This document shows positions 1 to 64,000 of a stretch of 64,000 bases of DNA, in pieces (positions within the stretch are counted from its first letter, which is position 1; each line of letters starts with the position of its first letter). Made by a program: the position numbers and the translations under genes. The DNA is taken from NCBI RefSeq assembly GCF_004366735.1, contig NZ_SOQX01000005.1, positions 17,501 through 81,500 of the forward strand, in the 5' to 3' direction. Under the pieces are notes generated by a model, which saw only the letters and a program-made list of their open reading frames with translations, did no database searches and had not been told where the DNA came from. Source of the DNA: Thiohalophilus thiocyanatoxydans (GTDB lineage Bacteria > Pseudomonadota > Gammaproteobacteria > UBA6429 > Thiohalophilaceae).

Positions 1-37
1 ACCTTAAGAAACGACTATAAAAAATTAAGATAATTTA

Positions 38-1486
38 GTGAATTACAACACATTCTTAACAAGAGATTATAAGTCTATGGGACATCCGATGCGGCGCCAG
101 GGGCCCCGCTGGTCGCGCCTGCACACTGTGCTCGTGCTGGCGGTCATTATCGCTGCCGGGACCCTGCTGGCCTTTCTCTCCACCGATGTTTCCGCCTCGC
201 GTAACGCGGCGCAACAACCCCCACTGGCCCGGGCCCTGCCGCCGGCGCAAATCACGATTCCTCTGGAACTCCCCCAGGCCGACGCCGCCGAGGCGGTCCA
301 GACAAGGGAGGTGTCATTGCCGCGTAATCCCCTGGCCGATCAACCGGTCGTCGCCCAGCCCGACGAAAGCTGGCTGCGAATCACGGTCCGCCGGGGAGAC
401 AGTCTCGCCGCCATCTTCAAGCGCCACAAGATTCCCGCGCAGGATCTTCACGAGATAATGCAGCTCGGCCGGATCACCCGGAACCTGAGCGCCCTGCATC
501 CCGGCGATACGGTGCGCTTCAAACTGGATGACGATCAGAAAATCCGGCAAATGGTTTTCGATATCGATCGGGTCACCTCCCTGCAGGTTACCCGTCAGCA
601 AGACGAACAGTTTTCCGCCCGCATTGTGGAGCACGAACTGGAGAGTCGCCGTACCCAAACCAGCGGAGTCATCAACTCATCCCTGTTCAAAGCCGGCAAG
701 GCGGCGGGCCTGAAGGACAAGCTGATCATGGAGATGACCACCATCTTCGGTTGGGATATCGACTTTGTGCTGGATATTCGTCGCGGGGATCACTTCACCC
801 TGATTTATGAGGAACAGTATCTCAACGGCGAGAAAATCCAGGACGGTCCAATCATCGCCGCCGAGTTCGTCAACCAGGGACGCCGGTTACACGCCATTCG
901 CTATACCGATGAACAAGGGCGCAGTGATTATTATTCCCCGGAAGGCTATTCCATGCGCAAGGCCTTCCTGCGCACGCCGGTAGACTTTCGCCGGATCAGC
1001 TCGCGCTTTGGCAAGCGTCATCACCCGATACATAACCGCATGCGCATGCACAAGGGTGTCGACTACGCGGCCCGATCCGGCACCCCGATCCAGGCCGCCG
1101 GCGACGGCAAGATTGTCTATCGTGGCTGGAAAGGCGGATACGGCCGGGTAGTCATCCTGCAACACGGGGGCCGTTACAGCACCCTCTACGCGCACATGGC
1201 CAACTTCAAGAAGGGCCTGCGGGTCGGCAGCCGCGTCCAGCAGGGCCAGACGATCGGCTTTGTCGGCAGTTCCGGCAGTGCCACCGGCCCCCATCTGCAC
1301 TATGAGTTCCGGGTCAACGGAACTCACCGCGATCCCTTGAAGGTCAAGCTCCCTGACGCCGAGCCCATCAAGGCGGCCTATAAAAACGACTTCTTGCAAC
1401 TGGCGGAAAAACGTCTCGCCCAGCTGGATGCCGCCCGCCCGTCGATGCTGGCCCTGAACCAACCCCGCCCCGCCGAGACACCCTGA
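38..1486 (+). CDS. M23-family murein endopeptidase (MepM/OapA-like)
   Basis: Predicted membrane-anchored D,D-endopeptidase that cuts peptidoglycan cross-links in the periplasm. An N-terminal membrane segment lies at about residues 29-50. It is followed by an OapA/LysM-like domain near residues 110-165 and a C-terminal LytM/M23 domain. That domain carries the zinc motif HKGVDY near residue 338 and HLHYEF near residue 419, the usual HxxxD and HxH pair. The longest frame opens with GTG at 38. ATG codons at 77 and 92 also precede the membrane segment, so the start is uncertain. anmK follows 87 bases downstream on the same strand, so muropeptide release and recycling are linked. In Pseudomonas I recall the same pair next to tyrS; tyrS may lie just left of the window. 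Confidence 0.9.
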   Translation: MNYNTFLTRDYKSMGHPMRRQGPRWSRLHTVLVLAVIIAAGTLLAFLSTDVSASRNAAQQPPLARALPPAQITIPLELPQADAAEAVQTREVSLPRNPLADQPVVAQPDESWLRITVRRGDSLAAIFKRHKIPAQDLHEIMQLGRITRNLSALHPGDTVRFKLDDDQKIRQMVFDIDRVTSLQVTRQQDEQFSARIVEHELESRRTQTSGVINSSLFKAGKAAGLKDKLIMEMTTIFGWDIDFVLDIRRGDHFTLIYEEQYLNGEKIQDGPIIAAEFVNQGRRLHAIRYTDEQGRSDYYSPEGYSMRKAFLRTPVDFRRISSRFGKRHHPIHNRMRMHKGVDYAARSGTPIQAAGDGKIVYRGWKGGYGRVVILQHGGRYSTLYAHMANFKKGLRVGSRVQQGQTIGFVGSSGSATGPHLHYEFRVNGTHRDPLKVKLPDAEPIKAAYKNDFLQLAEKRLAQLDAARPSMLALNQPRPAETP

Positions 1487-1573
1487 GCAGGACAGGACCC
1501 ACGCCTCTGCGTGAGCCCCCGCCTGCATCAGGAGCGGATTGTCGGCCCCGGTCGTTTTGCTTAGCATAAGCCC

Positions 1574-2749
1574 ATGACAACCTATTACATCGGTCTGATG
1601 TCGGGTACCAGCCTGGACGGCATCGATGCCGCCTTGCTCGATTTGCGCCAACGCCCCCACCTGTTGGCACAGCACAGCCACCCGCTGCCCGACCCGCTGC
1701 GCCAGCAACTCTATCAATTGCAGACACCCGGCGAGAATGAACTAAGCACCATGATGCGCCTGGATGTGGAACTGGGCCGGCTGTTCGCCGAAGCCGTTCA
1801 CGCCCTGCTGGCAAAAGCCGACAAACGCGCCGGCGAGATCGCCGCCATCGGCAGCCACGGGCAGACCTTGCGCCATTACCCCGACGGACCGACTCCCTCG
1901 ACCTTGCAGATTGGCGATCCCAACCTGATCGCCGAACTGACCGGGATCACCACCGTCGCCGATTTACGCCGCCGCGATCTGGCCGCCGGCGGCCAGGGCG
2001 CCCCGCTGGTCCCCGCCTTTCATGCCGCGATGTTTCACCGGGACGGGAGCAACCGGGCGATCCTGAACCTTGGTGGCATCGCCAATCTCACCCTGCTGCC
2101 GGCGGACAACCAGGCCGCGGTCACCGGCTTCGATACCGGACCGGGCAACGGCCTGCTGGACAGCTGGATCGCCCGACACCAGCAACAGCGTTATGATCGC
2201 GACGGCGAATGGGCCGCCAGCGGCCACGTGCATCCCGGCCTGCTGGAGCGCCTCTTGCACGATCCCTATTTTGCCCGTCCCCCGCCCAAAAGCACCGGTC
2301 GTGAATACTTCAACCTGAACTGGCTGCAACCAGCGCTGGAACCCTTTGCCGACCTGGCACCCCGCGACGTGCAGGCCACCCTGTGCGAACTGAGCGCCCG
2401 CAGCATCGCCGAGGCACTGCAAGCGGCGATGGACCCGGTGGAGGAAGTGCTGATCTGCGGCGGCGGCATCCATAACCGCGCGCTGTATCAACGGCTGGAA
2501 GCGTTGCTGACCCCGGCCCGCCTCGCCAGCACCGCCGAAGCCGGCCTGGATCCCGACTGGGTCGAAGCCGCCGCCTTCGCCTGGCTGGCGAAACAAACCC
2601 TGGCTGGCGATCCCGGTAACCTGCCTTCCGTGACCGGCGCCTCGCATCCTGTCGTGTTGGGGGGTATCTACCCCGGGAAAGGGCCGAGGGCCGAGGGACG
2701 AGTAACGAGGGACGAGGAAAAGCTTCACCACGAAGACACGAAGGCTTGA
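1574..2749 (+). CDS. anmK: Anhydro-N-acetylmuramic acid kinase
   Basis: Phosphorylates and opens 1,6-anhydro-MurNAc with ATP to give MurNAc-6-phosphate in cytoplasmic peptidoglycan recycling. The ATP-binding GTSLDGID loop is at residues 11-18 and DTGPGN is near residue 187, both diagnostic for AnmK. It is about 20 residues longer than the usual ~370. The extra C-terminal residues after GGIYPGK are encoded by an intergenic inverted-repeat element that runs over the original gene end. There is no clear Shine-Dalgarno sequence; a -10-like TAGCAT ends 6 bases before the ATG. Confidence 0.93.
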   Translation: MTTYYIGLMSGTSLDGIDAALLDLRQRPHLLAQHSHPLPDPLRQQLYQLQTPGENELSTMMRLDVELGRLFAEAVHALLAKADKRAGEIAAIGSHGQTLRHYPDGPTPSTLQIGDPNLIAELTGITTVADLRRRDLAAGGQGAPLVPAFHAAMFHRDGSNRAILNLGGIANLTLLPADNQAAVTGFDTGPGNGLLDSWIARHQQQRYDRDGEWAASGHVHPGLLERLLHDPYFARPPPKSTGREYFNLNWLQPALEPFADLAPRDVQATLCELSARSIAEALQAAMDPVEEVLICGGGIHNRALYQRLEALLTPARLASTAEAGLDPDWVEAAAFAWLAKQTLAGDPGNLPSVTGASHPVVLGGIYPGKGPRAEGRVTRDEEKLHHEDTKA

Positions 2750-2870
2750 AAATGAAATTCTTCATGGCCTCACGTCATGATAGCTAAACAGCGTAAAACA
2801 GCTGCCTCTGAGAACAGGGATGAAAAAAGTTCCGGGTTTCCTCGTTACTCGTCCCTCGTACCTCGGCCCT
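2680..2870. repeat. Inverted-repeat element 1 (ACGAGG units)
   Basis: The left arm, about 2680-2719, and the right arm, about 2837-2870, are near-perfect reverse complements. Both are built from 7-base units of the form NACGAGG, and the left arm has one extra unit. The arms flank about 117 bases that include a CACCACGAAGACACGAAG stretch (2727-2744) matching element 4. The element lies between the convergent anmK and gltA genes and supplies the last ~25 codons and the stop of anmK. Confidence 0.75.
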
Positions 2871-2896
2871 GAGAAAAGCGCTGGCGCGCTTTTCTC
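2871..2896 (-). terminator. Hairpin overlapping the gltA stop codon
   Basis: A perfect 11-bp stem, GAGAAAAGCGC with its reverse complement, and a 4-base loop. It overlaps the TGA of gltA and abuts element 1. A short T tract lies in the 3' arm on the minus strand rather than after it, so termination is plausible but not canonical. Confidence 0.45.
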
Positions 2897-4052
2897 AGCG
2901 CTTGTTAATCGGGACGTATTTGCGGATCGGTTCGCCGGTATAGACCTGGGTGGGCCGGAAGATACGGTTGTCGGCCAGTTGTTCGCGCCAGTGGGCCAGC
3001 CAGCCGGCGGCGCGGGCCATGGCAAAGATGGCGGTGAACTGATCGGCGGGGATCCCCATCTCCGTATAGAGAATGCCGCTGTAGAAATCGACATTGGCGT
3101 ACACCCCCTTGTGCGCCAGACGGTCCTCACAGACCTGCTCCACCGCCTTGGCAATATCAAACATCGGATTGACGTCGCCCGCCTTGGTTTCCATGTACTG
3201 GTCGATCAGTTTCTGCAGGATGATGGCACGCGGATCCTTGGTCTTGTATTCGCGATGCCCCATGCCCCAGATCACCTCCTTGTTGGCCAGTCGCTTGTCC
3301 ACGTACTCTTCGGCCTTCTCGGGCGAGCCGATCTCTTGCAGCATTTCCAGCACCCGCTGGTTGGCGCCGCCGTGCAACGGTCCGGAGAGGGCCCCGATCG
3401 CCGAGGCGATCACGCTGTAGGGGCTGGAGAGGGTCGAGGCGTTCACCAGCACCGCGAACGTCGAGGCATTAATCGTATGCTCGGCATGCAGGATCAGACA
3501 GACATCCATGATCCGCGCCAGCAGCGGGTCCGGCTCCTTGCCGGTGAGCATCCACAGGAAGTTTTCGGCATGACTCAGATCGTCGCGCGAGTCGACCGGA
3601 TCGTAACCCTCGCGAATGTGTTGCCACATGGCCACGATGGGGGCGATCCGGGCGATAATCTTGATCGACATGTTATGGATGTAATTGATGTCCTCGCAGG
3701 CGTCACTGCCGGTCAGGCATTCATTACCGGGATAGAACATCCCCAGGCTGGCCACCACCGTCTGCAGCATCTCCATCGGATGGCCTGTATTGGGCAGATT
3801 TTTCATCATGCCGCGGGTATGGAACTTGAGGCGCCGGTTCTCCTTGAGCTGGTCGCTGAAGGTCTCCAGTTCCGAACGGGTCGGCAGGCGCCCGTCGAGC
3901 AGTAACAGGGTGGTCTCCTCAAACGTACTGTGTTCGGCCAGCTGTTCGATGGGATAGCCGCGATAGGACAAAATGCCCTGTTCGCCGTCGATATCCGAAA
4001 TATTGGATTTGGTGGCGGGAACGCCGGCCAGCCCCGGAAGATACTCACTCAT
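2895..4052 (-). CDS. gltA: Citrate synthase
   Basis: Condenses oxaloacetate and acetyl-CoA to citrate, the entry step of the TCA cycle. The 385-residue protein is the shorter citrate-synthase type. The catalytic triad is visible as H227 (GPLHGGAN), H266 (GMGHREY) and D322 (NVDFYSG), with a further substrate-site histidine in HTINASTF. A 2-methylcitrate synthase role cannot be excluded from sequence, but there is no prp operon around it. It sits between anmK and erpA, which are neighbours in Pseudomonas as I recall, so gltA looks inserted into a conserved block. Its 3' end abuts an inverted-repeat element. Confidence 0.9.
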   Translation of the reverse strand: MSEYLPGLAGVPATKSNISDIDGEQGILSYRGYPIEQLAEHSTFEETTLLLLDGRLPTRSELETFSDQLKENRRLKFHTRGMMKNLPNTGHPMEMLQTVVASLGMFYPGNECLTGSDACEDINYIHNMSIKIIARIAPIVAMWQHIREGYDPVDSRDDLSHAENFLWMLTGKEPDPLLARIMDVCLILHAEHTINASTFAVLVNASTLSSPYSVIASAIGALSGPLHGGANQRVLEMLQEIGSPEKAEEYVDKRLANKEVIWGMGHREYKTKDPRAIILQKLIDQYMETKAGDVNPMFDIAKAVEQVCEDRLAHKGVYANVDFYSGILYTEMGIPADQFTAIFAMARAAGWLAHWREQLADNRIFRPTQVYTGEPIRKYVPINKR

Positions 4053-4188
4053 GGAAGACTCCCTGAATTTGGTAATTAATGGTGCGCTACGTCAAGAATA
4101 ACAAAAAATAGTCGCGGCATTGGCAGGGCAGAGAGAAAAGTTGCCGGATCCGGCGAGGGGCAGCCCGGGTTTTTACCCGCCGCAAACA

Positions 4189-4219
4189 AAAATGGCATGA
4201 CCTGGAGTCATGCCATTTT
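4189..4219 (-). terminator. Intrinsic terminator of erpA
   Basis: The 12-bp stem AAAATGGCATGA/TCATGCCATTTT with a 7-base loop is followed on the minus strand by further T residues. It lies 26 bases after the erpA stop. Confidence 0.8.
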
Positions 4220-4245
4220 GCCGTACCGTTCCGGGTCGGATGAAA

Positions 4246-4617
4246 TCAGACGCCGAAGGACGAGCCGCAACCACAGGTGGTAGTTGCATTCGGATTGCGG
4301 ATCACGAACTGAGCACCGGAGAGATCTTCCTTGTAATCGATTTCCGCGCCCATCAAATACTGGAAACTCATCGGATCGACCAGCAGGGTCACGCCCTCCT
4401 TGTCCACCCGGGTATCGCCATCCTGTTCATTCTCCTCGAAGGTAAAACCGTACTGGAAGCCGGAGCAACCGCCGCCGGTTACAAATACCCGCAGCATCAG
4501 ATCCTCATTGCCCTCATCCTCGATCAGCTGACGGACCTTGTGCGCAGCGGAATCGGTGAATACCAGGGGACTCATCGTATCGACCGTCTCGTTTGTCTCG
4601 GTTGCTGTGCTGCTCAT
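4246..4617 (-). CDS. erpA: Iron-sulfur cluster insertion protein ErpA
   Basis: A-type carrier that delivers Fe-S clusters to apoproteins, including those of isoprenoid synthesis and respiration. The 123-residue protein has the three conserved cysteines at C51 (GGGCSGF), C115 and C117 (CGC), and an N-terminal extension of about 15 residues before the core. Its place beside argC, DUF6776, bactofilin and anmK favours ErpA over IscA. A clear terminator follows. Confidence 0.9.
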
Positions 4618-4680
4618 TGTGCTATCTCCACCAGAATTGACGTCTACAGGGAACCATTATGCTATTCCTGATTGTTTTAA

Positions 4681-5091
4681 TCAAGAATCCTCTGTTCCAC
4701 TGCCGGTTTCTGAAGGTGAGTGGTTACTACTCTTGTGCACCAGGTTACCATTGACTTCCGCGCCCATCGCCATCTCGATCAGGCTGTAATAAACATTACC
4801 ATCAACCCGGGCATGCGCTGCCAGCTCCACATGGCCCTGGGCATGCACGTCGCCGATAATCCTGCCGTTCACCACTACATTCGGTACCTTCACTTCCCCC
4901 TCAATAGTGCCGCGTTCACTCAAAGTCAAGAGGGAGTCCTCGCCCGCGCCCTCGGCAAGCACGCTGCCCTTGATGCTGCCATCCACATGCAGCCCCCCGC
5001 TGAAAATGACATCCCCCTGGATCTCGGTATTCTGGCCGATCAACGAATCGATCTGCGCGGTTCGATTCGGCTTTTTATTCTTAGCCCACAT
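4681..5091 (-). CDS. Bactofilin (polymer-forming cytoskeletal protein)
   Basis: A 136-residue bactofilin (DUF583) with the right-handed beta-helix pattern of short repeats such as I.GDV.F.GGLHVDGSIKG from about residue 22 to 115. Short charged or Ser/Thr-rich ends flank it. Bactofilins polymerise without nucleotide and often help localise peptidoglycan enzymes, which fits the murein genes nearby. Its ATG overlaps the stop of the upstream gene by one base (TAATG), so the two are probably translationally coupled. Confidence 0.85.
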   Translation of the reverse strand: MWAKNKKPNRTAQIDSLIGQNTEIQGDVIFSGGLHVDGSIKGSVLAEGAGEDSLLTLSERGTIEGEVKVPNVVVNGRIIGDVHAQGHVELAAHARVDGNVYYSLIEMAMGAEVNGNLVHKSSNHSPSETGSGTEDS

Positions 5092-5804
5092 TACCCTTTC
5101 TCCTCAATCGACCAGTCGATGGTTTTCTCGATGCTGTTGCGCGCCTTCCCTCCGGGCAAGATCCGCAGGGTCGCCCGCAGCAGATTGAAATTCTCCGGCA
5201 GCCGGATATCTCCTTCCAGCTTTTGAAAATACTTGAAGCGGTAGCTTAATGCGTTGACGGAATTCTCGGTTACATCCTTGAGCGTCAAGGATCGGGACTC
5301 CCCTTCCTGAATCCCTTCGAGCTCCAATTGTACCCGGCCGCGAGCCAGCCTGTCATTGCCCAGCACCTGGGTCAGCACCACCCGATAGCGAAACCGGCCG
5401 TCCGGCCCGTCCGGTTCGAAACTGAATTTTTGTAACTGCAAACCGGTCGAGGCTTCCCGGGGGGAGACAATGCCGCGGTAAAAAGCCAGCTCCTCCTTGA
5501 GCTCGAGTATTTCCGATTGCAGGTTTTTAATCGTACTGTCCAGATCATCATAAGCCTGGCGTTCGATTTGCCGGGCGCGTTGCAACAGGGCTTTTTCCTG
5601 ACGCAGCGCGTCGTTTTTTCTTTTGATACGCTCTTTAACCTCGACCAGCTCTTTTTTGACCCGGCTGGCCTCGTCACTGTCGTAACCGGCCAGATAGCGC
5701 CCGTAATCAAACAGCGTATATCCGCCGGCCAGCATCAGCAGGGCCGCGAGTAGCCACAACGCCCGGGTCTTCCACGGGTGATGGGGTTTAACCACCAGAC
5801 TCAT
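5091..5804 (-). CDS. Membrane-anchored coiled-coil protein, DUF6776-like
   Basis: A 237-residue protein with one N-terminal membrane segment at about residues 14-32 and a long Lys/Glu-rich coiled coil at about 45-110. A beta-rich C-terminal domain follows at about 120-237. The layout and its place between argC and a bactofilin match the DUF6776 family; the function is unknown. One-base overlap with the bactofilin start suggests the two proteins act together, perhaps with this one tethering the bactofilin polymer to the inner membrane. That role is inference. Confidence 0.7.
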   Translation of the reverse strand: MSLVVKPHHPWKTRALWLLAALLMLAGGYTLFDYGRYLAGYDSDEASRVKKELVEVKERIKRKNDALRQEKALLQRARQIERQAYDDLDSTIKNLQSEILELKEELAFYRGIVSPREASTGLQLQKFSFEPDGPDGRFRYRVVLTQVLGNDRLARGRVQLELEGIQEGESRSLTLKDVTENSVNALSYRFKYFQKLEGDIRLPENFNLLRATLRILPGGKARNSIEKTIDWSIEEKG

Positions 5805-5813
5805 TGATTCATC

Positions 5814-6845
5814 CTAGGGCATCAATCCGATTGCATTGAGGCCCGCGCGCTCATCCAGGCCGAACATGAGATTCATATTCTGCACAGCCTGGCCCGAGGC
5901 GCCCTTGACCAGGTTGTCGATCACCGACAACACCACCACCGTATCACCATCCCCGGGGCGGTGCAGGGCAATCCGGCAGTGGTTGACACCCTTGACGCTG
6001 CGGGTCTCCGGGTGCGAGTCGGGGGGCAGAATATCGACGAACGGCTCGTCGGCATAGCGTTCACTGTAGAGGGTCTGCAGGCCTTTCGTCGGGTTGGTGA
6101 GCCGGGCATAGAGCGTGGCATGAATACCCCGGATCATCGGGGTCAGATGGGGTACAAAGGTCAGCCCCACCGGCGCACCTGCGGCCCGGGTCAGCCCCTG
6201 GACGATTTCCGGCAGGTGGCGATGGCCGGCCACGCCGTAGGCCTTCATGCTTTCGCCGGCCTCCCCCAGCAGCGTCCCGATACTGGCCTTGCGCCCGGCA
6301 CCGCTGACCCCCGACTTGGCATCGGCCACCAGCTGCCCGATGTCCACCAGTCCCTGCTCGATCAAGGGCAACAGACCCAGCTGGACCGCGGTGGGATAGC
6401 AGCCGGGGCAGGCGATCAAGCGGGCCTCACGGATCGCCTCGCGGTTTACCTCGGGCAGCCCGTAGACCGCCTCGGCCACCAACTGCGGCGCGCTGTGAGC
6501 CATGCCGTACCATTTTTCCCATTCGCTCACATCCTTGATGCGAAAATCGGCCCCCAGGTCGATGACCCGCACGCCCTGATCCAGCAGCTCGGCGGCGCTG
6601 TTCATCGCCACACCGTGCGGCGTCGCGAAAAACACCACATCGCACTCGGCCAGTTGCCCGGGATCGGGGTCGCTGAAGATCAGATCGACATAACCGCGCA
6701 GGTTGGGAAACATCTCCGCCACCGGCAGGCCGGCTTCGGAGCGGGAGGTGATCAGGCTCAGCTCGACCTCGGGATGCCCGGCCAGCAGCCGCAGCAACTC
6801 CACCCCTGCATAGCCTGTACCACCGACAATGCCTGCCTTGATCAT
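5814..6845 (-). CDS. argC: N-acetyl-gamma-glutamyl-phosphate reductase
   Basis: Reduces N-acetyl-glutamyl-5-phosphate to the semialdehyde with NADPH in arginine synthesis. The start at 6845 gives 343 residues, the usual length. It opens with the Rossmann motif [14 protein letters not shown]; an ATG 21 bases upstream would add an atypical extension. The catalytic cysteine is C149 in CPGCYPTA. The downstream DUF6776 gene begins 9 bases after its stop, so the three genes argC-DUF6776-bactofilin probably form one transcript. Confidence 0.95.
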
Positions 6846-7203
6846 GATTCCAACCCGCTTATACAAGAAACGTTAATGATAAGTGCTGGCGAGTTAAAGG
6901 AAAAGAGCGGACTGTGATGAATCTCCCGGCTTCGCTATCCGGCAGATTACAAAGCAAACAACTTTCAATTATTGCCCTTCACCGCTGCATGCGGTCCGGC
7001 GGTGTATAGGCGTATTTTGGCGGTTACCTCGTGCCGAGACGCCAGAAAGCCTCGCCCGCCAGCGGGAAAGAGAAACAAGACTAGCGCCCTTTATTGCCGC
7101 CTCGCGACCGCGAGCCGCCGTAGCGATTGTTGAAGGCATTTTTCTTTTGCCTCTCAGCACCTCTCTATTTTGTCAGTCGGCTGGAATAGGATACGGCGCG
7201 CAC

Positions 7204-7283
7204 AAAAAAGCGGCTGAAAAGCCGCTTGAGTTGGGTCGTGCTTGATTGTTGTTATTAAGGCTTGGCGGTTACTCCCCTAAGGG
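7204..7283 (-). ncRNA. Candidate orphan small RNA
   Basis: This lies in the 0.55-kb gap between argC and clcA, where I find no convincing protein gene. A promoter-like pair at 7290-7318 would start a transcript near 7283. The transcript opens with a CCCTTAGGGG hairpin, continues through an A/C-rich single-stranded stretch with AACAACAA, and ends in a strong intrinsic terminator. That terminator has stem AAGCGGCT/AGCCGCTT, a GAAA/TTTC loop and six T residues. The length of about 80 bases and the shape fit an Hfq-type sRNA, but I recognise no known family. Confidence 0.5.
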
Positions 7284-7289
7284 ATTTCT

Positions 7290-7318
7290 AGCCTATTCCA
7301 CACATTTCGCAAGGTCAA
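7290..7318 (-). promoter_or_regulatory. Promoter-like sequence for the candidate sRNA
   Basis: On the minus strand, TTGACC at 7313-7318 and TAGGCT at 7290-7295 are separated by exactly 17 bases, as in a sigma-70 promoter. Confidence 0.5.
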
Positions 7319-7388
7319 GAGTTTTTCCGGTTATTTGCCCCGCACCGCCTGCTCGGCGTTCGGCTGCGCTGTCGGTGGTGCGCCATGC

Positions 7389-7394
7389 TAGAAT
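7389..7394 (+). promoter_or_regulatory. -10-like hexamer for a leaderless clcA mRNA
   Basis: TAGAAT ends 8 bases before the ATG at 7403. Transcription would start at or next to the start codon. No Shine-Dalgarno sequence is visible and the -35 is weak. Confidence 0.4.
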
Positions 7395-7402
7395 CCGGCG
7401 TT

Positions 7403-8728
7403 ATGTACCGACAGCACCTCAAGCGCACCAGGCGCCGGTTTTTTACCCTCAACAAGTGGAAAATGCGCCTGCTGTTCTGGGGCAGCGCCCTGAGCGTCGG
7501 GGCGATTGCCGCGCTGTTTGCCCTGGCCGCCGGGTTCGCGGATGAAAGCTTTCACCATTTACATCAGCAGCAGCCGTGGCTGACCTACCTGCTGCCGCCC
7601 GTCGGGCTGGCCTTCATCGCCTGGCTCACCCGGCGCTTTTTCCCCGGTACCGAGGGCAGTGGTATTCCCCAGGCCATCGCCGCCCTGTCGATGCGCAAGC
7701 ACGCCCTGCGTCACAAAGTGCTGTCACTGAGGGTGGCCCTGGGCAAGATGCTGCTGACCACCCTGGGGCTGTTTTGCGGCGCCTCCATCGGCCGTGAGGG
7801 GCCGACTGTCCATATCGGCGCCTCACTCATGTACTCCCTGCGCCGTTTTGCGCCGCAGCCGCTGCGGGGCCAGGATATGCTGCGGGCCCTGATTCTGGCC
7901 GGCGGGGCGGCCGGCATCTCCGCCGCCTTCAATACCCCGCTGGCCGGGATTCTGTTTGCCGTCGAGGAGATGAGCCGCTCCTTCGAGCAGCGCACCAGCG
8001 GCACGCTGATTATTGCCGTGGTACTGGCCGGTCTTACCGCGCTGGTGATCCTCGGGCCCTACACCTATTTCGGCAGCACCGACGCCACGCTGCCGCTCTC
8101 CGGCGCCTGGCTGGCAGTCCTGATCTGCGGGGTGGTCGGCGGATTGCTGGGCGGTCTGTTTGCGACGGCGCTCATTCTAGGCTCGCGCCGTATCGCTCCC
8201 CTGGCCTGGCGCTATCCGGTGCGGATTGCCTTCGCCTGCGGGCTGCTCATCAGCCTGCTGGGCTTTGTCTCCGACGGCCAGAGTTTCGGCACCGGGTATC
8301 TGGAAGCGCAACAGCTGGTCGACGGCGGCGAGGCCTCACTGCTGTTTCCATTGTGGAAGCTGCTGGCCACGCTCTCCTCGTATCTGAGCGGCATCCCCGG
8401 CGGCATTTTTGCCCCCTCGTTAGCGGTCGGCGCGGGGCTGGGCGCCGATCTGGCGCTGCTGTTGCCCCATTTGCCGGTCGCGGCCCTGATCATGCTGGGC
8501 ATGGTCGGCTATTTCAGCGGCGTGGTACAAACCCCGATCACCGCTTTTGTCATCGTGATGGAAATGACTGACAATTCAGGTATGCTGCTGCCGCTGATGG
8601 CCACCGCACTGATCGCCCGGGGTGTCTCGAGTCTGGTCTGTCCCCGGCCGATTTATCAGGCTCTCGCGGATGCCTATTTACATAAACAGGATACACAGGA
8701 AAACGCTGGCAAATATGAAAACCCGTGA
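7403..8728 (+). CDS. ClC-family chloride channel / Cl-/H+ antiporter
   Basis: A polytopic inner-membrane protein of 441 residues without CBS domains. The signature loops are present: GSGIP near residue 85, GREGP near residue 130 with the gating glutamate, and GIFAP in the second half. The pair EE in LFAVEEMS aligns with the internal proton glutamate of E. coli ClcA, which points to a proton-coupled antiporter rather than a channel. ATG 7403 is preferred over ATG 7385 because a -10-like TAGAAT lies between them. The thioredoxin-like gene downstream starts inside its last codons, so they are co-translated. Confidence 0.9.
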   Translation: MYRQHLKRTRRRFFTLNKWKMRLLFWGSALSVGAIAALFALAAGFADESFHHLHQQQPWLTYLLPPVGLAFIAWLTRRFFPGTEGSGIPQAIAALSMRKHALRHKVLSLRVALGKMLLTTLGLFCGASIGREGPTVHIGASLMYSLRRFAPQPLRGQDMLRALILAGGAAGISAAFNTPLAGILFAVEEMSRSFEQRTSGTLIIAVVLAGLTALVILGPYTYFGSTDATLPLSGAWLAVLICGVVGGLLGGLFATALILGSRRIAPLAWRYPVRIAFACGLLISLLGFVSDGQSFGTGYLEAQQLVDGGEASLLFPLWKLLATLSSYLSGIPGGIFAPSLAVGAGLGADLALLLPHLPVAALIMLGMVGYFSGVVQTPITAFVIVMEMTDNSGMLLPLMATALIARGVSSLVCPRPIYQALADAYLHKQDTQENAGKYENP

Positions 8729-9230
8729 CATCTTTATCGCCGTATTTATGGTTCTGCTACTCGGCGCGCTCGCCTGGCTGTGGTTCAGCCCGTCGGGATT
8801 ACAGCGCGCGCCGGATATCAGTTTCAAGAATGTCGAGGGCGAGACAATGGAACTGCAACAGCTGCAGGGACGCCCGGTGCTGGTCACCTTCTGGGCCACC
8901 TCCTGTCCCGGTTGCATCGAGGAGATGCCGCATCTGATCGAGATGTATCACGATCTGGCCCCCCGGGGCCTGGAGATCATCGGCGTGGCCATGGCCTACG
9001 ACCCGCCCAACCACGTCATGCGCATGCGTGAAGAGCGCGACATCCCCTATCCCATTGTGCTCGACATCGACAGCGAGATCGCCCGGGCCTTCGGCGACGT
9101 CAAGCTGACCCCGACGCACTTTCTGATCAACCCGCGGGGTCGCATCGTCCATCACAAAATTGGCGAGCTGGACATGGACAAGGTACGCGATCGCATCCTG
9201 GCAATGCTGGAATCACGGGCGCAGGGATAA
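8715..9230 (+). CDS. TlpA-like membrane-anchored thioredoxin-fold protein
   Basis: A 171-residue periplasm-facing thiol-disulfide protein. One N-terminal membrane segment lies at about residues 8-24, and a redox motif C64-P-G-C67 sits in the context WATSCPGCIEEMP. The ATG at 8715 overlaps the clcA stop by 14 bases and fits the anchor; longer frames start inside clcA. Family members reduce or isomerise periplasmic thiols, for example in cytochrome c maturation. hemJ follows 6 bases downstream, a context that fits heme-related redox work but does not prove it. Confidence 0.85.
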   Translation: MKTRDIFIAVFMVLLLGALAWLWFSPSGLQRAPDISFKNVEGETMELQQLQGRPVLVTFWATSCPGCIEEMPHLIEMYHDLAPRGLEIIGVAMAYDPPNHVMRMREERDIPYPIVLDIDSEIARAFGDVKLTPTHFLINPRGRIVHHKIGELDMDKVRDRILAMLESRAQG

Positions 9231-9236
9231 ATCCGT

Positions 9237-9662
9237 ATGCTCTGGGTCAAAGCGTGGCATATCGTATTCATGGTGACCTGGTTCGCGGGGCTGTTTTACC
9301 TGCCGCGCCTGTATGTCTATCACGCCATGAGCGAAGATAAGCCGAGTGATGATCGTTTCAAGATCATGGAACGCAAGCTGTTCTACGGGATCATGACACC
9401 GGGCGCGATAATCACTATCGTTCTGGGGTTCTGGTTGCTGGGCGATTACGCCTGGGCGGCTTACAGGGAAAGCGGCTGGCTGCACGCCAAGCTGGCGCTG
9501 GTTACGATTCTGGTGATTTATCACATCCACTGCGGCAAACTGCTTAATGACTTCAAGCATAACCGTAACACCCGCTCGCATGTTTTCTATCGCTGGTATA
9601 ACGAATTTCCTGTGTTAATTCTGATAGCGGTGGTCCTGCTGGCGGTCGCCAAGCCCTTCTAA
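9237..9662 (+). CDS. hemJ: Protoporphyrinogen IX oxidase HemJ
   Basis: A small four-helix membrane protein of 141 residues that oxidises protoporphyrinogen IX to protoporphyrin IX, the penultimate step of heme synthesis. It shows the conserved early histidine (VKAWHIVFMVTWFAGLFYLPRL), the following arginine, and the later LHAKL segment with conserved His and Lys. It is tightly spaced after the TlpA-like gene. hemL lies 3 kb away on the same strand. Confidence 0.93.
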   Translation: MLWVKAWHIVFMVTWFAGLFYLPRLYVYHAMSEDKPSDDRFKIMERKLFYGIMTPGAIITIVLGFWLLGDYAWAAYRESGWLHAKLALVTILVIYHIHCGKLLNDFKHNRNTRSHVFYRWYNEFPVLILIAVVLLAVAKPF

Positions 9663-9703
9663 TTCGCCACACTTACAGTGCACAACGAAGACAAGCCACC
9701 ATC

Positions 9704-10267
9704 ATGCATCCCAAAGATGATCTGATTCGCCACTACCGCTGGTTGCGCCAGTACGGCATCAATGACTCACACAGCGGCAACGCTTCGGTGCGCGAGGGCC
9801 ATACCGTCTGGGTCACACCAACCGGCGCCTGCGCCGACACCCTGGCTGCCGACGATCTGGTGGCCTGCGATATCGACGGCACCCTGGGCGACGGCGCCTC
9901 GCTGGATGCCCGACTGCATGTGATGGTCTATCAAAAGAATCCCGCTACGCGGGCGGTATTGCATGGTCATGGCGCACACACCGTGGCGCTGACGCTCAAC
10001 GGCCAGGACTTCACACCGCCGGATTTTGAAGGGAGTTATTACTTTGGCACGGTACCGGTACTGAACATCGCCTACGCGAACTATCTGGCCGAAGCCCCCG
10101 AACAGGTCTCCGCCATCCTCGCGCAACACAAGATCACCGTGGTCCGCGGCCACGGCGTCTACGCCCAGGCCGACACCATCAACCTGGCCTACAAATGGAA
10201 CTGCTCACTGGAACTGTCCGCCAAAACCGCCTGGCTGGCGCAGCTGGCCGGCACACTGCCCGGCTAA
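9704..10267 (+). CDS. Class II aldolase/adducin-family protein
   Basis: A 187-residue protein with the class II aldolase fold. The zinc-binding HGHGAH near residue 86 and the later RGHGVY near residue 148 are present, as is an early NASVR motif. Homologues cleave fuculose-1-phosphate, ribulose-5-phosphate or methylthioribulose-1-phosphate; the substrate cannot be told from sequence or context. It follows hemJ by 41 bases and ends in front of an inverted-repeat element. Confidence 0.8.
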   Translation: MHPKDDLIRHYRWLRQYGINDSHSGNASVREGHTVWVTPTGACADTLAADDLVACDIDGTLGDGASLDARLHVMVYQKNPATRAVLHGHGAHTVALTLNGQDFTPPDFEGSYYFGTVPVLNIAYANYLAEAPEQVSAILAQHKITVVRGHGVYAQADTINLAYKWNCSLELSAKTAWLAQLAGTLPG

Positions 10268-10296
10268 AGCAGTATTTATTGCTGATGTACTCTGGA

Positions 10297-10462
10297 ATAA
10301 AAACGCGGAGTTCGCAGAGTCGCGGAGACGCAGAGAAAATATTTGGCAATGACCAGAGATGCCATTGCCTGAATAAAGTATACAAATTCATCTTACATGC
10401 GATGCATGCATACCCCGTTATCCTCCGCGTCTCTGCGCCTCCGCGAACTCTGCGTTAAATAA
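10297..10462. repeat. Inverted-repeat element 2 (CGCRGAG units)
   Basis: The left arm 10297-10338 and right arm 10420-10462 are imperfect reverse complements built from 8-9 base units of the form NCGCGGAG/NCGCAGAG. G/A alternation between arms allows G-U pairing. About 80 bases separate the arms. It sits between the convergent aldolase-like gene and rubredoxin. Confidence 0.75.
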
Positions 10463-10494
10463 CCAGCATTAGAAAAATTGATAAGCAGAAAATA

Positions 10495-10665
10495 CTAGAT
10501 TTCGATCATTTCGAAGTCTTCCTTGCCCACGCCGCATTCGGGGCACTGCCAGTCTTCGGGGATATCATCCCAACGGGTACCGGGCGCGATGCCCTCTTCG
10601 GGCAGACCCTGCTCTTCATCGTAGATAAAGCCACAGACGACACACATGTATTGCTTGTATTCCAT
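10495..10665 (-). CDS. Rubredoxin
   Basis: A 56-residue one-iron electron carrier. Four cysteine ligands are arranged as C8-x2-C11 and C41-x2-C44, in the contexts CVVCGF and CPECGV, with the usual aromatic YDEEQG and RWDDIPEDW segments. Start ATG 10665 gives the family length; an upstream in-frame start would add an unrelated 11 residues. Its partner is not in the window. Confidence 0.95.
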
Positions 10666-10796
10666 GATTACCACTACATCGTTGACTGTTTGAATCAACT
10701 ATTATCGCATTTTACGCGGCCAATAGGAATCGCTTGAATTGTCCGTGCTAGACTCCATGTCGTTGGATTACAGTCATTTTTACCCAGGTTGCTATT

Positions 10797-11597
10797 ATGT
10801 CCGAGTCTCCGATCCCCGTGGTGATGTGCTTTTCCGGGCTGGATCCCACCGGCGGTGCCGGTATCCAGGCCGATATCGAGACCCTCGCCAGCATGGGGGG
10901 CCACGCCGCCCCGATCATCACGGCACTGACCGTGCAGGATACCCGGTCGGCCCGCCGGTTCGAGGCGATAGACCCCATGCTGCTGATCGAGCAGGCCCGC
11001 GGGGTACTGGAAGACATGCCCGTTGCCGCTTTCAAGCTGGGCATGCTCGGTAGCGTCGAGGTGATCGAGGCGATCCATTCCATTCTGGCGGACTACCCGG
11101 ACATCCCGCTGGTCCTGGATCCCGTGCTGGCCGCCGGTGGTGGCGGGGATCTGGCTGACGATCCCATTATTAACGCCATGAAAACCCTGTTGATGCCGCA
11201 GACCACGGTACTCACGCCCAACAGCGAGGAAGCCCGGCGCCTCGCTCCCGAGGCGGACAGCCTGGCCGCCTGCGGCCAGGAACTGCTGGATCTGGGTCCC
11301 GAATATGTGCTCATCACCGGTGGCCACGAACCGGGCCCGCATATCGACAACATGTTGTATGCCAATCATCGCCAGCTGGAGACCTTCAGCTGGGATCGCC
11401 TGCCCCATTCCTATCACGGCTCGGGCTGCACCCTGGCCTCGGGCATCGCCGGCCTGCTCGCCCAGGGACTGGACCCCTTCGCGGCAATCCACGAGGCCCA
11501 GGAATTCACCTGGCACGCCCTGCAACAGGGCTTTCGCCCCGGCATGGGCCAGCATATTCCCAACCGCCTGTTCTGGGCCCGGGGCGACGAAGAATAA
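10797..11597 (+). CDS. thiD: Hydroxymethylpyrimidine/phosphomethylpyrimidine kinase
   Basis: Phosphorylates HMP and then HMP-P for thiamine synthesis. The 266-residue ribokinase-fold protein has the N-terminal GLDPTGGAGIQAD substrate loop, the LDPVLAAGGGG segment and the C-terminal GSGCTLASGIA anion hole. It overlaps thiE by one base (TAATG). No TPP riboswitch signature is visible in the 98 bases upstream. Confidence 0.95.
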   Translation: MSESPIPVVMCFSGLDPTGGAGIQADIETLASMGGHAAPIITALTVQDTRSARRFEAIDPMLLIEQARGVLEDMPVAAFKLGMLGSVEVIEAIHSILADYPDIPLVLDPVLAAGGGGDLADDPIINAMKTLLMPQTTVLTPNSEEARRLAPEADSLAACGQELLDLGPEYVLITGGHEPGPHIDNMLYANHRQLETFSWDRLPHSYHGSGCTLASGIAGLLAQGLDPFAAIHEAQEFTWHALQQGFRPGMGQHIPNRLFWARGDEE

Positions 11598-12220
11598 TGG
11601 GGGATCCGCGCCTGCAGGGGCTGTATGCCGTCACCGACGGCCGGCTCACGGGCGAACCGCTGTTCGCGGCCGTGCAGGCCGCCCTGGCCGGCGGGGTGAG
11701 GATCGTGCAGTACCGCGACAAATCCGGTGAGACACAACGCCGTCATGACGAAGCGGCCCGACTGGCCCGTCTGTGCCATGAACAGGGAGCGCTGCTGTTG
11801 ATCAACGACGATACCGATCTGGCCCAGAGCGTCGGCGCCGACGGCGTCCATCTGGGCCAGAGCGATACTCCGCTGGCCGTCGCGCGTGACCAGCTGGGCC
11901 CCGACAGACTCATCGGCGTCTCCTGCAACAACCGCCTCGAGTGGGCGCTGGCAGCCCAGCAGGCGGGCGCCGACTACGTCGCCTTCGGCCGCTTTTTCCC
12001 CTCGCAGACCAAATCCGACGCCCCACAGGCCGAGCTGACGCTGCTCGAACAGGCTCGCCAGCAGCTCGACCTGCCCATCGCCGCCATCGGCGGCATCACC
12101 CCCGACAACGCCCCGCAGTTGCACGCCGCCGGCGCCGACATGCTGGCCGTGGTCCACGCCCTGTTCGGCCAGGACGACATCGAAGCCGCCGCCCGCCAGC
12201 TCAGCCGCTGCTTCGACTGA
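11597..12220 (+). CDS. thiE: Thiamine-phosphate synthase
   Basis: Joins HMP-PP and thiazole phosphate to thiamine phosphate. The 207-residue TIM barrel has VQYRDKSG (pyrophosphate-side Lys/Arg), GVHLGQSD, FGRFFPSQTKSDAP and the phosphate-binding AIGGITP. It is translationally coupled to thiD, so the last two pyrimidine-branch steps are made together. An inverted-repeat element follows. Confidence 0.95.
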   Translation: MGDPRLQGLYAVTDGRLTGEPLFAAVQAALAGGVRIVQYRDKSGETQRRHDEAARLARLCHEQGALLLINDDTDLAQSVGADGVHLGQSDTPLAVARDQLGPDRLIGVSCNNRLEWALAAQQAGADYVAFGRFFPSQTKSDAPQAELTLLEQARQQLDLPIAAIGGITPDNAPQLHAAGADMLAVVHALFGQDDIEAAARQLSRCFD

Positions 12221-12242
12221 AGTCGACTGTAGTGAGATCGGC

Positions 12243-12388
12243 TGATAACGCAAAGGCGCAGAGTTCGCAAAGGGAATTACTCTAGAACCCGCGTGGGACA
12301 GTTCATTTTGAGGCGCCCTGCTAACGCTTGGATATATTATTCAGATTTTCTTAGCGTTCTTTGCGCCTTTGCGTCCTTTGCGTTACTT
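12243..12388. repeat. Inverted-repeat element 3 (CGCAAAG units)
   Basis: The left arm 12243-12275 and right arm about 12345-12388 are reverse complements built from 8-9 base ACGCAAAGG/GCGCAGAG units. The right arm is about one unit longer. It lies downstream of thiE and upstream of hemL. Confidence 0.7.
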
Positions 12389-12496
12389 CCACCCCTCTTG
12401 CTAAGACCGCCCCTGTCGTCGCCCCGGGGATTTGGTTATCATTCAGCCTGTCCAGACCAGATTTGTCATTCTCGTAAAAATTGAAGGAACCACGTT

Positions 12497-13777
12497 ATGT
12501 CCCGTTCGCATGATCTGTTTGTTGCCGCCCAGAAACACATCCCCGGCGGGGTGAACTCCCCGGTCCGTGCCTTCAAGGGCGTCGGCGGCGATCCGTTGTT
12601 TTTCAAGCGGGCCGAAGGGGCCTACATGTTCGACGAGGACGACAACAAGTACATCGATTATGTCGGCTCCTGGGGGCCGATGATCCTCGGCCACAACCAT
12701 CCCGAGGTGATCAGGGCGGTGGAGGCGGCACTGCACAACGGGCTGAGTTTCGGCGCGCCGACCGAGCTGGAAACGCAAATGGCCGACAAGGTCTGCGAGC
12801 TGGTGCCCTCGGTGGAGATGGTGCGTATGGTCAACTCCGGCACCGAGGCCACCATGTCGGCACTGCGCGTGGCGCGCGGCTTTACCGGCCGGGACAAGAT
12901 CGTCAAGTTCGAGGGTAACTATCACGGTCACTCCGACTCGTTGCTGGTCAAGGCCGGCTCCGGGGCACTCACCCTGGGCGTACCTACCTCACCCGGCGTG
13001 CCTGCCTCGCTGGCCGAGCACACCCTCACCCTCACCTACAACGACAGCGAGCAGGTACGGGAGACCTTCGACAAACTGGGCGATGAGATCGCCGCCATCA
13101 TTGTCGAACCGGTGGCCGGCAACATGAACTGCGTCCCGCCGGTGGATGGCTTCCTGCAAACCCTGCGGGAAGTGTGCGACCAGCACGGCAGCGTGCTGAT
13201 TTTCGATGAGGTGATGAGCGGCTTTCGCGTGGCCCTCGGCGGCGCCCAGGAATACTTTGGCGTCACGCCCGATATGACCACCCTGGGCAAGGTGATCGGC
13301 GGCGGCATGCCGGTGGGCGCCTTTGGCGGCAAGCGCGCACTCATGGAGCAGGTCGCGCCGCTGGGGCCCATCTACCAGGCCGGAACCCTCGCCGGCAACC
13401 CGATGGCCATGGCCGCCGGGCTGGCCACTTTGAATCTGATCAGCCAGCCCGGTTTCTTCGAACAGCTCGGTCAGCGGGTCGATCAACTGACCGGCGGACT
13501 GCGCCAACGAGCCAGGGCCGCTAACATCCCGTTGACCACCAACCAGGCCGGCGGCATGTTCGGCTACTTCTTCAGCGACGAGGAGACCATCACCCGCTTC
13601 GAGCAGGTCAGCAACGGCGACATGGAGCGCTTCAAACGCTTCTTCCACGGCATGCTCGAACAGGGCATCTACCTGGCCCCGGCGGCGTTTGAAACCGGCT
13701 TCGTCTCAAGTGCACATACCGAACAGGACATTAACGCGACGCTGGATGCCGCCGAACGGGTCTTTGCCGACCTCTAA
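12497..13777 (+). CDS. hemL: Glutamate-1-semialdehyde 2,1-aminomutase
   Basis: PLP enzyme that converts glutamate-1-semialdehyde to 5-aminolevulinate in the C5 heme pathway. The 426-residue protein opens with [21 protein letters not shown]-type residues. It has the PLP lysine at K265 ([12 protein letters not shown]), [11 protein letters not shown], and the NSGTEAT phosphate loop. A Shine-Dalgarno GAAGGA lies upstream of the ATG. Inverted-repeat elements flank the gene on both sides. Confidence 0.96.
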
Positions 13778-13790
13778 TCTCGGCGTCTGA

Positions 13791-13936
13791 ATTCACCACG
13801 AAGTCACGAAGACACGAAGCGAAAGAAACTTTAGACGACTCTTGCGCCGACATCCGGACAAAACCGGATATGCGCCCAAGACCGCTGCGCGACCAATGTC
13901 ATTGAACTTCGAGACTTCGTGTCTTCGTGGTTAACG
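13791..13936. repeat. Inverted-repeat element 4 (CACGAAGN units)
   Basis: The left arm 13791-13825 and right arm 13907-13936 are reverse complements of 8-base CACGAAGN units flanking about 80 bases. It lies 3' of hemL. The unit also occurs inside element 1 at 2727-2744. Confidence 0.75.
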
Positions 13937-13975
13937 CTTTTCATCGGTCTGTACTCCCTATCCGCCGTTTTCAGG

Positions 13976-13981
13976 TATTAT
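13976..13981 (+). promoter_or_regulatory. -10-like hexamer for a leaderless mRNA
   Basis: TATTAT ends 7 bases before the ATG at 13989, so the expected transcription start coincides with the start codon. No Shine-Dalgarno sequence is seen and the -35 is poor. Confidence 0.4.
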
Positions 13982-13988
13982 CCCGCCT

Positions 13989-16001
13989 ATGTCGATGGCC
14001 AGTTTTGTTCAGCTATTTGAGTGGTTGAGTCAGCATCCGGTAATTGCCGCCTTGCTCGTGTTTGCTATTGCGCTGAGCGAGTCGCTGGCTGTTGTCGGGC
14101 TGATCGTGCCGGGCATTTTTTTTATGGTGGTGTTCGGTGCGCTGATCACCACCGGCTATCTGGATTATGGCTGGACGGTTAGTGCGGCGATTCTCGGCGC
14201 CATCGCCGGTGATGGTATCAGTTACTGGCTGGGACGCCGCTATCACAAGCAACTCTATAATATCTGGCCATTTCGCAATCGACCGCGGCTGCTGGAGCGC
14301 GGGGTCACGTTCTTCCATCGGCACGGCGGCAAAAGCATTCTGTTCGGCCGTTTTGTCGGCCCCGTTCGCCCCATTATCCCCGCCATCGCCGGCATGCTGT
14401 CGATGCCGCGTCGGCGATTCATTTTAACCAATGTGGGGTCGGCATTGTTGTGGGGGCCGATCGTTTTGTTACCCGGCATGGCGTTTGGCCTGTCACTGGA
14501 ATTGGCCGCCGAGTTTGCCGGACGTCTCTCCGCGTTACTGGTAATTCTGCTGTTACTGTTGTGGGTGACCTTATGGATTATCAAACAGCTCTACTTTTTT
14601 CTGGTACCGCGTACCGAGGTGCTGTTCAGTCACCTCATCAACTGGATTAATCGTCATCCTGTGATCGGTCGTCTGCCAGCGGCGTTGATCGATCCTCATC
14701 ACCCGGAAATGCGGGTACTGACTCTGCTCGGCCTGATGCTGATACTGGCGGCTGTCGCATTCACCGCATTATCACAATTTCTTGATCAGCGCTCACTGGT
14801 ACTGGGACTCAACGACCTGATTTACTTCCAGCTGCAGCAACTACACAACCCGCCTTTTGATCGTCTAATGCTGTTTTTCAGCACCCTGGGTGACGATCTT
14901 TTTCTCGCTGCCCTGGTCCTGATCCTGTTTGTCTGGACAATGCTCTATCGTAATTGGCTGGCCGGCGGGCATCTCCTGGCCGCGTTTATACTACCGCTGA
15001 TTGTCGTGCAAACCCTGAAGTTTCTGTTTAACGTTCTGCCGCCGGATCTTGGCGCCAGCTATTCCAGTCTGGGTTTCCCTGGCGGGCATATTATGCTGCC
15101 TACCGCCGTGTATGGTTTTATTGCCGTGGTACTGAGCCGCGATATGCCACACATATTGCGTAGCGCGGTTTATATCAGTGCGGCACTGATTGTGCTACTC
15201 ATCGGCTTTGCCCGTTTGTATCTGGGGGTGCACTGGCTGAGCGACGTAGTCGGCGGAATACTGCTGGGGCTTGTCTGGGTGGGATTGCTGGGCATCGGTT
15301 ACCGTCGACATGTCGGTCTGTCGCCTCTGCCGCTCAAAAAACTCAGCTACCCGATCACGTTGATCCTGATACTGCTGGTGATTTACCCTCTGAGCCAGTT
15401 CGATAGAGGTCTACCAAAGCCAATAGGAACTACACCTCAGTATCGGATTAGTCTGGATGGCTGGAAACAAAGCGGCTGGCAGGTTTTACATCAATTTCGC
15501 ACCGACTTACAGCAACAAAAAAAGTTCCCGTTTAACCTGCAATGGGTGGCCACGCAAGAACAGATCGAAACAGCTCTTGCAGTGCATGGCTGGCATCGAA
15601 GTGACGAAACAAAACTCGAGAACTGGCTGCGTTCCTCAGCGACGACGCAAGAGTTACCCATTATTCCACACTTGCATGAAGGCCGTTACGAGCGACTGCG
15701 TTTTATCCGTGTCAACGACGCGCAACAACGTATATTGACCCTGCGCCTTTGGCAGACGAATGTGTTTGTGCAGCACAATATTGATGAGCGGCCATTATGG
15801 ATCGGGGAAATCTCCTATCTGAACCCAGTGCGCCTTGGGCCGTTAAGATATCTTAAAACCGAAGTCACTTTTGACCAGGCCGCCGAGGCATTCAAAGACA
15901 ATATTGACCCGACATTGATTCTCGGTCAGGAAAATGCGGGCGCGTATCAATTGTTGCTGTTACGTAGCGATTCAGAAGCGAACCAGCGCCCCGAAGAATA
16001 G
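13989..16001 (+). CDS. DedA / PAP2-like / LssY C-terminal fusion membrane protein
   Basis: A 670-residue inner-membrane protein. An N-terminal DedA (SNARE-associated, lipid scramblase-like) domain spans about residues 1-200, with the GRxxGPxRP-like FGRFVGPVRPIIPAIAG. A PAP2-like phosphatase region follows at about 245-450, and a soluble LssY-type C-terminal domain at about 470-660. The PAP2 motifs are altered. Motif 1 reads KFLFNVLPPD, lacking the usual Arg-Pro; motif 2 is PGGH in place of PSGH; motif 3, RLYLGVHWLSD, is intact. The architecture suggests polyprenyl- or phospholipid-phosphate handling. Catalytic activity is uncertain. The 3' end overlaps a convergent gene by 30 bases. Confidence 0.85.
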   Translation: MSMASFVQLFEWLSQHPVIAALLVFAIALSESLAVVGLIVPGIFFMVVFGALITTGYLDYGWTVSAAILGAIAGDGISYWLGRRYHKQLYNIWPFRNRPRLLERGVTFFHRHGGKSILFGRFVGPVRPIIPAIAGMLSMPRRRFILTNVGSALLWGPIVLLPGMAFGLSLELAAEFAGRLSALLVILLLLLWVTLWIIKQLYFFLVPRTEVLFSHLINWINRHPVIGRLPAALIDPHHPEMRVLTLLGLMLILAAVAFTALSQFLDQRSLVLGLNDLIYFQLQQLHNPPFDRLMLFFSTLGDDLFLAALVLILFVWTMLYRNWLAGGHLLAAFILPLIVVQTLKFLFNVLPPDLGASYSSLGFPGGHIMLPTAVYGFIAVVLSRDMPHILRSAVYISAALIVLLIGFARLYLGVHWLSDVVGGILLGLVWVGLLGIGYRRHVGLSPLPLKKLSYPITLILILLVIYPLSQFDRGLPKPIGTTPQYRISLDGWKQSGWQVLHQFRTDLQQQKKFPFNLQWVATQEQIETALAVHGWHRSDETKLENWLRSSATTQELPIIPHLHEGRYERLRFIRVNDAQQRILTLRLWQTNVFVQHNIDERPLWIGEISYLNPVRLGPLRYLKTEVTFDQAAEAFKDNIDPTLILGQENAGAYQLLLLRSDSEANQRPEE

Positions 16002-16547
16002 ACCGCTACCGGATAGATCCACCTCCTCTCCGGAGCCATCATCCGGCTCGGAAGAGATAAATTTATACTCGGCGACCAGGCCAAATCGATCAAACGGGAA
16101 TTCCACTCCAACCATGCCCTGCAGGCCCATGCCAGATGCATCACCACCAATCGCTCCAGACATCTCGACTCTTGAGAAACCCAGTCCTCCGCCGAAATAG
16201 GGTTTGACATGTTGTCCCATATCAAAATAGCGACGGGCGTTGACCATTAGCAACTCGCTATCTGTTTCACCGGGCGTATCCAAAACGATGAAATTCCCGG
16301 TGAAAGTGGTGTATTCAACCCCTACTCCGACATGGTCATTAATACGGTATTCGTATTCCAGGGCAAGCTCGGAATCGACATCGTCTTCATAAGTTGTTTT
16401 GTTCGAAAGAATCGTCTGACGGGTAGTGTCCAGCGTATAAATCCCTGATTTCAAAACTATAGAATGGTTTCTCTCTACCGCCGTGGCGCTCAGGGCCAAC
16501 CCCAGCAAGCCCACCAATAAAACTGTTTGTTTGATACTGCTTCTCAT
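15972..16547 (-). CDS. Outer-membrane beta-barrel protein, OmpA/OmpX-like
   Basis: A 191-residue secreted protein with a signal peptide ending at ALSATA. Alternating beta strands follow (ELALEYEYRI, VGVGVEYTTF, VKPYFGGGLGF, FGLVAEYKF), and the terminal strand ends in FGALVRF, with the C-terminal Phe expected for Bam recognition. ATG 16547 is chosen because GGAGGG precedes it by 9 bases; upstream in-frame codons lack a leader shape. The function is unknown. It overlaps the convergent DedA-PAP2 gene by 30 bases. Confidence 0.75.
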   Translation of the reverse strand: MRSSIKQTVLLVGLLGLALSATAVERNHSIVLKSGIYTLDTTRQTILSNKTTYEDDVDSELALEYEYRINDHVGVGVEYTTFTGNFIVLDTPGETDSELLMVNARRYFDMGQHVKPYFGGGLGFSRVEMSGAIGGDASGMGLQGMVGVEFPFDRFGLVAEYKFISSEPDDGSGEEVDLSGSGLFFGALVRF

Positions 16548-16754
16548 CGTCTCATCCCTCCGGATTCTGGATATAATTACGTACATTCCCTGACGCTCAC
16601 TCACCAGAGTGTTTTGACAAGACCTGAACATTGCACTCACTTACCAACAAACCTTTTCAATCAAATGGTCATTGGCAAACATCCTGTTCTCTCAATCGAT
16701 TCTAACCACCAGGACACACTGTACCCGCTACTCAGGCCGCACACTGAAGCTCGA

Positions 16755-17336
16755 CTATTTATCCCTGCTTTTTAATATTTCATCGATCTCAGCCAGCTTC
16801 TTCTGTGCGCTATCGAACATAAGCAACCTTTGTTTTAGTGAAAGATCCAGCGGGAGCAACTCGATTAACCGCGACACGACCCAGTCAGCGTCATCGAGTT
16901 GTTGCTTCATGGTCGAATAGGGCGGTTCAAGTTGACCGAGAATATTTTTTAATATTCGTGCCAGATAGTGCTGCGGCTCGGGTAACGGAAAACTTGTCAC
17001 ATCAGGCAATAATTCCACCTCGGCCTGCACAGACTGATCCTTACTTATATTGTGAGAGAGAATCCTGAACCGCTGTTGACCTTCCAGAGTGACCCCCAGC
17101 ATCCCGTCAGGACGCCGGTTCCAGTAGCGGATCTTGCACAAGGTTCCGACATTACAGGTCTCGGCCGCCTGGCCGACTTCTTGCCCCTGCCGGATCAGCA
17201 CCACACCGATGCCACAGTCAGTTCGCAGACATTGACTCACCATGTCCAGGTAACGTGGCTCAAAAATGCGCAGGGGCAATACCCCGCCGGGAAAGAGGAC
17301 CGTATTCAGTGGAAAGAGGGGGATGGTCGTGTGCAT
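16755..17336 (-). CDS. LON substrate-binding-domain protein
   Basis: A 193-residue stand-alone LON N-terminal domain without ATPase or protease. It starts TTIPLFPLNTVLFPGG and carries LPLRIFEPRYLDMV, the signature of this family, then a helical tail. The role is unknown in bacteria; binding of unfolded protein is suspected from the Lon homology. ATG 17336 matches the family start. It follows ubiX by 19 bases on the same strand, in a probable mpl-ubiX-LON operon. Confidence 0.85.
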   Translation of the reverse strand: MHTTIPLFPLNTVLFPGGVLPLRIFEPRYLDMVSQCLRTDCGIGVVLIRQGQEVGQAAETCNVGTLCKIRYWNRRPDGMLGVTLEGQQRFRILSHNISKDQSVQAEVELLPDVTSFPLPEPQHYLARILKNILGQLEPPYSTMKQQLDDADWVVSRLIELLPLDLSLKQRLLMFDSAQKKLAEIDEILKSRDK

Positions 17337-17355
17337 ACTGCGCGTTGTACCGGTG

Positions 17356-17979
17356 TTAACCCGGAGCTTCACCCCAGCGCGTTACCAGGGTATGCTCCAC
17401 CTCAAGATGATCCAAAATGCGCGCAACGACAAAGTCCACCAGATCCTCGACACTCTGTGGCTGATAATAAAACCCGGGATTGGCCGGCATGATCGTGGCG
17501 CCGGCACGCGCCAGACGCAACATATTTTCCAGGTGGATTACCGACAGGGGCATTTCCCGTACTACCATAATCAGCTTGCGCTGCTCCTTGAGCATGACAT
17601 CGGCAGCCCGTTCAATCAGGTTATCACTATTGCCATTGGCCACTGCCGCCAGTGTCCCGGTGGTACAGGGACAAATCACCATATGCCTGGCATTGTGCGA
17701 ACCGCTGGCGATCGATGCGGTCCACTGTTCCCGCCCGAATACAGTTAACAGGTTGCTGTCAGCCTGGTAATACTCGCTTAACCAGGTTTGCATCTCGGCC
17801 GGCCGGCCGGGAATATCCAGGTCGGATTCCATCTGCAACACCATCTGCGCGGCCTTGGAGACCAGCAGATAGACCGGCCGCTGTTTTTCCAAGAGGCATT
17901 GCAGCAAACGCAGGGCATAGGGTGCACCCGAGGCGCCCGTCATGGCGAGAATCACGGGACGATCAACAGAATTCGACAT
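17356..17979 (-). CDS. ubiX: Flavin prenyltransferase UbiX
   Basis: Makes prenylated FMN, the cofactor of the UbiD decarboxylase in ubiquinone synthesis. The 207-residue protein has the N-terminal MTGASGAPYALRLL flavin-binding motif, VICPCTTGTLAAVANG, and the C-terminal VVREMPLSVIHLENMLRLA and PANPGFYYQP segments. It starts 2 bases after the mpl stop, a pairing common in gammaproteobacteria. Confidence 0.95.
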   Translation of the reverse strand: MSNSVDRPVILAMTGASGAPYALRLLQCLLEKQRPVYLLVSKAAQMVLQMESDLDIPGRPAEMQTWLSEYYQADSNLLTVFGREQWTASIASGSHNARHMVICPCTTGTLAAVANGNSDNLIERAADVMLKEQRKLIMVVREMPLSVIHLENMLRLARAGATIMPANPGFYYQPQSVEDLVDFVVARILDHLEVEHTLVTRWGEAPG

Positions 17980-17981
17980 AA

Positions 17982-19364
17982 TTACGTGCCTTGGTAGTTA
18001 TTCTTGCCAATTTTTTGTTGCAACCGCTCCAGCAGGCGCGCATGCAGATTATCGAACCCGCCGTTACTCATGATCAATACATGGGTATCGTTATCAATCT
18101 GTTGCAGAATATGTTCAAGAATCGCCTCGGTACTGCCAGCGAGCGTCACTGGTGGATCCGATTCTTCAAATATAGCAGCGATATCCCAGGATAACCCGTC
18201 CGGTTGCAAAATGATCACCCTGTCCGCCTGACTCAGGGCCGCCGGTAATGCGTCACGTTGCACGCCCATACGCATGGTGTTGGAACGCGGCTCCAGCACG
18301 GCAATGATCGGTGCGGTACCCACACGCCGACGCAAACCGTTGAGCGTGCTGGCAATCGCGGTGGGATGATGGGCGAAATCGTCATACACGGTCACACCGT
18401 TGATCTTGCCGCGAATCTCCATACGTCGTTTGATGTTGCGAAAATCGCTCAATGACTCAATCGCCAGGCCCGCCGGCACGCCTGCATGGCGGGCGGCCGC
18501 AATCGCCGCCAGCGCGTTTTCCACATTGTGTTGACCGAACAGTGACCAGTTGACCCGCCCCTGACAAACGCCCTCAAAGCTGACCTCAAACACCGAGCCG
18601 TCTTCCTCAAGTAGCTGCGCCGACCAGCCCCCGGCATGGTTGATATATTCATGGGGAGTCCAGCTGCCTCGCGCCAGCACTTCGTGCAGGGCGGGACTGT
18701 GCTGATTGACGATCAACAGGCCATTGCCAGGTACCGTTCGCACCAGGTGATGAAACTGATCCTGGATAGCCCCCAGATCCGGGAAAATGTCCGCATGATC
18801 ATATTCCAGGTTGTTCATGATCAGGGTACGCGGCCGATAATGGACAAACTTGGAACGCTTGTCGAAAAAGGCAGTATCATATTCATCGGCTTCGACCACG
18901 AAAAATGGCAACTGCCCGAGGCGGCTGCTGACACCGAAATTGGCCGGTACACCGCCGATCAAAAACCCGGGTTCCAGCTTGTTGGCTTCCAGCATCCAGG
19001 CCAGCATGCTGGCCGTGGTACTTTTGCCGTGCGTCCCGGCGACGCCCAGCACCCAGCGCGAAGCGAGCACATGCTCCGATAACCACTGGGGTCCCGAGGT
19101 ATAGGGGATGTCGTTATTGAGAATATGTTCCACCGCCGGGTTACCGCGCGACAGCGCATTGCCGATTACCACGCAATCGGGACGGGGTGCCAGATGTTGC
19201 GGCTCATAGCCCTCCATCAGGGTGATCCCCTGCTCTTCAAGCTGGGTGCTCATGGGCGGGTAGACATTTGCATCAGAGCCCGTCACCTTATGCCCAAGTT
19301 GACGGGCCAGTATCGCAATACCGCCCATAAAGGTGCCGCAAATACCGAGAATATGAATATGCAT
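17982..19364 (-). CDS. mpl: UDP-MurNAc:L-alanyl-gamma-D-glutamyl-meso-DAP ligase
   Basis: Recycles the murein tripeptide by ligating it to UDP-MurNAc. The 460-residue Mur-ligase-fold protein begins MHIHILGICGTFMGGIA and carries the ATP loop GTHGKST near residue 112. It also has MNNLEYDHADIFPD and DDFAHHPTAI, features that distinguish Mpl from MurC. It functions with anmK (1.6 kb in this window) in peptidoglycan recycling. First gene of the mpl-ubiX-LON operon. Confidence 0.95.
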   Translation of the reverse strand: MHIHILGICGTFMGGIAILARQLGHKVTGSDANVYPPMSTQLEEQGITLMEGYEPQHLAPRPDCVVIGNALSRGNPAVEHILNNDIPYTSGPQWLSEHVLASRWVLGVAGTHGKSTTASMLAWMLEANKLEPGFLIGGVPANFGVSSRLGQLPFFVVEADEYDTAFFDKRSKFVHYRPRTLIMNNLEYDHADIFPDLGAIQDQFHHLVRTVPGNGLLIVNQHSPALHEVLARGSWTPHEYINHAGGWSAQLLEEDGSVFEVSFEGVCQGRVNWSLFGQHNVENALAAIAAARHAGVPAGLAIESLSDFRNIKRRMEIRGKINGVTVYDDFAHHPTAIASTLNGLRRRVGTAPIIAVLEPRSNTMRMGVQRDALPAALSQADRVIILQPDGLSWDIAAIFEESDPPVTLAGSTEAILEHILQQIDNDTHVLIMSNGGFDNLHARLLERLQQKIGKNNYQGT

Positions 19365-19394
19365 GGCTTGCTCAGTAACGATCCGGATTAAGTT

Positions 19395-19943
19395 TTAGTT
19401 CGTCGCCGGCAACAGGTAATCAAGTGCTGCCAGCCCCAGAATCAGGTAACCGATGGCAATAATAACACCTGTGAGCCGATGAACCGACAGCGCATGGGAG
19501 AGAATGTGTCCAAGAATCACCAGGCTCCAGATTTGCACCGCAATAATAATCAGCAATACCATTGTAAACTTTTCGGGATTGAGGCTGCTAATATAATTAA
19601 ACGGCAGAATCAGAACGGAAAGAATGATGCTGGTACCACTGAGTGCGGTGAGAGTCTGGATAATCCGCGCCCGATAGCCAAACAGGGACAGAAGCCCGAC
19701 GGTAACCAGTACCATAAACAGGGTATGTACCAGTAAAATACCCGCCAGCTGGAAGGCGGTTATCTCGGGCAACAACAAATTGGTGCGCAGGTTATCCAGC
19801 AAGTACCCGGCCACCAGCAACAGCACGAGTAGCAGCGGCGAATATGGGGTATCCTCCGGGCCCTTGCGCAACAAACAGATTTCCCAGAACCGCGATACCA
19901 GCGGCCGGGCATAAACCAATAACCGGCTATTCATGGCAACCAT
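19395..19943 (-). CDS. Unrecognised inner-membrane protein
   Basis: A 182-residue protein with about five hydrophobic segments at residues 37-52, 66-86, 92-116, 125-145 and 155-178. A positively charged N terminus precedes them. There is no recognised motif. It resembles small Yip1-like or DUF membrane proteins in general layout only. It lies 30 bases upstream of mpl on the same strand and could be the first gene of that operon; it is divergent from rnd. Confidence 0.65.
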   Translation of the reverse strand: MVAMNSRLLVYARPLVSRFWEICLLRKGPEDTPYSPLLLVLLLVAGYLLDNLRTNLLLPEITAFQLAGILLVHTLFMVLVTVGLLSLFGYRARIIQTLTALSGTSIILSVLILPFNYISSLNPEKFTMVLLIIIAVQIWSLVILGHILSHALSVHRLTGVIIAIGYLILGLAALDYLLPATN

Positions 19944-20021
19944 CCGTCTTGCATCTGTTGTCCGTGTGTAACACCATAAGTCAGTAGATAATATCTGTTG
20001 GAGCTGGTAGTGTCCTCATCC

Positions 20022-21176
20022 ATGTCGAATTACCAATATATCGAAACTATACCGCAACTTGAAGCGGCCTGCGAAACACTTCGTCACAGCCCGGTACTGG
20101 CGCTGGACACCGAGTTCATGCGGGAGAAGACCTATTATGCCCGGCTTTGCCTGATTCAGATCGCCACCGAGCAGCAGGTTTATATCATTGACCCTCTGCG
20201 GCTCGAACATCTGCAACCACTGCTTGACCTGCTCTATAATCCGGACATTCTCAAGCTGGTACATGCCGGTCGCCAGGATCTGGAACTGTTCTACGACCTC
20301 ACCGGAAAAATTCCCGGACCGATGTTCGATACCCAGATTGCCGCCACCCTGCTCGGTTTTGCCGATCAGGTCGGTTATGCCGCCATGGTGGAAAAAATCC
20401 TGGGTGTTCAGCTGGACAAATCCCATACCCGCACCGACTGGGCCCAACGCCCGCTCTCCAAAAAGCAGCTTGCCTATGCCGCCGATGACGTGGTCTATCT
20501 GATGCAACTGTACCCCGAAATACTCGAACGCCTGAAAAAACTGGGACGTGAACAGTGGTTGCAGGAAGATTTTGCCGCTCTGAGTAAACCGGAGCAGTAT
20601 GTCAATGATCCGTCCAATAGCTGGCAGCGAGTCAGTGGTCATGGTCGCCTGAAACCCCGACAACTTGCAGTCCTGAAAAACCTGGCACACTGGCGCGAAA
20701 AGCGCGCCCAACAACTGGACAAGCCACGCAAATGGATTATGAGTGACGATGTTTTATTAAACCTCGCACAACGTCAACCCGATAAACCGGAAAAACTGGC
20801 CGGTATCCGGGGGCTTCCGGAGTCGATTGTTCGCGACTGTGCTGAGCAATTGATCGAACGGATACAGCAGGCCCGTAACCTGCCCGACTCGGAACTTCCT
20901 CAAGCCCGGGATCGTTTCATTCCCACCCGGGATCAGGAGCTGCTGATTGACAGCCTGCTGCTCTATCTTAAACAGCTGGCCTATGATAACCAGATCAGCC
21001 CCGCAACCCTGGCCAATCGCAAGGAAATCGAACGCCTCATTCAGGGAGAACGTGAACTTGAACTCCTCAGAGGCTGGCGGCGGCGTATTGCCGGCCAGCC
21101 ATTGCTGGACATGCTCGAGGGAAAAATACGCCTGTTTATCCGGAATAATGAACTGCAAGTCGAACATCAGCATTGA
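20022..21176 (+). CDS. rnd: Ribonuclease D
   Basis: A 3'-5' exoribonuclease that trims tRNA and small stable RNA ends. The 384-residue protein has the DEDDy exonuclease domain at about residues 1-190: Exo I LDTEF at D29/E31, Exo II VHAGRQDLELFY, and Exo III YAADDVVYL. HRDC-type helical domains follow, with KPRQLAVLKNLAHWRE. A TTG 24 bases upstream is in frame, but ATG 20022 matches the family start. Confidence 0.94.
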   Translation: MSNYQYIETIPQLEAACETLRHSPVLALDTEFMREKTYYARLCLIQIATEQQVYIIDPLRLEHLQPLLDLLYNPDILKLVHAGRQDLELFYDLTGKIPGPMFDTQIAATLLGFADQVGYAAMVEKILGVQLDKSHTRTDWAQRPLSKKQLAYAADDVVYLMQLYPEILERLKKLGREQWLQEDFAALSKPEQYVNDPSNSWQRVSGHGRLKPRQLAVLKNLAHWREKRAQQLDKPRKWIMSDDVLLNLAQRQPDKPEKLAGIRGLPESIVRDCAEQLIERIQQARNLPDSELPQARDRFIPTRDQELLIDSLLLYLKQLAYDNQISPATLANRKEIERLIQGERELELLRGWRRRIAGQPLLDMLEGKIRLFIRNNELQVEHQH

Positions 21177-21341
21177 ATCGGTCTGCTCACGAAATACACC
21201 GATTGGGGCAAACAGTAGAATTCTACCAGGGGGTTATCCCCAGTGGCAGACCGGATGGATCCAATCTATACTTCTGAAACAAAATCGTCATCCATCATTA
21301 TTTCAACATAACTATCTGCCGACCTGCTCAATTGATGACTT

Positions 21342-22496
21342 ATGCCATCGCGTCATAACAAAACTTACCGTTTTGACTGGCATGCGGGCTGCCGATTCAG
21401 CCTGCTGATTGATGGCCAGCGGTTCTTTCCGGTCATGCTGGATGCCATCGAACAGGCAAAAACGTTTGTACTGCTCGAGCTCTATCTGGTTGAGTCGGGA
21501 CATGTTACCCGGCGGTTTATTGATGCGCTGGTGGCGGCTCGCCAACGCGACGTGACCGTATATCTGCTGCTGGATGATTACGGCTCGCAGGGGCTTGCTT
21601 TGCTGGATCGGGAACGACTGCTCGCCCAGGGTGTTCAGCTGCGGTTTTACAACCCTCTGAACTATCGGCAGTTTTATCGCAGTCTGCGCCGCGATCACCG
21701 CAAGCTGCTTTTGATCGATAATCGGATCGCCTTTACCGGCGGCGCGGGATTGAGTGATGCCTTTGAACCGCCGTTCAACCCGGAAGGCGCCTGGCATGAG
21801 GTTATGCTGCAAATCGAAGGCCCCGTGGTTACCGACTGGATGCGGCAATTTTGTACAACCTGGCAATCGAGCAGCGGCAACTCACCCGAACTGCCCGCTT
21901 CACAAGAACAGTACTTCACTCCCGGGCAGCCGGGTCGCGTGGTGCTCTCCGCCGGATTAAGTCGGCAGGAGATCAAACGTGCCTTTATCACGCGCATGCG
22001 CAATGCCGGGCAACGCATCTGGCTGACCACACCTTATTTTATCCCGGCGCGCAAGGTTCGTCGGGTATTGACGCAACGCGCCAGAGCCGGGGTCGATACC
22101 CGCTTGCTGCTGCCCGGCCCGATTAGTGACCACCCCTGGGTCTCCCATGCCGCGCGCGGGTTTTATCACCGCCTGTTACGCAACGGCGTACGCATCTTTG
22201 AATATCAACCCCGCTTTGTCCACGCCAAGATCGGACTGTGTGATAACTGGTGTACCATCGGCTCAAGTAATCTGGATCGCTGGAACCAGCGCTGGAACCT
22301 GGATGCCAATCAGGAAGTTGATGCAACCGATTTCAGTTCAGACGTGGCACAGTTGTTTGAAACCGACTTTGCACAGAGCATCGAGATCACGCTGTCCCAC
22401 TGGCGAAAGCGCTCAACAATGCAACGTTTGCGAGAATGGCTGGCGGCCCGGCTGGTGATGCTGATCGAGCTTGTCATTCGCGGCTATCGAAAATGA
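21342..22496 (+). CDS. Phospholipase D / cardiolipin synthase family protein (ClsB-like)
   Basis: A 384-residue protein with two HKD motifs: HRKLLLID beginning at H119 and HAKIGLCD beginning at H294. Each is followed by the usual Gly- or Ser-rich turn (FTGGAG, IGSSNLD). It lacks N-terminal membrane helices, which fits ClsB/ClsC rather than ClsA. Likely makes cardiolipin by phosphatidyl transfer at the inner membrane. A C-terminal amphipathic or hydrophobic stretch, about residues 362-380, may bind membrane. Convergent with adk, sharing a terminator. Confidence 0.85.
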   Translation: MPSRHNKTYRFDWHAGCRFSLLIDGQRFFPVMLDAIEQAKTFVLLELYLVESGHVTRRFIDALVAARQRDVTVYLLLDDYGSQGLALLDRERLLAQGVQLRFYNPLNYRQFYRSLRRDHRKLLLIDNRIAFTGGAGLSDAFEPPFNPEGAWHEVMLQIEGPVVTDWMRQFCTTWQSSSGNSPELPASQEQYFTPGQPGRVVLSAGLSRQEIKRAFITRMRNAGQRIWLTTPYFIPARKVRRVLTQRARAGVDTRLLLPGPISDHPWVSHAARGFYHRLLRNGVRIFEYQPRFVHAKIGLCDNWCTIGSSNLDRWNQRWNLDANQEVDATDFSSDVAQLFETDFAQSIEITLSHWRKRSTMQRLREWLAARLVMLIELVIRGYRK

Positions 22497-22512
22497 CCCT
22501 GTAACCGACAAG

Positions 22513-22536
22513 AAAAAGGGGGCCGAAGCCCCCTTT
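22513..22536 (-). terminator. Terminator of adk, possibly bidirectional
   Basis: The stem AAAGGGGGC/GCCCCCTTT with a short loop is followed on the minus strand by a T tract directly after the adk stop. It may also end the convergent cls-like transcript. Confidence 0.75.
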
Positions 22537-22541
22537 AGCGA

Positions 22542-23696
22542 TTAGCGCCGTTTTCTGGCGCTTTTCTTTTTGGCTTTCTTTTTCGCCTTCTTCTTGGCGA
22601 CTTTTTTCTTGGCTTTCTTCTTGGCCACTTTCTTCTTCGCGACCTTCTTCTTGGCGGCCTTCTTCTTCGCGACTTTCTTCTTGGTGGCCTTTTTCTTCGC
22701 GATCTTCTTCTTGGCCGCCTTCTTCTTCGCGACCTTTTTCTTCGCGACCTTCTTCTTGGCTATCTTTTTCTTGGCAACCTTCTTCTTGGCAGCTTTCTTC
22801 GCGACCTTCTTCTTGGCCGCCTTCTTCTTCGCGACCTTTTTCTTCGCGACCTTCTTCTTGGCTACCTTTTTCTTGGCAGCTTTCTTGGTGACCTTCTTCT
22901 TGCTGCCGCTCTTTTTGGCTGCCACCTTTTTCCTGGTGGTTTTCTTACTGCCGCCAGTTTTCTTCTTCGCCGCAGTTTTCTTCTTGGCCGTCTTCTTCTT
23001 GCTTGCAGCTTTTTTGGCCGCCGGCCTCGCCGCCGCAGTTTCCGTACCGGGCAGGCTGGCCAGGATGCGCTCCACGGCAGCGAAGATGTCGCTGATCTCG
23101 CCCACGCCCTGAACAGTCCGCAATTTCCCCTGGCGACGATAGTAATCGATCAGCGGCGCCGTCTGTTCCTGATAAACATCCAGACGCTTGCGAATGGTCT
23201 CTTCGTTGTCGTCCTCACGCTGGGTCAGCTTGCCGCCACACTTGTCACACACCCCCTCGATCCGTGGCGGGGAGAAATAGATGTTATACATCTGGCCACA
23301 GGAACTGCAGGTACGGCGCCCGGTCAGGCGTTTGACCAGCACATTCTTGTCCACGTCGATCAGCAGACCGACCTGCAGGGGCTTGCCCATATCGCCGAGC
23401 AATGTGTCGAGGGATTCGGCCTGGGCCGTATTGCGCGGAAAACCGTCCAGAATAAAGCCCTTGTCGGTATCCGGACGAGAGAGACGATCGCGAATCATAC
23501 CCAGGACGATGTCATCGGAGACCAGCTGGCCGGCGTCCATCGCAGCCTTGGCCTGCATACCCAGCGGGGTGCCTTTGGAAACCGCCTCGCGCAGCAGATC
23601 GCCGGTTGATATCTGCGGTATTCCGTATTTTTCTACCAGCAGTTTGGCCTGGGTGCCTTTACCGCCACCCGGCGCACCAATTAATACGATTCTCAT
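22542..23696 (-). CDS. adk: Adenylate kinase with long Lys/Ala-rich histone-like tail
   Basis: Residues 1-217 form a complete long-type adenylate kinase (ATP + AMP to 2 ADP). The P-loop is GAPGGGKGT, with [17 protein letters not shown] and a zinc-type LID of four cysteines, C130/C133/C150/C153. Residues 218-384 (DNA about 22545-23045) are a tail of pentamer-like KKKxA units, almost only Lys, Ala, Val and Thr. It resembles histone H1 C termini and AlgP of Pseudomonas. The frame is continuous, so this is a real fusion rather than a neighbour. The tail should bind nucleic acid or other polyanions. Repetitive DNA makes length variation likely. Confidence 0.93.
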
Positions 23697-23852
23697 TGTT
23701 ATCTAACTCCGTTGGCTGTATTTGTCCGAATCAGGATTACATTGAAAATTCTTGTCGTTAACAGACCGGGGCCTGTTTGCATATGTTGTTTAAAACTAAT
23801 CCCTGACATTGTCCAAGTCAATGTGAATCCGCCGCAATTTTGACCAGCTCGG

Positions 23853-25856
23853 CTAACTCAACAGCGGCGCAATCACCAGACTGACAATCGCCAGCACGTT
23901 GATCAGGATGTTCATTGAAGGCCCCGACGTATCCTTGAACGGATCACCTACCGTGTCACCGACGATCGCCGACTTGTGGCTCTCGGAACCCTTGCCCCCG
24001 AATTCGCCGCCCTCAATATACTTCTTGGCGTTATCCCAGGCACCGCCGGCATTGGACATCATCAACGCCAGCAACACGCCGGTGACCAGCGCGCCACCGA
24101 GCATCCCGCCCAGCGCCTCCGGACCGATCAGAAAACCGACCAGCGGTGGGGCCGCCACCGCCATGCCGCCGGGCAGCAACATCTTGCGTAACGCAGCATC
24201 GGTGGCAATCGTTATACAGCGCGCCGTGTCCGGTTTGGCGGTGCCTGCCATTAACCCGGGGATCTCCCGAAACTGTCGCCGAATCTCCTGAATCATCAGA
24301 GAGGCCGCGTCGCCCACGGCGGTCAGGGTCATGGAGGTAACCAGAAACGGGAAAACCCCGCCGATAAATAATCCCACCAGGACCTCCGGCTGGCCCAGAT
24401 GCAGGCTGAAATCGGGCCGATTATGGGCCACTGTCTGGATAAACGCGGTGATCAGGGTCAGGGCGGCCAGCGCCGCGGCGCCGATGGCAAACCCCTTGCC
24501 AATGGCGGCGGTAGTGTTACCGACGCGATCCAGCGCATCGGTGATCTCGCGGGTCTCTTCGCCCAGCTCCGCCATCTCGGCGATGCCGCCGGCGTTATCC
24601 GCCACCGGTCCATAGGCATCGATGGCCATGGTCATGCCGACGGTGGCCAGCATCCCCACCGCGGCAATCCCCACACCATAGAGTCCGACCCAATGGCTGG
24701 CGAGGAAAATAATCACCGCAATACTCAGCACCGGAAACAACACGGAGCGAAAGCCGGTCGCCAGACCGGTAATCACAACAGTCGCCGCCCCGGTCAGGGA
24801 GGCCTCGGCCAGATGTCGTACCGGTTTGCCGGCGGTATAATATTCCGTGGACAGCCCGATCACCATCCCGCCGGCGGCCCCCAGCAAGACACAGAACCAG
24901 ACATCGATATGCACATCGAGCGCGCGGATCACAAACCAGGCGCCGAGCATGAACAACAAGGCAGTGCCGAGCAACGAATAACGAATCGCCTGCTGGGCGC
25001 CCCGGTTCTGATAGAGGCGCATCGCGGCGATCCCGACCAGTACACACAACAGTCCCATACTGCTCAACGCCAGCGGCAGGAACATCAGGGTTGACTGGGT
25101 TCCCAGCCGGGCCAGGGCGGTATCGGACATGACCGCCGCCAGGGCCAGGGTGGCGATCATCGCCCCGCAATAGGATTCAAAAATATCCGAGCCCATGCCG
25201 GCGACATCACCGACATTATCGCCCACGTTATCGGCGATCACTCCGGGGTTACGCGGATCATCCTCGGGGATACCGGCCTCGAACTTGCCCACCAGATCTG
25301 CCCCGACATCGGCCGACTTGGTATAGATTCCCCCGCCGACACGGGAGAATAACGCCACCGACGAGGCCCCCATGCCGAAGCCGTGAATGACATGGGAACC
25401 CTGGGGATCGCCGCCATAAACCACAAACAGGACACCCAGTCCCAGCAGTCCCAGCGCCGCGACGGTCAGTCCCATTACCGCCCCGCCGGAGAAGGCCACG
25501 CTCAGCGCCCGGCCGGCACCAAACGTGTTGGCAGCGTGGGTGGTGCGCACATTGGCATAGGTGGCCGCCTGCATGCCGATATAGCCGGCACCGGCCGAAC
25601 AGACGGCCCCGACCACGAATGAGACCGTGGTGCCCACGCCCAGATAGATATAGAGAAGTACCGCTACCACCACGGAAAACAGAGTCAACTGCAGGTATTC
25701 GCGGCGCAAAAACACCATGGCGCCACGATGGATTTCTCCTGCGATTTCCTGCAGACGACTATCGCCGGCCGGATGGCGACTGATGCGATAGAAAACCAGC
25801 AGCGCCGCTATCATACCAAAGGCCCCGACAATCGGTGGTACCAGTGTGAGCGACAT
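23853..25856 (-). CDS. hppA: Membrane-bound ion-translocating pyrophosphatase
   Basis: Couples PPi hydrolysis to H+ or Na+ export. The 667-residue protein has about 16 membrane segments and the catalytic [11 protein letters not shown] region (DX7KXE), followed by two [16 protein letters not shown]-type acidic motifs. The sequence GNTTAA has alanine where K+-independent enzymes have lysine, so it should be K+-dependent. The ion pumped is not settled by this. AAGGGGGAG precedes ATG 25856 as Shine-Dalgarno. It is divergent from the soluble pyrophosphatase. Confidence 0.94.
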
Positions 25857-26071
25857 ATCTCCCCCTTATGATGAATTTTATTATTGATTCGGACGGGTAC
25901 GGCGATACGGCTTCTCCACATTACCCAAAGGGAGACCGGCTGGCAATCACCCGGCGTTTCTGTTTTGGCCCCGGGCTGGTAGAATGCCCTCTTTTGCTGC
26001 CCGTCGCGCCGGACCTTCTGCCGAGTTCGCGGCCCTGGCAGCCCATCAGACACCATTTCGAGGCTTGAGCA

Positions 26072-26620
26072 ATGAATCTGGACAGAGTCGATCCCGGCAA
26101 GCATATTCCCGAGAACATCAATGTAATTATCGAGATACCGGCACACAGTGACCCGGTCAAATACGAGGTGGACAAGGACACCGGCGCCATGTTCGTGGAT
26201 CGGTTCATGAACACCGCCATGCACTATCCGTGCAACTACGGTTACGTTCCCCATACCCTGTCCGAAGACAGCGATCCGGTCGATGTACTGGTGGTGACGC
26301 CTATGCCCCTGATCAGCGGCTCGGTTGTACGCTGCCGTCCCGTTGGTATCCTGAAAATGACCGATGAAGCCGGCCCCGACGCCAAGCTGCTGGCCGTGCC
26401 AATTACCAAGTTGTGCCAACTCTACGAAAAGGTCGACGCCCCCAAAGACATGCCGCAGCAACTGCTGGACCAGATTGCGCACTTTTTCGAGCACTACAAG
26501 GATCTGGAAGAGGGCAAGTGGGTCAAGATCGACGGCTGGGGCGACAAGCAGGCCGCCCATCAGGAAATTCTGGATTCCATCGAACGCTATAATAACGCCC
26601 CGGAAAAACCGTGCTTCTGA
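26072..26620 (+). CDS. ppa: Soluble inorganic pyrophosphatase
   Basis: Family I Mg2+ pyrophosphatase of 182 residues. The signature segments are [15 protein letters not shown], the YGYVPHT loop and DSDPVDVLV, which carries the metal aspartates. It is divergent from hppA, so the cell encodes both energy-wasting and energy-conserving PPi hydrolysis at one locus. The next gene starts 1 base after its stop. Confidence 0.95.
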
Positions 26621-26621
26621 T

Positions 26622-27179
26622 ATGAAAGTCTGTATCGTCTCGGACAGCCACGATAACCGCTTTTTGCTCAAGGCGGCGGTGGAAGATGCCAAACAGCGCG
26701 GTGCCGAAGCGGTATTGCACTGCGGTGATGTGGTCGCCCCCACCACCCTGCGCATTCTCAATCCCATCGGCCTGCCGGTCCATGTGATTCACGGCAACAA
26801 CACCGGCGACATGTACAGTATGGCGCGGCTCTCCCACGATCCCGACAGTGTGATCCAGTATCACGGCCAGGACGCCGGTCTCGAACTGGCCGGGCGCAAG
26901 ATCTTCATTGTCCACTATCCCCACTACGCCCGGGCCATGGCTACCACCGGCGAGTGGGATCTCGTCGGCTGCGGCCACGATCATCGGGCCCTGATCGAAC
27001 CGATCGTCAACATCCGCGGGGGCCATACCCTGTACGTCAATCCCGGCACCGTCGGCGGCGTCGGTGCCGAGCCGACCTACGCCATGGGCAATCTGGACAC
27101 TCTGGAATTCGAGATCCTGCCGGTCCCGGTGGGCGAAAGCCTCCAGGTCAACAAAGTCTCCGTCACCCCGCACGACTAG
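26622..27179 (+). CDS. YfcE/MJ0936-type metallophosphoesterase
   Basis: A 185-residue calcineurin-fold phosphodiesterase. Metal ligands are in SDSHDN (D8, H10), HCGDVV, HGNN and GCGHDHR. ATG 26622 follows the ppa stop by one base. Family members cleave phosphodiesters such as cAMP-like or bis-pNPP substrates; the physiological target is unknown. Co-translation with ppa suggests a housekeeping phosphate role. Confidence 0.88.
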   Translation: MKVCIVSDSHDNRFLLKAAVEDAKQRGAEAVLHCGDVVAPTTLRILNPIGLPVHVIHGNNTGDMYSMARLSHDPDSVIQYHGQDAGLELAGRKIFIVHYPHYARAMATTGEWDLVGCGHDHRALIEPIVNIRGGHTLYVNPGTVGGVGAEPTYAMGNLDTLEFEILPVPVGESLQVNKVSVTPHD

Positions 27180-27210
27180 AGCCGCCAAACACGGACTCTG
27201 CTCAACCCCG

Positions 27211-27361
27211 GATTAAAACGCGGAGGTCGCAGAGGCGCAAAGACGCGGAGGAAAAACAGGTTTTGTTTTGGTGACTGCTCAGGCCGATTAACATTCTTCA
27301 AGACACTGTTTTTTTATCTCTGCGACTCCGCGGCTCTGCGACCTCCGCGTTAAATAACAGG
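27211..27361. repeat. Inverted-repeat element 5 (CGCGGAG/CGCAGAG units)
   Basis: The left arm 27211-27260 and right arm 27306-27361 are long reverse complements with several 8-base units. The arm ends read TTAAAACGCGGAGGTCGCAG and its complement. Closest in sequence to element 2. It lies between the convergent phosphoesterase and moaE genes. Confidence 0.8.
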
Positions 27362-27403
27362 TTTTGAAAAAAGAATCTTACCCTGACGACCACCCCATAT
27401 CGG

Positions 27404-27841
27404 TCAATAACCGGCAGTGTTGTTTTCGACCCAGCGTTGGCCCTCGGAGGTCTGTTCTTTTTTCCAGAACGGGGCTCTGGATTTGAGTTCTTCCATCAGG
27501 TAACGGCTGGCTTCGAAGGCGTCCTTGCGGTGCGTGGACCAGACGGCCACCAGGACGATGGCGTCATCGGGTTTGACCCGCCCGACGCGGTGGAGGATCA
27601 GGCTGTTGATCAGATCCCACCGGGCGGCGGCCTGTTCGCCGAGGTTGTGCAGGTACTTTTCGGTCATCCCGGGATAGTGTTCCAGCTCCATGGCCGTAAC
27701 GGTCTCATCCTCGTTGAACTCACGCATGCTGCCAACGAAGACCGCGGTCGCCCCGTAACGCCCGGCAGCGTGCATGGCCTGCTGGTATTTGAGCAGCTCG
27801 GCATAAGGCTCGAACGGTTGCTCGCGAATTTCACTGTGCAT
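27404..27841 (-). CDS. moaE: Molybdopterin synthase catalytic subunit
   Basis: Inserts two sulfurs into precursor Z with MoaD to form molybdopterin. The 145-residue protein has [34 protein letters not shown] and the catalytic-lysine region APFWKKEQT. It follows moaD by 2 bases on the minus strand; the two subunits form one complex. Confidence 0.95.
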
Positions 27842-27843
27842 CG

Positions 27844-28077
27844 TCAGCCTCCGGTCACCGGCGGGAAAAAAGCCACTTCGTCGCCATCGTTGACCGTCGT
27901 GTCGGCGGTCACATATTCCATGTTCAGCGCCATCAGCACATTGGCCGGCATCTCGGCATTGTCAGTTGCCTGCGACCAGACCTCGGCCACGCTCATCGGC
28001 CCTGCGGCCGTCAGGCGGGTCTCACCACGGCCCAGCTGTTCACGCAGGCTGGCAAAGAATTTCACCTCGATCGTCAT
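27844..28077 (-). CDS. moaD: Molybdopterin synthase sulfur carrier subunit
   Basis: A 77-residue ubiquitin-like protein ending in the Gly-Gly (PPVTGG) that becomes a thiocarboxylate. It starts [15 protein letters not shown] and has the [12 protein letters not shown] turn before the tail. First gene of moaD-moaE and divergent from moaC. Confidence 0.94.
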
Positions 28078-28180
28078 CGTTCCTGTACCGGATTGCGGGC
28101 GGGATTGCCCAAACGGGGCAGGCAGCCTATCATGGATTTTGGCACACTCCCAACCGGATAGACTCTACTATCATTATATT

Positions 28181-28663
28181 ATGAGCGAACTGACCCATTT
28201 CAATCAGGACGGTGACGCCCACATGGTCGATGTGGGAGAAAAGTCCGTCACCCTGCGCGAGGCAGTGGCCGGCGGCGCGATCCAGATGCAGCCTGACACC
28301 CTGCAGCTGATTATCGAGGGCGGCCATAAAAAAGGCGATGTACTGGGCATCGCGCGTATCGCCGGCATCATGGCCGCCAAACGCACTGCCGATCTGATCC
28401 CCCTGTGTCATCCGCTGATGCTGACCCATGTGGAAGTGGAACTGACGCCCGATCCGCAACACAACTGCGTGCACTGTCGCAGTATTGTCGAAACCCGGGG
28501 TCAGACCGGTGTGGAGATGGAAGCCCTGACCGCCACCCAGGTTGCACTGCTGACCATCTATGACATGTGCAAGGCAGTGGATCGAGGCATGCAGATGCAG
28601 AACATTTGCCTGCTGGAAAAAAAGGGTGGCAAATCAGGCCATTGGCAACGAGACACGGCCTGA
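28181..28663 (+). CDS. moaC: Cyclic pyranopterin monophosphate synthase
   Basis: Converts the MoaA product to cyclic pyranopterin monophosphate in molybdenum cofactor synthesis. The 160-residue protein has [13 protein letters not shown] (active-site His) and [11 protein letters not shown] (Asp and Lys of the active site). ATG 28181 is the family start although the frame stays open upstream. A -10-like TATCAT ends 6 bases before it and no Shine-Dalgarno sequence is visible. moaA is not in this window. Confidence 0.95.
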
Positions 28664-28796
28664 TCGTTCTTCCCGGACTCCCCGTCCATACGCTGCCCGT
28701 AATTCAGTATTCGGGCCGATTGAATAAAATTACTAAAATAGCGGGGTTATCTGCCGACAGTACAAAGAGCGCCATCACACCAGGAGGAGGTGAGCC

Positions 28797-29795
28797 ATGC
28801 GTCGTTCACTGATCAGGCAACTGCTGTCCCTCAGTCTGCTCGGTTTCTCCCTGATCACCCCGCAACCCGCGCTGGCCAACAGTTCGGACTGGTTACAGGT
28901 CGAACGCTTCAAGGAAGTATTGGAGGAGGCCGAAAAAGGCAAACTCCAGGCCATGTATGAAGTGGGACTCAAATACCAGCGGGGCCGGGGAACCGAGCGT
29001 AATATCCCAAAAGCCGCCGAATGGTATGGCAAAGCGGCCGAGGCCAACCACGCGCTTTCCATGGCCCGGCTCGGTATTCTGTATGTTGAAGGAAACGGTG
29101 TTGAGCGCAATCTGAACAAGGCGATCGAACTGTTGAGCAAGGCCGCTGATCAGGATATTGCCAGCGCCCGATATCAGCTTGCCAATATGCATGAACTGGG
29201 CACGGGATTCGACAAGGATCTCGAGCAGGCAATTCGTTTATACCGCCAGGCCGCCAACGGCGGGTACTATCCGGCACAGGACAAAGTGGAAGAACTGTCG
29301 GCCCTGCTCAAGCAGAAAAAGCGCCGCAACGCAGCGGTTAGTACACCGCAACCGCAACCACAACCACAATCACAACCAGAGACCACTGTTGCGATTTTAA
29401 AGGGTAACTGGCAACGCAGTGGTCGTTACGCCGCTTACCTGCCCTCCAACATCAGTCGGTGCCGGGAACAGGACGACATTATAAAATGCATCTCCACCCC
29501 CCAGGAACGCAGTACCGGCGCGCAAATCATCACCTACAATACCGAGGCCACCCTGTCGAACTTCAACGAGAAACAATTCCATATATCTTATGTGAACAAC
29601 GTACTGGAAGTTGAACAACAGGAAAACACCCGGATAGACGTGTACGGCGAGGGGGAAGCCCGGACACCCACCAACAGTGGCATCCAGCCCGGCCAAAAGA
29701 GCTCTCCCCATCAACTGGAATGCACACTGGAAAGTCGCGATACTGTCAGTTGTGTAAAAGATCAGTACCGCCAGGTTAGTTTCACTAGCCAGTAA
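28797..29795 (+). CDS. Secreted Sel1-repeat protein
   Basis: A 332-residue protein with a signal peptide ending near PALA-NS and a very strong Shine-Dalgarno sequence (AGGAGGAGGTG). Three Sel1 repeats lie at about residues 50-160, each with the AMYEVGLKYQRGRG-type G-x-G turn. A Gln/Pro linker (QPQPQPQSQPE, near 187) leads to an unrecognised C-terminal domain of about 130 residues with paired cysteines. Sel1 proteins usually scaffold protein contacts in the periplasm. Confidence 0.82.
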   Translation: MRRSLIRQLLSLSLLGFSLITPQPALANSSDWLQVERFKEVLEEAEKGKLQAMYEVGLKYQRGRGTERNIPKAAEWYGKAAEANHALSMARLGILYVEGNGVERNLNKAIELLSKAADQDIASARYQLANMHELGTGFDKDLEQAIRLYRQAANGGYYPAQDKVEELSALLKQKKRRNAAVSTPQPQPQPQSQPETTVAILKGNWQRSGRYAAYLPSNISRCREQDDIIKCISTPQERSTGAQIITYNTEATLSNFNEKQFHISYVNNVLEVEQQENTRIDVYGEGEARTPTNSGIQPGQKSSPHQLECTLESRDTVSCVKDQYRQVSFTSQ

Positions 29796-29822
29796 TACCT
29801 GGCTGAAACGGATTCGGGGATT

Positions 29823-29828
29823 TACAAT
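29823..29828 (+). promoter_or_regulatory. -10-like hexamer for a leaderless mutH mRNA
   Basis: TACAAT ends 7 bases before the ATG at 29836. No Shine-Dalgarno sequence is visible. Confidence 0.35.
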
Positions 29829-29835
29829 AGCGGGC

Positions 29836-30519
29836 ATGTCACGCTCCGCTTACACTACACCACCGGACAGTGAGCAGGCGCTTCTGGAACGCGCACGCGC
29901 GATCGCCGGCCAGCGGTTTGCCGAACTGGCCGAACAACTCGGCGAGCCGGTGCCCGCCGAACAACGCCATGCCAAGGGCTGGATTGGCCAGTTACTGGAA
30001 CGGGCCCTGGGCGCCAGTGCGGCCTCCCTGCCCGAACCCGATTTTCAGCAACTGGGCGTGGAACTCAAAAGCCTGCCACTGAACGCCAATGGCCTCCCGC
30101 GCGAGTCCACCTACGTCTGTACGGTCCCCATGAACGAGACCAACCAGCTGCGCTGGGAGCGTTCCTGGCTGCGTCTGAAATTGCAGCGAGTGTTATGGAT
30201 CCCGATTGAAGCCGATCCCCGACTGCCGTTGGCGCAGCGCTGTATTGGTAACGCCCTGCTCTGGTCGCCAAGTCCCGGCCAGGAAGCGATGTTACGGGAT
30301 GACTGGGAAGAGTTGATGGAGCTTGTTTGTCTGGGCCGCTGGGAAGAGTTATCCGCCCGCCACGGCCGCTATTTGCAAATCCGTCCCAAGGCCGCCCATT
30401 CGCGTGTACTCACTGAAGCCCATGACAGTGAGGGGAATCTGTGCCGGATTCTGCCGCGCGGTTTTTATCTGCGTACCGACTTCACCCGCCAGATTCTCGA
30501 ACAACATTATGCCGGCTGA
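29836..30519 (+). CDS. mutH: Mismatch-repair endonuclease MutH
   Basis: Nicks the unmethylated strand at hemimethylated GATC sites when activated by MutS/MutL. The 227-residue protein has the restriction-like catalytic set D69, E76 and K78 in DFQQLGVELKSL, matching D70/E77/K79 of E. coli, plus the conserved KGWIGQLLE. Its presence implies a Dam methylase elsewhere and supports a gammaproteobacterial host. Confidence 0.95.
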   Translation: MSRSAYTTPPDSEQALLERARAIAGQRFAELAEQLGEPVPAEQRHAKGWIGQLLERALGASAASLPEPDFQQLGVELKSLPLNANGLPRESTYVCTVPMNETNQLRWERSWLRLKLQRVLWIPIEADPRLPLAQRCIGNALLWSPSPGQEAMLRDDWEELMELVCLGRWEELSARHGRYLQIRPKAAHSRVLTEAHDSEGNLCRILPRGFYLRTDFTRQILEQHYAG

Positions 30520-30614
30520 TTCAAGAGACTCGTCTTTTGTAAAGCCCGCTCACCCGTAACCGTCTCTCGCTGAACCCTGAAAACCCTGTTTGTCGATGCA
30601 GCGAGTCCCGGCCA

Positions 30615-31304
30615 CTAGCCTCCGGAAGGAAACAGGTTGAACTCCCGCACCTGGCCGGTTTGCTGCAGGGACTCCGACAGGGTGTGAAAGTTTTCGGGGT
30701 TGAGGGTAAACATGGTCAGCTTGTACTCACCCATCCTGTCTTTTTCATACATGTGATAGCTCATATTGGCACAGGTAATCTTGTGTTCCTTGAGTATCTC
30801 AATCAATCGCGTGCGAGAGAGGCCTTCATCGCGGTTATACCGAATTGACAAGCTGGCAAAATGGCGGTTCGGCATGACTCTTTCACTCCAGCCAAACAGA
30901 CCCAGAACGATCAAGGCAATCAGGGTAGTCAGCAGGCTCGCACTATAGAACCCCATGCCGACCATAATGCCAATGGCGGCGGTCATCCAGATAGAAGCCG
31001 CCGTGGTCAGGCCGCGAACCGTCAGTTTCTCCTTCATAATCACCCCGGCTCCCAGAAAGCCGATCCCGGTCATAATCCCCTGGGCCATACGCGTGGGATC
31101 CACCCGAATGGTTTCCACCGGCACTCCGGCCAGCAAATCCCATTGATAGACCGTTAACAACATCAACAAACAGGAAGACGTGGACACCAGTGCGTGGGTA
31201 CGCAGCCCCGCGGGCCGCCCGTGAAAGGCCCGCTCCAGTCCGATAGCACTGCCGATAACCAATGCCACCAGCAGTCGACTGACCATGGGTAAATAATCCT
31301 GCAT
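30615..31304 (-). CDS. MgtC/SapB-family membrane protein
   Basis: A 229-residue protein with four to five N-terminal membrane helices. It carries the family signature GSAIGLERAFHGRPAGLRTH and GIGFLGAGVI, then a cytosolic C-terminal ACT-like region at about residues 145-229. MgtC modulates membrane ATPase activity and Mg2+ or acid adaptation in pathogens; the role in free-living bacteria is unclear. Confidence 0.88.
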   Translation of the reverse strand: MQDYLPMVSRLLVALVIGSAIGLERAFHGRPAGLRTHALVSTSSCLLMLLTVYQWDLLAGVPVETIRVDPTRMAQGIMTGIGFLGAGVIMKEKLTVRGLTTAASIWMTAAIGIMVGMGFYSASLLTTLIALIVLGLFGWSERVMPNRHFASLSIRYNRDEGLSRTRLIEILKEHKITCANMSYHMYEKDRMGEYKLTMFTLNPENFHTLSESLQQTGQVREFNLFPSGG

Positions 31305-31471
31305 ATATAAATCCCTTCCTGATTACGGGTTATAGACTGGTGTCATGCCCGTGTTCGACAACCCGATCCGGTATCCGGACGCGCGCAAGCACCTGTAAAA
31401 ATCGACGAATAGTCATTATAATATCGCCCTTAATATGGCATATACACACAACGATTGCACGGGGGTTAGTG

Positions 31472-32173
31472 ATGAGCGACTTTGAGATTGATGAGGCCAT
31501 GTTCGGCAACAAGGCCCAGGCTGCTCACCCCGAAATGTCACTGGAGGAGCAGCTTCAGCTGCATCAGCAGCATGTAGCTGAGTTGCCCGAAGATGCTCCA
31601 GCAATAGATCGGGCACGCGCCCGGCTGGATGTCGCCGAACTGTTGCTCGCGCTGGAACGCAAGGATGAAGCCTGGCAGGAGGGCCGGGATATCATTGATA
31701 CATTTCTGAATGAGGAAGCCTGGCAGGATGCAGTGGAAACATACAACGTCCTGTTTCAGTGCGAACAGCCTGCATCACTCTCTGCTCTGGGCCAGGGTGT
31801 CTGGCTGGCGGTTACTTTTCCGATTATGCCGCAAACCACGATTACCATGCTAAACCATATTATCGATGAAACTCCCGCCGATGCGGACGGCGCCGCCGTG
31901 GCCGCCATAACCTCGCATTATATTGCGGATCTTCGCGCCCCCGAAGACAAGCATGAAAGCCTGACCTTTCTGACTTCGAAAATCCTGGCTGATGTCGCCC
32001 GGCGTCATAGTAACGTGGAGAGTCAGGAGCAGATGGATATGTGGCTCAAGAAGCTGGAGCTAGAGGATCCGAAGGCGTTTCTACCACGCCTGTCGATGGT
32101 TATTGATGTGCTGGTACAGGATGACTGGTGGTTTGATCGGGAAGCCGTGCGAGAAAAACTGCCAGTACACTAA
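31472..32173 (+). CDS. Unrecognised soluble, helical acidic protein
   Basis: A 233-residue protein, acidic, without signal or membrane segments. Helices in TPR-like pairs (residues 29-60, 62-100 and later) suggest a helical-repeat scaffold, but no family is recognised. The start at ATG 31472 is preceded by GGGGG; longer frames start inside the promoter region. It is convergent with the downstream diguanylate cyclase. Confidence 0.65.
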   Translation: MSDFEIDEAMFGNKAQAAHPEMSLEEQLQLHQQHVAELPEDAPAIDRARARLDVAELLLALERKDEAWQEGRDIIDTFLNEEAWQDAVETYNVLFQCEQPASLSALGQGVWLAVTFPIMPQTTITMLNHIIDETPADADGAAVAAITSHYIADLRAPEDKHESLTFLTSKILADVARRHSNVESQEQMDMWLKKLELEDPKAFLPRLSMVIDVLVQDDWWFDREAVREKLPVH

Positions 32174-32217
32174 AGCCGCTGTCACGCGAAACAGCATGCT
32201 CTATTCATCCGTTGACA

Positions 32218-33678
32218 TCACTTAATTGACGAATTGCCCGTATCATGCGCTCTTAGCTGATCCTGTCTATCCAGTACGATCTGGTTACGGCCCAGGCGCT
32301 TGGCTTCGTACATGGCCTCATCCGCCCGTTTCAGTAATGACTCGGGATTGTCAGCTTCATGCAGCATCGCCACACCGGCGGAAAATGTTGGTGCCGGCAC
32401 ATCGACATCGCCGCAATGACAGGTCGTTGACCTCGCCTCTCTTTGCACTTTATGCAACGCGGACAATGCGCCTTCGAGATCGGTGTTAGGCAGAATTACC
32501 GCGAACTCCTCGCCGCCATAACGTGAGACCATATCATGATGACGGAAGGTCGACAGAATCCGTTCTGCGTAACAGGTTAATACCGCATCACCAACCGCAT
32601 GGCCGTATTCATCATTAAGGTCCTTGAATGAATCAAGATCCAGCAGCGCCAGACTCAACTGAAACCCGTAACGCTGGGAACGGCTCATTTCGTCCTCGAG
32701 GCGTCGCATCAGGGCCCGTCGGTTGGGTAAATCGGTAAGTTCGTCGGTCATGCTAAGCAAGCGTACTCTGGCCAGCTCTTCACTCAGATTCTGACTGTCT
32801 TTTTCGATCAACTTGAGATATGTTTTGGCGTCATTCAGCTTGCTGAGCAGGGCTTGATAGGTTCCACCAAGCTTTTCGACATCTTCCATCAGGCTCTGGC
32901 GTAACAGCTTTATATCATCAATTTCCTGCGCCTCCACCAGCCCCAACTTGACATTTTCCAGCATATCCCCGAACTGCTTGTTCTCATCAATAGTTTCCTG
33001 GATATGCTGCATCAATTTAGCCTGAACTTTCTCGGCCTCTCTATGCTGCGTATTAAGATACTTACGATATTTGGAGGCCAGTTTTTGTTCCGTTTCCTGA
33101 TCATTGTGCGGCAGCAGCTCCTCTATCAGACTTCGGATCAGTTCCCGTTGAGTTTCATGACCCGAAGCGACACTCTCGCCCTCTTCCTGAGGGATTTGCT
33201 CGTTTTCCTTCATCCCAGGATAAGTATCATCACTGTAGTATGAAAGTATCGGCTCCAGTGCCCGGCGCAATACGGCCTCATCGATTCCCTCCATGCGCGA
33301 AATGTGCCTGGCATACAAATCAATATGCCTTTGAATATCTTGCAGTTCATGACTGGTATGCGGCATTTGCAATTGTTTCTGCGACAACTTGACATGCACA
33401 TGCATGGCGCTTCCCGGGCTCAGATGTTTGGCATAAACATCCAGTAATGAACGCAACCAGAAGCGCAGGACTCTGTCCCGCTCCCCATGCTCCTGGTCCA
33501 TCGTGGTCAACATGCGTTCAACGTACTGATAGATCACATTGCCGGATGAGGAGGACTTCAAATCATCCAGCAGGTTCAAAATATGAGGAATGGCAGAGGA
33601 AGAAACGGGGGCTTTGGAATCATTACGCCGAGAATCTTCCAGCGCATCGGGGACGGCCTTGTTATCAGATTCTGACAT
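32218..33678 (-). CDS. Diguanylate cyclase with helical N terminus
   Basis: About 486 residues. The N-terminal ~300 residues are helical with a coiled coil around 200-310. A GGDEF domain follows, with the intact signature YGGEEF and the DLDSFKDLNDEYGH metal/substrate segment. It makes cyclic di-GMP. An inhibitory I-site RxxD is not evident in the expected place before the signature. No membrane segment or signal is seen, so a cytosolic sensor is likely. The ATG at 33678 is preceded by AAGGA; a GTG one codon upstream is less likely. Confidence 0.88.
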   Translation of the reverse strand: MSESDNKAVPDALEDSRRNDSKAPVSSSAIPHILNLLDDLKSSSSGNVIYQYVERMLTTMDQEHGERDRVLRFWLRSLLDVYAKHLSPGSAMHVHVKLSQKQLQMPHTSHELQDIQRHIDLYARHISRMEGIDEAVLRRALEPILSYYSDDTYPGMKENEQIPQEEGESVASGHETQRELIRSLIEELLPHNDQETEQKLASKYRKYLNTQHREAEKVQAKLMQHIQETIDENKQFGDMLENVKLGLVEAQEIDDIKLLRQSLMEDVEKLGGTYQALLSKLNDAKTYLKLIEKDSQNLSEELARVRLLSMTDELTDLPNRRALMRRLEDEMSRSQRYGFQLSLALLDLDSFKDLNDEYGHAVGDAVLTCYAERILSTFRHHDMVSRYGGEEFAVILPNTDLEGALSALHKVQREARSTTCHCGDVDVPAPTFSAGVAMLHEADNPESLLKRADEAMYEAKRLGRNQIVLDRQDQLRAHDTGNSSIK

Positions 33679-33681
33679 CAC

Positions 33682-34045
33682 CTTTCCTTATGTGACGGCT
33701 GTTGTTATATCTTGATGGCAGTTGCCTGGCATTATTGGCTTGCCATTTTGACTCATGGCAACACCGGCCGCAGGGGAACAGTGTAGTCAGCCAAGCCAAA
33801 CTATTTCATTTGACATTATCCTATGCCCCCAGCTCATGCAAGCGTCCCGACCCCGCCTGGATTCAAAGTCAGGCGACTCCCCGAGGCATTCTGATACAGA
33901 GACTTAGGTAAAATTTATAAACTTCTTGATTAATTATGGGTTATAACAATTTGAGAATGTAACAGGACCCCGATCGGAACTGATATACCTGACAGGTCGA
34001 CTCCACGGGTTCCCCCTTAACCAGTTCCCCTGTCTGGAGGTCACC
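33682..34045. other. Intergenic region with a dyad, no gene seen
   Basis: This 364-bp divergent region has no convincing coding frame. It contains a perfect 7-bp dyad TTGCCAT-N8-ATGGCAA at 33740-33761, which could be an operator. The lipoprotein gene downstream has a GGAGG Shine-Dalgarno sequence near 34035. Confidence 0.3.
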
Positions 34046-34621
34046 ATGTATAAAATTTTCCTCGCTTTTCTTGTACCGGGGCTCATTGCCGCCTGCCAGG
34101 CCCCGTCCTTTTCTACCGACTCGCCACTCACCCCGGTACCGGCCGAGTCCCGGCTGATACTTAACGAACCGTTGTCCATCCCGCCCGGCAAGCTCAGCCT
34201 CTGGTTTCAGGAGGGCGAGCGGATGGCGCAGCACGAGCTGGATCGTTATTACCCGCACTGCAAATTCGAGACGCTTGAGTTCCAGGAAAACGAGAAAATC
34301 ATCCAGCCCGACACCTTCATAATCCACAAGGTCGTACGCTGGCAGGACTATGCCCTGACTTCCATCCGCGTTGCATCGGCTGGCGCAGTGCTCGATATCC
34401 TTGCAGATGGCGGTGGCGGCCCCGCCCATGTAACTCCGACCACGGAGATGTTCCTGCACTCCGAACAACAAGCGAATGTCTACCGACTGGCTTGCAGTCA
34501 GTGGGAAGACCCTTATGATGCCAACCAGGTCACGATTGACCCGATCCGAAGAGCCCTGGGTAACACCTTTACCCTGAAGTTGCCTGAGCATCTGGAAGAG
34601 AAACAAAGTGCCGCTCAATAA
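34046..34621 (+). CDS. Unrecognised lipoprotein
   Basis: A 191-residue protein with a lipobox LIAAC ending at residue 17, so lipidated and membrane-attached. The mature part starts QAPSFSTDSPL and has two further cysteines and a Gly-rich loop near residue 128. No family is recognised. A good Shine-Dalgarno sequence (TGGAGG) precedes the ATG. Confidence 0.75.
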   Translation: MYKIFLAFLVPGLIAACQAPSFSTDSPLTPVPAESRLILNEPLSIPPGKLSLWFQEGERMAQHELDRYYPHCKFETLEFQENEKIIQPDTFIIHKVVRWQDYALTSIRVASAGAVLDILADGGGGPAHVTPTTEMFLHSEQQANVYRLACSQWEDPYDANQVTIDPIRRALGNTFTLKLPEHLEEKQSAAQ

Positions 34622-34672
34622 CCCTGCGGCCCAACATAAAAGGTCCGGGCATTTGCCACGCCTGTTTCGACC

Positions 34673-35413
34673 TCAGTCCACGTAGGGTCCCCACTGGCGA
34701 ATCGGTTCGCCGTGAGGCTGTCCCATAACCAGCATAAAACGGCTCTCGGCCTGCCCTTTCACCCCCAGCGTTTTCTCTGTCTCAAAGAACAGTGCCTGTC
34801 CCGGGTTCAGTTCATGACCATTGATTTCGATTGCACCGTGCATCAGGTAAAGTAGTCCACGAAAATCCTGCGGTACATTTTCTGTGTAAATCCCGCCGCC
34901 CGGCAAACTGACATCGTAATAACGTATATCGGTTGAGAGTTTCATGGGGGATGATTCACCGACGATCACCCGTATCCGGGCATCCTCTTTTTGCTCCACC
35001 GGAACCTGATCCCTGTCGACCTGTTGATAACCGGGTTCGATCTGCTTGAGGCGCTGCGGCAGGTTAATCCATAACTGAATCCCGCTGCTCTGCCCTTCGG
35101 CCGCCGGCATTTCCGAATGCTCGATGCCGCGCCCGGCGGTAAACCGCTGCGCGCCACCAGCCGTTACCGTCGACGCATTACCCAGATTGTCCTTGTGCTG
35201 CATACTGCCCTCGAACATATAGGTAATCGCCTCGAAACCACGATGGGGATGGGTCGGAAAGCCATTGCCCGGTTCGATGGTAAAATGATCCCATAAGACG
35301 AAAGGATCAAAGTTCATCATGCGCCGCACAATGGGAAACAGCCGCTGTACCTCGGCGCCATCGCCTTCCTGCATCAACAGGGCATCGGTGACAAACAGGG
35401 ATTGCGCACTCAT
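34673..35413 (-). CDS. Pirin-family protein (YhaK-like)
   Basis: A 246-residue bicupin with the metal-binding HPHRGFEAITYMFEG and the later HSEMPA. Family members include quercetin dioxygenases; the E. coli homologue YhaK is a redox-sensitive member of the YhaJ region. Its start overlaps the upstream glutathionyl-hydroquinone reductase stop by 4 bases (ATGA), so they are co-translated. Confidence 0.9.
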   Translation of the reverse strand: MSAQSLFVTDALLMQEGDGAEVQRLFPIVRRMMNFDPFVLWDHFTIEPGNGFPTHPHRGFEAITYMFEGSMQHKDNLGNASTVTAGGAQRFTAGRGIEHSEMPAAEGQSSGIQLWINLPQRLKQIEPGYQQVDRDQVPVEQKEDARIRVIVGESSPMKLSTDIRYYDVSLPGGGIYTENVPQDFRGLLYLMHGAIEINGHELNPGQALFFETEKTLGVKGQAESRFMLVMGQPHGEPIRQWGPYVD

Positions 35414-36390
35414 GTCAGTTCTCCACGGTTGTGTGGCTGTAATAAATCCTGCACCGGCCCCTTGGGCACGATGCGGGTCGGGTTCAGCTCCACATGACTG
35501 TAATAATAGTGTTGCTTGATATGTTCGAAACGGGTTGTGTCGGCAATACCCGGCATCTGGTACAGCTCAAGCAGATAGTTGAACAGGTTCGGATAATCGG
35601 CGATGCGCTGTTTATTGCATTTGAAATGGCCCACATAGACCGGGTCAAAGCGCAGGAGTGTAGGAAACAGGCGCCAGTCGGCTTCGGTCAGCTGGCTGCC
35701 GAGCAGATAACGTTGTTTCGACAGCCGTTGCTCCAGTTCATCCAGCGCGGCAAACAGGGTATCGAAGTTTTTTTCATAGGCTTCCTGCGTACTGGCAAAG
35801 CCGGTGCGATAAACCCCGTTATTGACCGGCTCATAGACTGCCTCGTTGATCTCATCAATTGCCTCGCGCAAAGCCGCGGGATACATGTCCACGCTGTCGT
35901 CCGCCCACGCATCAAAGGCGCTGTTGAACATGCGAATAATTTCCGCCGACTCATTGTTGACAATGGTCTCGTGCTGTTTGTCCCACAATGCCGGCACGGT
36001 CACGATACCGCTGTAGTGCGGATCGGCCCGGGTATACAACTGATGCATATAGTCATAGCCATACAGCGTGTCACCGGTCGCATCGGGATAATCCCGAAAG
36101 TCCCAGCCCTTCGGCCCCATGTGCGGATGGACGACCGAGACGCTGATAATATCCTCCAGTTTTTTCAGCTTGCGGAAGATTAGTGTGCGGTGCGCCCAGG
36201 GGCAGGCATAGGAGACATACAGGTGATAGCGCCCCGGCTCGGCCGCAAAGCCGCCCTCGCCGCTCGGGCCCGGGGAACCGTCGGGCGTCACCCAGTGGCG
36301 AAACTGCGAATCCTGGCGCACGAATTCGCCGTCTTCGGTTTCGGCATCGAGCCAGTCCTCGTGTAACTGACCGTTTATCATCAAACTCAT
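35410..36390 (-). CDS. Glutathionyl-hydroquinone reductase (YqjG/ECM4-type GST)
   Basis: Reduces glutathionyl-hydroquinones to hydroquinones. The 326-residue omega/xi-class GST has the catalytic C63 in YACPWAHRT, and the ESAEIIR GSH-binding loop. GAGGAG precedes the ATG. It lies between DoxX and pirin genes in a minus-strand operon divergent from a LysR regulator, like a rearranged E. coli yqjG-yqjF-yhaJ-yhaK region. Confidence 0.92.
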   Translation of the reverse strand: MSLMINGQLHEDWLDAETEDGEFVRQDSQFRHWVTPDGSPGPSGEGGFAAEPGRYHLYVSYACPWAHRTLIFRKLKKLEDIISVSVVHPHMGPKGWDFRDYPDATGDTLYGYDYMHQLYTRADPHYSGIVTVPALWDKQHETIVNNESAEIIRMFNSAFDAWADDSVDMYPAALREAIDEINEAVYEPVNNGVYRTGFASTQEAYEKNFDTLFAALDELEQRLSKQRYLLGSQLTEADWRLFPTLLRFDPVYVGHFKCNKQRIADYPNLFNYLLELYQMPGIADTTRFEHIKQHYYYSHVELNPTRIVPKGPVQDLLQPHNRGELT

Positions 36391-36472
36391 CGTTGGCTCC
36401 TCGTTGTGTCACAGGTATCGCGGCGCAGCCACGCCAGTCTGGCGGGAGCGACTGCGCGTACGATCAGCGTCT

Positions 36473-36841
36473 TTACCGCTTGTCCAGACTCAATCCACCC
36501 GCACCGTGTGCCGCCAGCACCAGCAGGCCACCGGCCATGGCCAGGTTTTTCATGAACAGGATTGACTGCATCTGATCGGCAAAGTTGCTGTGGAAAATGA
36601 TCGCCGCGACCACCGAGAACGCGGCCAGCGCCCAGGCCGCCAGGCGGGTCTGCCAGCCGACGATCAGCGCCAGCGCGCCGCCGATTTCCAGCAGAATAAC
36701 CAGCGGCAACAACATGCCCGGCACGCCCACCGATTCCATGTAGCCCTGGGTCCCGGCATAGCCGCTGATCTTGGTGATGCCCGAAAGCAGAAAAATATGG
36801 GCCAGCAGAATCCGGCCAACCAGTGTCTGATATTTGTCCAT
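36473..36841 (-). CDS. DoxX-family membrane protein (YqjF-like)
   Basis: A 122-residue protein with four membrane helices and the DoxX signature LVGRILLAHIFLLSG followed by the G-rich helix AALIVGWQT. ATG 36841 is preferred over an upstream start because GAGAGGAG precedes it. First gene of the quinone-response-like operon. The E. coli homologue yqjF responds to dinitrotoluene metabolites through YhaJ. Confidence 0.88.
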   Translation of the reverse strand: MDKYQTLVGRILLAHIFLLSGITKISGYAGTQGYMESVGVPGMLLPLVILLEIGGALALIVGWQTRLAAWALAAFSVVAAIIFHSNFADQMQSILFMKNLAMAGGLLVLAAHGAGGLSLDKR

Positions 36842-36931
36842 TTGCTCTCTCCTCTCACACGTTGAGTTATCCAGTGCGTGAAACATAGCCCCGAATTAAT
36901 CGATAAAAAAGTTCAAATAACTGTCCATTCT

Positions 36932-36948
36932 TATCTAATTTATTGATA
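36932..36948. promoter_or_regulatory. Possible LysR-type operator (TATC-N9-GATA)
   Basis: The dyad TATC-N9-GATA contains the T-N11-A core of LysR-type operators and sits between the divergent doxX-like and lysR genes. It overlaps the -10-like TATATT (36947-36952) of the lysR gene. Confidence 0.4.
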
Positions 36949-36958
36949 TATTTGGCCG

Positions 36959-37846
36959 ATGCGCCCCCCTCACATCAGTCTGGATCAGTGGCGAGTTTTT
37001 CAGGCCATCGTCGACCACGGCGGTTACGCCCAGGCCGCCGCGGCCCTGCATCGCAGCCAGTCTTCCGTCAGCTATGCGATCAAACAGTTACAAATGCAGC
37101 TCGGGGTGTCCCTGCTGGAGGTGCGCGGCCGCAAGGCGCAGTTGACCGGGGCGGGCGAGGCGCTGCTGGGCCGCGCCCGGCAACTGCTGGCAGAGGCCGT
37201 GGCCCTGGAAGAGCTGGCACATCACCTGGAACAGGGCTGGGAGGCGGCGATCCGGCTGGTGGTGGACGCGGCCTTCCCCTCGGCGCTGTTACTCGACGCC
37301 CTGCAGGCCTTCGCGCCGCAGGATCGCGGTACCCGGGTGCTGCTGGAAGAGGTGGTATTGTCCGGGGCGCAGGATGCCCTGGAACAGGGTCAGGCGGATC
37401 TGATCATCGGGGCCGAGCTGCCGTCGGCCAGCCTGGCCGATCCGCTGCTGGAAATTGAATTTGTGGCCGTGGCTCACCCCGATCACCCTCTGCACAGGCT
37501 CGAACGCAAACTGAAGATGGCCGACCTGGAAAGGGAGATGCAGGTGGTGGTCAAGGACTCGGGGCAGCAATCGCCGCGTGACTTTGGCTGGCTGGGCGCC
37601 GAGCACCGCTGGACCGTCAGCAGTATCGATACGGCCGTGACCACGATTCACCACGGACTGGGTTACGGCTGGCTGCCCCGGCATCAGATTCAGGCCGAGC
37701 TGCAAAAGGGTCAGTTACTTCCCCTGCCGCTGACTAGCGGACAAATCTACCGCACCCACCTTTATCTGGCCTTCGGCCAGGAACACCCCGGGCCCGCCAC
37801 GCAACTGCTGAGCGATCTGATACGCCGACAGGTCAGCCTCTGGTAA
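36959..37846 (+). CDS. LysR-family transcriptional regulator
   Basis: A 295-residue protein with an N-terminal winged HTH at about residues 6-65 (LDQWRVFQAIVDHGGYAQAA.. RSQSSVSYAIKQLQ) and a two-lobe effector domain. It is divergent from a DoxX-GHR-pirin operon. By analogy with E. coli YhaJ it probably activates that operon in response to quinones or aromatic compounds (inference). The leader is very short: a -10-like TATATT ends 6 bases before the ATG. Confidence 0.92.
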   Translation: MRPPHISLDQWRVFQAIVDHGGYAQAAAALHRSQSSVSYAIKQLQMQLGVSLLEVRGRKAQLTGAGEALLGRARQLLAEAVALEELAHHLEQGWEAAIRLVVDAAFPSALLLDALQAFAPQDRGTRVLLEEVVLSGAQDALEQGQADLIIGAELPSASLADPLLEIEFVAVAHPDHPLHRLERKLKMADLEREMQVVVKDSGQQSPRDFGWLGAEHRWTVSSIDTAVTTIHHGLGYGWLPRHQIQAELQKGQLLPLPLTSGQIYRTHLYLAFGQEHPGPATQLLSDLIRRQVSLW

Positions 37847-38104
37847 TCCGGTTTCACCGCCCGGTTCCAGAATGTGTTTGAGATAATCGGGATGGTTGGC
37901 CGCCGGATAACGGTGGATCTTGCGACGGCTGGAGATCAGCCGGCAGAGAGCACCCTGTTTGGAAAGTAATCCGCCAATCCGCTCAAATGATTCGGATGGC
38001 GTGTTAATGTCGCAGGGTTCGGCCAGCCCCGGGAGGCATTTAGCGTCCTCTGCTGCGGCCTTCATTGACCTGCTTGAGAATTTTATCGGGAATAATTCTG
38101 GTTA

Positions 38105-38767
38105 TTGACTATGCGCGAATCTGAAATCCGCCTGCTCTATATCAACCTCGATCCGGCAAAAATCGACCCGGAGACGCTGGCGGCATGGCTCGGACAACTG
38201 CCAGAACGCAAGCAGGCACAGATCCGCAAACACCAGCACCATGCCAACCGCGTCCAGTCAACACTGGGCTGGCGACTGGTGGAACAGGCCATGCACCAGC
38301 TCGGTTTTGCCGATTTCACTCTGGCAGCGGTCGATTTCAATAGCCCACACAAATCCGGTTCTGCCTTTCCCGCTGATTTCAATATCAGCCATTCGGGTAA
38401 CCTGGTGTGCGCCGCCGCGCTGCGCGACGCTCGACTCGGTATCGATGTGGAGCGGATCCGGCCGCTGAAAAGCGATGTCATTCACAAGTATCTCAACGGG
38501 AATGAGGCACAGCAGTGCGAGAACGAACCGGCGCGTTTCTTCGATTTCTGGACGCAAAAGGAAGCAATCATCAAGGCCCATGGCCAGGAAGGCATCGTCC
38601 GCCTGCGCGAGGTCGAGCTGCTGAACGATCAGGGCCGCTTCGCCGATAAAACCTGGTACCTGACCCCGCTGCACCTGGCCGACGGCTACGCCGGCCACAT
38701 CGCCACCGATTGCCCGACAACCCGACTCGAGATCGAGAAAGTCGATCCGTATCAAGTCCGCAAATAA
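38105..38767 (+). CDS. 4'-phosphopantetheinyl transferase (Sfp-type)
   Basis: Activates carrier proteins by transferring phosphopantetheine from CoA. The 220-residue protein has the family motifs FNISHSGN, GIDVERI (Mg2+ Asp) and FWTQKEAIIKA (WxxKEA). No polyketide or NRPS genes are in the window, so the target may be elsewhere. Its stop codon lies within inverted-repeat element 6. Confidence 0.9.
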   Translation: MTMRESEIRLLYINLDPAKIDPETLAAWLGQLPERKQAQIRKHQHHANRVQSTLGWRLVEQAMHQLGFADFTLAAVDFNSPHKSGSAFPADFNISHSGNLVCAAALRDARLGIDVERIRPLKSDVIHKYLNGNEAQQCENEPARFFDFWTQKEAIIKAHGQEGIVRLREVELLNDQGRFADKTWYLTPLHLADGYAGHIATDCPTTRLEIEKVDPYQVRK

Positions 38768-38884
38768 ACGCCAATACACGCCAATATAAATTAACGTGTA
38801 TAAACCAGAGGTTGGCTCACCGTTTCTTCGTTATTCTGGCCAAGCCAATTAATCGCGGCTATTGGCGTCCATTTGCGGACTGTT
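38762..38884. repeat. Inverted-repeat element 6 (ACGCCAAT units)
   Basis: The left arm 38762-38803 and right arm 38844-38884 are imperfect reverse complements of 8-base ACGCCAAT units with a TAAATT/AATTTA-like edge. It overlaps the PPTase stop. Confidence 0.6.
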
Positions 38885-38954
38885 CTGCCACAATAGCGTT
38901 GCCGCACCACAAGCCGTTATACTGGCTGGCATCCCCCTGTCACGCTAAATCGTT

Positions 38955-39230
38955 ATGAAACTGCGCCGTCGTCTGCTGTACCTGTTTGCCGACACAACCC
39001 GGTGATTCCCTGTTACTGGCATCCTCTCACAAATGAGCGGTGCTCCCATCCTGCCAATCTCCCGAACAGCAGCCGCTACTGCCTGCTCGCTTTCCGGGAT
39101 CGTTTTTATTATTCCCAAACCTTCTGCCCGTATAGTCATCGCAGTGGGCGAGCCATGCCATATCGAACGCCAGATCGGCATGAGCGAACTGGAACCGATG
39201 CAACAGACACTGCACGCTCTGGAGAAATAG
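38955..39230 (+). pseudogene. Decayed DUF374/LPLAT-type acyltransferase remnant
   Basis: Fragments in different frames resemble a lysophospholipid-acyltransferase-like (DUF374) protein. ATG 38955 opens a 16-codon KLRRRLLYLFA N terminus that ends in TGA. A frame from about 39032 then reads SGAPILPISRTAAAT and, later, IIPKPSARIVIAVGEP and a helical tail to a stop at 39230. Between them, another frame gives RYCLLAFRDRF, which matches the family's Y-x-L-x-SWDRF. At least two frameshifts and an internal deletion are needed. Confidence 0.5.
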
Positions 39231-39477
39231 GCCCCCGAACAATGATTGCGTACCTGACGCGGCACAGGACCTTTGCCGACGTCGCTGCCGGGTCCTGAAC
39301 ACGACATCCCGCGGGTTTCCGGCATACGCTCGGCATCCTGGAACTGCGTCACAAATTCAACCTGCAAATATTGAGCACGTTGCACCGATTCTGGGCCTGT
39401 GCGATGTGCTGCAAACTATCTCAGTGACCACAGTCACAGATCCCGGGCCGGTTGCCCGCCTCTGGCTGCCGGCTCCC

Positions 39478-39483
39478 TATAAT
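39478..39483 (+). promoter_or_regulatory. -10-like hexamer for a leaderless mRNA
   Basis: A perfect TATAAT ends 7 bases before the ATG at 39491, placing the expected transcription start at the start codon. No Shine-Dalgarno sequence and only a weak -35 are visible. Confidence 0.45.
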
Positions 39484-39490
39484 CAGAAAC

Positions 39491-40516
39491 ATGCGAATCC
39501 CCCACGCCATCACCCTCGCCGCCCTGTTCCTGCTGAGTCACCCGGCCCTGGCCGGCGATGTCATCAAGATTGGCGTATTCAGTCCGGCGGGTTTCGAGAG
39601 GGGAATCTATCGCTGGCAACCCACCGCAGATTACCTGCAATCCCGTATCCCCGAAAAGCGCTTTCAGATGCTGCCCTACCGGAAGCTGGCCGAGTTGGAA
39701 CAGGATGCACAACGGGGCAAGTTTGATCTCATCCTGACCCACCCCGCCTCATTCGTCCGCCTGGAGCAACAGGCCGGACTGGTCCAGCTCGTCTCCCGTG
39801 CACAACAGGATCGGGGGCAGATACACCGCCATGCCGCCACGGTCATCTTCACCCGGGCGGATAATACCGGGCTTGACAGCCTCACCGATTTCACCCGAAC
39901 ACCGTTTGTCAGCACCCGGGAACAGGACTACAGCGCCTGGCAACTGGTGAAGCTGGAACTGCTCCACCGTCAACAGGATCCGGACAGCGCCTTCTCCCGG
40001 GTAGATTTTGCCGGCAGCGCGGAAGGCGTGTTGCAGGGCGTCATGGCCGGCGACTACCCCGGAGGCGCCATGGCCGCCCGCGATTTTGACCGTTTTTTAC
40101 GTGAGGGTCGCATCACGCCGCAGGCCGTACGGATTCTTGAGGGGAAAGAGACGCCGGGATTCCCGTTCCACTACAGCGGCACACTCTATCCCCAGTGGCC
40201 GCTGGGCGCCCTGCCGGACACCTCGGCACCCCTGCGCAGCGCCGTCACCGAGGCGCTGCTGGCCATGCCGGCCGGGCACCCGGCCGGACAGGCCGGTGAG
40301 TATGCCGGCTGGGTCGAATCCGCCCGTTATCAGGCCGTGCGCCCACTGCTGGACAAAAGCCTGACTCAACATGTGGTCGAACGCCAGTTGAGTGTCGCCC
40401 ATCTCTGGGTGCAGCAAAACTGGCACAGCCTGTTGATGAGTCTGGGTATCACACTCCTTGTCTGGTTGTTGCTGCGTCTGCTGGGCGGATCACCGCCACG
40501 CAGCGCACGTACCTGA
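39491..40516 (+). CDS. PhnD-like periplasmic binding domain with C-terminal membrane anchor
   Basis: A 341-residue protein: signal peptide ending ALA-GD at about 21, then a PhnD/TtrS-type phosphonate-binding fold at about 24-285. One C-terminal membrane helix follows at about 315-333. This is the sensor-half layout of TtrS-type histidine kinases (periplasmic PhnD domain plus TM) but without dimerisation or kinase domains. No ABC transporter genes flank it. It may be a truncated sensor or a partner of a separate kinase. Confidence 0.75.
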   Translation: MRIPHAITLAALFLLSHPALAGDVIKIGVFSPAGFERGIYRWQPTADYLQSRIPEKRFQMLPYRKLAELEQDAQRGKFDLILTHPASFVRLEQQAGLVQLVSRAQQDRGQIHRHAATVIFTRADNTGLDSLTDFTRTPFVSTREQDYSAWQLVKLELLHRQQDPDSAFSRVDFAGSAEGVLQGVMAGDYPGGAMAARDFDRFLREGRITPQAVRILEGKETPGFPFHYSGTLYPQWPLGALPDTSAPLRSAVTEALLAMPAGHPAGQAGEYAGWVESARYQAVRPLLDKSLTQHVVERQLSVAHLWVQQNWHSLLMSLGITLLVWLLLRLLGGSPPRSART

Positions 40517-40584
40517 AATCCGGTTTTTTTGCCGCCTCCTCCCAAGCTGTTACAATAGGCGCGGTTTCAACAACATATCGCGCT

Positions 40585-41085
40585 ATGACAAACGACGACG
40601 AGACGAAAAAATATTCCGGTGAACTGCATCAGGGTGAGGATCGCTCCGCCCCCTATCCGGTCAGCCGACTGGCGCCCGCATTCGAGCTGGTGGATCTGGC
40701 CAAGCAGATCAGCGAAGCGGACAAGATGATCAACACCCGTGTCAGTTCCAAGTTGAATGTGATCGCCGATCAGATCCGCCATCTGCAGGAAGAGGCCCGC
40801 CAGGTCCTCGAAGACACGCAGAAGGATCAACAACTGCATCAGGCAGCCTGCAATTTCCAGCGCCAGCCGGGGCATATCTATCATCTTTACCGCAAGCCCG
40901 ACGGGCGGACCTGGTTCTCCATGCTCTCGCCCGATGACTGGCGGGGCCAGCCACCCAACGAATATGTCGGTTCCTATCGTCTGGAGGCCGACATGTCCTG
41001 GACCGATATGGCCACGGTCAACGAACACGACAACGACGACACCCGTGAACTGGTTAAACGGCTGCTGGAAGGTCACGGACTCTGA
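40585..41085 (+). CDS. DUF2452-like cytoplasmic protein
   Basis: A 166-residue protein without signal, with a central helical coil (about residues 38-80) and a C-terminal segment HIYHLYRKPDGRTWFSMLSP, which matches DUF2452 proteins as I recall them. Function unknown. It is in a same-strand run with the hydrolase-TlpA fusion downstream. Confidence 0.7.
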   Translation: MTNDDETKKYSGELHQGEDRSAPYPVSRLAPAFELVDLAKQISEADKMINTRVSSKLNVIADQIRHLQEEARQVLEDTQKDQQLHQAACNFQRQPGHIYHLYRKPDGRTWFSMLSPDDWRGQPPNEYVGSYRLEADMSWTDMATVNEHDNDDTRELVKRLLEGHGL

Positions 41086-41143
41086 CGCCGAACGAATCCC
41101 GCCTTTCCCTGTCTGGTTAAAACATCCCTGAGAGGAATACCCT

Positions 41144-42412
41144 GTGTCGCTGCACGTGAAGCTGATTGCCCTGCTGCTCCTTGCGACAGCGTCGCCGCTC
41201 GCCGCGGATCCGGCAACGCTGACCCTGGATGTCCAGGATGAGGAGTTCGAGCTACGCCACTATCCCGCCGAGGGCGAAGTGCTGGCCCTGTGGCTTGCCC
41301 CGGACAACGGGTTTGGTGAGCGCCATGATCAGGTCGCCCGCGCTTTGCAACAGCAGGGCATCGAGTCCTGGCAGGTGGATCTGCTGGAGAATCTGTTTTT
41401 ACCTCGCGGCTCGGCCAGTATCCGCGAGATTGACCCCGCGCTGGTCGGCAGCCTGATTGAACGGGCCCAGCGCCGCAGCGGTAAACCCGTCGTGCTGCTC
41501 AGTAACTCCTATGGAGCGATTCCGGCCCTGCGCGGCATGCGCGCCTGGCAACAAGACCACCCCGGCGATCCGGCCCTGATCGGGGCCATTTTGTTCTCGC
41601 CCGACACCCATCAGGGGATTCCGTCACTGGGCCTGCCACCCCAGTACGTGCCTGAAACCTACGCCAGCAACATGCCGCTGATGATTCTGCAAAGCGCGCG
41701 CAACGGTAACCGCGGGCAACTTGATGATCTGATCGCGGCATTGCGTACCGGTGGCAGTCAGGTGTTCGTGCAAATGATGCCCGGCGCCACCTCGCTTTTT
41801 TATGAAGAAGACAAGGCCCAGGCGACGCTCGCTCATCTGCAGCAGGCACCGGCGCGAATTGTTCGCGCCATTCATCTGCTGGACAAGCTGCCAAAACCGG
41901 AGAAGGTCGCGGCCCTGCCCGAGGAAACGCCGGTGAGGGGGGACGAGCAGCTTGGTCTGGACATCGGCCTCAAACCATTTCGTGGCGACTGGTCCCCGCC
42001 GGTGCTGGATCTGGAAGACGCCAACGGCAGGCAGCATCTCATTGACGACTACACCGGCAAGGTCCGGGTTATCAACTTCTGGGCTACCTGGTGCCCCCCC
42101 TGTGTGGAGGAGATCCCTTCGCTGAACCGCTTGCGCGAACAGTTCGACAGTGAAAACTTTGAACTGATCTCGGTCAACTACGCCCAGCGGGCTGACGAGG
42201 TCAAGGAATTTCTGCAGGAAGTGGAAGTCAACTTCCCGGTCTTAATTGATCAGGACGGCACCGAGGCGGACCGCTGGCAGGTAATCGCTTTTCCATCGAC
42301 CTATGTCATCGATGCCGAGGGCAGGATTCGTTATGGCGTTAATGCGGCAATTGAATGGGACGATCCGCAGGTCATTGACGCCCTGCGGCAACTGATCAGG
42401 GAAACACCGTAA
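41144..42412 (+). CDS. Alpha/beta-hydrolase-like domain fused to TlpA thioredoxin domain
   Basis: A 422-residue secreted protein (GTG start, GAGAGGAA Shine-Dalgarno sequence, signal to about residue 22). Residues about 25-250 look like an alpha/beta-hydrolase fold, with a nucleophile-elbow-like LLSNSYGAIPAL near 115-126. The usual G-x-S-x-G is relaxed to S-x-S-x-G. Residues about 285-420 are a TlpA-like thioredoxin domain with the redox motif CPPC in FWATWCPPCVEE. A fusion of a protein-modifying or ester-cleaving domain with a thiol oxidoreductase is unusual. The substrate is unknown. Confidence 0.8.
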   Translation: MSLHVKLIALLLLATASPLAADPATLTLDVQDEEFELRHYPAEGEVLALWLAPDNGFGERHDQVARALQQQGIESWQVDLLENLFLPRGSASIREIDPALVGSLIERAQRRSGKPVVLLSNSYGAIPALRGMRAWQQDHPGDPALIGAILFSPDTHQGIPSLGLPPQYVPETYASNMPLMILQSARNGNRGQLDDLIAALRTGGSQVFVQMMPGATSLFYEEDKAQATLAHLQQAPARIVRAIHLLDKLPKPEKVAALPEETPVRGDEQLGLDIGLKPFRGDWSPPVLDLEDANGRQHLIDDYTGKVRVINFWATWCPPCVEEIPSLNRLREQFDSENFELISVNYAQRADEVKEFLQEVEVNFPVLIDQDGTEADRWQVIAFPSTYVIDAEGRIRYGVNAAIEWDDPQVIDALRQLIRETP

Positions 42413-42439
42413 TTAGCAAGCCGGGAAATCGGAGCCCGC

Positions 42440-42518
42440 TAATAAACGCAACTGCACGCAAATTTTAACCGGTAGTCCGGTTCGGTTTAATTTGCGTGCA
42501 ATTGCGGATGGTTTATTG
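42440..42518. repeat. Inverted-repeat element 7 (ACGCAA units)
   Basis: A compact hairpin: left arm 42440-42472 and right arm 42477-42518 are reverse complements containing ACGCAA-type units and a CCGG core. It lies between the convergent TlpA-fusion and dienelactone-hydrolase genes. Confidence 0.65.
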
Positions 42519-42542
42519 TTCCTGCCTTTCGACGAACAACGG

Positions 42543-43334
42543 TTAGTCGAAGATTTCCTCGAAGAACTCAAGCATCGATTGCCAGGATTTTTTGTCCGCC
42601 TGCTCATCGTAGGCCAGAGGCAGCTCGAATTTCTCACCCAGCTCGGTGGCGCCGGGGTTGGTGAAAGCGTGCTTGGCACCGGGATAGGCCGTAAATTCAT
42701 AGTCCACGCCGGCCTTGTTCATCTCCTGCTTGAACGCTTCAACGGCTTCAGGCTTGACGAAGGGATCGTCGGCGCCATGATAAACCCGGATCCGGGTTTT
42801 GATATCGCCCTCGCCCGCCGGGCTCTGCGTTCCCAGGGTGCCGTGAAAACTGGCCACACCATCAATATCCATACCCCGGCGCGCCATCTCCAGCACGATG
42901 CCACCGCCAAAACAGTAGCCAATGGCGGCAATATTATCGTCTTCACTCAGGGGATGGTCTCTCAATTCCCGAAGCGCCGCATGAAACCGGGATTCGGCGA
43001 CTTCCATATTTTCACGCACCGCACCGGCGAACTTGCCGGCATCATCCGGATGACTGGCAGTTTTGCCGTCACCATACATATCCAGTGCAAACGCTATATA
43101 ACCTTCTTCGGCCAGCATGCGGGCCCGCTCACGGGGGTATTCGTTATGTCCCCACCATTCATGGACCACGAGAACCCCCGGGCGCTCTCCTTCGATGCTG
43201 TCGTCATAGGCCATATAGCCTTTCATCTCGGTGCCGTTATCGCGGTAGGTCACCGTTTCGGTTTTAATCGCCGCCGACGCCAACGAACTGACCAGCAGCA
43301 GACTCGTCAATAAAAAAATCATCCGCTTCATCAT
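42543..43334 (-). CDS. Secreted dienelactone-hydrolase-family protein
   Basis: A 263-residue alpha/beta hydrolase with a signal peptide ending near residue 22 (SLASAA). Catalytic cysteine is in AIGYCFGGGI, Asp in GADDPF, His in AKHAFTNP. Dienelactone hydrolases open lactones from aromatic degradation; the secreted subclass has broader carboxyl-ester activity and unknown substrate. It follows nnrS by 25 bases on the minus strand. Confidence 0.9.
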   Translation of the reverse strand: MMKRMIFLLTSLLLVSSLASAAIKTETVTYRDNGTEMKGYMAYDDSIEGERPGVLVVHEWWGHNEYPRERARMLAEEGYIAFALDMYGDGKTASHPDDAGKFAGAVRENMEVAESRFHAALRELRDHPLSEDDNIAAIGYCFGGGIVLEMARRGMDIDGVASFHGTLGTQSPAGEGDIKTRIRVYHGADDPFVKPEAVEAFKQEMNKAGVDYEFTAYPGAKHAFTNPGATELGEKFELPLAYDEQADKKSWQSMLEFFEEIFD

Positions 43335-43359
43335 TCGCTCCTTGTATTTTTGTCAGTTT

Positions 43360-44559
43360 TTACCCGGGTCTGCCGTCGACCCGCGGCTTGATGAGTACAG
43401 GCGCATACTCAATCACAAACAGCACAAATGCAACCAGCCAGAGTGTGGCCGACCACACAATACTGTCACTATAGCCGCCTCCGGCAAAGATACCACCGAC
43501 AACCCGGACAATCGCCGCCAGCAATAAACAGACAAACGCCAGAACGGTCAGGCGCGATGCGCCGATCGTTCGGCCACTGTGTCCCTGACTGACCCGTGCC
43601 ATCATACCCAGGGTCATCATCCCCAGGGCACCGACGGTAAAGGCGTGCACCTCGACCACGGCCGGAACCCAGTCGAGGTGTGCCAGCAGGCCAAACAGCA
43701 GACTTAATACCAGCCACGCATAAGCCAGATGCAACACCCAGAGCATCGGCACGCGCCAGAGCCCGGGATGCTGCCAGCTCAGCCAGCGCGCGGCATGACT
43801 CAGAAAAGCCAGCCCCGCCAGCAATATGCTCGCCTGCTCACCCAGGCTGAACAGCTCCACCAGGGCATAACCGAGCAAGGCGAGAATGGCGAGCCGATCC
43901 AGCCAGGGATAGCGCTTCAGCTTGATTCCGCCCAGACCGGTTTCAGTAAAAAACGGCAGGACCCGACCGGCCATAATGGCAATCAGTAACATAACCAGAA
44001 AAACCATCAGCTGAATACCGGAGCCGGTCAGGGAGCGAACGACACCGTGATCCAGATGAGACAACAGATTGGCCAGCGTCATCAACCCGAGCACCCCGAC
44101 AAAGATCAGCAGATTGGGATATTGACGCGCCTTGAGTAACGGCACGGCAATGGCCAGCGCCAGCAAGGGCAGGAAGGCGACATCGACCACCAGCACCAGC
44201 ATGGGCGGCAAAACATCCCCTGTCGCAATCACCACCCGTCCCGCGAGCCAGACCAGTGCCAGCAGCATCAGGGGCAAATGTATCGGAGTCGGTGTGCCGG
44301 TCCAGTTTTTAACCGCGGTCAGCAGAAAGCCGGCGATCACGGCCACGGTATACCCGAACAACAGCTCATGGCTGTGCCAGAAAGCGGGGTTGGCGAAATA
44401 GGGAGCCGTCATATAGCCAAGATAAATCAGCAGCCAATGGACCATCAGAATAACGGCCGCCAGGCCGCCAAGCAGAAAAAATGGCCGGAACCCGAGTTGC
44501 CATAATGCAAAGGCAGAAGACGGGCCGCCGGTCTGTTGATTATCGAGGTTTAGCGACAT
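43360..44559 (-). CDS. nnrS: NnrS-family nitric-oxide-response membrane protein
   Basis: A 399-residue protein with about 12 membrane helices and the family segments FALWQLGFRPFFLLG and FWHSHELLFGYTVAVIAGFLLTAVKNWTG-type residues (the latter spans 63-92). NnrS proteins contain heme and copper and relieve nitric-oxide stress on iron pools. A perfect FNR/DNR-type palindrome lies 102 bases upstream of the start, consistent with control by an NO- or oxygen-sensing CRP-family regulator. Confidence 0.9.
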   Translation of the reverse strand: MSLNLDNQQTGGPSSAFALWQLGFRPFFLLGGLAAVILMVHWLLIYLGYMTAPYFANPAFWHSHELLFGYTVAVIAGFLLTAVKNWTGTPTPIHLPLMLLALVWLAGRVVIATGDVLPPMLVLVVDVAFLPLLALAIAVPLLKARQYPNLLIFVGVLGLMTLANLLSHLDHGVVRSLTGSGIQLMVFLVMLLIAIMAGRVLPFFTETGLGGIKLKRYPWLDRLAILALLGYALVELFSLGEQASILLAGLAFLSHAARWLSWQHPGLWRVPMLWVLHLAYAWLVLSLLFGLLAHLDWVPAVVEVHAFTVGALGMMTLGMMARVSQGHSGRTIGASRLTVLAFVCLLLAAIVRVVGGIFAGGGYSDSIVWSATLWLVAFVLFVIEYAPVLIKPRVDGRPG

Positions 44560-44660
44560 GGATATTCCCCTGCTTTATTCCGGACAATAAGATTCCGGCA
44601 TACCTGCTAGCGAAGCGGAAAATGAAATACTGATCCTGACCACATCCTTACCGTTCGGGT

Positions 44661-44674
44661 TTGATGCACATCAA
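44661..44674. promoter_or_regulatory. FNR/DNR-type binding site upstream of nnrS
   Basis: TTGATGCACATCAA is a perfect match to the TTGAT-N4-ATCAA consensus of FNR, ANR and DNR regulators. It lies 102 bases before the nnrS start. The DUF1207-like gene ends 19 bases to its right. Confidence 0.7.
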
Positions 44675-44692
44675 GGTGACCTTAACGAATTA

Positions 44693-45556
44693 TCATATAT
44701 CCAGCCATAGACCCAGACCGATATAACGCTCGTCATCCTGAAAAAACTCGCCCAGCTGCGCTTTACCGTCATACGCCTCGAATCCGACCCGCCAGGTACG
44801 GCTCCGGGTCGGAATCAGCCAGCCGAACTGGAAGGTAATATCTTTTTGCCAGTCCCGTTCTTCACTACCACCGAGATTCAGGCCCGCATACCACTGCAAC
44901 CGGTCTCGTGACTTATCCGAGCGGTATTGCAGACCGCTCTGCGCACGCCAGGGTTTCTGCGCCTGGGTGTTGAGTCGAACATAGGCCCATCCCGTCTCGA
45001 CATACCATTGCAGGTTATCAGTCAACGACAGATTCATCCCTGCCTGCAACTCTTCCCGGGTGTAGCTGAGCCGGGTACGTCCGGTACGCTCGATATACTC
45101 ATCACCAAGATGGGCGGAGAGATGATGGACGCCGAGCTTGAATGCCATGCGCGGATCGGGCCGATAGGAGAGCATCAGCGCATAACTCCCGTCCCAGCCG
45201 ATGTTGTCCTGGCTGGATGTAATATCAAACTGGCCATGAAATCCTGCATCCAGACTCAGCAACCAGCCCAGCTGGTCATCCTTGTCGCGTGATACGTGCA
45301 ACAGACCGAGGCGACCGCCCAGCTTGAGATCGAAACGACGGTCACCGCCCTGGTCGATACTGGTGCGATCAAAATAGAGTGTTTTGGCGGAGAACTGGAT
45401 GCGCCGCGGATCGGCCAGGTTTACCGGATAGATCTGCTGCTCCGGGAACAGGATCACCTCGTCCGCCAGAACCGGTTGTACCAGCGAAAGGCTCAACAAC
45501 AAGGCGCTCGAGGGAATCGAAAGGAAGGATAATAACCTGCAGGTCATGCAACACAC
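44693..45556 (-). CDS. DUF1207-like outer-membrane protein
   Basis: A 287-residue secreted protein with signal to about residue 31 and repeated amphipathic strands. The C-terminal end, GEFFQDDERYIGLGLWLDI, resembles DUF1207 outer-membrane proteins. It begins 3 bases after the stop of the preceding minus-strand gene, so the two are co-expressed. Function unknown. Confidence 0.65.
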   Translation of the reverse strand: MCCMTCRLLSFLSIPSSALLLSLSLVQPVLADEVILFPEQQIYPVNLADPRRIQFSAKTLYFDRTSIDQGGDRRFDLKLGGRLGLLHVSRDKDDQLGWLLSLDAGFHGQFDITSSQDNIGWDGSYALMLSYRPDPRMAFKLGVHHLSAHLGDEYIERTGRTRLSYTREELQAGMNLSLTDNLQWYVETGWAYVRLNTQAQKPWRAQSGLQYRSDKSRDRLQWYAGLNLGGSEERDWQKDITFQFGWLIPTRSRTWRVGFEAYDGKAQLGEFFQDDERYIGLGLWLDI

Positions 45557-45559
45557 GGC

Positions 45560-45919
45560 TTAATAACCGAACTCACCCTGCCATTGTCCATGTCGATAAT
45601 CGATGTGCAACCAATGCGGGGTAAAAGCCGCCGGCTTCTCAATGGGAAAATCGGTCAGCGGCGGCTCATCACCTTCATAGTCATTACCGCACCGGGCCGT
45701 CATGACCGGCCGAAAACGCAGCTGCAATTTGTCATTGACCGTGACGCCAGTGCTACCGGCCTGCTCGTGGAAACGAACCTTGTAACGGATCAGACAACTG
45801 AAATAGAGTTCCATCTCCGCCAGCAAGGGCCGGGGGCGCTGTACCAGGGCCCGCTCGGCGGCCCCGGACAGATGCACCTCAACCGACTTGCCATTCAGTT
45901 CTACCCGGGTTCGGCTCAC
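45560..45919 (-). CDS. Small conserved-looking protein, unrecognised
   Basis: A 119-residue soluble protein, beta-rich, with two cysteines (C42, C77) and no signal. No family is recognised. It lies between a cold-shock gene (17 bases upstream) and the DUF1207-like gene (3 bases downstream) on the same strand. Confidence 0.65.
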   Translation of the reverse strand: MSRTRVELNGKSVEVHLSGAAERALVQRPRPLLAEMELYFSCLIRYKVRFHEQAGSTGVTVNDKLQLRFRPVMTARCGNDYEGDEPPLTDFPIEKPAAFTPHWLHIDYRHGQWQGEFGY

Positions 45920-45936
45920 CTCTGGCTGCCCGGGCG

Positions 45937-46143
45937 CTACGCGGACGGAACAACATTGGTGGCATGCAGCCCCTTGGGACCTCGCTCGGCATCAAAGGAG
46001 ACCGGTTGTCCCTCCTTGAGGGTTTTGTACCCTTCGGCACTGATGGCCGAGTAATGGACGAAAACATCCTCCCCACCTTCTTCTGCCTGAATAAAACCGT
46101 AGCCCTTGGAATTGTTAAACCATTTTACTGTACCGTTCACCAT
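45937..46143 (-). CDS. Cold-shock protein, CspA family
   Basis: A 68-residue single-stranded nucleic-acid-binding OB fold. RNP1 KGYGFI and RNP2 VFVHYSAI are intact. CspA-type proteins melt RNA hairpins and can act as transcription antiterminators. The 240-base divergent region upstream leaves room for the long leader typical of csp genes. Confidence 0.95.
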
Positions 46144-46383
46144 TTTCCTCCAACCTCTGCTTCTTGTGTACTGCCGTTTTTATCCGTCATACGGGAAAAT
46201 GCAGCGTCAACAGGCTTGCCCTTCCCCCCGGACAAAGCGTGTCCTAAAGTATAGACCAAGTATTTTATGAATAAATATACTGATAGAATTTTTCCGCCCA
46301 TGCGGCACAAATCACTGGATTATTAACAAACCGTAATATATAAAATCGTCTGACGGGAAATAAAAACAGAGACTTATCCAGGC

Positions 46384-47127
46384 ATGCCCGCAAAACCCGC
46401 AAAAAAGACCCGGAAAATTGACGCCTTCAATCTGGCCCCCGGACGGGTGCTGGCACGCAAATACGAGGTCATCCGGCAGCTGGGCGCCGGCTGGGAAGGC
46501 GAGGTCTATCTGATCCGCGAGCTGGCCACCGGCATCGAGCGCACCGCCAAGCTGTTCTTCCCGCAGCGCAATCTGCGTGACAAAAATACCCACTTCTATG
46601 CCACTAAACTGCACAAGCTGCGCCACTGCCCGATCGTCATCCAGTACAGCCACCAGGACACCATCACCGTCCAGGGCGAGCCGGTGACCCTGCTGATCTC
46701 GGAGTATGTCGAGGGCGATCTGCTCAGCCAGTTTATCCAGCGCCATCCCGGCAAACGCCTGCCCCCTTTCGAGGCGGTTCATCTGCTGCATGCGCTGGCT
46801 TCGGGAATGGAGTGCATCCATGCGCTGGGCGAATACCACGGCGATCTGCACTCGGACAACATCATCGTGGAAGGCTTCGGCCTGCGCTTCGATCTCAAGC
46901 TGGTGGATCTGTTCCACCTCGGCGCCCCGACCCGGGAACATATCCGCATGGATACCGTCGATATGATTCATGTGTTTTACGAGGCGCTCGGTGGTCAAAA
47001 GCACTATGCCCGTCAGCCGCCCGAAATCAAGTACATCATCAACGGCCTCAAGCGCAGCCTGATTCTGAAAAAATTCAAATCGGCCGGACAACTGCGCCAG
47101 CACCTTGAAACCATGCGCTGGAGCTGA
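46384..47127 (+). CDS. Serine/threonine protein kinase-like protein
   Basis: A compact 247-residue Hanks-type kinase. The Gly-rich loop is LGAGWEGEVYLI (about residues 36-47), with the ATP lysine in TAKLFF and the catalytic loop HGDLHSDNIIV. The DFG position reads VDLFH, so the Mg2+ aspartate is kept but the glycine is not. The C lobe is short and there is no membrane anchor. A PP2C phosphatase and a glutaredoxin follow on the same strand. Confidence 0.85.
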   Translation: MPAKPAKKTRKIDAFNLAPGRVLARKYEVIRQLGAGWEGEVYLIRELATGIERTAKLFFPQRNLRDKNTHFYATKLHKLRHCPIVIQYSHQDTITVQGEPVTLLISEYVEGDLLSQFIQRHPGKRLPPFEAVHLLHALASGMECIHALGEYHGDLHSDNIIVEGFGLRFDLKLVDLFHLGAPTREHIRMDTVDMIHVFYEALGGQKHYARQPPEIKYIINGLKRSLILKKFKSAGQLRQHLETMRWS

Positions 47128-47129
47128 TC

Positions 47130-47171
47130 ATGGCCATCCATAACTACATGATTAAAGGAGCCTGGCTCTGA
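47130..47171 (+). CDS. Possible 13-codon leader peptide
   Basis: ATG 47130 lies 2 bases after the kinase stop and opens a 13-residue frame ending in TGA at 47169-47171. The frame contains the AAAGGAG ribosome-binding site for the following gene and its stop overlaps a possible CTG start (CTGA). Coding is not proven. Confidence 0.25.
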   Translation: MAIHNYMIKGAWL

Positions 47172-47239
47172 CGGCAACACAGCTTTTCAGCAAACAGGAC
47201 TTCGAGAGCCCGCAAAACGTCAGACTGGGTAACGGGGAG

Positions 47240-47971
47240 GTGGTGTGCTACACCCATCGCTCACCGGACAAGGAGACAGTCAACGAAGACAGCCTGGCAC
47301 TGGTGGATATTGCCCCGGACACCTCGGTACTGATGGTGGCTGACGGCCTCGGCGGCCAGCCCGGCGGCGCCACCGCCTCGGAAATCGCCATCCAGGCCCT
47401 GGCCCATTCACTGGAACGCACTGACCGCACACCCCGTGAAGCGATCCTGGAAGGTTTTGATCGCGCCAACCACCAAATCAGGGACAACGGCGCCGGGTCA
47501 GCGACCACGCTGGCCGTGGTCGAAATCCAGGCAAACCGGTTGCGGCCCTACCATGTCGGAGATTCGATGATTATCGTCACCGGTCAGCGCGGCAAACAAA
47601 AGCTGTTCACTGTCTCCCACTCACCGGTGGGGTATGCCGTGGAAGCGGGCCTGCTCAACGAGGAAGAGGCGATACACCATGAAGAGCGTCACCTGATCTC
47701 CAATGTCGTGGGAGCCGAGGACATGAATATCTCCCTGGGTTCGCTGATCACCCTGGCACCCCGTGATACCCTGTTGCTGGCCAGTGACGGCCTGTTCGAC
47801 AATTTGTACTACGAAGAGATCGTCGCGCTGATTCGCAAGGGTCCACTGCGCTCTGCCGCCCGTCGTCTGGTGGAACTTGCGCATCACCGCATGGCATGCC
47901 GGGATAACGCCCAGCCCTGTCACCCTGACGACTTGAGTTTTATTCTGTATCGTCCGACACCCCGGCAATAA
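47240..47971 (+). CDS. PP2C-type protein phosphatase
   Basis: A 243-residue metal-dependent Ser/Thr phosphatase with NEDSLALVD, MVADGLGGQPGG, LASDGLFDN and a C-terminal DDLSF. It is probably the partner of the adjacent kinase. GTG 47240 is the longest standard start, but the frame stays open upstream to 47156. That stretch reads LFSKQDFESPQNVRLGNGEV, and a good Shine-Dalgarno sequence (AAAGGAG, 47154-47160) lies 7 bases before an in-frame CTG at 47168. The true protein may therefore start at CTG. Confidence 0.88.
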   Translation: MVCYTHRSPDKETVNEDSLALVDIAPDTSVLMVADGLGGQPGGATASEIAIQALAHSLERTDRTPREAILEGFDRANHQIRDNGAGSATTLAVVEIQANRLRPYHVGDSMIIVTGQRGKQKLFTVSHSPVGYAVEAGLLNEEEAIHHEERHLISNVVGAEDMNISLGSLITLAPRDTLLLASDGLFDNLYYEEIVALIRKGPLRSAARRLVELAHHRMACRDNAQPCHPDDLSFILYRPTPRQ

Positions 47972-47988
47972 CGAGGTTTTGATTAACT

Positions 47989-48249
47989 ATGGCACGCGTT
48001 ACTATTTACAGCACCGGTAATTGTCCGATTTGCGACAACACCAAGAAACTACTGAACAAATGGCGGATTCCGTTTGATGAGGTCCGGGTAGATATGGAGC
48101 GGGACAAACTCAAGGAGATGCTCGATTTGACCAACCATGCACGGAGCGTGCCCCAGATCGCGGTCGACGGCAAATGGATCGGCGGTTTTACCGAGCTGAC
48201 GGAAATGCATATGGACGGCGAGCTGAACGAACTGGTGGAGCACCAATAA
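47989..48249 (+). CDS. Monothiol/dithiol glutaredoxin-like protein (CPIC)
   Basis: An 86-residue thioredoxin-fold protein with active site C12-P-I-C15 in GNCPICDNTK, the cis-Pro SVPQIAVD and the WIGGFTEL glycine pair. It differs from the usual CPYC of glutaredoxin 3. It follows the PP2C gene by 17 bases and may be part of the same transcript. Confidence 0.88.
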   Translation: MARVTIYSTGNCPICDNTKKLLNKWRIPFDEVRVDMERDKLKEMLDLTNHARSVPQIAVDGKWIGGFTELTEMHMDGELNELVEHQ

Positions 48250-48315
48250 CCGCTTCAGGGGGTTAACATGCAACCTTTCACAAAAATCCGCAAAGCATCA
48301 TAACGAGGCGCAAGG

Positions 48316-49920
48316 TCAGTTACCGCTCTTTTCCCGGTACATATTCTGATCGGCGACATGTAACAGATTCTCGATGCTCTCGCCATCATCGGGAAATACC
48401 GCAACACCGATGCTGACTCCGGCATAGACTTCGTGGCCGTTAATAATAAACGGCGCCTCGAGGCATTTGACCAGCTTTTCCCTGATTTGTTTGATCTCTT
48501 CATGACCGCTACCCCCTTCCAGCAAAATAATAAACTCATCTCCCTGGTAGCGGCATACTGTATCTTCTTCACGAGTGCAATCCTTGAAGCGTTGAGCAAC
48601 TTTCCGTAGCAGCTCATCGCCTGAAGCATGACCAAATTCATCGTTAATTGCCTTGAAGTTGTTCATGTCCATGAATACCACGGCAAAACGATCTCCCCTG
48701 CGTTTCGCACCGGCCAATACCTGACGCAACCGTTCGAGCAGGAAGTTCCTGTTCGCCAGCCCGGTCAGACTGTCGTTATTGGCGAGATGATAGAGGCGGC
48801 TCTCGTACTGGAGCCGTTCCATCTCGTGGCGATGATGCAACCTCGAAAACAGCAACACAACCCAGAAAGAGATTGTTCCGATAACCAGAACGGCTGCAAT
48901 CAACCCTGTATTTATATCGCCAAACCCGATCTGTTTCTCTATCGTCAGGGCAAAGGGCTGCCCCGGATTGGTGATCATGCGTTCGTACTTCAAACGGGGG
49001 AACAGTCGGCTCTCCACAGCGCCGGCACGACGGCCGGACTGATAATACAGTTCAGTATCGTTCAGATCACTGTTGTAATCACGATGATACAGCCGGGCCA
49101 TCAAGTCATCACGCTGCACAAGTTGCGCCGGTATCATCTCGTTTGTCTTGACCGACAGAATTGCAAACTGCGCGGGTTGCTGCGATTCAGTAACGTCCTG
49201 CCTGACTGTGCGGTGCAACAAGAACCCGCGCTCCCCTTCGATCAGGGTAAAGGGCAGGCTGGCCACCGGTATATTCATCAATCTGGATTGGTGCAGCGCC
49301 TCCCGAAACAGTCGATGCGCACCCAGATCCAGGCCGAGAATCGCACGGTTATCCGCCTGCATGGGTTCCATAAACACAATCGGGTAGTAACTCTCCCGCG
49401 GGACAACATTCAACCACTGACGTTTTTCAGTGAAGTCGAAGCGGGCGAGGCGAAACCCGGGATCAATATTTTCACGCATATCAGCGATAAATTCCGCCAG
49501 ATTGTCATCACTGACCTCCCTGGCTATCTCGAACGTATGAATATGCGGGTAACGTTGCAATATACGCTGCGCGTACTCACGCAGTTGTCGCCATTCATGT
49601 TGTCGGCTGCTTGCCAGCAGACTGGCAAAGCCTTCGATCACTGATGCGTTAATCTCCGCCCAGTTACTGATCTGCTGGAACAGGGCATCGCCACTATGCT
49701 GGAATTGCTGCTCTCTTTCCCTGAGCTCGCTGTTGATAATAAAACCGACCAGCACTGTGACAAACACAAACCAGACAATCACGATCAGCAGATACAGTCG
49801 CGTGAGCGGCCTGAGCCGGGGAGCCGTCGCCAATAGTCCGGAAATTCCCATACTAATTTTAATACCGCCATTGCCAAAGAGTTTATTCCCTGCGACCCAT
49901 TTTGCGATGGTACCCACCAT
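48316..49920 (-). CDS. CHASE-domain diguanylate-cyclase-like protein (QGDEF)
   Basis: About 534 residues: membrane helices near 42-64 and 347-367 enclose a periplasmic CHASE-type sensor domain, followed by a GGDEF domain. The signature reads RYQGDEF, so the first glycine is replaced. GDEF is intact, and the FMDMNNFKAINDEFGHASGDELL segment that carries the metal and substrate residues is present. Activity is plausible but not assured. ATG 49851 is an alternative start. Confidence 0.85.
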   Translation of the reverse strand: MVGTIAKWVAGNKLFGNGGIKISMGISGLLATAPRLRPLTRLYLLIVIVWFVFVTVLVGFIINSELREREQQFQHSGDALFQQISNWAEINASVIEGFASLLASSRQHEWRQLREYAQRILQRYPHIHTFEIAREVSDDNLAEFIADMRENIDPGFRLARFDFTEKRQWLNVVPRESYYPIVFMEPMQADNRAILGLDLGAHRLFREALHQSRLMNIPVASLPFTLIEGERGFLLHRTVRQDVTESQQPAQFAILSVKTNEMIPAQLVQRDDLMARLYHRDYNSDLNDTELYYQSGRRAGAVESRLFPRLKYERMITNPGQPFALTIEKQIGFGDINTGLIAAVLVIGTISFWVVLLFSRLHHRHEMERLQYESRLYHLANNDSLTGLANRNFLLERLRQVLAGAKRRGDRFAVVFMDMNNFKAINDEFGHASGDELLRKVAQRFKDCTREEDTVCRYQGDEFIILLEGGSGHEEIKQIREKLVKCLEAPFIINGHEVYAGVSIGVAVFPDDGESIENLLHVADQNMYREKSGN

Positions 49921-50135
49921 TCGGGTATCAGGGGAAACCCCTAGTACAGGGTATTTTCTGTCGATCCCGGTGCAAAATCCGGAAATAAGCGTTTATCTCT
50001 TACCGCTCTGTTCGCCGGCTATCGCGATCCCCCTGTAATTGAGATTTATCTCCGTTCTCGTTAGTATTCCCTCTGTTTTGGTTTTATGTACCGGGTGCCT
50101 GCCCGGATTCTCCTGGATGTTACTGGAATACAATT

Positions 50136-51239
50136 ATGCGTAAGCGTCTGATACTGGCCATTTTGCTTCTTGCTCTGTTTCTGGCCGCCCTTTTCGGCAT
50201 CAAATACTGGCAAAACGTACAACAGGCCGCCCAGATGGCCCAGCCCCAGCCCCCGGCCACCATCGCCTCCACCGAAGTGCGCGAAGAGCGCTGGCGCCCG
50301 ATGCTCGATTCGGTGGGTTCCCTGGTGGCCATCAACGGCACCGCCGTCACGACCGAAGTCGCCGGACTGGTCAGCGAGATCCAGTTTGAATCCGGCAGCC
50401 GGATTGAAGCGGGCAAGGTATTGTTGCAGCTGGATGACTCGATCGATCAGGCCGCCCTGGAAGCCTTACGCGCCGAACGCCATCTGGCGGAGATCAAATT
50501 CAAACGCGCCGAGGATCTGCTCAAACGCCAGGTCATGTCCCGGTCCGAGTATGACGAAGCCCGCGCCAGCTTTGATGCGGCCACCGCCCGGGTCAAACAG
50601 CAGGAAGCGACCATCCGCCGCAAGGCGATCCGTGCTCCGTTCAGCGGCCGGCTGGGGATTCGCCAGATTAATCTCGGCCAGTTCCTTGAACCGGGTCAGC
50701 CCATCGTCCAATTGCAGGCGCTGGATCCGATTTACGTGGATTACACCCTGCCGGAACGCTATCTGCCGCAACTGAGTACGGGACAGGAGATTCGTGTGCG
50801 GGTCAGTGCCTTCCCGGATAAAGCCTTCAACGGTGAGATTACGTCCATCGAGTCGGGGGTGGACGCCGGTACCCGGACGATTAAACTCCGCGCGACGCTG
50901 GACAACCCTGAAGGCCAACTGCAGCCGGGGATGTTTGCCAAGGTCAAAACCCTGGAGGCTGAAGACAAAACCGTCCTCACCGTGCCCCGCACCGCAGTCA
51001 GTTACAACCCGTACGGCGACTTCATTTACCTGATCAAAAACAACGACGGGGACAAGACAGTCGTCGAACGTCTGCAGGTGGAAACCGGGGAAGTCCGTGA
51101 CGGTTACGTCGCCATTCTCGAGGGTGTGGAGGCCGGACAGAAAGTGGTCCGAACCGGCCTGGTCAAACTGCGTGACGGCATGGAGGTCAAGATCGATAAC
51201 AGCGTTGAGCTGGAAGACGACAAGGCCGACAGCGAATGA
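50136..51239 (+). CDS. RND efflux periplasmic adaptor (MFP) subunit
   Basis: A 367-residue adaptor with an N-terminal anchor (about residues 5-25), lipoyl/barrel-sandwich domains and a coiled-coil hairpin near 100-160. It links the inner-membrane pump to an outer-membrane channel. Its end overlaps the pump gene start by 4 bases (ATGA), so they are co-translated. No outer-membrane factor gene is in the operon. Confidence 0.93.
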   Translation: MRKRLILAILLLALFLAALFGIKYWQNVQQAAQMAQPQPPATIASTEVREERWRPMLDSVGSLVAINGTAVTTEVAGLVSEIQFESGSRIEAGKVLLQLDDSIDQAALEALRAERHLAEIKFKRAEDLLKRQVMSRSEYDEARASFDAATARVKQQEATIRRKAIRAPFSGRLGIRQINLGQFLEPGQPIVQLQALDPIYVDYTLPERYLPQLSTGQEIRVRVSAFPDKAFNGEITSIESGVDAGTRTIKLRATLDNPEGQLQPGMFAKVKTLEAEDKTVLTVPRTAVSYNPYGDFIYLIKNNDGDKTVVERLQVETGEVRDGYVAILEGVEAGQKVVRTGLVKLRDGMEVKIDNSVELEDDKADSE

Positions 51240-54200
51240 AATTCACCGACACGTTCATCCACCGTCCCGTCCTGGCGACGGTTGTCAGCCTGTTGATACT
51301 GCTGATCGGCCTGCGTTCGCTGGGCATGCTGGAGGTACGCCAATACCCGGAAATGAAAAATACGGTGGTCACCATCACCACCACTTATCCCGGTGCCAGT
51401 TCCGACCTGGTCAAAGGCTTTGTCACCACGCCGATCCAGCAGGCCGTGGCCGAAGCCAATGGCATTGACTACATCACCTCCACCAGCTCCCAGGGACAGT
51501 CCACGATCGAAGTCTATATGGAACTGGACTACGACCCGAATGCGGCCGTCGCCGAGATTCAGGCCAAGGTAGCCAGCAAACGCAACGAGCTGCCCGCCGA
51601 CGTGGAAGATCCGGTCATTGATTCGAGTACCGGTGACACCACAGCGTTGATGTACGTCGCGTTCTTCAGTGAGGACGTTGCACGCTCACAAATTACCGAT
51701 TATGTCCTGCGCGTCACCCAACCGCAGATCCAGGCCCTGTCCGGTGTCGCCAAGGCCCGCCTGTTCGGTGAGCAGTTCGCTATGCGTATCTGGCTGGATC
51801 CCGCCCGGATGGCCGCCCAGGGCATAACCGCCGGGCAGGTGGCCGAGGTACTGCGTGCCAACAATTACCTGGCCGGGATTGGTTCGACCAAGGGCAAGTA
51901 CGTGGCGATGAATCTGACCGCCACCACCGATGTCAGTGAGCCGGATGACTTTCGCAAACTGGTGGTGCGCAGTGAAAACGGCACGCTCGTGCGTCTGCAG
52001 GATATCGCTCGCACCGAACTGGGCGCCGAAGACTACAACACGACTGCCTGGTATAAAGGCATCCCGGCCGCCTTTATCGCGGTGGAACCGGCACCGGGCT
52101 CCAACCCCATCGATGTCGCTGATCGGGTCAATAATTTGATCCCGCAAATTCGCGACCAGTTGCCTGACGGCGTCGAGGTCAAGATTCCTTACGATGCCAG
52201 CCAGTTCATCAAAAACTCGATCACGGAGGTCTACAAGACCATTGCCGAAGCGGTCTTGATCGTACTGGTGGTGATCTACCTGACCCTGGGCTCTTTCCGC
52301 GCCGCCGTAATCCCGGCCGTGGCGGTGCCCCTGTCGCTGATCGGTGCGGCCTTTGTGATGCTGACGCTGGGCTTCTCACTGAACTTGCTGACTCTGTTGT
52401 CCATGGTCCTGGCCATCGGGCTGGTGGTGGATGACGCCATCATCGTGGTGGAAAACGTGCACCGACACATCGAGGAGGGGGAAAGCAACCTGCAAGCCGC
52501 CCTCAAGGGGGCACGCGAGCTGGCGGTGCCGATTATCGCCATGACCACCACCCTGCTGGCTGTGTATGCCCCGATCGGCTTTCTCGGTGGGCTGGTGGGC
52601 AGCCTGTTCACCGAATTCGCCTTCGCCCTGAGCGGCGCCGTCTTGATCTCCGGGGTCGTCGCCCTGACCCTCTCGCCGGTATTGTCCAGCGCGGTACTCA
52701 AGCAACACGGCAGCCAGGGCCGCTTCGAACAACAGGTTGAAAAATTCTTCAACTGGTTGTCGACCCGCTATCGCCAGACCCTGACCAGCTCATTGAATAC
52801 AGTCGGAATATCCCTGCTGGTTGGCGCGGTCATCCTGGCTTCCAATTACTTTATGTTCGCCAACAGCAAATCGGAGTTGGCCCCGACCGAGGATCAGAGC
52901 ATCCTGTTTTTTAACGGGACCGGACCACGCACCGCCACGCTGGATTATCACAAGGCCTATTCAAACCAGATCAAGGAAATATTCGAAGGCTTCCCCGAAT
53001 ACAATGACAGTTTCTTTATTCTGGGACGTACCCAGGATACGGTATTCGGCGGCTTCAAGATGGTCCCGCAAGATCAGCGCGAGCGATCACAGATGGCGAT
53101 TAAGCCGGAACTTGGCGCCAAGCTGAACAATGTCGCCGGGTACCAGATCGGGGTCTTCCCGCGCCCGAGTATACCCGGCTCCAGTCGCGGTTTGCCGGTG
53201 CAGTTCGTCATCACCTCGGATAGCGGCTATGAAGAGATGGTCAATGTCGCCAACCAGATAATCGGGCGCGGCATGGAAAGTGGCAACTTCCAGTTTCTTA
53301 AAAAATCCATCGAGCTCGATCGTCCCACGGTGACTATTGATGTGGATCGGGACCGGGCCGCCGATCTCGGCATCAGCATGCGGGAGGTTGGCACCAACCT
53401 CGGGACCCTGCTGGGTGGCGGTTATGTCAACCGTTTCAGCATGGAGGGGCGCAGCTACAAGGTCATCCCGCAAGTGGAACGTGAATTCCGTCTGGATGCC
53501 ACGATGTTGAATAATTATTATCTGCAAACCGCTACCGGCGAGGAGATCCCCTTGTCGAGTATTGCCTCGCTGAAACAGGAAGTCGAACCGTCCGACCGCA
53601 CCCAGTTCCAGCAGCTCAATTCATTAATCATTGAAGGCAACCTGGCCCCGGGGGTAACCATGGGCGAGGCGCTCTCTTATCTGGAATCCCAGGCCGATGA
53701 ACTTCTGCCACGCGGCTTTGATTACGACTACCTGGGCGACTCACGCCAGTACGCCAGCCAGAGTGGTGCCTTGATGCTGACTTTCTTCCTGGCCCTGCTG
53801 GTAATCTATCTGGTCCTGGCTGCCCAGTTTGAAAGCTGGCGCGATCCGATCATCATTCTGGTCTCGGTCCCGCTGTCCACCGCCGGGGCACTGATCTTTA
53901 TCATGCTCGGTGTCGCTGATGCCTCGATTAATATCTATACCCAGGTGGGACTGATCACCCTGATCGGCGTGGTCGCCAAAAACGGGATTCTGATCGTCGA
54001 ATTCGCCAACAAGTTGCAGATCCAGGAAGGCAAGAACCGCTTCGACGCGGTGGTGGAAGCCGCTACGATTCGCCTGCGTCCCATCATCATGACCTCCATC
54101 GCGTTGATCGTGGCAATGATCCCGCTCATCGCCGCCACCGGCCCGGGTGCGGTCAGCCGTACCCATATCGGTATGACCATCGCTGCAGGACTCGGCATCG

Positions 54201-54286
54201 GTACCCTGTTTACCCTGTTCGTGCTTCCCGCCGTCTATCTTCTGCTGGCGCGGGACCATTCGGCCCACACCCGGCAGGCAGCCTGA
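51236..54286 (+). CDS. RND-family efflux pump permease (AcrB/MexF-like)
   Basis: A 1016-residue inner-membrane transporter with 12 membrane segments, two large periplasmic loops and the proton-relay motif GLVVDDAIIVVENVHRHIE in TM4 (two aspartates). The TM10 lysine region KNGILIVEF is also present. The length and motifs fit hydrophobe/amphiphile exporters (drugs, solvents), not heavy-metal CusA. The substrate is unknown. Confidence 0.95.
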   Translation: MKFTDTFIHRPVLATVVSLLILLIGLRSLGMLEVRQYPEMKNTVVTITTTYPGASSDLVKGFVTTPIQQAVAEANGIDYITSTSSQGQSTIEVYMELDYDPNAAVAEIQAKVASKRNELPADVEDPVIDSSTGDTTALMYVAFFSEDVARSQITDYVLRVTQPQIQALSGVAKARLFGEQFAMRIWLDPARMAAQGITAGQVAEVLRANNYLAGIGSTKGKYVAMNLTATTDVSEPDDFRKLVVRSENGTLVRLQDIARTELGAEDYNTTAWYKGIPAAFIAVEPAPGSNPIDVADRVNNLIPQIRDQLPDGVEVKIPYDASQFIKNSITEVYKTIAEAVLIVLVVIYLTLGSFRAAVIPAVAVPLSLIGAAFVMLTLGFSLNLLTLLSMVLAIGLVVDDAIIVVENVHRHIEEGESNLQAALKGARELAVPIIAMTTTLLAVYAPIGFLGGLVGSLFTEFAFALSGAVLISGVVALTLSPVLSSAVLKQHGSQGRFEQQVEKFFNWLSTRYRQTLTSSLNTVGISLLVGAVILASNYFMFANSKSELAPTEDQSILFFNGTGPRTATLDYHKAYSNQIKEIFEGFPEYNDSFFILGRTQDTVFGGFKMVPQDQRERSQMAIKPELGAKLNNVAGYQIGVFPRPSIPGSSRGLPVQFVITSDSGYEEMVNVANQIIGRGMESGNFQFLKKSIELDRPTVTIDVDRDRAADLGISMREVGTNLGTLLGGGYVNRFSMEGRSYKVIPQVEREFRLDATMLNNYYLQTATGEEIPLSSIASLKQEVEPSDRTQFQQLNSLIIEGNLAPGVTMGEALSYLESQADELLPRGFDYDYLGDSRQYASQSGALMLTFFLALLVIYLVLAAQFESWRDPIIILVSVPLSTAGALIFIMLGVADASINIYTQVGLITLIGVVAKNGILIVEFANKLQIQEGKNRFDAVVEAATIRLRPIIMTSIALIVAMIPLIAATGPGAVSRTHIGMTIAAGLGIGTLFTLFVLPAVYLLLARDHSAHTRQAA

Positions 54287-54540
54287 AGCGGGGCCACCGT
54301 CTCCGCCTGGTTTATTGAACCTGGCGGGATCGATGGCACGGCGTTACCTCCTGTTGTCGGCCCGGTTCGTCCACGAACACCGGGTCCGTCTCGTCGCTGA
54401 ACCACAGCGGAAGAAAAACGCTGGACAACCCGCCCTGCTCAACCAATAATCAGCCGGGTATCGCCCGACCCCAACCTGCCTGGGAACGAGCCGAGCTATC
54501 CGCGATATCAGCAGGACCTTTTTCAACAGAGGCAAACATT

Positions 54541-55188
54541 GTGACAATCCAGTCCCTGGCGAATTTTGTTTCCAATGACTCGATGATTACCCGCCAACTG
54601 GCCCGGACCGGTTATGCGGTGGTGGACAATTACCTGCCCGGCGGGCAGATCACAACAATTCGTGAGGAAATGGCCCGCGCCTGGCAAAACGGCAGCTTTC
54701 GCAATGCCGCAGTAGGTCCGGGTATAAAGCGGGCGCTGCAGCCGGCCATTCGCAATGACAGGATTCTATGGCTGGAGGAAGCGGCATGTTCATCGGCCCA
54801 GCAGAGGTATCTTGCCAGTCTGGAGATCTTGCGCAAGAGGCTCAACCGCGAATTACTACTGGGGCTGTTCAACTTTGAAGGGCATATGGCGGTCTATCCG
54901 CCCGGCGCCCGCTATCAGCGACATATCGATCAGTTTCGCAACACCCGGACCCGTCGGGTCAGTTCGGTTTTATACCTGAACGATGGCTGGGATATGGATG
55001 ACGGCGGCGCCCTGCGTCTGTATCTGGATAACGACAAGCTGCAACCGTACCAGGATATTTACCCCTATGCGGGTCGACTGGTCACCTTTCTCAGTGATCG
55101 TTTCTATCACGAGGTGCTTCCCGCCAGGCGGGCACGCTACAGTATTGCCGGCTGGTTCCGCCAGCGGGACAACACGTTGGCAGGTTAA
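54541..55188 (+). CDS. 2-oxoglutarate/Fe(II)-dependent dioxygenase-like protein
   Basis: A 215-residue double-stranded beta-helix protein. The HxD...H iron triad is visible as RHIDQFRN and FYHEVLPA, and the 2OG-binding Arg is in ARYSIAGWFR. It resembles prolyl-hydroxylase (P4Hc) family members. GTG start at 54541. Target unknown. Confidence 0.85.
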   Translation: MTIQSLANFVSNDSMITRQLARTGYAVVDNYLPGGQITTIREEMARAWQNGSFRNAAVGPGIKRALQPAIRNDRILWLEEAACSSAQQRYLASLEILRKRLNRELLLGLFNFEGHMAVYPPGARYQRHIDQFRNTRTRRVSSVLYLNDGWDMDDGGALRLYLDNDKLQPYQDIYPYAGRLVTFLSDRFYHEVLPARRARYSIAGWFRQRDNTLAG

Positions 55189-55209
55189 GGCCGCAACAGC
55201 GCACCACCC

Positions 55210-55599
55210 CTAAATCACCAGTTGATCCAGCACTTCCCGCATCTGCGCCTCGCCGACCGGCTGGACGAGAATCGCTTCCAGCTGAAACAACGCCGCCAGC
55301 TTGTCGACATACTGACGTTCGGCTTTTTCCACCATCACGATCACTCGGGCCTGTGGCGCATACTTCAGCAGGCTGTGTAAAAACACATCCAGGTTACTGA
55401 TATTGATTCCCGCGTAATTATTACCATAACCATAGAAAAATTCGGCAACCACCAGATCCGGCGGCTGTTTGCGCAACTGACTGATAGCCTTGCGCATGGA
55501 ATTCAGACAGACCTGCTCCCAACCCAACTCTCGATAAAGGGATGAAAAATCCGGATGACCGGGTGACTCAACGATCGAATAAACAACAGTTTTACTCAT
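55210..55599 (-). CDS. CheY-like protein without phosphoacceptor Asp
   Basis: A 129-residue alpha/beta protein with the receiver layout: beta strand TVVYSIVES, PPDLVVAEF, ARVIVMVEKA and LVQPVGEAQMREVLDQL. At the phosphorylation site the sequence is AEF, so a glutamate replaces aspartate. The early acidic pair is also missing. It is probably an unphosphorylated pseudo-receiver. It follows a rhodanese gene by 6 bases. Confidence 0.6.
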   Translation of the reverse strand: MSKTVVYSIVESPGHPDFSSLYRELGWEQVCLNSMRKAISQLRKQPPDLVVAEFFYGYGNNYAGINISNLDVFLHSLLKYAPQARVIVMVEKAERQYVDKLAALFQLEAILVQPVGEAQMREVLDQLVI

Positions 55600-55605
55600 A
55601 ACTTT

Positions 55606-56037
55606 TCAACACTGCTCCCAGGGCAGTCCGGCAAATCGCCAGCCTCCTTGAGAACTGCGATGATGGTGTTCATCCAGCTCCCCTTCAAAGCCCTCTCGAA
55701 CGTTATAGACCCGATCAAACCCTTCCTGCAGCAACAGTTTCCCCGCCTCCAATGAGCGTTTGCCGCTGCGGCAAATCAATACCACCGGCACACGTTGGCC
55801 GCCCGTATCGTCATGCGCCAGACCGCCCAGTAACAGTTGGCGTAACTCACGGACGAAATTCGGGTTCACTTCCCAGTCGGGCTCATCGATCCAGGGGATG
55901 TTGATCGCCCCGACCGGGTGGCCGATGAACAGAAACTCCATGTGCGAGCGCACATCCACCAGGACGGCTTTGGGCTCGTCGAGCAGCAATTGATACGCCT
56001 GCTGCGGGGTCAATTCATCGACACTGGATTCTGACAC
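55606..56037 (-). CDS. Rhodanese-like sulfurtransferase
   Basis: A 143-residue single-domain rhodanese with active-site loop CRSGKRS and an early LVDVRSHMEF. Transfers sulfur from persulfide donors. It shares a minus-strand pair with a CheY-like protein. Confidence 0.9.
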   Translation of the reverse strand: MSESSVDELTPQQAYQLLLDEPKAVLVDVRSHMEFLFIGHPVGAINIPWIDEPDWEVNPNFVRELRQLLLGGLAHDDTGGQRVPVVLICRSGKRSLEAGKLLLQEGFDRVYNVREGFEGELDEHHHRSSQGGWRFAGLPWEQC

Positions 56038-56081
56038 AGCATTTCCCCTCTGTTTTTACTGCCGGCGATATTCAAACAAAA

Positions 56082-56990
56082 TCACCACCATTCGGCAGCC
56101 AGATTACCGGCGACAATCCGCGTCCCCTGCTCACCCTGCAAAATGGCGTGCGCTTCGGTCAACGGGCCAATCCCGGCAAAGCCACCCGTACTGCCAACAA
56201 AGCGGCAAGCTGCCTCGACCTTGGGCGCCATGGAGCCTTGCTGTAACCCCGCGCTTTTCAGACTCTGACAGCCGACCCGACGTATCGCCCGCGCGGAAGG
56301 CTTGCCCCAGTCATAATAGAGCGCCTCGACATTGGTTAATAATAGCAGCGCATCCAGCTCCAGTTCCGCCGCCAGCAGGGCACTGGTATGGTCCTTGTCG
56401 ATGACCGCGCTGATACCCCGGTAGCGGTCGTGTTCTTTAACCACAGGGATACCACCACCGCCGGCGCAGATCACACTGTAACCCTGTTTCGACAGACTGG
56501 CGATGGCCCGGGCTTCCACAGCCCGGATCGGTTGTGGCGCCGCAACCACGCGGCGTCTTCCTCCCGCCACAGCTGTGAATTGCCAGCCTTGCTGACGCCC
56601 CAGTCGCCCGGCGCGTTCTTCTTCCAGCACCGGTCCGATCGGTTTGGTAGGGTTGCTGAACGCCGGATCCGCCGGGTCAACCTCAACCCGGGTCAATAGC
56701 GTGACAGTGCGTTCGGCCTGACGGCAATTATCCATGGCCTGCGCCAGTCGATAGCCGAGCAGACCTTCACTCTGGGCATCTAGCAGGTCCATGGACATAT
56801 TCGCTTCCACTTCCTGCATGGCCAGCCAGCCCACCTGGGGCCCATTACCGTGGGTAATAACCAGGGTATGTTCCTGTTCCAGTTCGATCAATGTGCGGGC
56901 AACGGCATTCACCTTGCTCTGATCGATCTGTCCCTGTTGATTGTTACTGTCGGTCAGGGCATTACCACCAATGGCTACCAGTACTTTCAT
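56082..56990 (-). CDS. arcC: Carbamate kinase
   Basis: Makes ATP and carbamate from carbamoyl phosphate. The 302-residue amino-acid-kinase protein starts MKVLVAIGGNALT (chosen over an upstream start) and has THGNGPQVG, CAGGGGIPVV and DKDHTSALLA. No arcA or arcB is nearby, so its pathway is uncertain; it may work with carbamoyl phosphate from elsewhere. Confidence 0.92.
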   Translation of the reverse strand: MKVLVAIGGNALTDSNNQQGQIDQSKVNAVARTLIELEQEHTLVITHGNGPQVGWLAMQEVEANMSMDLLDAQSEGLLGYRLAQAMDNCRQAERTVTLLTRVEVDPADPAFSNPTKPIGPVLEEERAGRLGRQQGWQFTAVAGGRRRVVAAPQPIRAVEARAIASLSKQGYSVICAGGGGIPVVKEHDRYRGISAVIDKDHTSALLAAELELDALLLLTNVEALYYDWGKPSARAIRRVGCQSLKSAGLQQGSMAPKVEAACRFVGSTGGFAGIGPLTEAHAILQGEQGTRIVAGNLAAEWW

Positions 56991-57080
56991 CACATGGATC
57001 CGTCTAAAAACCGCCGGTTTTCTTCCGATCACATTACTGCTATGTTTTCCACGGAACAAGACCCCGACAGGAGATTCGAA

Positions 57081-57287
57081 ATGTCAGATCATGTTTACAA
57101 GGTGATTGAGCTTGTTGGCTCGTCCAGCAAGAGCAGCGATGACGCGATTCAACAGGCTATTGCCAAGGCAGGCACAAGTCTGCATAACCTCGACTGGTTT
57201 GAAGTGGTGGAAACCCGCGGCCATATTACGGAAGGGAAGGTCGGCCATTATCAGGTCAAGATCAAGGTGGGCTTTCGCCTGGACTGA
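57081..57287 (+). CDS. Dodecin (flavin-storage protein)
   Basis: A 68-residue protein that forms a dodecamer and buffers flavins or CoA. It has VYKVIELVGSS, the flavin-stacking Trp in LDWFEVVE and HYQVKIKVGF. GACAGGAGA precedes the ATG. Confidence 0.95.
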   Translation: MSDHVYKVIELVGSSSKSSDDAIQQAIAKAGTSLHNLDWFEVVETRGHITEGKVGHYQVKIKVGFRLD

Positions 57288-57392
57288 GCAAGCGGAAGAT
57301 CCGGCGGAACCGTCAAAGCCGGATAATGTATATCAACAACAGGCCCGTCACCGGGCCGGATTCAAAATAAGCCGGCCCGGGTCAGGTCGGCA

Positions 57393-57650
57393 CTATTTCT
57401 TGTTACGCGAAGACCATTGCGATGGACCATTGCCACCGCTGCGGGAATTGACATCCTCGGCCAACTCCTCGGCATAACGGGTTACCTGATTCAGCGTCCC
57501 CTGACGCTGTCCAACCAGGGTCGAGCCGTTACGTTCCAGCACATAACGATACCAGTTATTGCCATCGCAACCGTCTGGCGTGGTCGTCTTCTCCACCGCC
57601 TTGACCATATAGCGTGCGTTCGTCAAATCGATCGTGTTGATGGTATCCAT
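57393..57650 (-). CDS. Small unrecognised protein
   Basis: An 85-residue basic/polar protein with one Cys and aromatic residues in GNNWYRYVLERNG. No family is recognised. ATG 57650 is preceded by GAGG; a longer frame starts further upstream. It lies 52 bases downstream of the RRM gene and may be the third gene of the helicase-RRM operon. Confidence 0.6.
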   Translation of the reverse strand: MDTINTIDLTNARYMVKAVEKTTTPDGCDGNNWYRYVLERNGSTLVGQRQGTLNQVTRYAEELAEDVNSRSGGNGPSQWSSRNKK

Positions 57651-57702
57651 CCTGTTCACCTCGGTTGCCGACGGGTTGCTGGGCAACAACCCGCCGGAAT
57701 TT

Positions 57703-57972
57703 CTAACGTCGGCCCCGCGTTTTGCCCTTCACTCGCTTGCGCTCTTCACTCACACGCAAGGCGTTGCCTTTAAAGTCACGACCATTCAGCCCGGACATCG
57801 CCGCCCGGGCCTCGTGCCCTTCCATGTCCACTGTAGCATGACCCCGACACTGACCACTGAAGACATCCATGGCAATCTTGACCCCGCGCACAGTGCCGAA
57901 CTCGCCGAACAACTGTTCAATCTGACCGTCATCTGTATCGGGGGTCAAATTGGACACAAATAGGGTCTTCAT
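57703..57972 (-). CDS. RNA-recognition-motif (RRM) RNA-binding protein
   Basis: An 89-residue single RRM with RNP2 LFVSNL and RNP1-like RGHATVDM, then a basic tail ending KTRGRR. GGGGGAG precedes ATG 57972. It begins 16 bases after the DEAD-box helicase stop, so both RNA-handling proteins are probably co-expressed. Bacterial RRM proteins of this kind are often cold-induced. Confidence 0.93.
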   Translation of the reverse strand: MKTLFVSNLTPDTDDGQIEQLFGEFGTVRGVKIAMDVFSGQCRGHATVDMEGHEARAAMSGLNGRDFKGNALRVSEERKRVKGKTRGRR

Positions 57973-57988
57973 AATCTCCCCCTGTATT

Positions 57989-59251
57989 TCAGGTATGCCG
58001 GTTCTGCGCTCTGGCAGGACGACGCTTGCCCCTGTCCGGCTGGCCGGCCGGTGGACCGCCACGACGGGCCCGGTTCTGGTTCGGTTTATTCGCCGGTCCG
58101 CGCTCATTGCCGCCGCTGCGTACCTGCGGTTCAAACCCGGTCATGGTCTTGCCGGGAATCTTGGTATTGAGCAGCCGCTGGATAGAGCTAACCCGCTGAC
58201 GCTCGTCGGAACCGACCAGGGAGATCGCCGTGCCGGATTTACCGCCGCGACCGGTCCGACCGATGCGGTGCAGGTAATCTTCCGGATTGTCGGGCAGTTC
58301 AAAATTGATCACCAGCGGCAGGTGATCGATATCCAGTCCGCGTGCCGCCACATCGGTGGCAATCAGCGCCGTCACCTTGTGATGTTTGAAGTCACGCAAC
58401 GCCCGGGTACGGGCATTCTGGGTCTTGTCGCCGTGGATGGCCGTGGCACGCACGCCGTCGGCCTGCAACTGTTTGGCCAGTTTGTCGGCACCCCGTTTGG
58501 TGCGGGTAAAGACCAGCAACTGCTGCCAGTCACCTCCGTCGATCATGTGCGAGAGCAGCTCACGCTTGCGCGGACCATCCACCCAGTAAAACGACTGGTC
58601 GATATTCAGTGCCGCGCTGTTGGCTTCGGCTACCTGGATATATTCCGGCTTGTTGAGAAAGCGTGCCGACATCTTCTTGATTGCCGCAGAGAAGGTCGCG
58701 GAAAACAACAGGGTCTGGCGATCATTGGGCACCAGCTTGAAGACCTGTTCGATCGCGGGCAGAAAACCCATGTCCAGCATGCGATCGGCCTCGTCCAGCA
58801 CCACGGATTCCACGCCGGAGAGATCCACGGCACGCCGGTTGACCAGATCCAGCAGACGGCCCGGTGTCGCGATCAGAATATCGACACCGTCTTTCAACAG
58901 CTTCATTTGCTTGCCGATGTTCGTGCCGCCGTAGACCACGGTACTGCGCAAGGGCAGATGCTTGCCGTAGGTGCGCACGCTGTCGGCAACCTGCTGGGCC
59001 AGCTCCCGGGTCGGGGTGATCATCAGCGCCCGGATACGCCGGGGCGACGCCTCGTTCTGGCTCAAACGCTGCAATACCGGCAAGGTAAATGCCGCCGTTT
59101 TACCGGTCCCGGTCTGGGCGCCGGCAAGAATGTCCCGGCCCGCCAGTATCGCAGGCACAGCCTCGGTCTGGATCGCGGTCGGAGAAGAATAACCTTGATC
59201 TGCAATAGCAGAGAGTAGCTCGGTACGCAGACCGAGATCAGAAAACGACAT
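57989..59251 (-). CDS. DEAD-box RNA helicase (RhlE-like)
   Basis: A 420-residue ATP-dependent RNA helicase. Motif I is AQTGTGKT, motif II DEADRMLDMGF, motif III SATF, and the later RGLDI and HRIGRTGRGG motifs are present. A C-terminal Arg/Gly/Pro-rich tail (residues about 375-420) binds RNA. ATG 59251 with AAGG upstream is the family start; the frame is open further upstream but unlike any helicase. A terminator-like hairpin lies in its leader. Confidence 0.93.
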   Translation of the reverse strand: MSFSDLGLRTELLSAIADQGYSSPTAIQTEAVPAILAGRDILAGAQTGTGKTAAFTLPVLQRLSQNEASPRRIRALMITPTRELAQQVADSVRTYGKHLPLRSTVVYGGTNIGKQMKLLKDGVDILIATPGRLLDLVNRRAVDLSGVESVVLDEADRMLDMGFLPAIEQVFKLVPNDRQTLLFSATFSAAIKKMSARFLNKPEYIQVAEANSAALNIDQSFYWVDGPRKRELLSHMIDGGDWQQLLVFTRTKRGADKLAKQLQADGVRATAIHGDKTQNARTRALRDFKHHKVTALIATDVAARGLDIDHLPLVINFELPDNPEDYLHRIGRTGRGGKSGTAISLVGSDERQRVSSIQRLLNTKIPGKTMTGFEPQVRSGGNERGPANKPNQNRARRGGPPAGQPDRGKRRPARAQNRHT

Positions 59252-59273
59252 AAATTTCGCCTTATTTGAAATG

Positions 59274-59297
59274 AAAAAGCCAAGCATCGAGCCTGGC
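59274..59297 (-). terminator. Attenuator-like hairpin in the helicase leader
   Basis: On the minus strand GCCAGGC-TCGAT-GCTTGGC is followed by five T residues, an intrinsic-terminator shape. It ends 22 bases before the helicase ATG, with the Shine-Dalgarno sequence in between. It would abort the helicase transcript unless melted or bypassed. Confidence 0.6.
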
Positions 59298-59652
59298 AGA
59301 AAAATGCGTGACAGGACCGAAACGGTTGTGCGGGGAATGGCCCGAGAGGTCATACCACGGCAGGTTTGTGCCGATCCGGGTAGACTACACCGGCCGGCAA
59401 CTGGATCCCGCCGATGGTTCATGAGCGAGAAGTCAGACAAACTAATAAATTTAAGTATACCACAACTCCCCGCATGGCGTCCCATCCGATCCGGATATTT
59501 ACCCTGAAACGGTGGCAGGGCCCCGGAAAGTGTCGTACATTCAAAAAGGCGGCAGAAATGCCCGGGGTGTTTACCCGCCCCGAAGGCTCTCAAATTGCAG
59601 TGCCTGACAGCGGTGCCGCCGTATCCGGTTTGATTTGCAAAGGTCACGTATC
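59298..59652. other. Divergent region between helicase and csp genes
   Basis: This 355-base stretch holds the presumed long helicase leader on the minus strand and the csp promoter on the plus strand. I see no further gene. A minus-strand frame continuing the helicase runs through it but has no typical coding features. Confidence 0.35.
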
Positions 59653-59856
59653 ATGGCGACAGGTAAAGTAAAGTGGTTTAACGAGCGCAAGGGGTATGGT
59701 TTCATCGCCCGGGATAGTGGCGAAGGCGATGTTTTCGTCCATTTTCGTGCCATTCAGGGTGAGGGTTTTCGGACGCTGGCGGAGGGGCAAAGTGTCAGCT
59801 TTGATGTGGAGGACGGCCCCAAGGGCCCCCAGGCGACCAACGTGGTCCCCCAGTAA
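59653..59856 (+). CDS. Cold-shock protein, CspA family
   Basis: A 67-residue CspA-type OB-fold protein with KGYGFI and VFVHFRAI. It is divergent from the DEAD-box helicase. As an RNA chaperone it is a candidate to open the hairpin in the helicase leader. Confidence 0.95.
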
Positions 59857-59884
59857 TTCCCCCGACAAAACCTCCGCAAGCCCA

Positions 59885-59907
59885 CCCCGCCCCGGCGGGG
59901 ATTTATC
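59885..59907 (+). terminator. Weak terminator after csp
   Basis: The stem CCCCGC/GCGGGG with a 4-base loop is followed by ATTTATC. The T tract is short. Confidence 0.35.
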
Positions 59908-59991
59908 ATGCGGCGATTCCATCAGCTGTCGCTTTGAAATCCGCCCCGCCTGTTGACTATGCTTGATCCCGGTCCATTCAGAGACACCCGC

Positions 59992-60648
59992 ATGCCAAAC
60001 CCGACTGCCGATACCCTTCTCGATACGGCCATGCGCCTGGCCAACGAGCGCTCCTGGGAAAAACTCTATCTACACCACATCGCCCGGGAGCTGGATGTCC
60101 CGCTGGAGGCGATCCACCAGCACTATCGACAAAAGGATGATCTGGTCGAGGCCTGGTATGACCGCGCCGATCAGGCCATGCTGAAAGCGGCCCGGGCGCC
60201 GGGGTTTACCGAACTCACCCTGCATGAACGGCTGCATCTGTTGATCATGCGCTGGCTGGACAGCCTGGCTGAATACAAGACCGTCTCCCGCGACATGTTG
60301 CTGTACAAACTGGAACCGGCGCACCTGCATCTGCAACTCCAGGGCTTGCTGCGCATCAGCCGCACGGTGCAATGGCTTCGCGAAGCGGCTCTGCGGGACA
60401 GTACTCATTTGCAGCGCATTATCGAGGAGCTCGGCCTGACCAGCCTGTATCTGCAGACCTTTCTTTACTGGATGGGAGACAGCTCCGCAGGGCAGAGCAA
60501 GACCCGGCGGTTTTTACAACGCCGGCTCAAACTGCTGGATCGCTGCGAACACACGCTGGAACGTTTCAAGAGCCGGCTACCCGGTTTCGGGCACCGCAAA
60601 GCGCCGCGTCCGGCAGCCAAAGCGGCCGACGTGGTCCCCCGGACATAA
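59992..60648 (+). CDS. TetR-family regulator
   Basis: About 218 residues with an N-terminal HTH (LDTAMRLANERSWEKLYLHHIARELDVP.. recognised over about residues 8-45) and a helical ligand domain. The basic C-terminal tail is unusual. The start may be ATG 59959; neither start has a strong ribosome site. Effector and target are unknown. Confidence 0.75.
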   Translation: MPNPTADTLLDTAMRLANERSWEKLYLHHIARELDVPLEAIHQHYRQKDDLVEAWYDRADQAMLKAARAPGFTELTLHERLHLLIMRWLDSLAEYKTVSRDMLLYKLEPAHLHLQLQGLLRISRTVQWLREAALRDSTHLQRIIEELGLTSLYLQTFLYWMGDSSAGQSKTRRFLQRRLKLLDRCEHTLERFKSRLPGFGHRKAPRPAAKAADVVPRT

Positions 60649-60687
60649 GCCGCCAGCTGTTTTCTGCGACATGCCCGCCATTTCGCC

Positions 60688-61509
60688 ATGCCGCGCTTGA
60701 TGATCTCATCGCTGCTGACGCTCCTCGCGGCATACCTGCTGTTGCTGGTCGGCATCTACTTTTATCAGCCGCATCTGCTGTTTCTGCCGGAGATTCCCTC
60801 GCGTCAGCTTGAGCGGACGCCGCAGGCGATCGGCCTGGCTTATGAGGATGTCCGGCTGACTGCCAGCGACGGCACAGAACTGCACGGCTGGTGGCTGGCA
60901 CATCCCGAACCGGCGGGCAACGTGCTGTTTTTTCACGGCAATGCGGGCAATATCAGCCACCGTCTGCACACTCTGCGTCTGTTCCATGAGCTGGGGTATC
61001 AGAGCCTGATCATCGATTATCGCGGCTACGGGAAAAGCGGCGGCAAGCCCTCCGAAGCGGGACTGTATGCCGACGCCGAAGCGGCCTGGCGCTATCTGCG
61101 GGAGACGCGCCGGCTGCAGCCCGGGGAGATTGTGATCAGTGGCCGTTCCCTGGGGGCCGCGGTCGCCCTGTATCTGGCCCATCGACATCCACCGCGGGCG
61201 CTGATCCTGGAATCGCCGTTCACCTCGCTCCCCGACCTGGCCGCGGCGCATTATCGCTGGCTGCCGGCACGCTGGCTGACACGCTATGCCTTCGATAACC
61301 GCCAACGTATCCCGCAGCTCGACGCGCCGCTGCTGATCGTGCACAGCGAAGAGGACGAAATCACGCCCGCGCAACAGGCCCGGACACTCTACGCCCTGGC
61401 GCCCGAACCCAAACAGCAGCTGGTCCTGCAGGGCGGACACAATGACGCCCGCCTGGGGGATGAACAAACTTACACTGACGGCCTGCGCGCCTTTCTCGCG
61501 CGCCACTGA
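60688..61509 (+). CDS. BEM46/YfhR-type membrane alpha/beta hydrolase
   Basis: A 273-residue hydrolase anchored by an N-terminal helix (residues 8-26). The nucleophile is in ISGRSLGAAVA, the oxyanion region is FFHGNAGNIS, and catalytic Asp and His are in HSEEDEIT and GGHNDA. Substrate unknown. Confidence 0.88.
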   Translation: MPRLMISSLLTLLAAYLLLLVGIYFYQPHLLFLPEIPSRQLERTPQAIGLAYEDVRLTASDGTELHGWWLAHPEPAGNVLFFHGNAGNISHRLHTLRLFHELGYQSLIIDYRGYGKSGGKPSEAGLYADAEAAWRYLRETRRLQPGEIVISGRSLGAAVALYLAHRHPPRALILESPFTSLPDLAAAHYRWLPARWLTRYAFDNRQRIPQLDAPLLIVHSEEDEITPAQQARTLYALAPEPKQQLVLQGGHNDARLGDEQTYTDGLRAFLARH

Positions 61510-61595
61510 GCACCCCGGCGCCGCTATACCGGGCTCTGTCCCCCATGCTATTGTGCTGTCCGGCATTGACCCCGATGGTATTGATGATCTTGCGA

Positions 61596-62147
61596 ATGAA
61601 CAGTCTGCCTGCCGCCGGCCGGTCCGGGATCCTGCTTCTGCTGTTGCTCTGGCCCCTGTCGGCCATGACGGAGGAGCCGGCCTATGAGTCGGCTGAACTC
61701 GAGGTCAATCTCACCCCGCGCACCCCGCAGCAAATCGCCGCCTTTTACGAAGGCCGGGGGTTTTCCGAGCCGATGATCGCGATCTTGCGCGAGCAGTGTT
61801 TTATCACCGTGTTTATCCACAACAAAAGTGACGACATCATCTGGCTGGACCTGGCCGACTGGGAATTTGCCGACAGCGACGGACCGCTCCGCCGGCGCGA
61901 TCGCGCCGACTGGAAAGCGCGCTGGCAGAAGCGCGATATCCCGCTGGCCCATCAGTCGACCTTTCGCTGGACCCTGCTGCCGGAGAAACTTGATTTTCTG
62001 CCCGGTGAGCGCAAAGGCGGCAATATCACCCTGCCGCGTCACAACCAGCCGTTCACCCTGCACGCCCGATTCGACACGGGCGAGGCGCGTGACGGCGATC
62101 CCATCGAGATCACCCTGGAGGAGCTGCAATGCGCCGACAATCCCTGA
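61596..62147 (+). CDS. Secreted protein of unknown function
   Basis: A 183-residue protein with signal peptide (hydrophobic LLLLLLWPL, then cleavage near AMT). The mature part is beta-rich with two cysteines and no recognised family. ATG 61596 gives a cleaner signal than upstream starts. It overlaps the following TlpA-like gene by 19 bases, so the two are co-translated and may work together in the periplasm. Confidence 0.65.
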   Translation: MNSLPAAGRSGILLLLLLWPLSAMTEEPAYESAELEVNLTPRTPQQIAAFYEGRGFSEPMIAILREQCFITVFIHNKSDDIIWLDLADWEFADSDGPLRRRDRADWKARWQKRDIPLAHQSTFRWTLLPEKLDFLPGERKGGNITLPRHNQPFTLHARFDTGEARDGDPIEITLEELQCADNP

Positions 62148-62662
62148 CCCGTTGGCTCTTCTGGCCCGGGTTATTACTGATCGCTCTCTCCGCCAGCGCC
62201 CAGTCGCCCGAACTGCCCGCGGGGATCATTAAACACGATCCCTACCCGGCGCCACCGCTGGCCTTGCGCGATCTGGACGGGGAGCCCTATGCCCTGAAAA
62301 ATCAGCGGGGAGCGCCCGTGTTTGTCCATTTCTGGGCCAGCTGGTGCGGCCCCTGCCGCGAGGAGATGCCCGCCATCCAGCGCATGTGGGATACCCTGGA
62401 GGAGGAAGGCCTGAAGATTGCGCTGGTCAACACCGCCGAGGACGAGGATACGGTCTTCAGCTTTCTCGCCGCTCATGCGCCAACGATTCGCCCCCTGATG
62501 GATCGCGACGGACAGGTGACCGAAGGCTGGGAACCGCGCGGCCTGCCCGCCACCTATCTGGTGGATGCGCAGGGCCAGGTGCAGTATCAGGCCATCGGCG
62601 GCCGCCCCTGGGACGAGCCGGCGTACCTCGATTTTCTCCGTTCTCTGATCAAAGCGCCCTGA
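62129..62662 (+). CDS. TlpA/ResA-like periplasmic thioredoxin
   Basis: A 177-residue secreted thioredoxin-fold protein (signal to about residue 25) with active site CGPC in FWASWCGPCREEMP. The cis-Pro is in RGLPATYLVD. Reduces or oxidises periplasmic thiols, for example in cytochrome c maturation. Translationally coupled to the unknown secreted protein upstream. Confidence 0.9.
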   Translation: MRRQSLTRWLFWPGLLLIALSASAQSPELPAGIIKHDPYPAPPLALRDLDGEPYALKNQRGAPVFVHFWASWCGPCREEMPAIQRMWDTLEEEGLKIALVNTAEDEDTVFSFLAAHAPTIRPLMDRDGQVTEGWEPRGLPATYLVDAQGQVQYQAIGGRPWDEPAYLDFLRSLIKAP

Positions 62663-62797
62663 TCAAAAAGGCCGAATCACACTCCGGTGATTAACCCGAA
62701 ACGGGTCGCACTTTTTTCACTGATAATGGTCTACAGTTTCACGTACGCACCAAGAATCGTTCACTCACAACCAATAATGCGACGAGGAGTTCTGTCA

Positions 62798-63307
62798 ATG
62801 AAACTGAACATCAAACCCCTGTTTGCCACCCTGTTGGGCCTCTCCCTGCTGGGCCCGGCGGCCGTACAGGCCGAAAAGATGACCATCGGTATCAAGCAGC
62901 TGAAGATGCAGACCGCGCTCAAAATCGCCGAGGCGACCATTGAGCAGTGCCGCAAGGAAGGGGTTCAGATCGCCGTCACGGTGGTCGATCGGGGCGGTAA
63001 TATCCAGGCCGTGCTGCGCGATGATCTGGCCATGGACATCACCCTTCCTATCAGCAAACAGAAAGCCCATACCGCCATGGCCTTCAACAGCCCGCTGTCC
63101 CAAATGGAAGGGCGTTTCGAAGGCGCCTATTCGGTGCCCAAGATTGACGGCCTGGTAATCAGTGCCGGCGGGATCCCGATCAACGTCGGCGGCAGCATCA
63201 TGGGCGGCATCGGTGTCAGCGGCGCCCCCTCCGGCGAGATCGACGAGAAATGCGCTCAAGCCGGCCTCAAAGCAGTGGAAGCCGATCTGGAAATGGAAGG
63301 CATGTAA
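62798..63307 (+). CDS. Secreted HbpS/GlcG-type heme-binding protein
   Basis: A 169-residue protein with signal peptide (to about AVQAE, residue 26) and the GlcG/HbpS core: VQIAVTVVDRGGNIQAVLRDD and the Gly-rich NVGGSIMGGIGVSGA. Members bind heme or corrinoids. A strong GAGGAG lies upstream of ATG 62798. Confidence 0.88.
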   Translation: MKLNIKPLFATLLGLSLLGPAAVQAEKMTIGIKQLKMQTALKIAEATIEQCRKEGVQIAVTVVDRGGNIQAVLRDDLAMDITLPISKQKAHTAMAFNSPLSQMEGRFEGAYSVPKIDGLVISAGGIPINVGGSIMGGIGVSGAPSGEIDEKCAQAGLKAVEADLEMEGM

Positions 63308-63310
63308 CCC

Positions 63311-63360
63311 AAACGCCCCGACGGTGTGATGCCATCGTGCATCACGCTGTCGGACGTTTT
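63311..63360. terminator. Shared terminator of two convergent genes
   Basis: A 14-bp stem (CCGACGGTGTGATG with its near reverse complement, extended by AAACG/CGTTTT) overlaps the histidine-kinase stop. It is followed by TTTT on the plus strand. Confidence 0.6.
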
Positions 63361-64000
63361 CCTTTGTCCACACTGCTCGACAGCGGCAAATAGAGCGCAA
63401 TACACAGGCCCCCCTCTTCCCGGTTACTCGCCGCCACCCGTCCGCCGTGGGCCATCACCGCCCGCTTGGCAATCGCCAGTCCCAGACCGTAACCGTCACG
63501 CCCGCCGGTCGCCCCCTCGCCCGCACGGACAAACGGTTCAAAAATCGTCGCCAGATCCGCCGACGCCACCCCCGGTCCCCGATCACAAACCCGAATCACC
63601 ATCTCGGCCGCGTTCAGATCCGGTTTAACGCTCACCGACACGCTCGTCCCGGGCGCGGTATAGCGCACCGCGTTGCGAACCACATTCTCAAATGCCCGGC
63701 GCAGTAATTCCGGTTTACCGACCAGGCTCGCCTCGCCATCGAGGCTCAGCTTTACGCCGCGCCCGGCCGCCTCGGCTTCGAAACGGGCGTCTTCGACCAC
63801 CGTCTCCAGCAACGCCGACACATCCACCGGCTCATCGTGCTCACTGTCCACATGGGCTTCCAGTCGCGACAGGGTCAACAGCTCACCGACCAGCTCATCC
63901 AGCCGCCCGGTCTCGTGCTCGATCCGCGCCAGCATCTCGGGCAGTTTATCCGGCTGCTGATGGCCCAGTCCGACCGCCACCTGCAGCCGCGCCAGCGGTG
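63342..64000 (-). CDS. Sensor histidine kinase, CpxA-like (partial)
   Basis: C-terminal part of a histidine kinase; the 5' end runs off the window. Visible are the end of the dimerisation domain (PLARLQVAVGLG, as in CpxA just after the phospho-His), the N box (RRAFENVVRNAVRYT), G1 (CDRGPGV) and G2 (GYGLGLAIAK). A cognate response regulator is expected upstream beyond the edge. Confidence 0.9.
   Translation of the reverse strand, partial: PLARLQVAVGLGHQQPDKLPEMLARIEHETGRLDELVGELLTLSRLEAHVDSEHDEPVDVSALLETVVEDARFEAEAAGRGVKLSLDGEASLVGKPELLRRAFENVVRNAVRYTAPGTSVSVSVKPDLNAAEMVIRVCDRGPGVASADLATIFEPFVRAGEGATGGRDGYGLGLAIAKRAVMAHGGRVAASNREEGGLCIALYLPLSSSVDKGKRPTA

Follow-up and report, generated by a model that had tools for sequence, protein, structure and literature searches.

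The adenylate kinase (Adk) encoded in the stretch of Thiohalophilus thiocyanatoxydans DNA analysed here (64,000 nucleotides, hereafter the window) is a zinc-type enzyme whose reading frame continues into a long, lysine-rich C-terminal tail, and our computations show that the basic composition of this tail is under purifying selection and has been retained for a long time. We assign a probability of roughly one half to the reading that the tail, a disordered polycation resembling histone H1, tethers the enzyme to nucleic acid. The preliminary description of this DNA had proposed a complete zinc-type Adk running in frame into an H1/AlgP-like polycation tail, and we indeed found an intact core and a tail of 172 residues in one ORF. 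The 384-residue protein, recognised by its ORF, its Pfam and NCBIfam matches and its orthologues in other genomes, is encoded at 22542..23696 on the minus strand by a single unbroken frame with an ATG start, preceded by a GGAG that can be read in the sequence, and 384 codons ahead of the stop. On the same strand, 5 bases from the stop codon, lies an intrinsic-terminator-like hairpin (22515..22536, minus strand; 9 pairs, 6 of them G-C, and a T-rich tail), identified as a consensus match of a kind that occurs 7 times in the region versus 3.1 times after shuffling.

The Adk core (residues 1-212; 23061..23696, minus strand) contains the P-loop, the lid cysteines C130, C133, C150 and C153, and the conserved arginines. 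Pfam assigns residues 5-190 to ADK (188.6 bits) and residues 127-162 to ADK_lid (65 bits), both over the curated cut-offs, and the NCBIfam model NF001380 gives 309.5 bits against a cut-off of 251. Aligned with 22 relatives, the window protein shows no variation at K13, R36, R88, R123, R127, R160 or R171, nor at any of its four lid cysteines, and the nearest solved structures among the best 60 of 97 matches are adenylate kinases, e.g. PDB 5g3y, 4qbh and 1zin. An AlphaFold2 model built from this 23-sequence alignment has pLDDT blocks of 92-96 across residues 1-210, with 202 residues at 90 or more. On these grounds the window protein is predicted to be a catalytically complete and presumably active zinc-type adenylate kinase. 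The genome also encodes a second Adk, which has no tail.

The tail itself (residues 213-384; 22545..23060, minus strand) consists of a short linker followed by KKKxA/KKKA units, and is characterised as a disordered polycation by its composition, dN/dS and low pLDDT. Lysine makes up 51% of its 172 residues; residues 221-384 comprise 88 lysines, 5 arginines and no aspartate or glutamate, giving a net charge of +93, a composition that is far from chance. The units had been described as KKKxA, which holds in part, since KKKxA and KKKA are both present; not all units are KKKxA, and Tandem Repeats Finder (TRF) reports periods of 12, 15, 18 and 102 bases in the tail DNA, including an array of period 15 with 21.7 copies at 22586..22902 on the minus strand (score 333). 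AlphaFold2 predicts no secondary structure in the tail, and 120 residues of the whole model have a pLDDT below 50 and a further 48 one of 50-70. Among 59 complete tails, the length ranges from 71 to 441 residues and differs among species, the net charge ranges from +22 to +172, and 57 have at least two arginines or lysines among the last five residues. At E 0.001 Pfam lists four families for the window protein; histone H1-like HC2 (PF07382) is not one of them, and the likeness of the tail to HC2 and to AlgP is one of composition only. The Adks of tubeworm endosymbionts (L073, L074 and L077) have tails of 259 to 441 residues, that of L073 being cut by the end of its contig, in which a strongly acidic linker comes first and the lysine-rich part after it. 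Apart from the tail repeats, the window holds a dispersed, partly inverted short repeat, CTCTGCGNNCTCCGCG and near copies of it, at 10304, 10439, 12257, 27219 and 27334 (5 matches with at most 2 mismatches, versus 1.1 expected).

A search for the fusion in related genomes, suggested in the preliminary description, found it in the genus, the family and the class. It is present in a second genome of the genus (G001, 3 contigs), whose protein is 92% identical over 361 residues and 98% identical in the core, with a tail of 207 residues. Among 37 genomes of the Thiohalophilaceae, the own genome included, 30 encode a strong orthologue of the window Adk, and a lysine-rich tail is seen in 26 of the 28 family loci that were fetched, the other two running off their contig before the tail. 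A tail-type orthologue was not found in the seven remaining family members, of which G008 and G028 are nearly complete. In a sample of the class, 276 genomes from about 157 families (a total read from the family codes), a tailed Adk is present in 67 genomes and 39 families according to a coordinate rule (a match reaching at least residue 280 and an open frame of at least 300, with up to 7 candidates scored per genome); under this rule 13 rows with frames of at least 280 are ambiguous and were counted as untailed, and G198 is probably tailed. Eight of the genomes with a tailed Adk by the rule are assembled as single contigs, and the letters of the tail were read directly in three of these eight. 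The tail is absent from 14 members of the gammaproteobacterial Adk clade and from five Woeseiaceae loci, and the existence of relatives without it means that the tail is dispensable in some lineages. Nine draft contigs stop inside the Adk tail or just ahead of it, and tailed adk genes are probably truncated in many draft assemblies. We also considered that the tailed protein might be a specialised second copy of Adk, and rejected this as a general rule: five genomes with a completeness of at least 95% (one of them, G017, with 6% contamination) have a single Adk match, and in each of these the tail was read.

On a tree of the core (155 rows, built by a quick method with SH-aLRT support), the 92 gammaproteobacterial rows form a group (support 98) whose sister (support 98) comprises 40 rows, most of them under the label Nitrospirota and a few under other labels; none of these 40 is tailed. 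The label tailed or untailed changes 6 times on the whole tree when L144, whose tail contains less than 25% lysine, is scored as untailed and two contig-cut rows are left out. A K/A-rich tail of about 80 residues is also found on a distant, non-zinc Adk lineage (L153-L155), which represents 3 of 150 genomes of the phylum with a match over the NF010381 cut-off. Since these three tailed sequences fall in a separate, distant clade, with the untailed L156 and L157 beside them, the tail has at least two origins on this tree.

One of the two main rivals of tethering to nucleic acid is that the tail is a neutral or mildly useful growth of low-complexity sequence, spread by duplication of units and tolerated without any specific partner. 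This would fit the variation in length (71-441 residues) and in repeat unit among complete tails, the repeats still visible at the DNA level, the lack of the tail in some relatives, and its rate of evolution, which is faster than that of the core: in 15 close pairs, some of which share a sequence, tails had a pooled pN/pS of 0.22 and cores one of 0.07. The same comparisons, however, point to purifying selection. For the pair within the window's own genus, the tail has a dN of 0.064, a dS of 0.874 and an ω of 0.07, and single-pair tail values of ω range from 0.07 to 0.38 where dS was computable, all of them biased low, as is dN, because the alignment of repeats favours matching residues. Aspartate or glutamate stands opposite lysine or arginine at 10 of 1187 aligned tail positions, and acidic residues account for 107 of 8918 in the lysine-rich part of complete tails. 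In a neutral simulation at d = 0.36, the synonymous distance of the core, the frame stayed open in 15 of 5000 runs. Long runs of A are also avoided: across 67 tails we counted 37 runs of at least 7 A versus 168 after shuffling, 6 versus 138 of at least 8, and 0 versus 62 of at least 9, a comparison that overstates independence because units within a tail copy each other, albeit in tails from deeply diverged lineages. This scarcity is due to the order of the lysine codons. Together with the retention of the tail over deep divergence, the few changes on the tree and the second origin in another Adk lineage, these observations make near-neutral growth an unlikely explanation.

The preliminary description had further raised the possibility that the tandem repeats allow length switching. 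The data speak against an on/off switch of this kind, and we rejected the candidate of a phase-variable repeat gene: all TRF periods are multiples of 3, so that a change in copy number leaves the frame intact, and the tails avoid long runs of A. The tail thus looks like a translated, frame-protected and composition-selected disordered region, unlike a slippage switch.

We propose that the tail would act as a non-specific electrostatic tether holding part of the cellular Adk on nucleic acid, the candidate targets being nucleoid DNA and/or RNA and polysomes, and that the reaction ATP + AMP <-> 2 ADP would be buffered there, at sites of ATP consumption. The benefit of the tail would then presumably be a local adenylate balance. 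The substrates of Adk diffuse fast, and the local benefit may therefore be small. A polycation moreover binds any polyanion, be it RNA, DNA, acidic proteins or anionic lipid, and the sequence cannot by itself choose the partner. That a polycation tail could place Adk on nucleic acid, as had been suggested, is nevertheless plausible from composition and precedent, and we favour nucleic acid as the likely partner because the own genome encodes lysine-rich proteins of the H1-like, RNase R-like and DksA types and because the literature ties such tails to DNA or RNA. According to the part of the text available to us, the tails of AlgP and PhaF bind DNA or are thought to do so (PMC9239181), and Streptomyces TopA is kept on DNA by lysine repeats (excerpt of PMC7398561); likewise, prokaryotic DNA- and RNA-binding proteins are described as enriched in lysine-rich low-complexity regions (excerpt of PMC6821194).

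The lysine-rich proteins of the genome differ in their organisation. The DksA-type protein (L003, 1087-1827, minus strand) has DksA_N and zinc-finger matches over cut-off and a long K/A-rich N-terminal region, which gives a match to histone-like HC2 below the cut-off. The H1-like protein (L004, near 1501-1860, minus strand) stands alone and is an almost pure lysine-repeat protein of about 120 residues; along as many as 309 bases its DNA is about 80% identical to the stretch encoding the Adk tail, a likeness behind which may lie shared composition and codon use. The RNase R-like protein (L006, 882-2621, minus strand; RNB and S1 domains) has a lysine-rich C-terminal tail. A fourth protein, of 197 residues (L005, 1504-2097, minus strand), also has a lysine-rich C-terminal tail and has no Pfam match, and its role thus lends no support to the nucleic-acid reading.

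The other main rival starts from sulfur metabolism. Here the tail would bind acidic partners or an anionic membrane near the membrane pyrophosphatase HppA, APS reductase or ATP sulfurylase (Sat), as part of a scaffold that channels AMP and pyrophosphate during sulfur oxidation. The own genome carries aprA, dsrA and sat, and dsrA is enriched with the tail: it was found in 44 of 67 tailed versus 47 of 209 untailed genomes (raw counts, not controlled for phylogeny; the positives include fragments under the family cut-off, 89 of the 91 matches being over it), in 26 of 39 tailed versus 27 of 118 untailed families, and in 37 of 51 tailed versus 2 of 14 untailed rows of the gammaproteobacterial Adk clade, where L144 and two contig-cut rows were counted as tailed. 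Of the 16 tailed named loci, 8 have HppA upstream of adk, both strands being counted. In addition, among 47 untailed loci (within L047-L105) that come mostly from Nitrospirota, together with Thermodesulfobacteria-type and Archaeoglobi records, and that include the sister group of the tailed Adks, adk is mostly followed by sat and then by aprA: of the loci with enough flanking sequence, 38 of 45 encode Sat and 33 of 40 encode AprA downstream. Such adk-sat-aprA clusters fit the need for AMP recycling in sulfate reduction, and the position of the sister group in sulfate-reduction clusters, taken with the dsrA enrichment, suggests that the window Adk probably has a further part in sulfur oxidation, in the AMP/pyrophosphate cycle of APS reductase and ATP sulfurylase. 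This role, however, falls to the core and leaves the tail unexplained. Among sulfate reducers, the Adks linked to sat are tailless, 23 of the 67 tailed genomes have no dsrA, and Sat was found downstream of adk in none of the 16 tailed named loci and in 1 of 23 tailed loci of the class sample, there on the opposite strand. The phylogenetically independent contrasts between tail and dsrA number 2-4, too few for a test. We therefore rejected the idea that the link to sulfur metabolism gave rise to the tail, kept that link as context and as a rival, and regard the scaffold as improbable.

The two pyrophosphatases said to adjoin adk are confirmed by Pfam: HppA, a membrane H+-translocating pyrophosphatase (23853..25856, minus strand; H_PPase, 836.7 bits), is the upstream neighbour, and the soluble inorganic pyrophosphatase Ppa (26072..26620, plus strand; Pyrophosphatase, 196.1 bits) is divergently encoded. 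In the preliminary description this neighbourhood served as a tentative pointer to polyphosphate as the partner of the tail, and a further rival would have the tail anchor Adk to polyphosphate granules, where ATP would be remade with polyphosphate kinases. In E. coli, PPK and Adk jointly provide a polyphosphate:AMP phosphotransferase activity, which would suit such an arrangement. The pointer did not stand up to comparison, since Ppa is equally common beside untailed relatives: it lies upstream of adk in 13 of 16 tailed named gammaproteobacterial loci, compared with 13 of 18 untailed representatives of that clade, as judged with single reference proteins on both strands, a search that may miss divergent neighbours and in which L144 was counted as tailed. 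In the class sample, where flanks are short, Ppa was upstream in 3 of 25 tailed loci. The own genome (completeness 100) gave no match to PPK1 at E 1e-50 and none to PPK2, while 7 and 8 of 14 control genomes did, respectively. Nor does ppk1 track the tail: 44 of the 67 tailed genomes have a match, as do 126 of the 209 untailed ones (p 0.47), leaving 23 tailed genomes without a PPK1 match. AlgP, with its similar tail, is described as associating with polyphosphate granules and as appearing at the nucleoid in cells without polyphosphate kinases, as far as the available part of the source goes (PMC9239181). For this organism the idea of polyphosphate as the partner is thus largely refuted, and we consider it very improbable. 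Lastly, an artefact from a frameshift, a chimeric assembly or gene-call read-through has practically no chance of explaining the fusion and was rejected. Several draft contigs do end in the tail or just ahead of it, and the repeat is hard to assemble, but the refuting conditions set in the preliminary description (a frameshift or assembly error, or no tail in independent sequence) fail: the same architecture occurs in the second genome of the genus and, by the coordinate rule, in eight single-contig genomes, and a terminator-like hairpin directly follows the stop.

If tethering to nucleic acid is nonetheless the function of the tail, a broader and more tentative picture would be that many Gammaproteobacteria (67 of the 276 genomes sampled) and, independently, another proteobacterial lineage keep their Adk, sometimes the only one detected, on the nucleoid or on polysomes by means of an H1-like tail, and so organise adenylate balance on nucleic acid instead of in the cytosol; the Apr-Sat AMP/pyrophosphate cycle of sulfur oxidisers might thereby also be coupled to the state of the chromosome or of translation. 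Textbooks present adenylate kinase as a soluble enzyme, and it serves as a model in the study of enzyme dynamics. The presence of a tail on Adk in many bacteria, under selection and evolved at least twice, suggests that the location of adenylate balancing matters in the bacterial cell, and tailed and untailed Adks form a clean protein pair with which to ask whether there is a spatial tie between nucleic acid and central energy metabolism.

Tailed Adks are already in the databases as plain adenylate kinase, which is the name given both to the NCBIfam models matching the window Adk best and to NF010381, the model with tailed members. Among the matches listed in our literature search, whose scope did not extend to most subscription journals and bioRxiv, no lysine-tailed adenylate kinase was found; both halves of the protein are familiar, and, as far as we have seen, their union in an enzyme of central metabolism is undescribed. 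The window Adk shares its catalytic core, lid cysteines and arginines with the zinc-type bacterial enzymes (ADK and ADK_lid; 5g3y, 4qbh, 1zin), whereas the chains of these structures, among the best 60 of 97 matches, comprise 187-245 residues and are too short for such a tail. The Adks of NF010381/PRK13808 (335 positions) also have a K/A-rich C-terminal tail, but this tail is shorter and of separate origin, and the C-x-x-C lid motif was not found in them; the window Adk scores 206.5 bits against their cut-off of 426 and falls in a separate clade, and was thus rejected as a member. AlgP and PhaF of Pseudomonas resemble the window tail in composition, having a long, K/A-rich, low-complexity C-terminal domain that the available part of the source links to DNA binding (PMC9239181), but they have no enzyme domain, are built from KPAA instead of KKKxA units and act on granules. 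Membership of the window protein in that family was rejected as well, because its N-terminal part is an Adk and not helical or phasin-like and its units are KKKxA/KKKA. The chlamydial Hc2 and histone H1-like proteins contain lysine-rich pentamers that vary in copy number (excerpt of PMC2848022) and, unlike the window Adk, are nucleoid proteins that stand alone and have no catalytic domain. Actinobacterial TopA is also a tailed enzyme, one held on a polyanion by C-terminal lysine repeats (excerpt of PMC7398561), with the difference that DNA is TopA's own substrate, whereas Adk works on free nucleotides.
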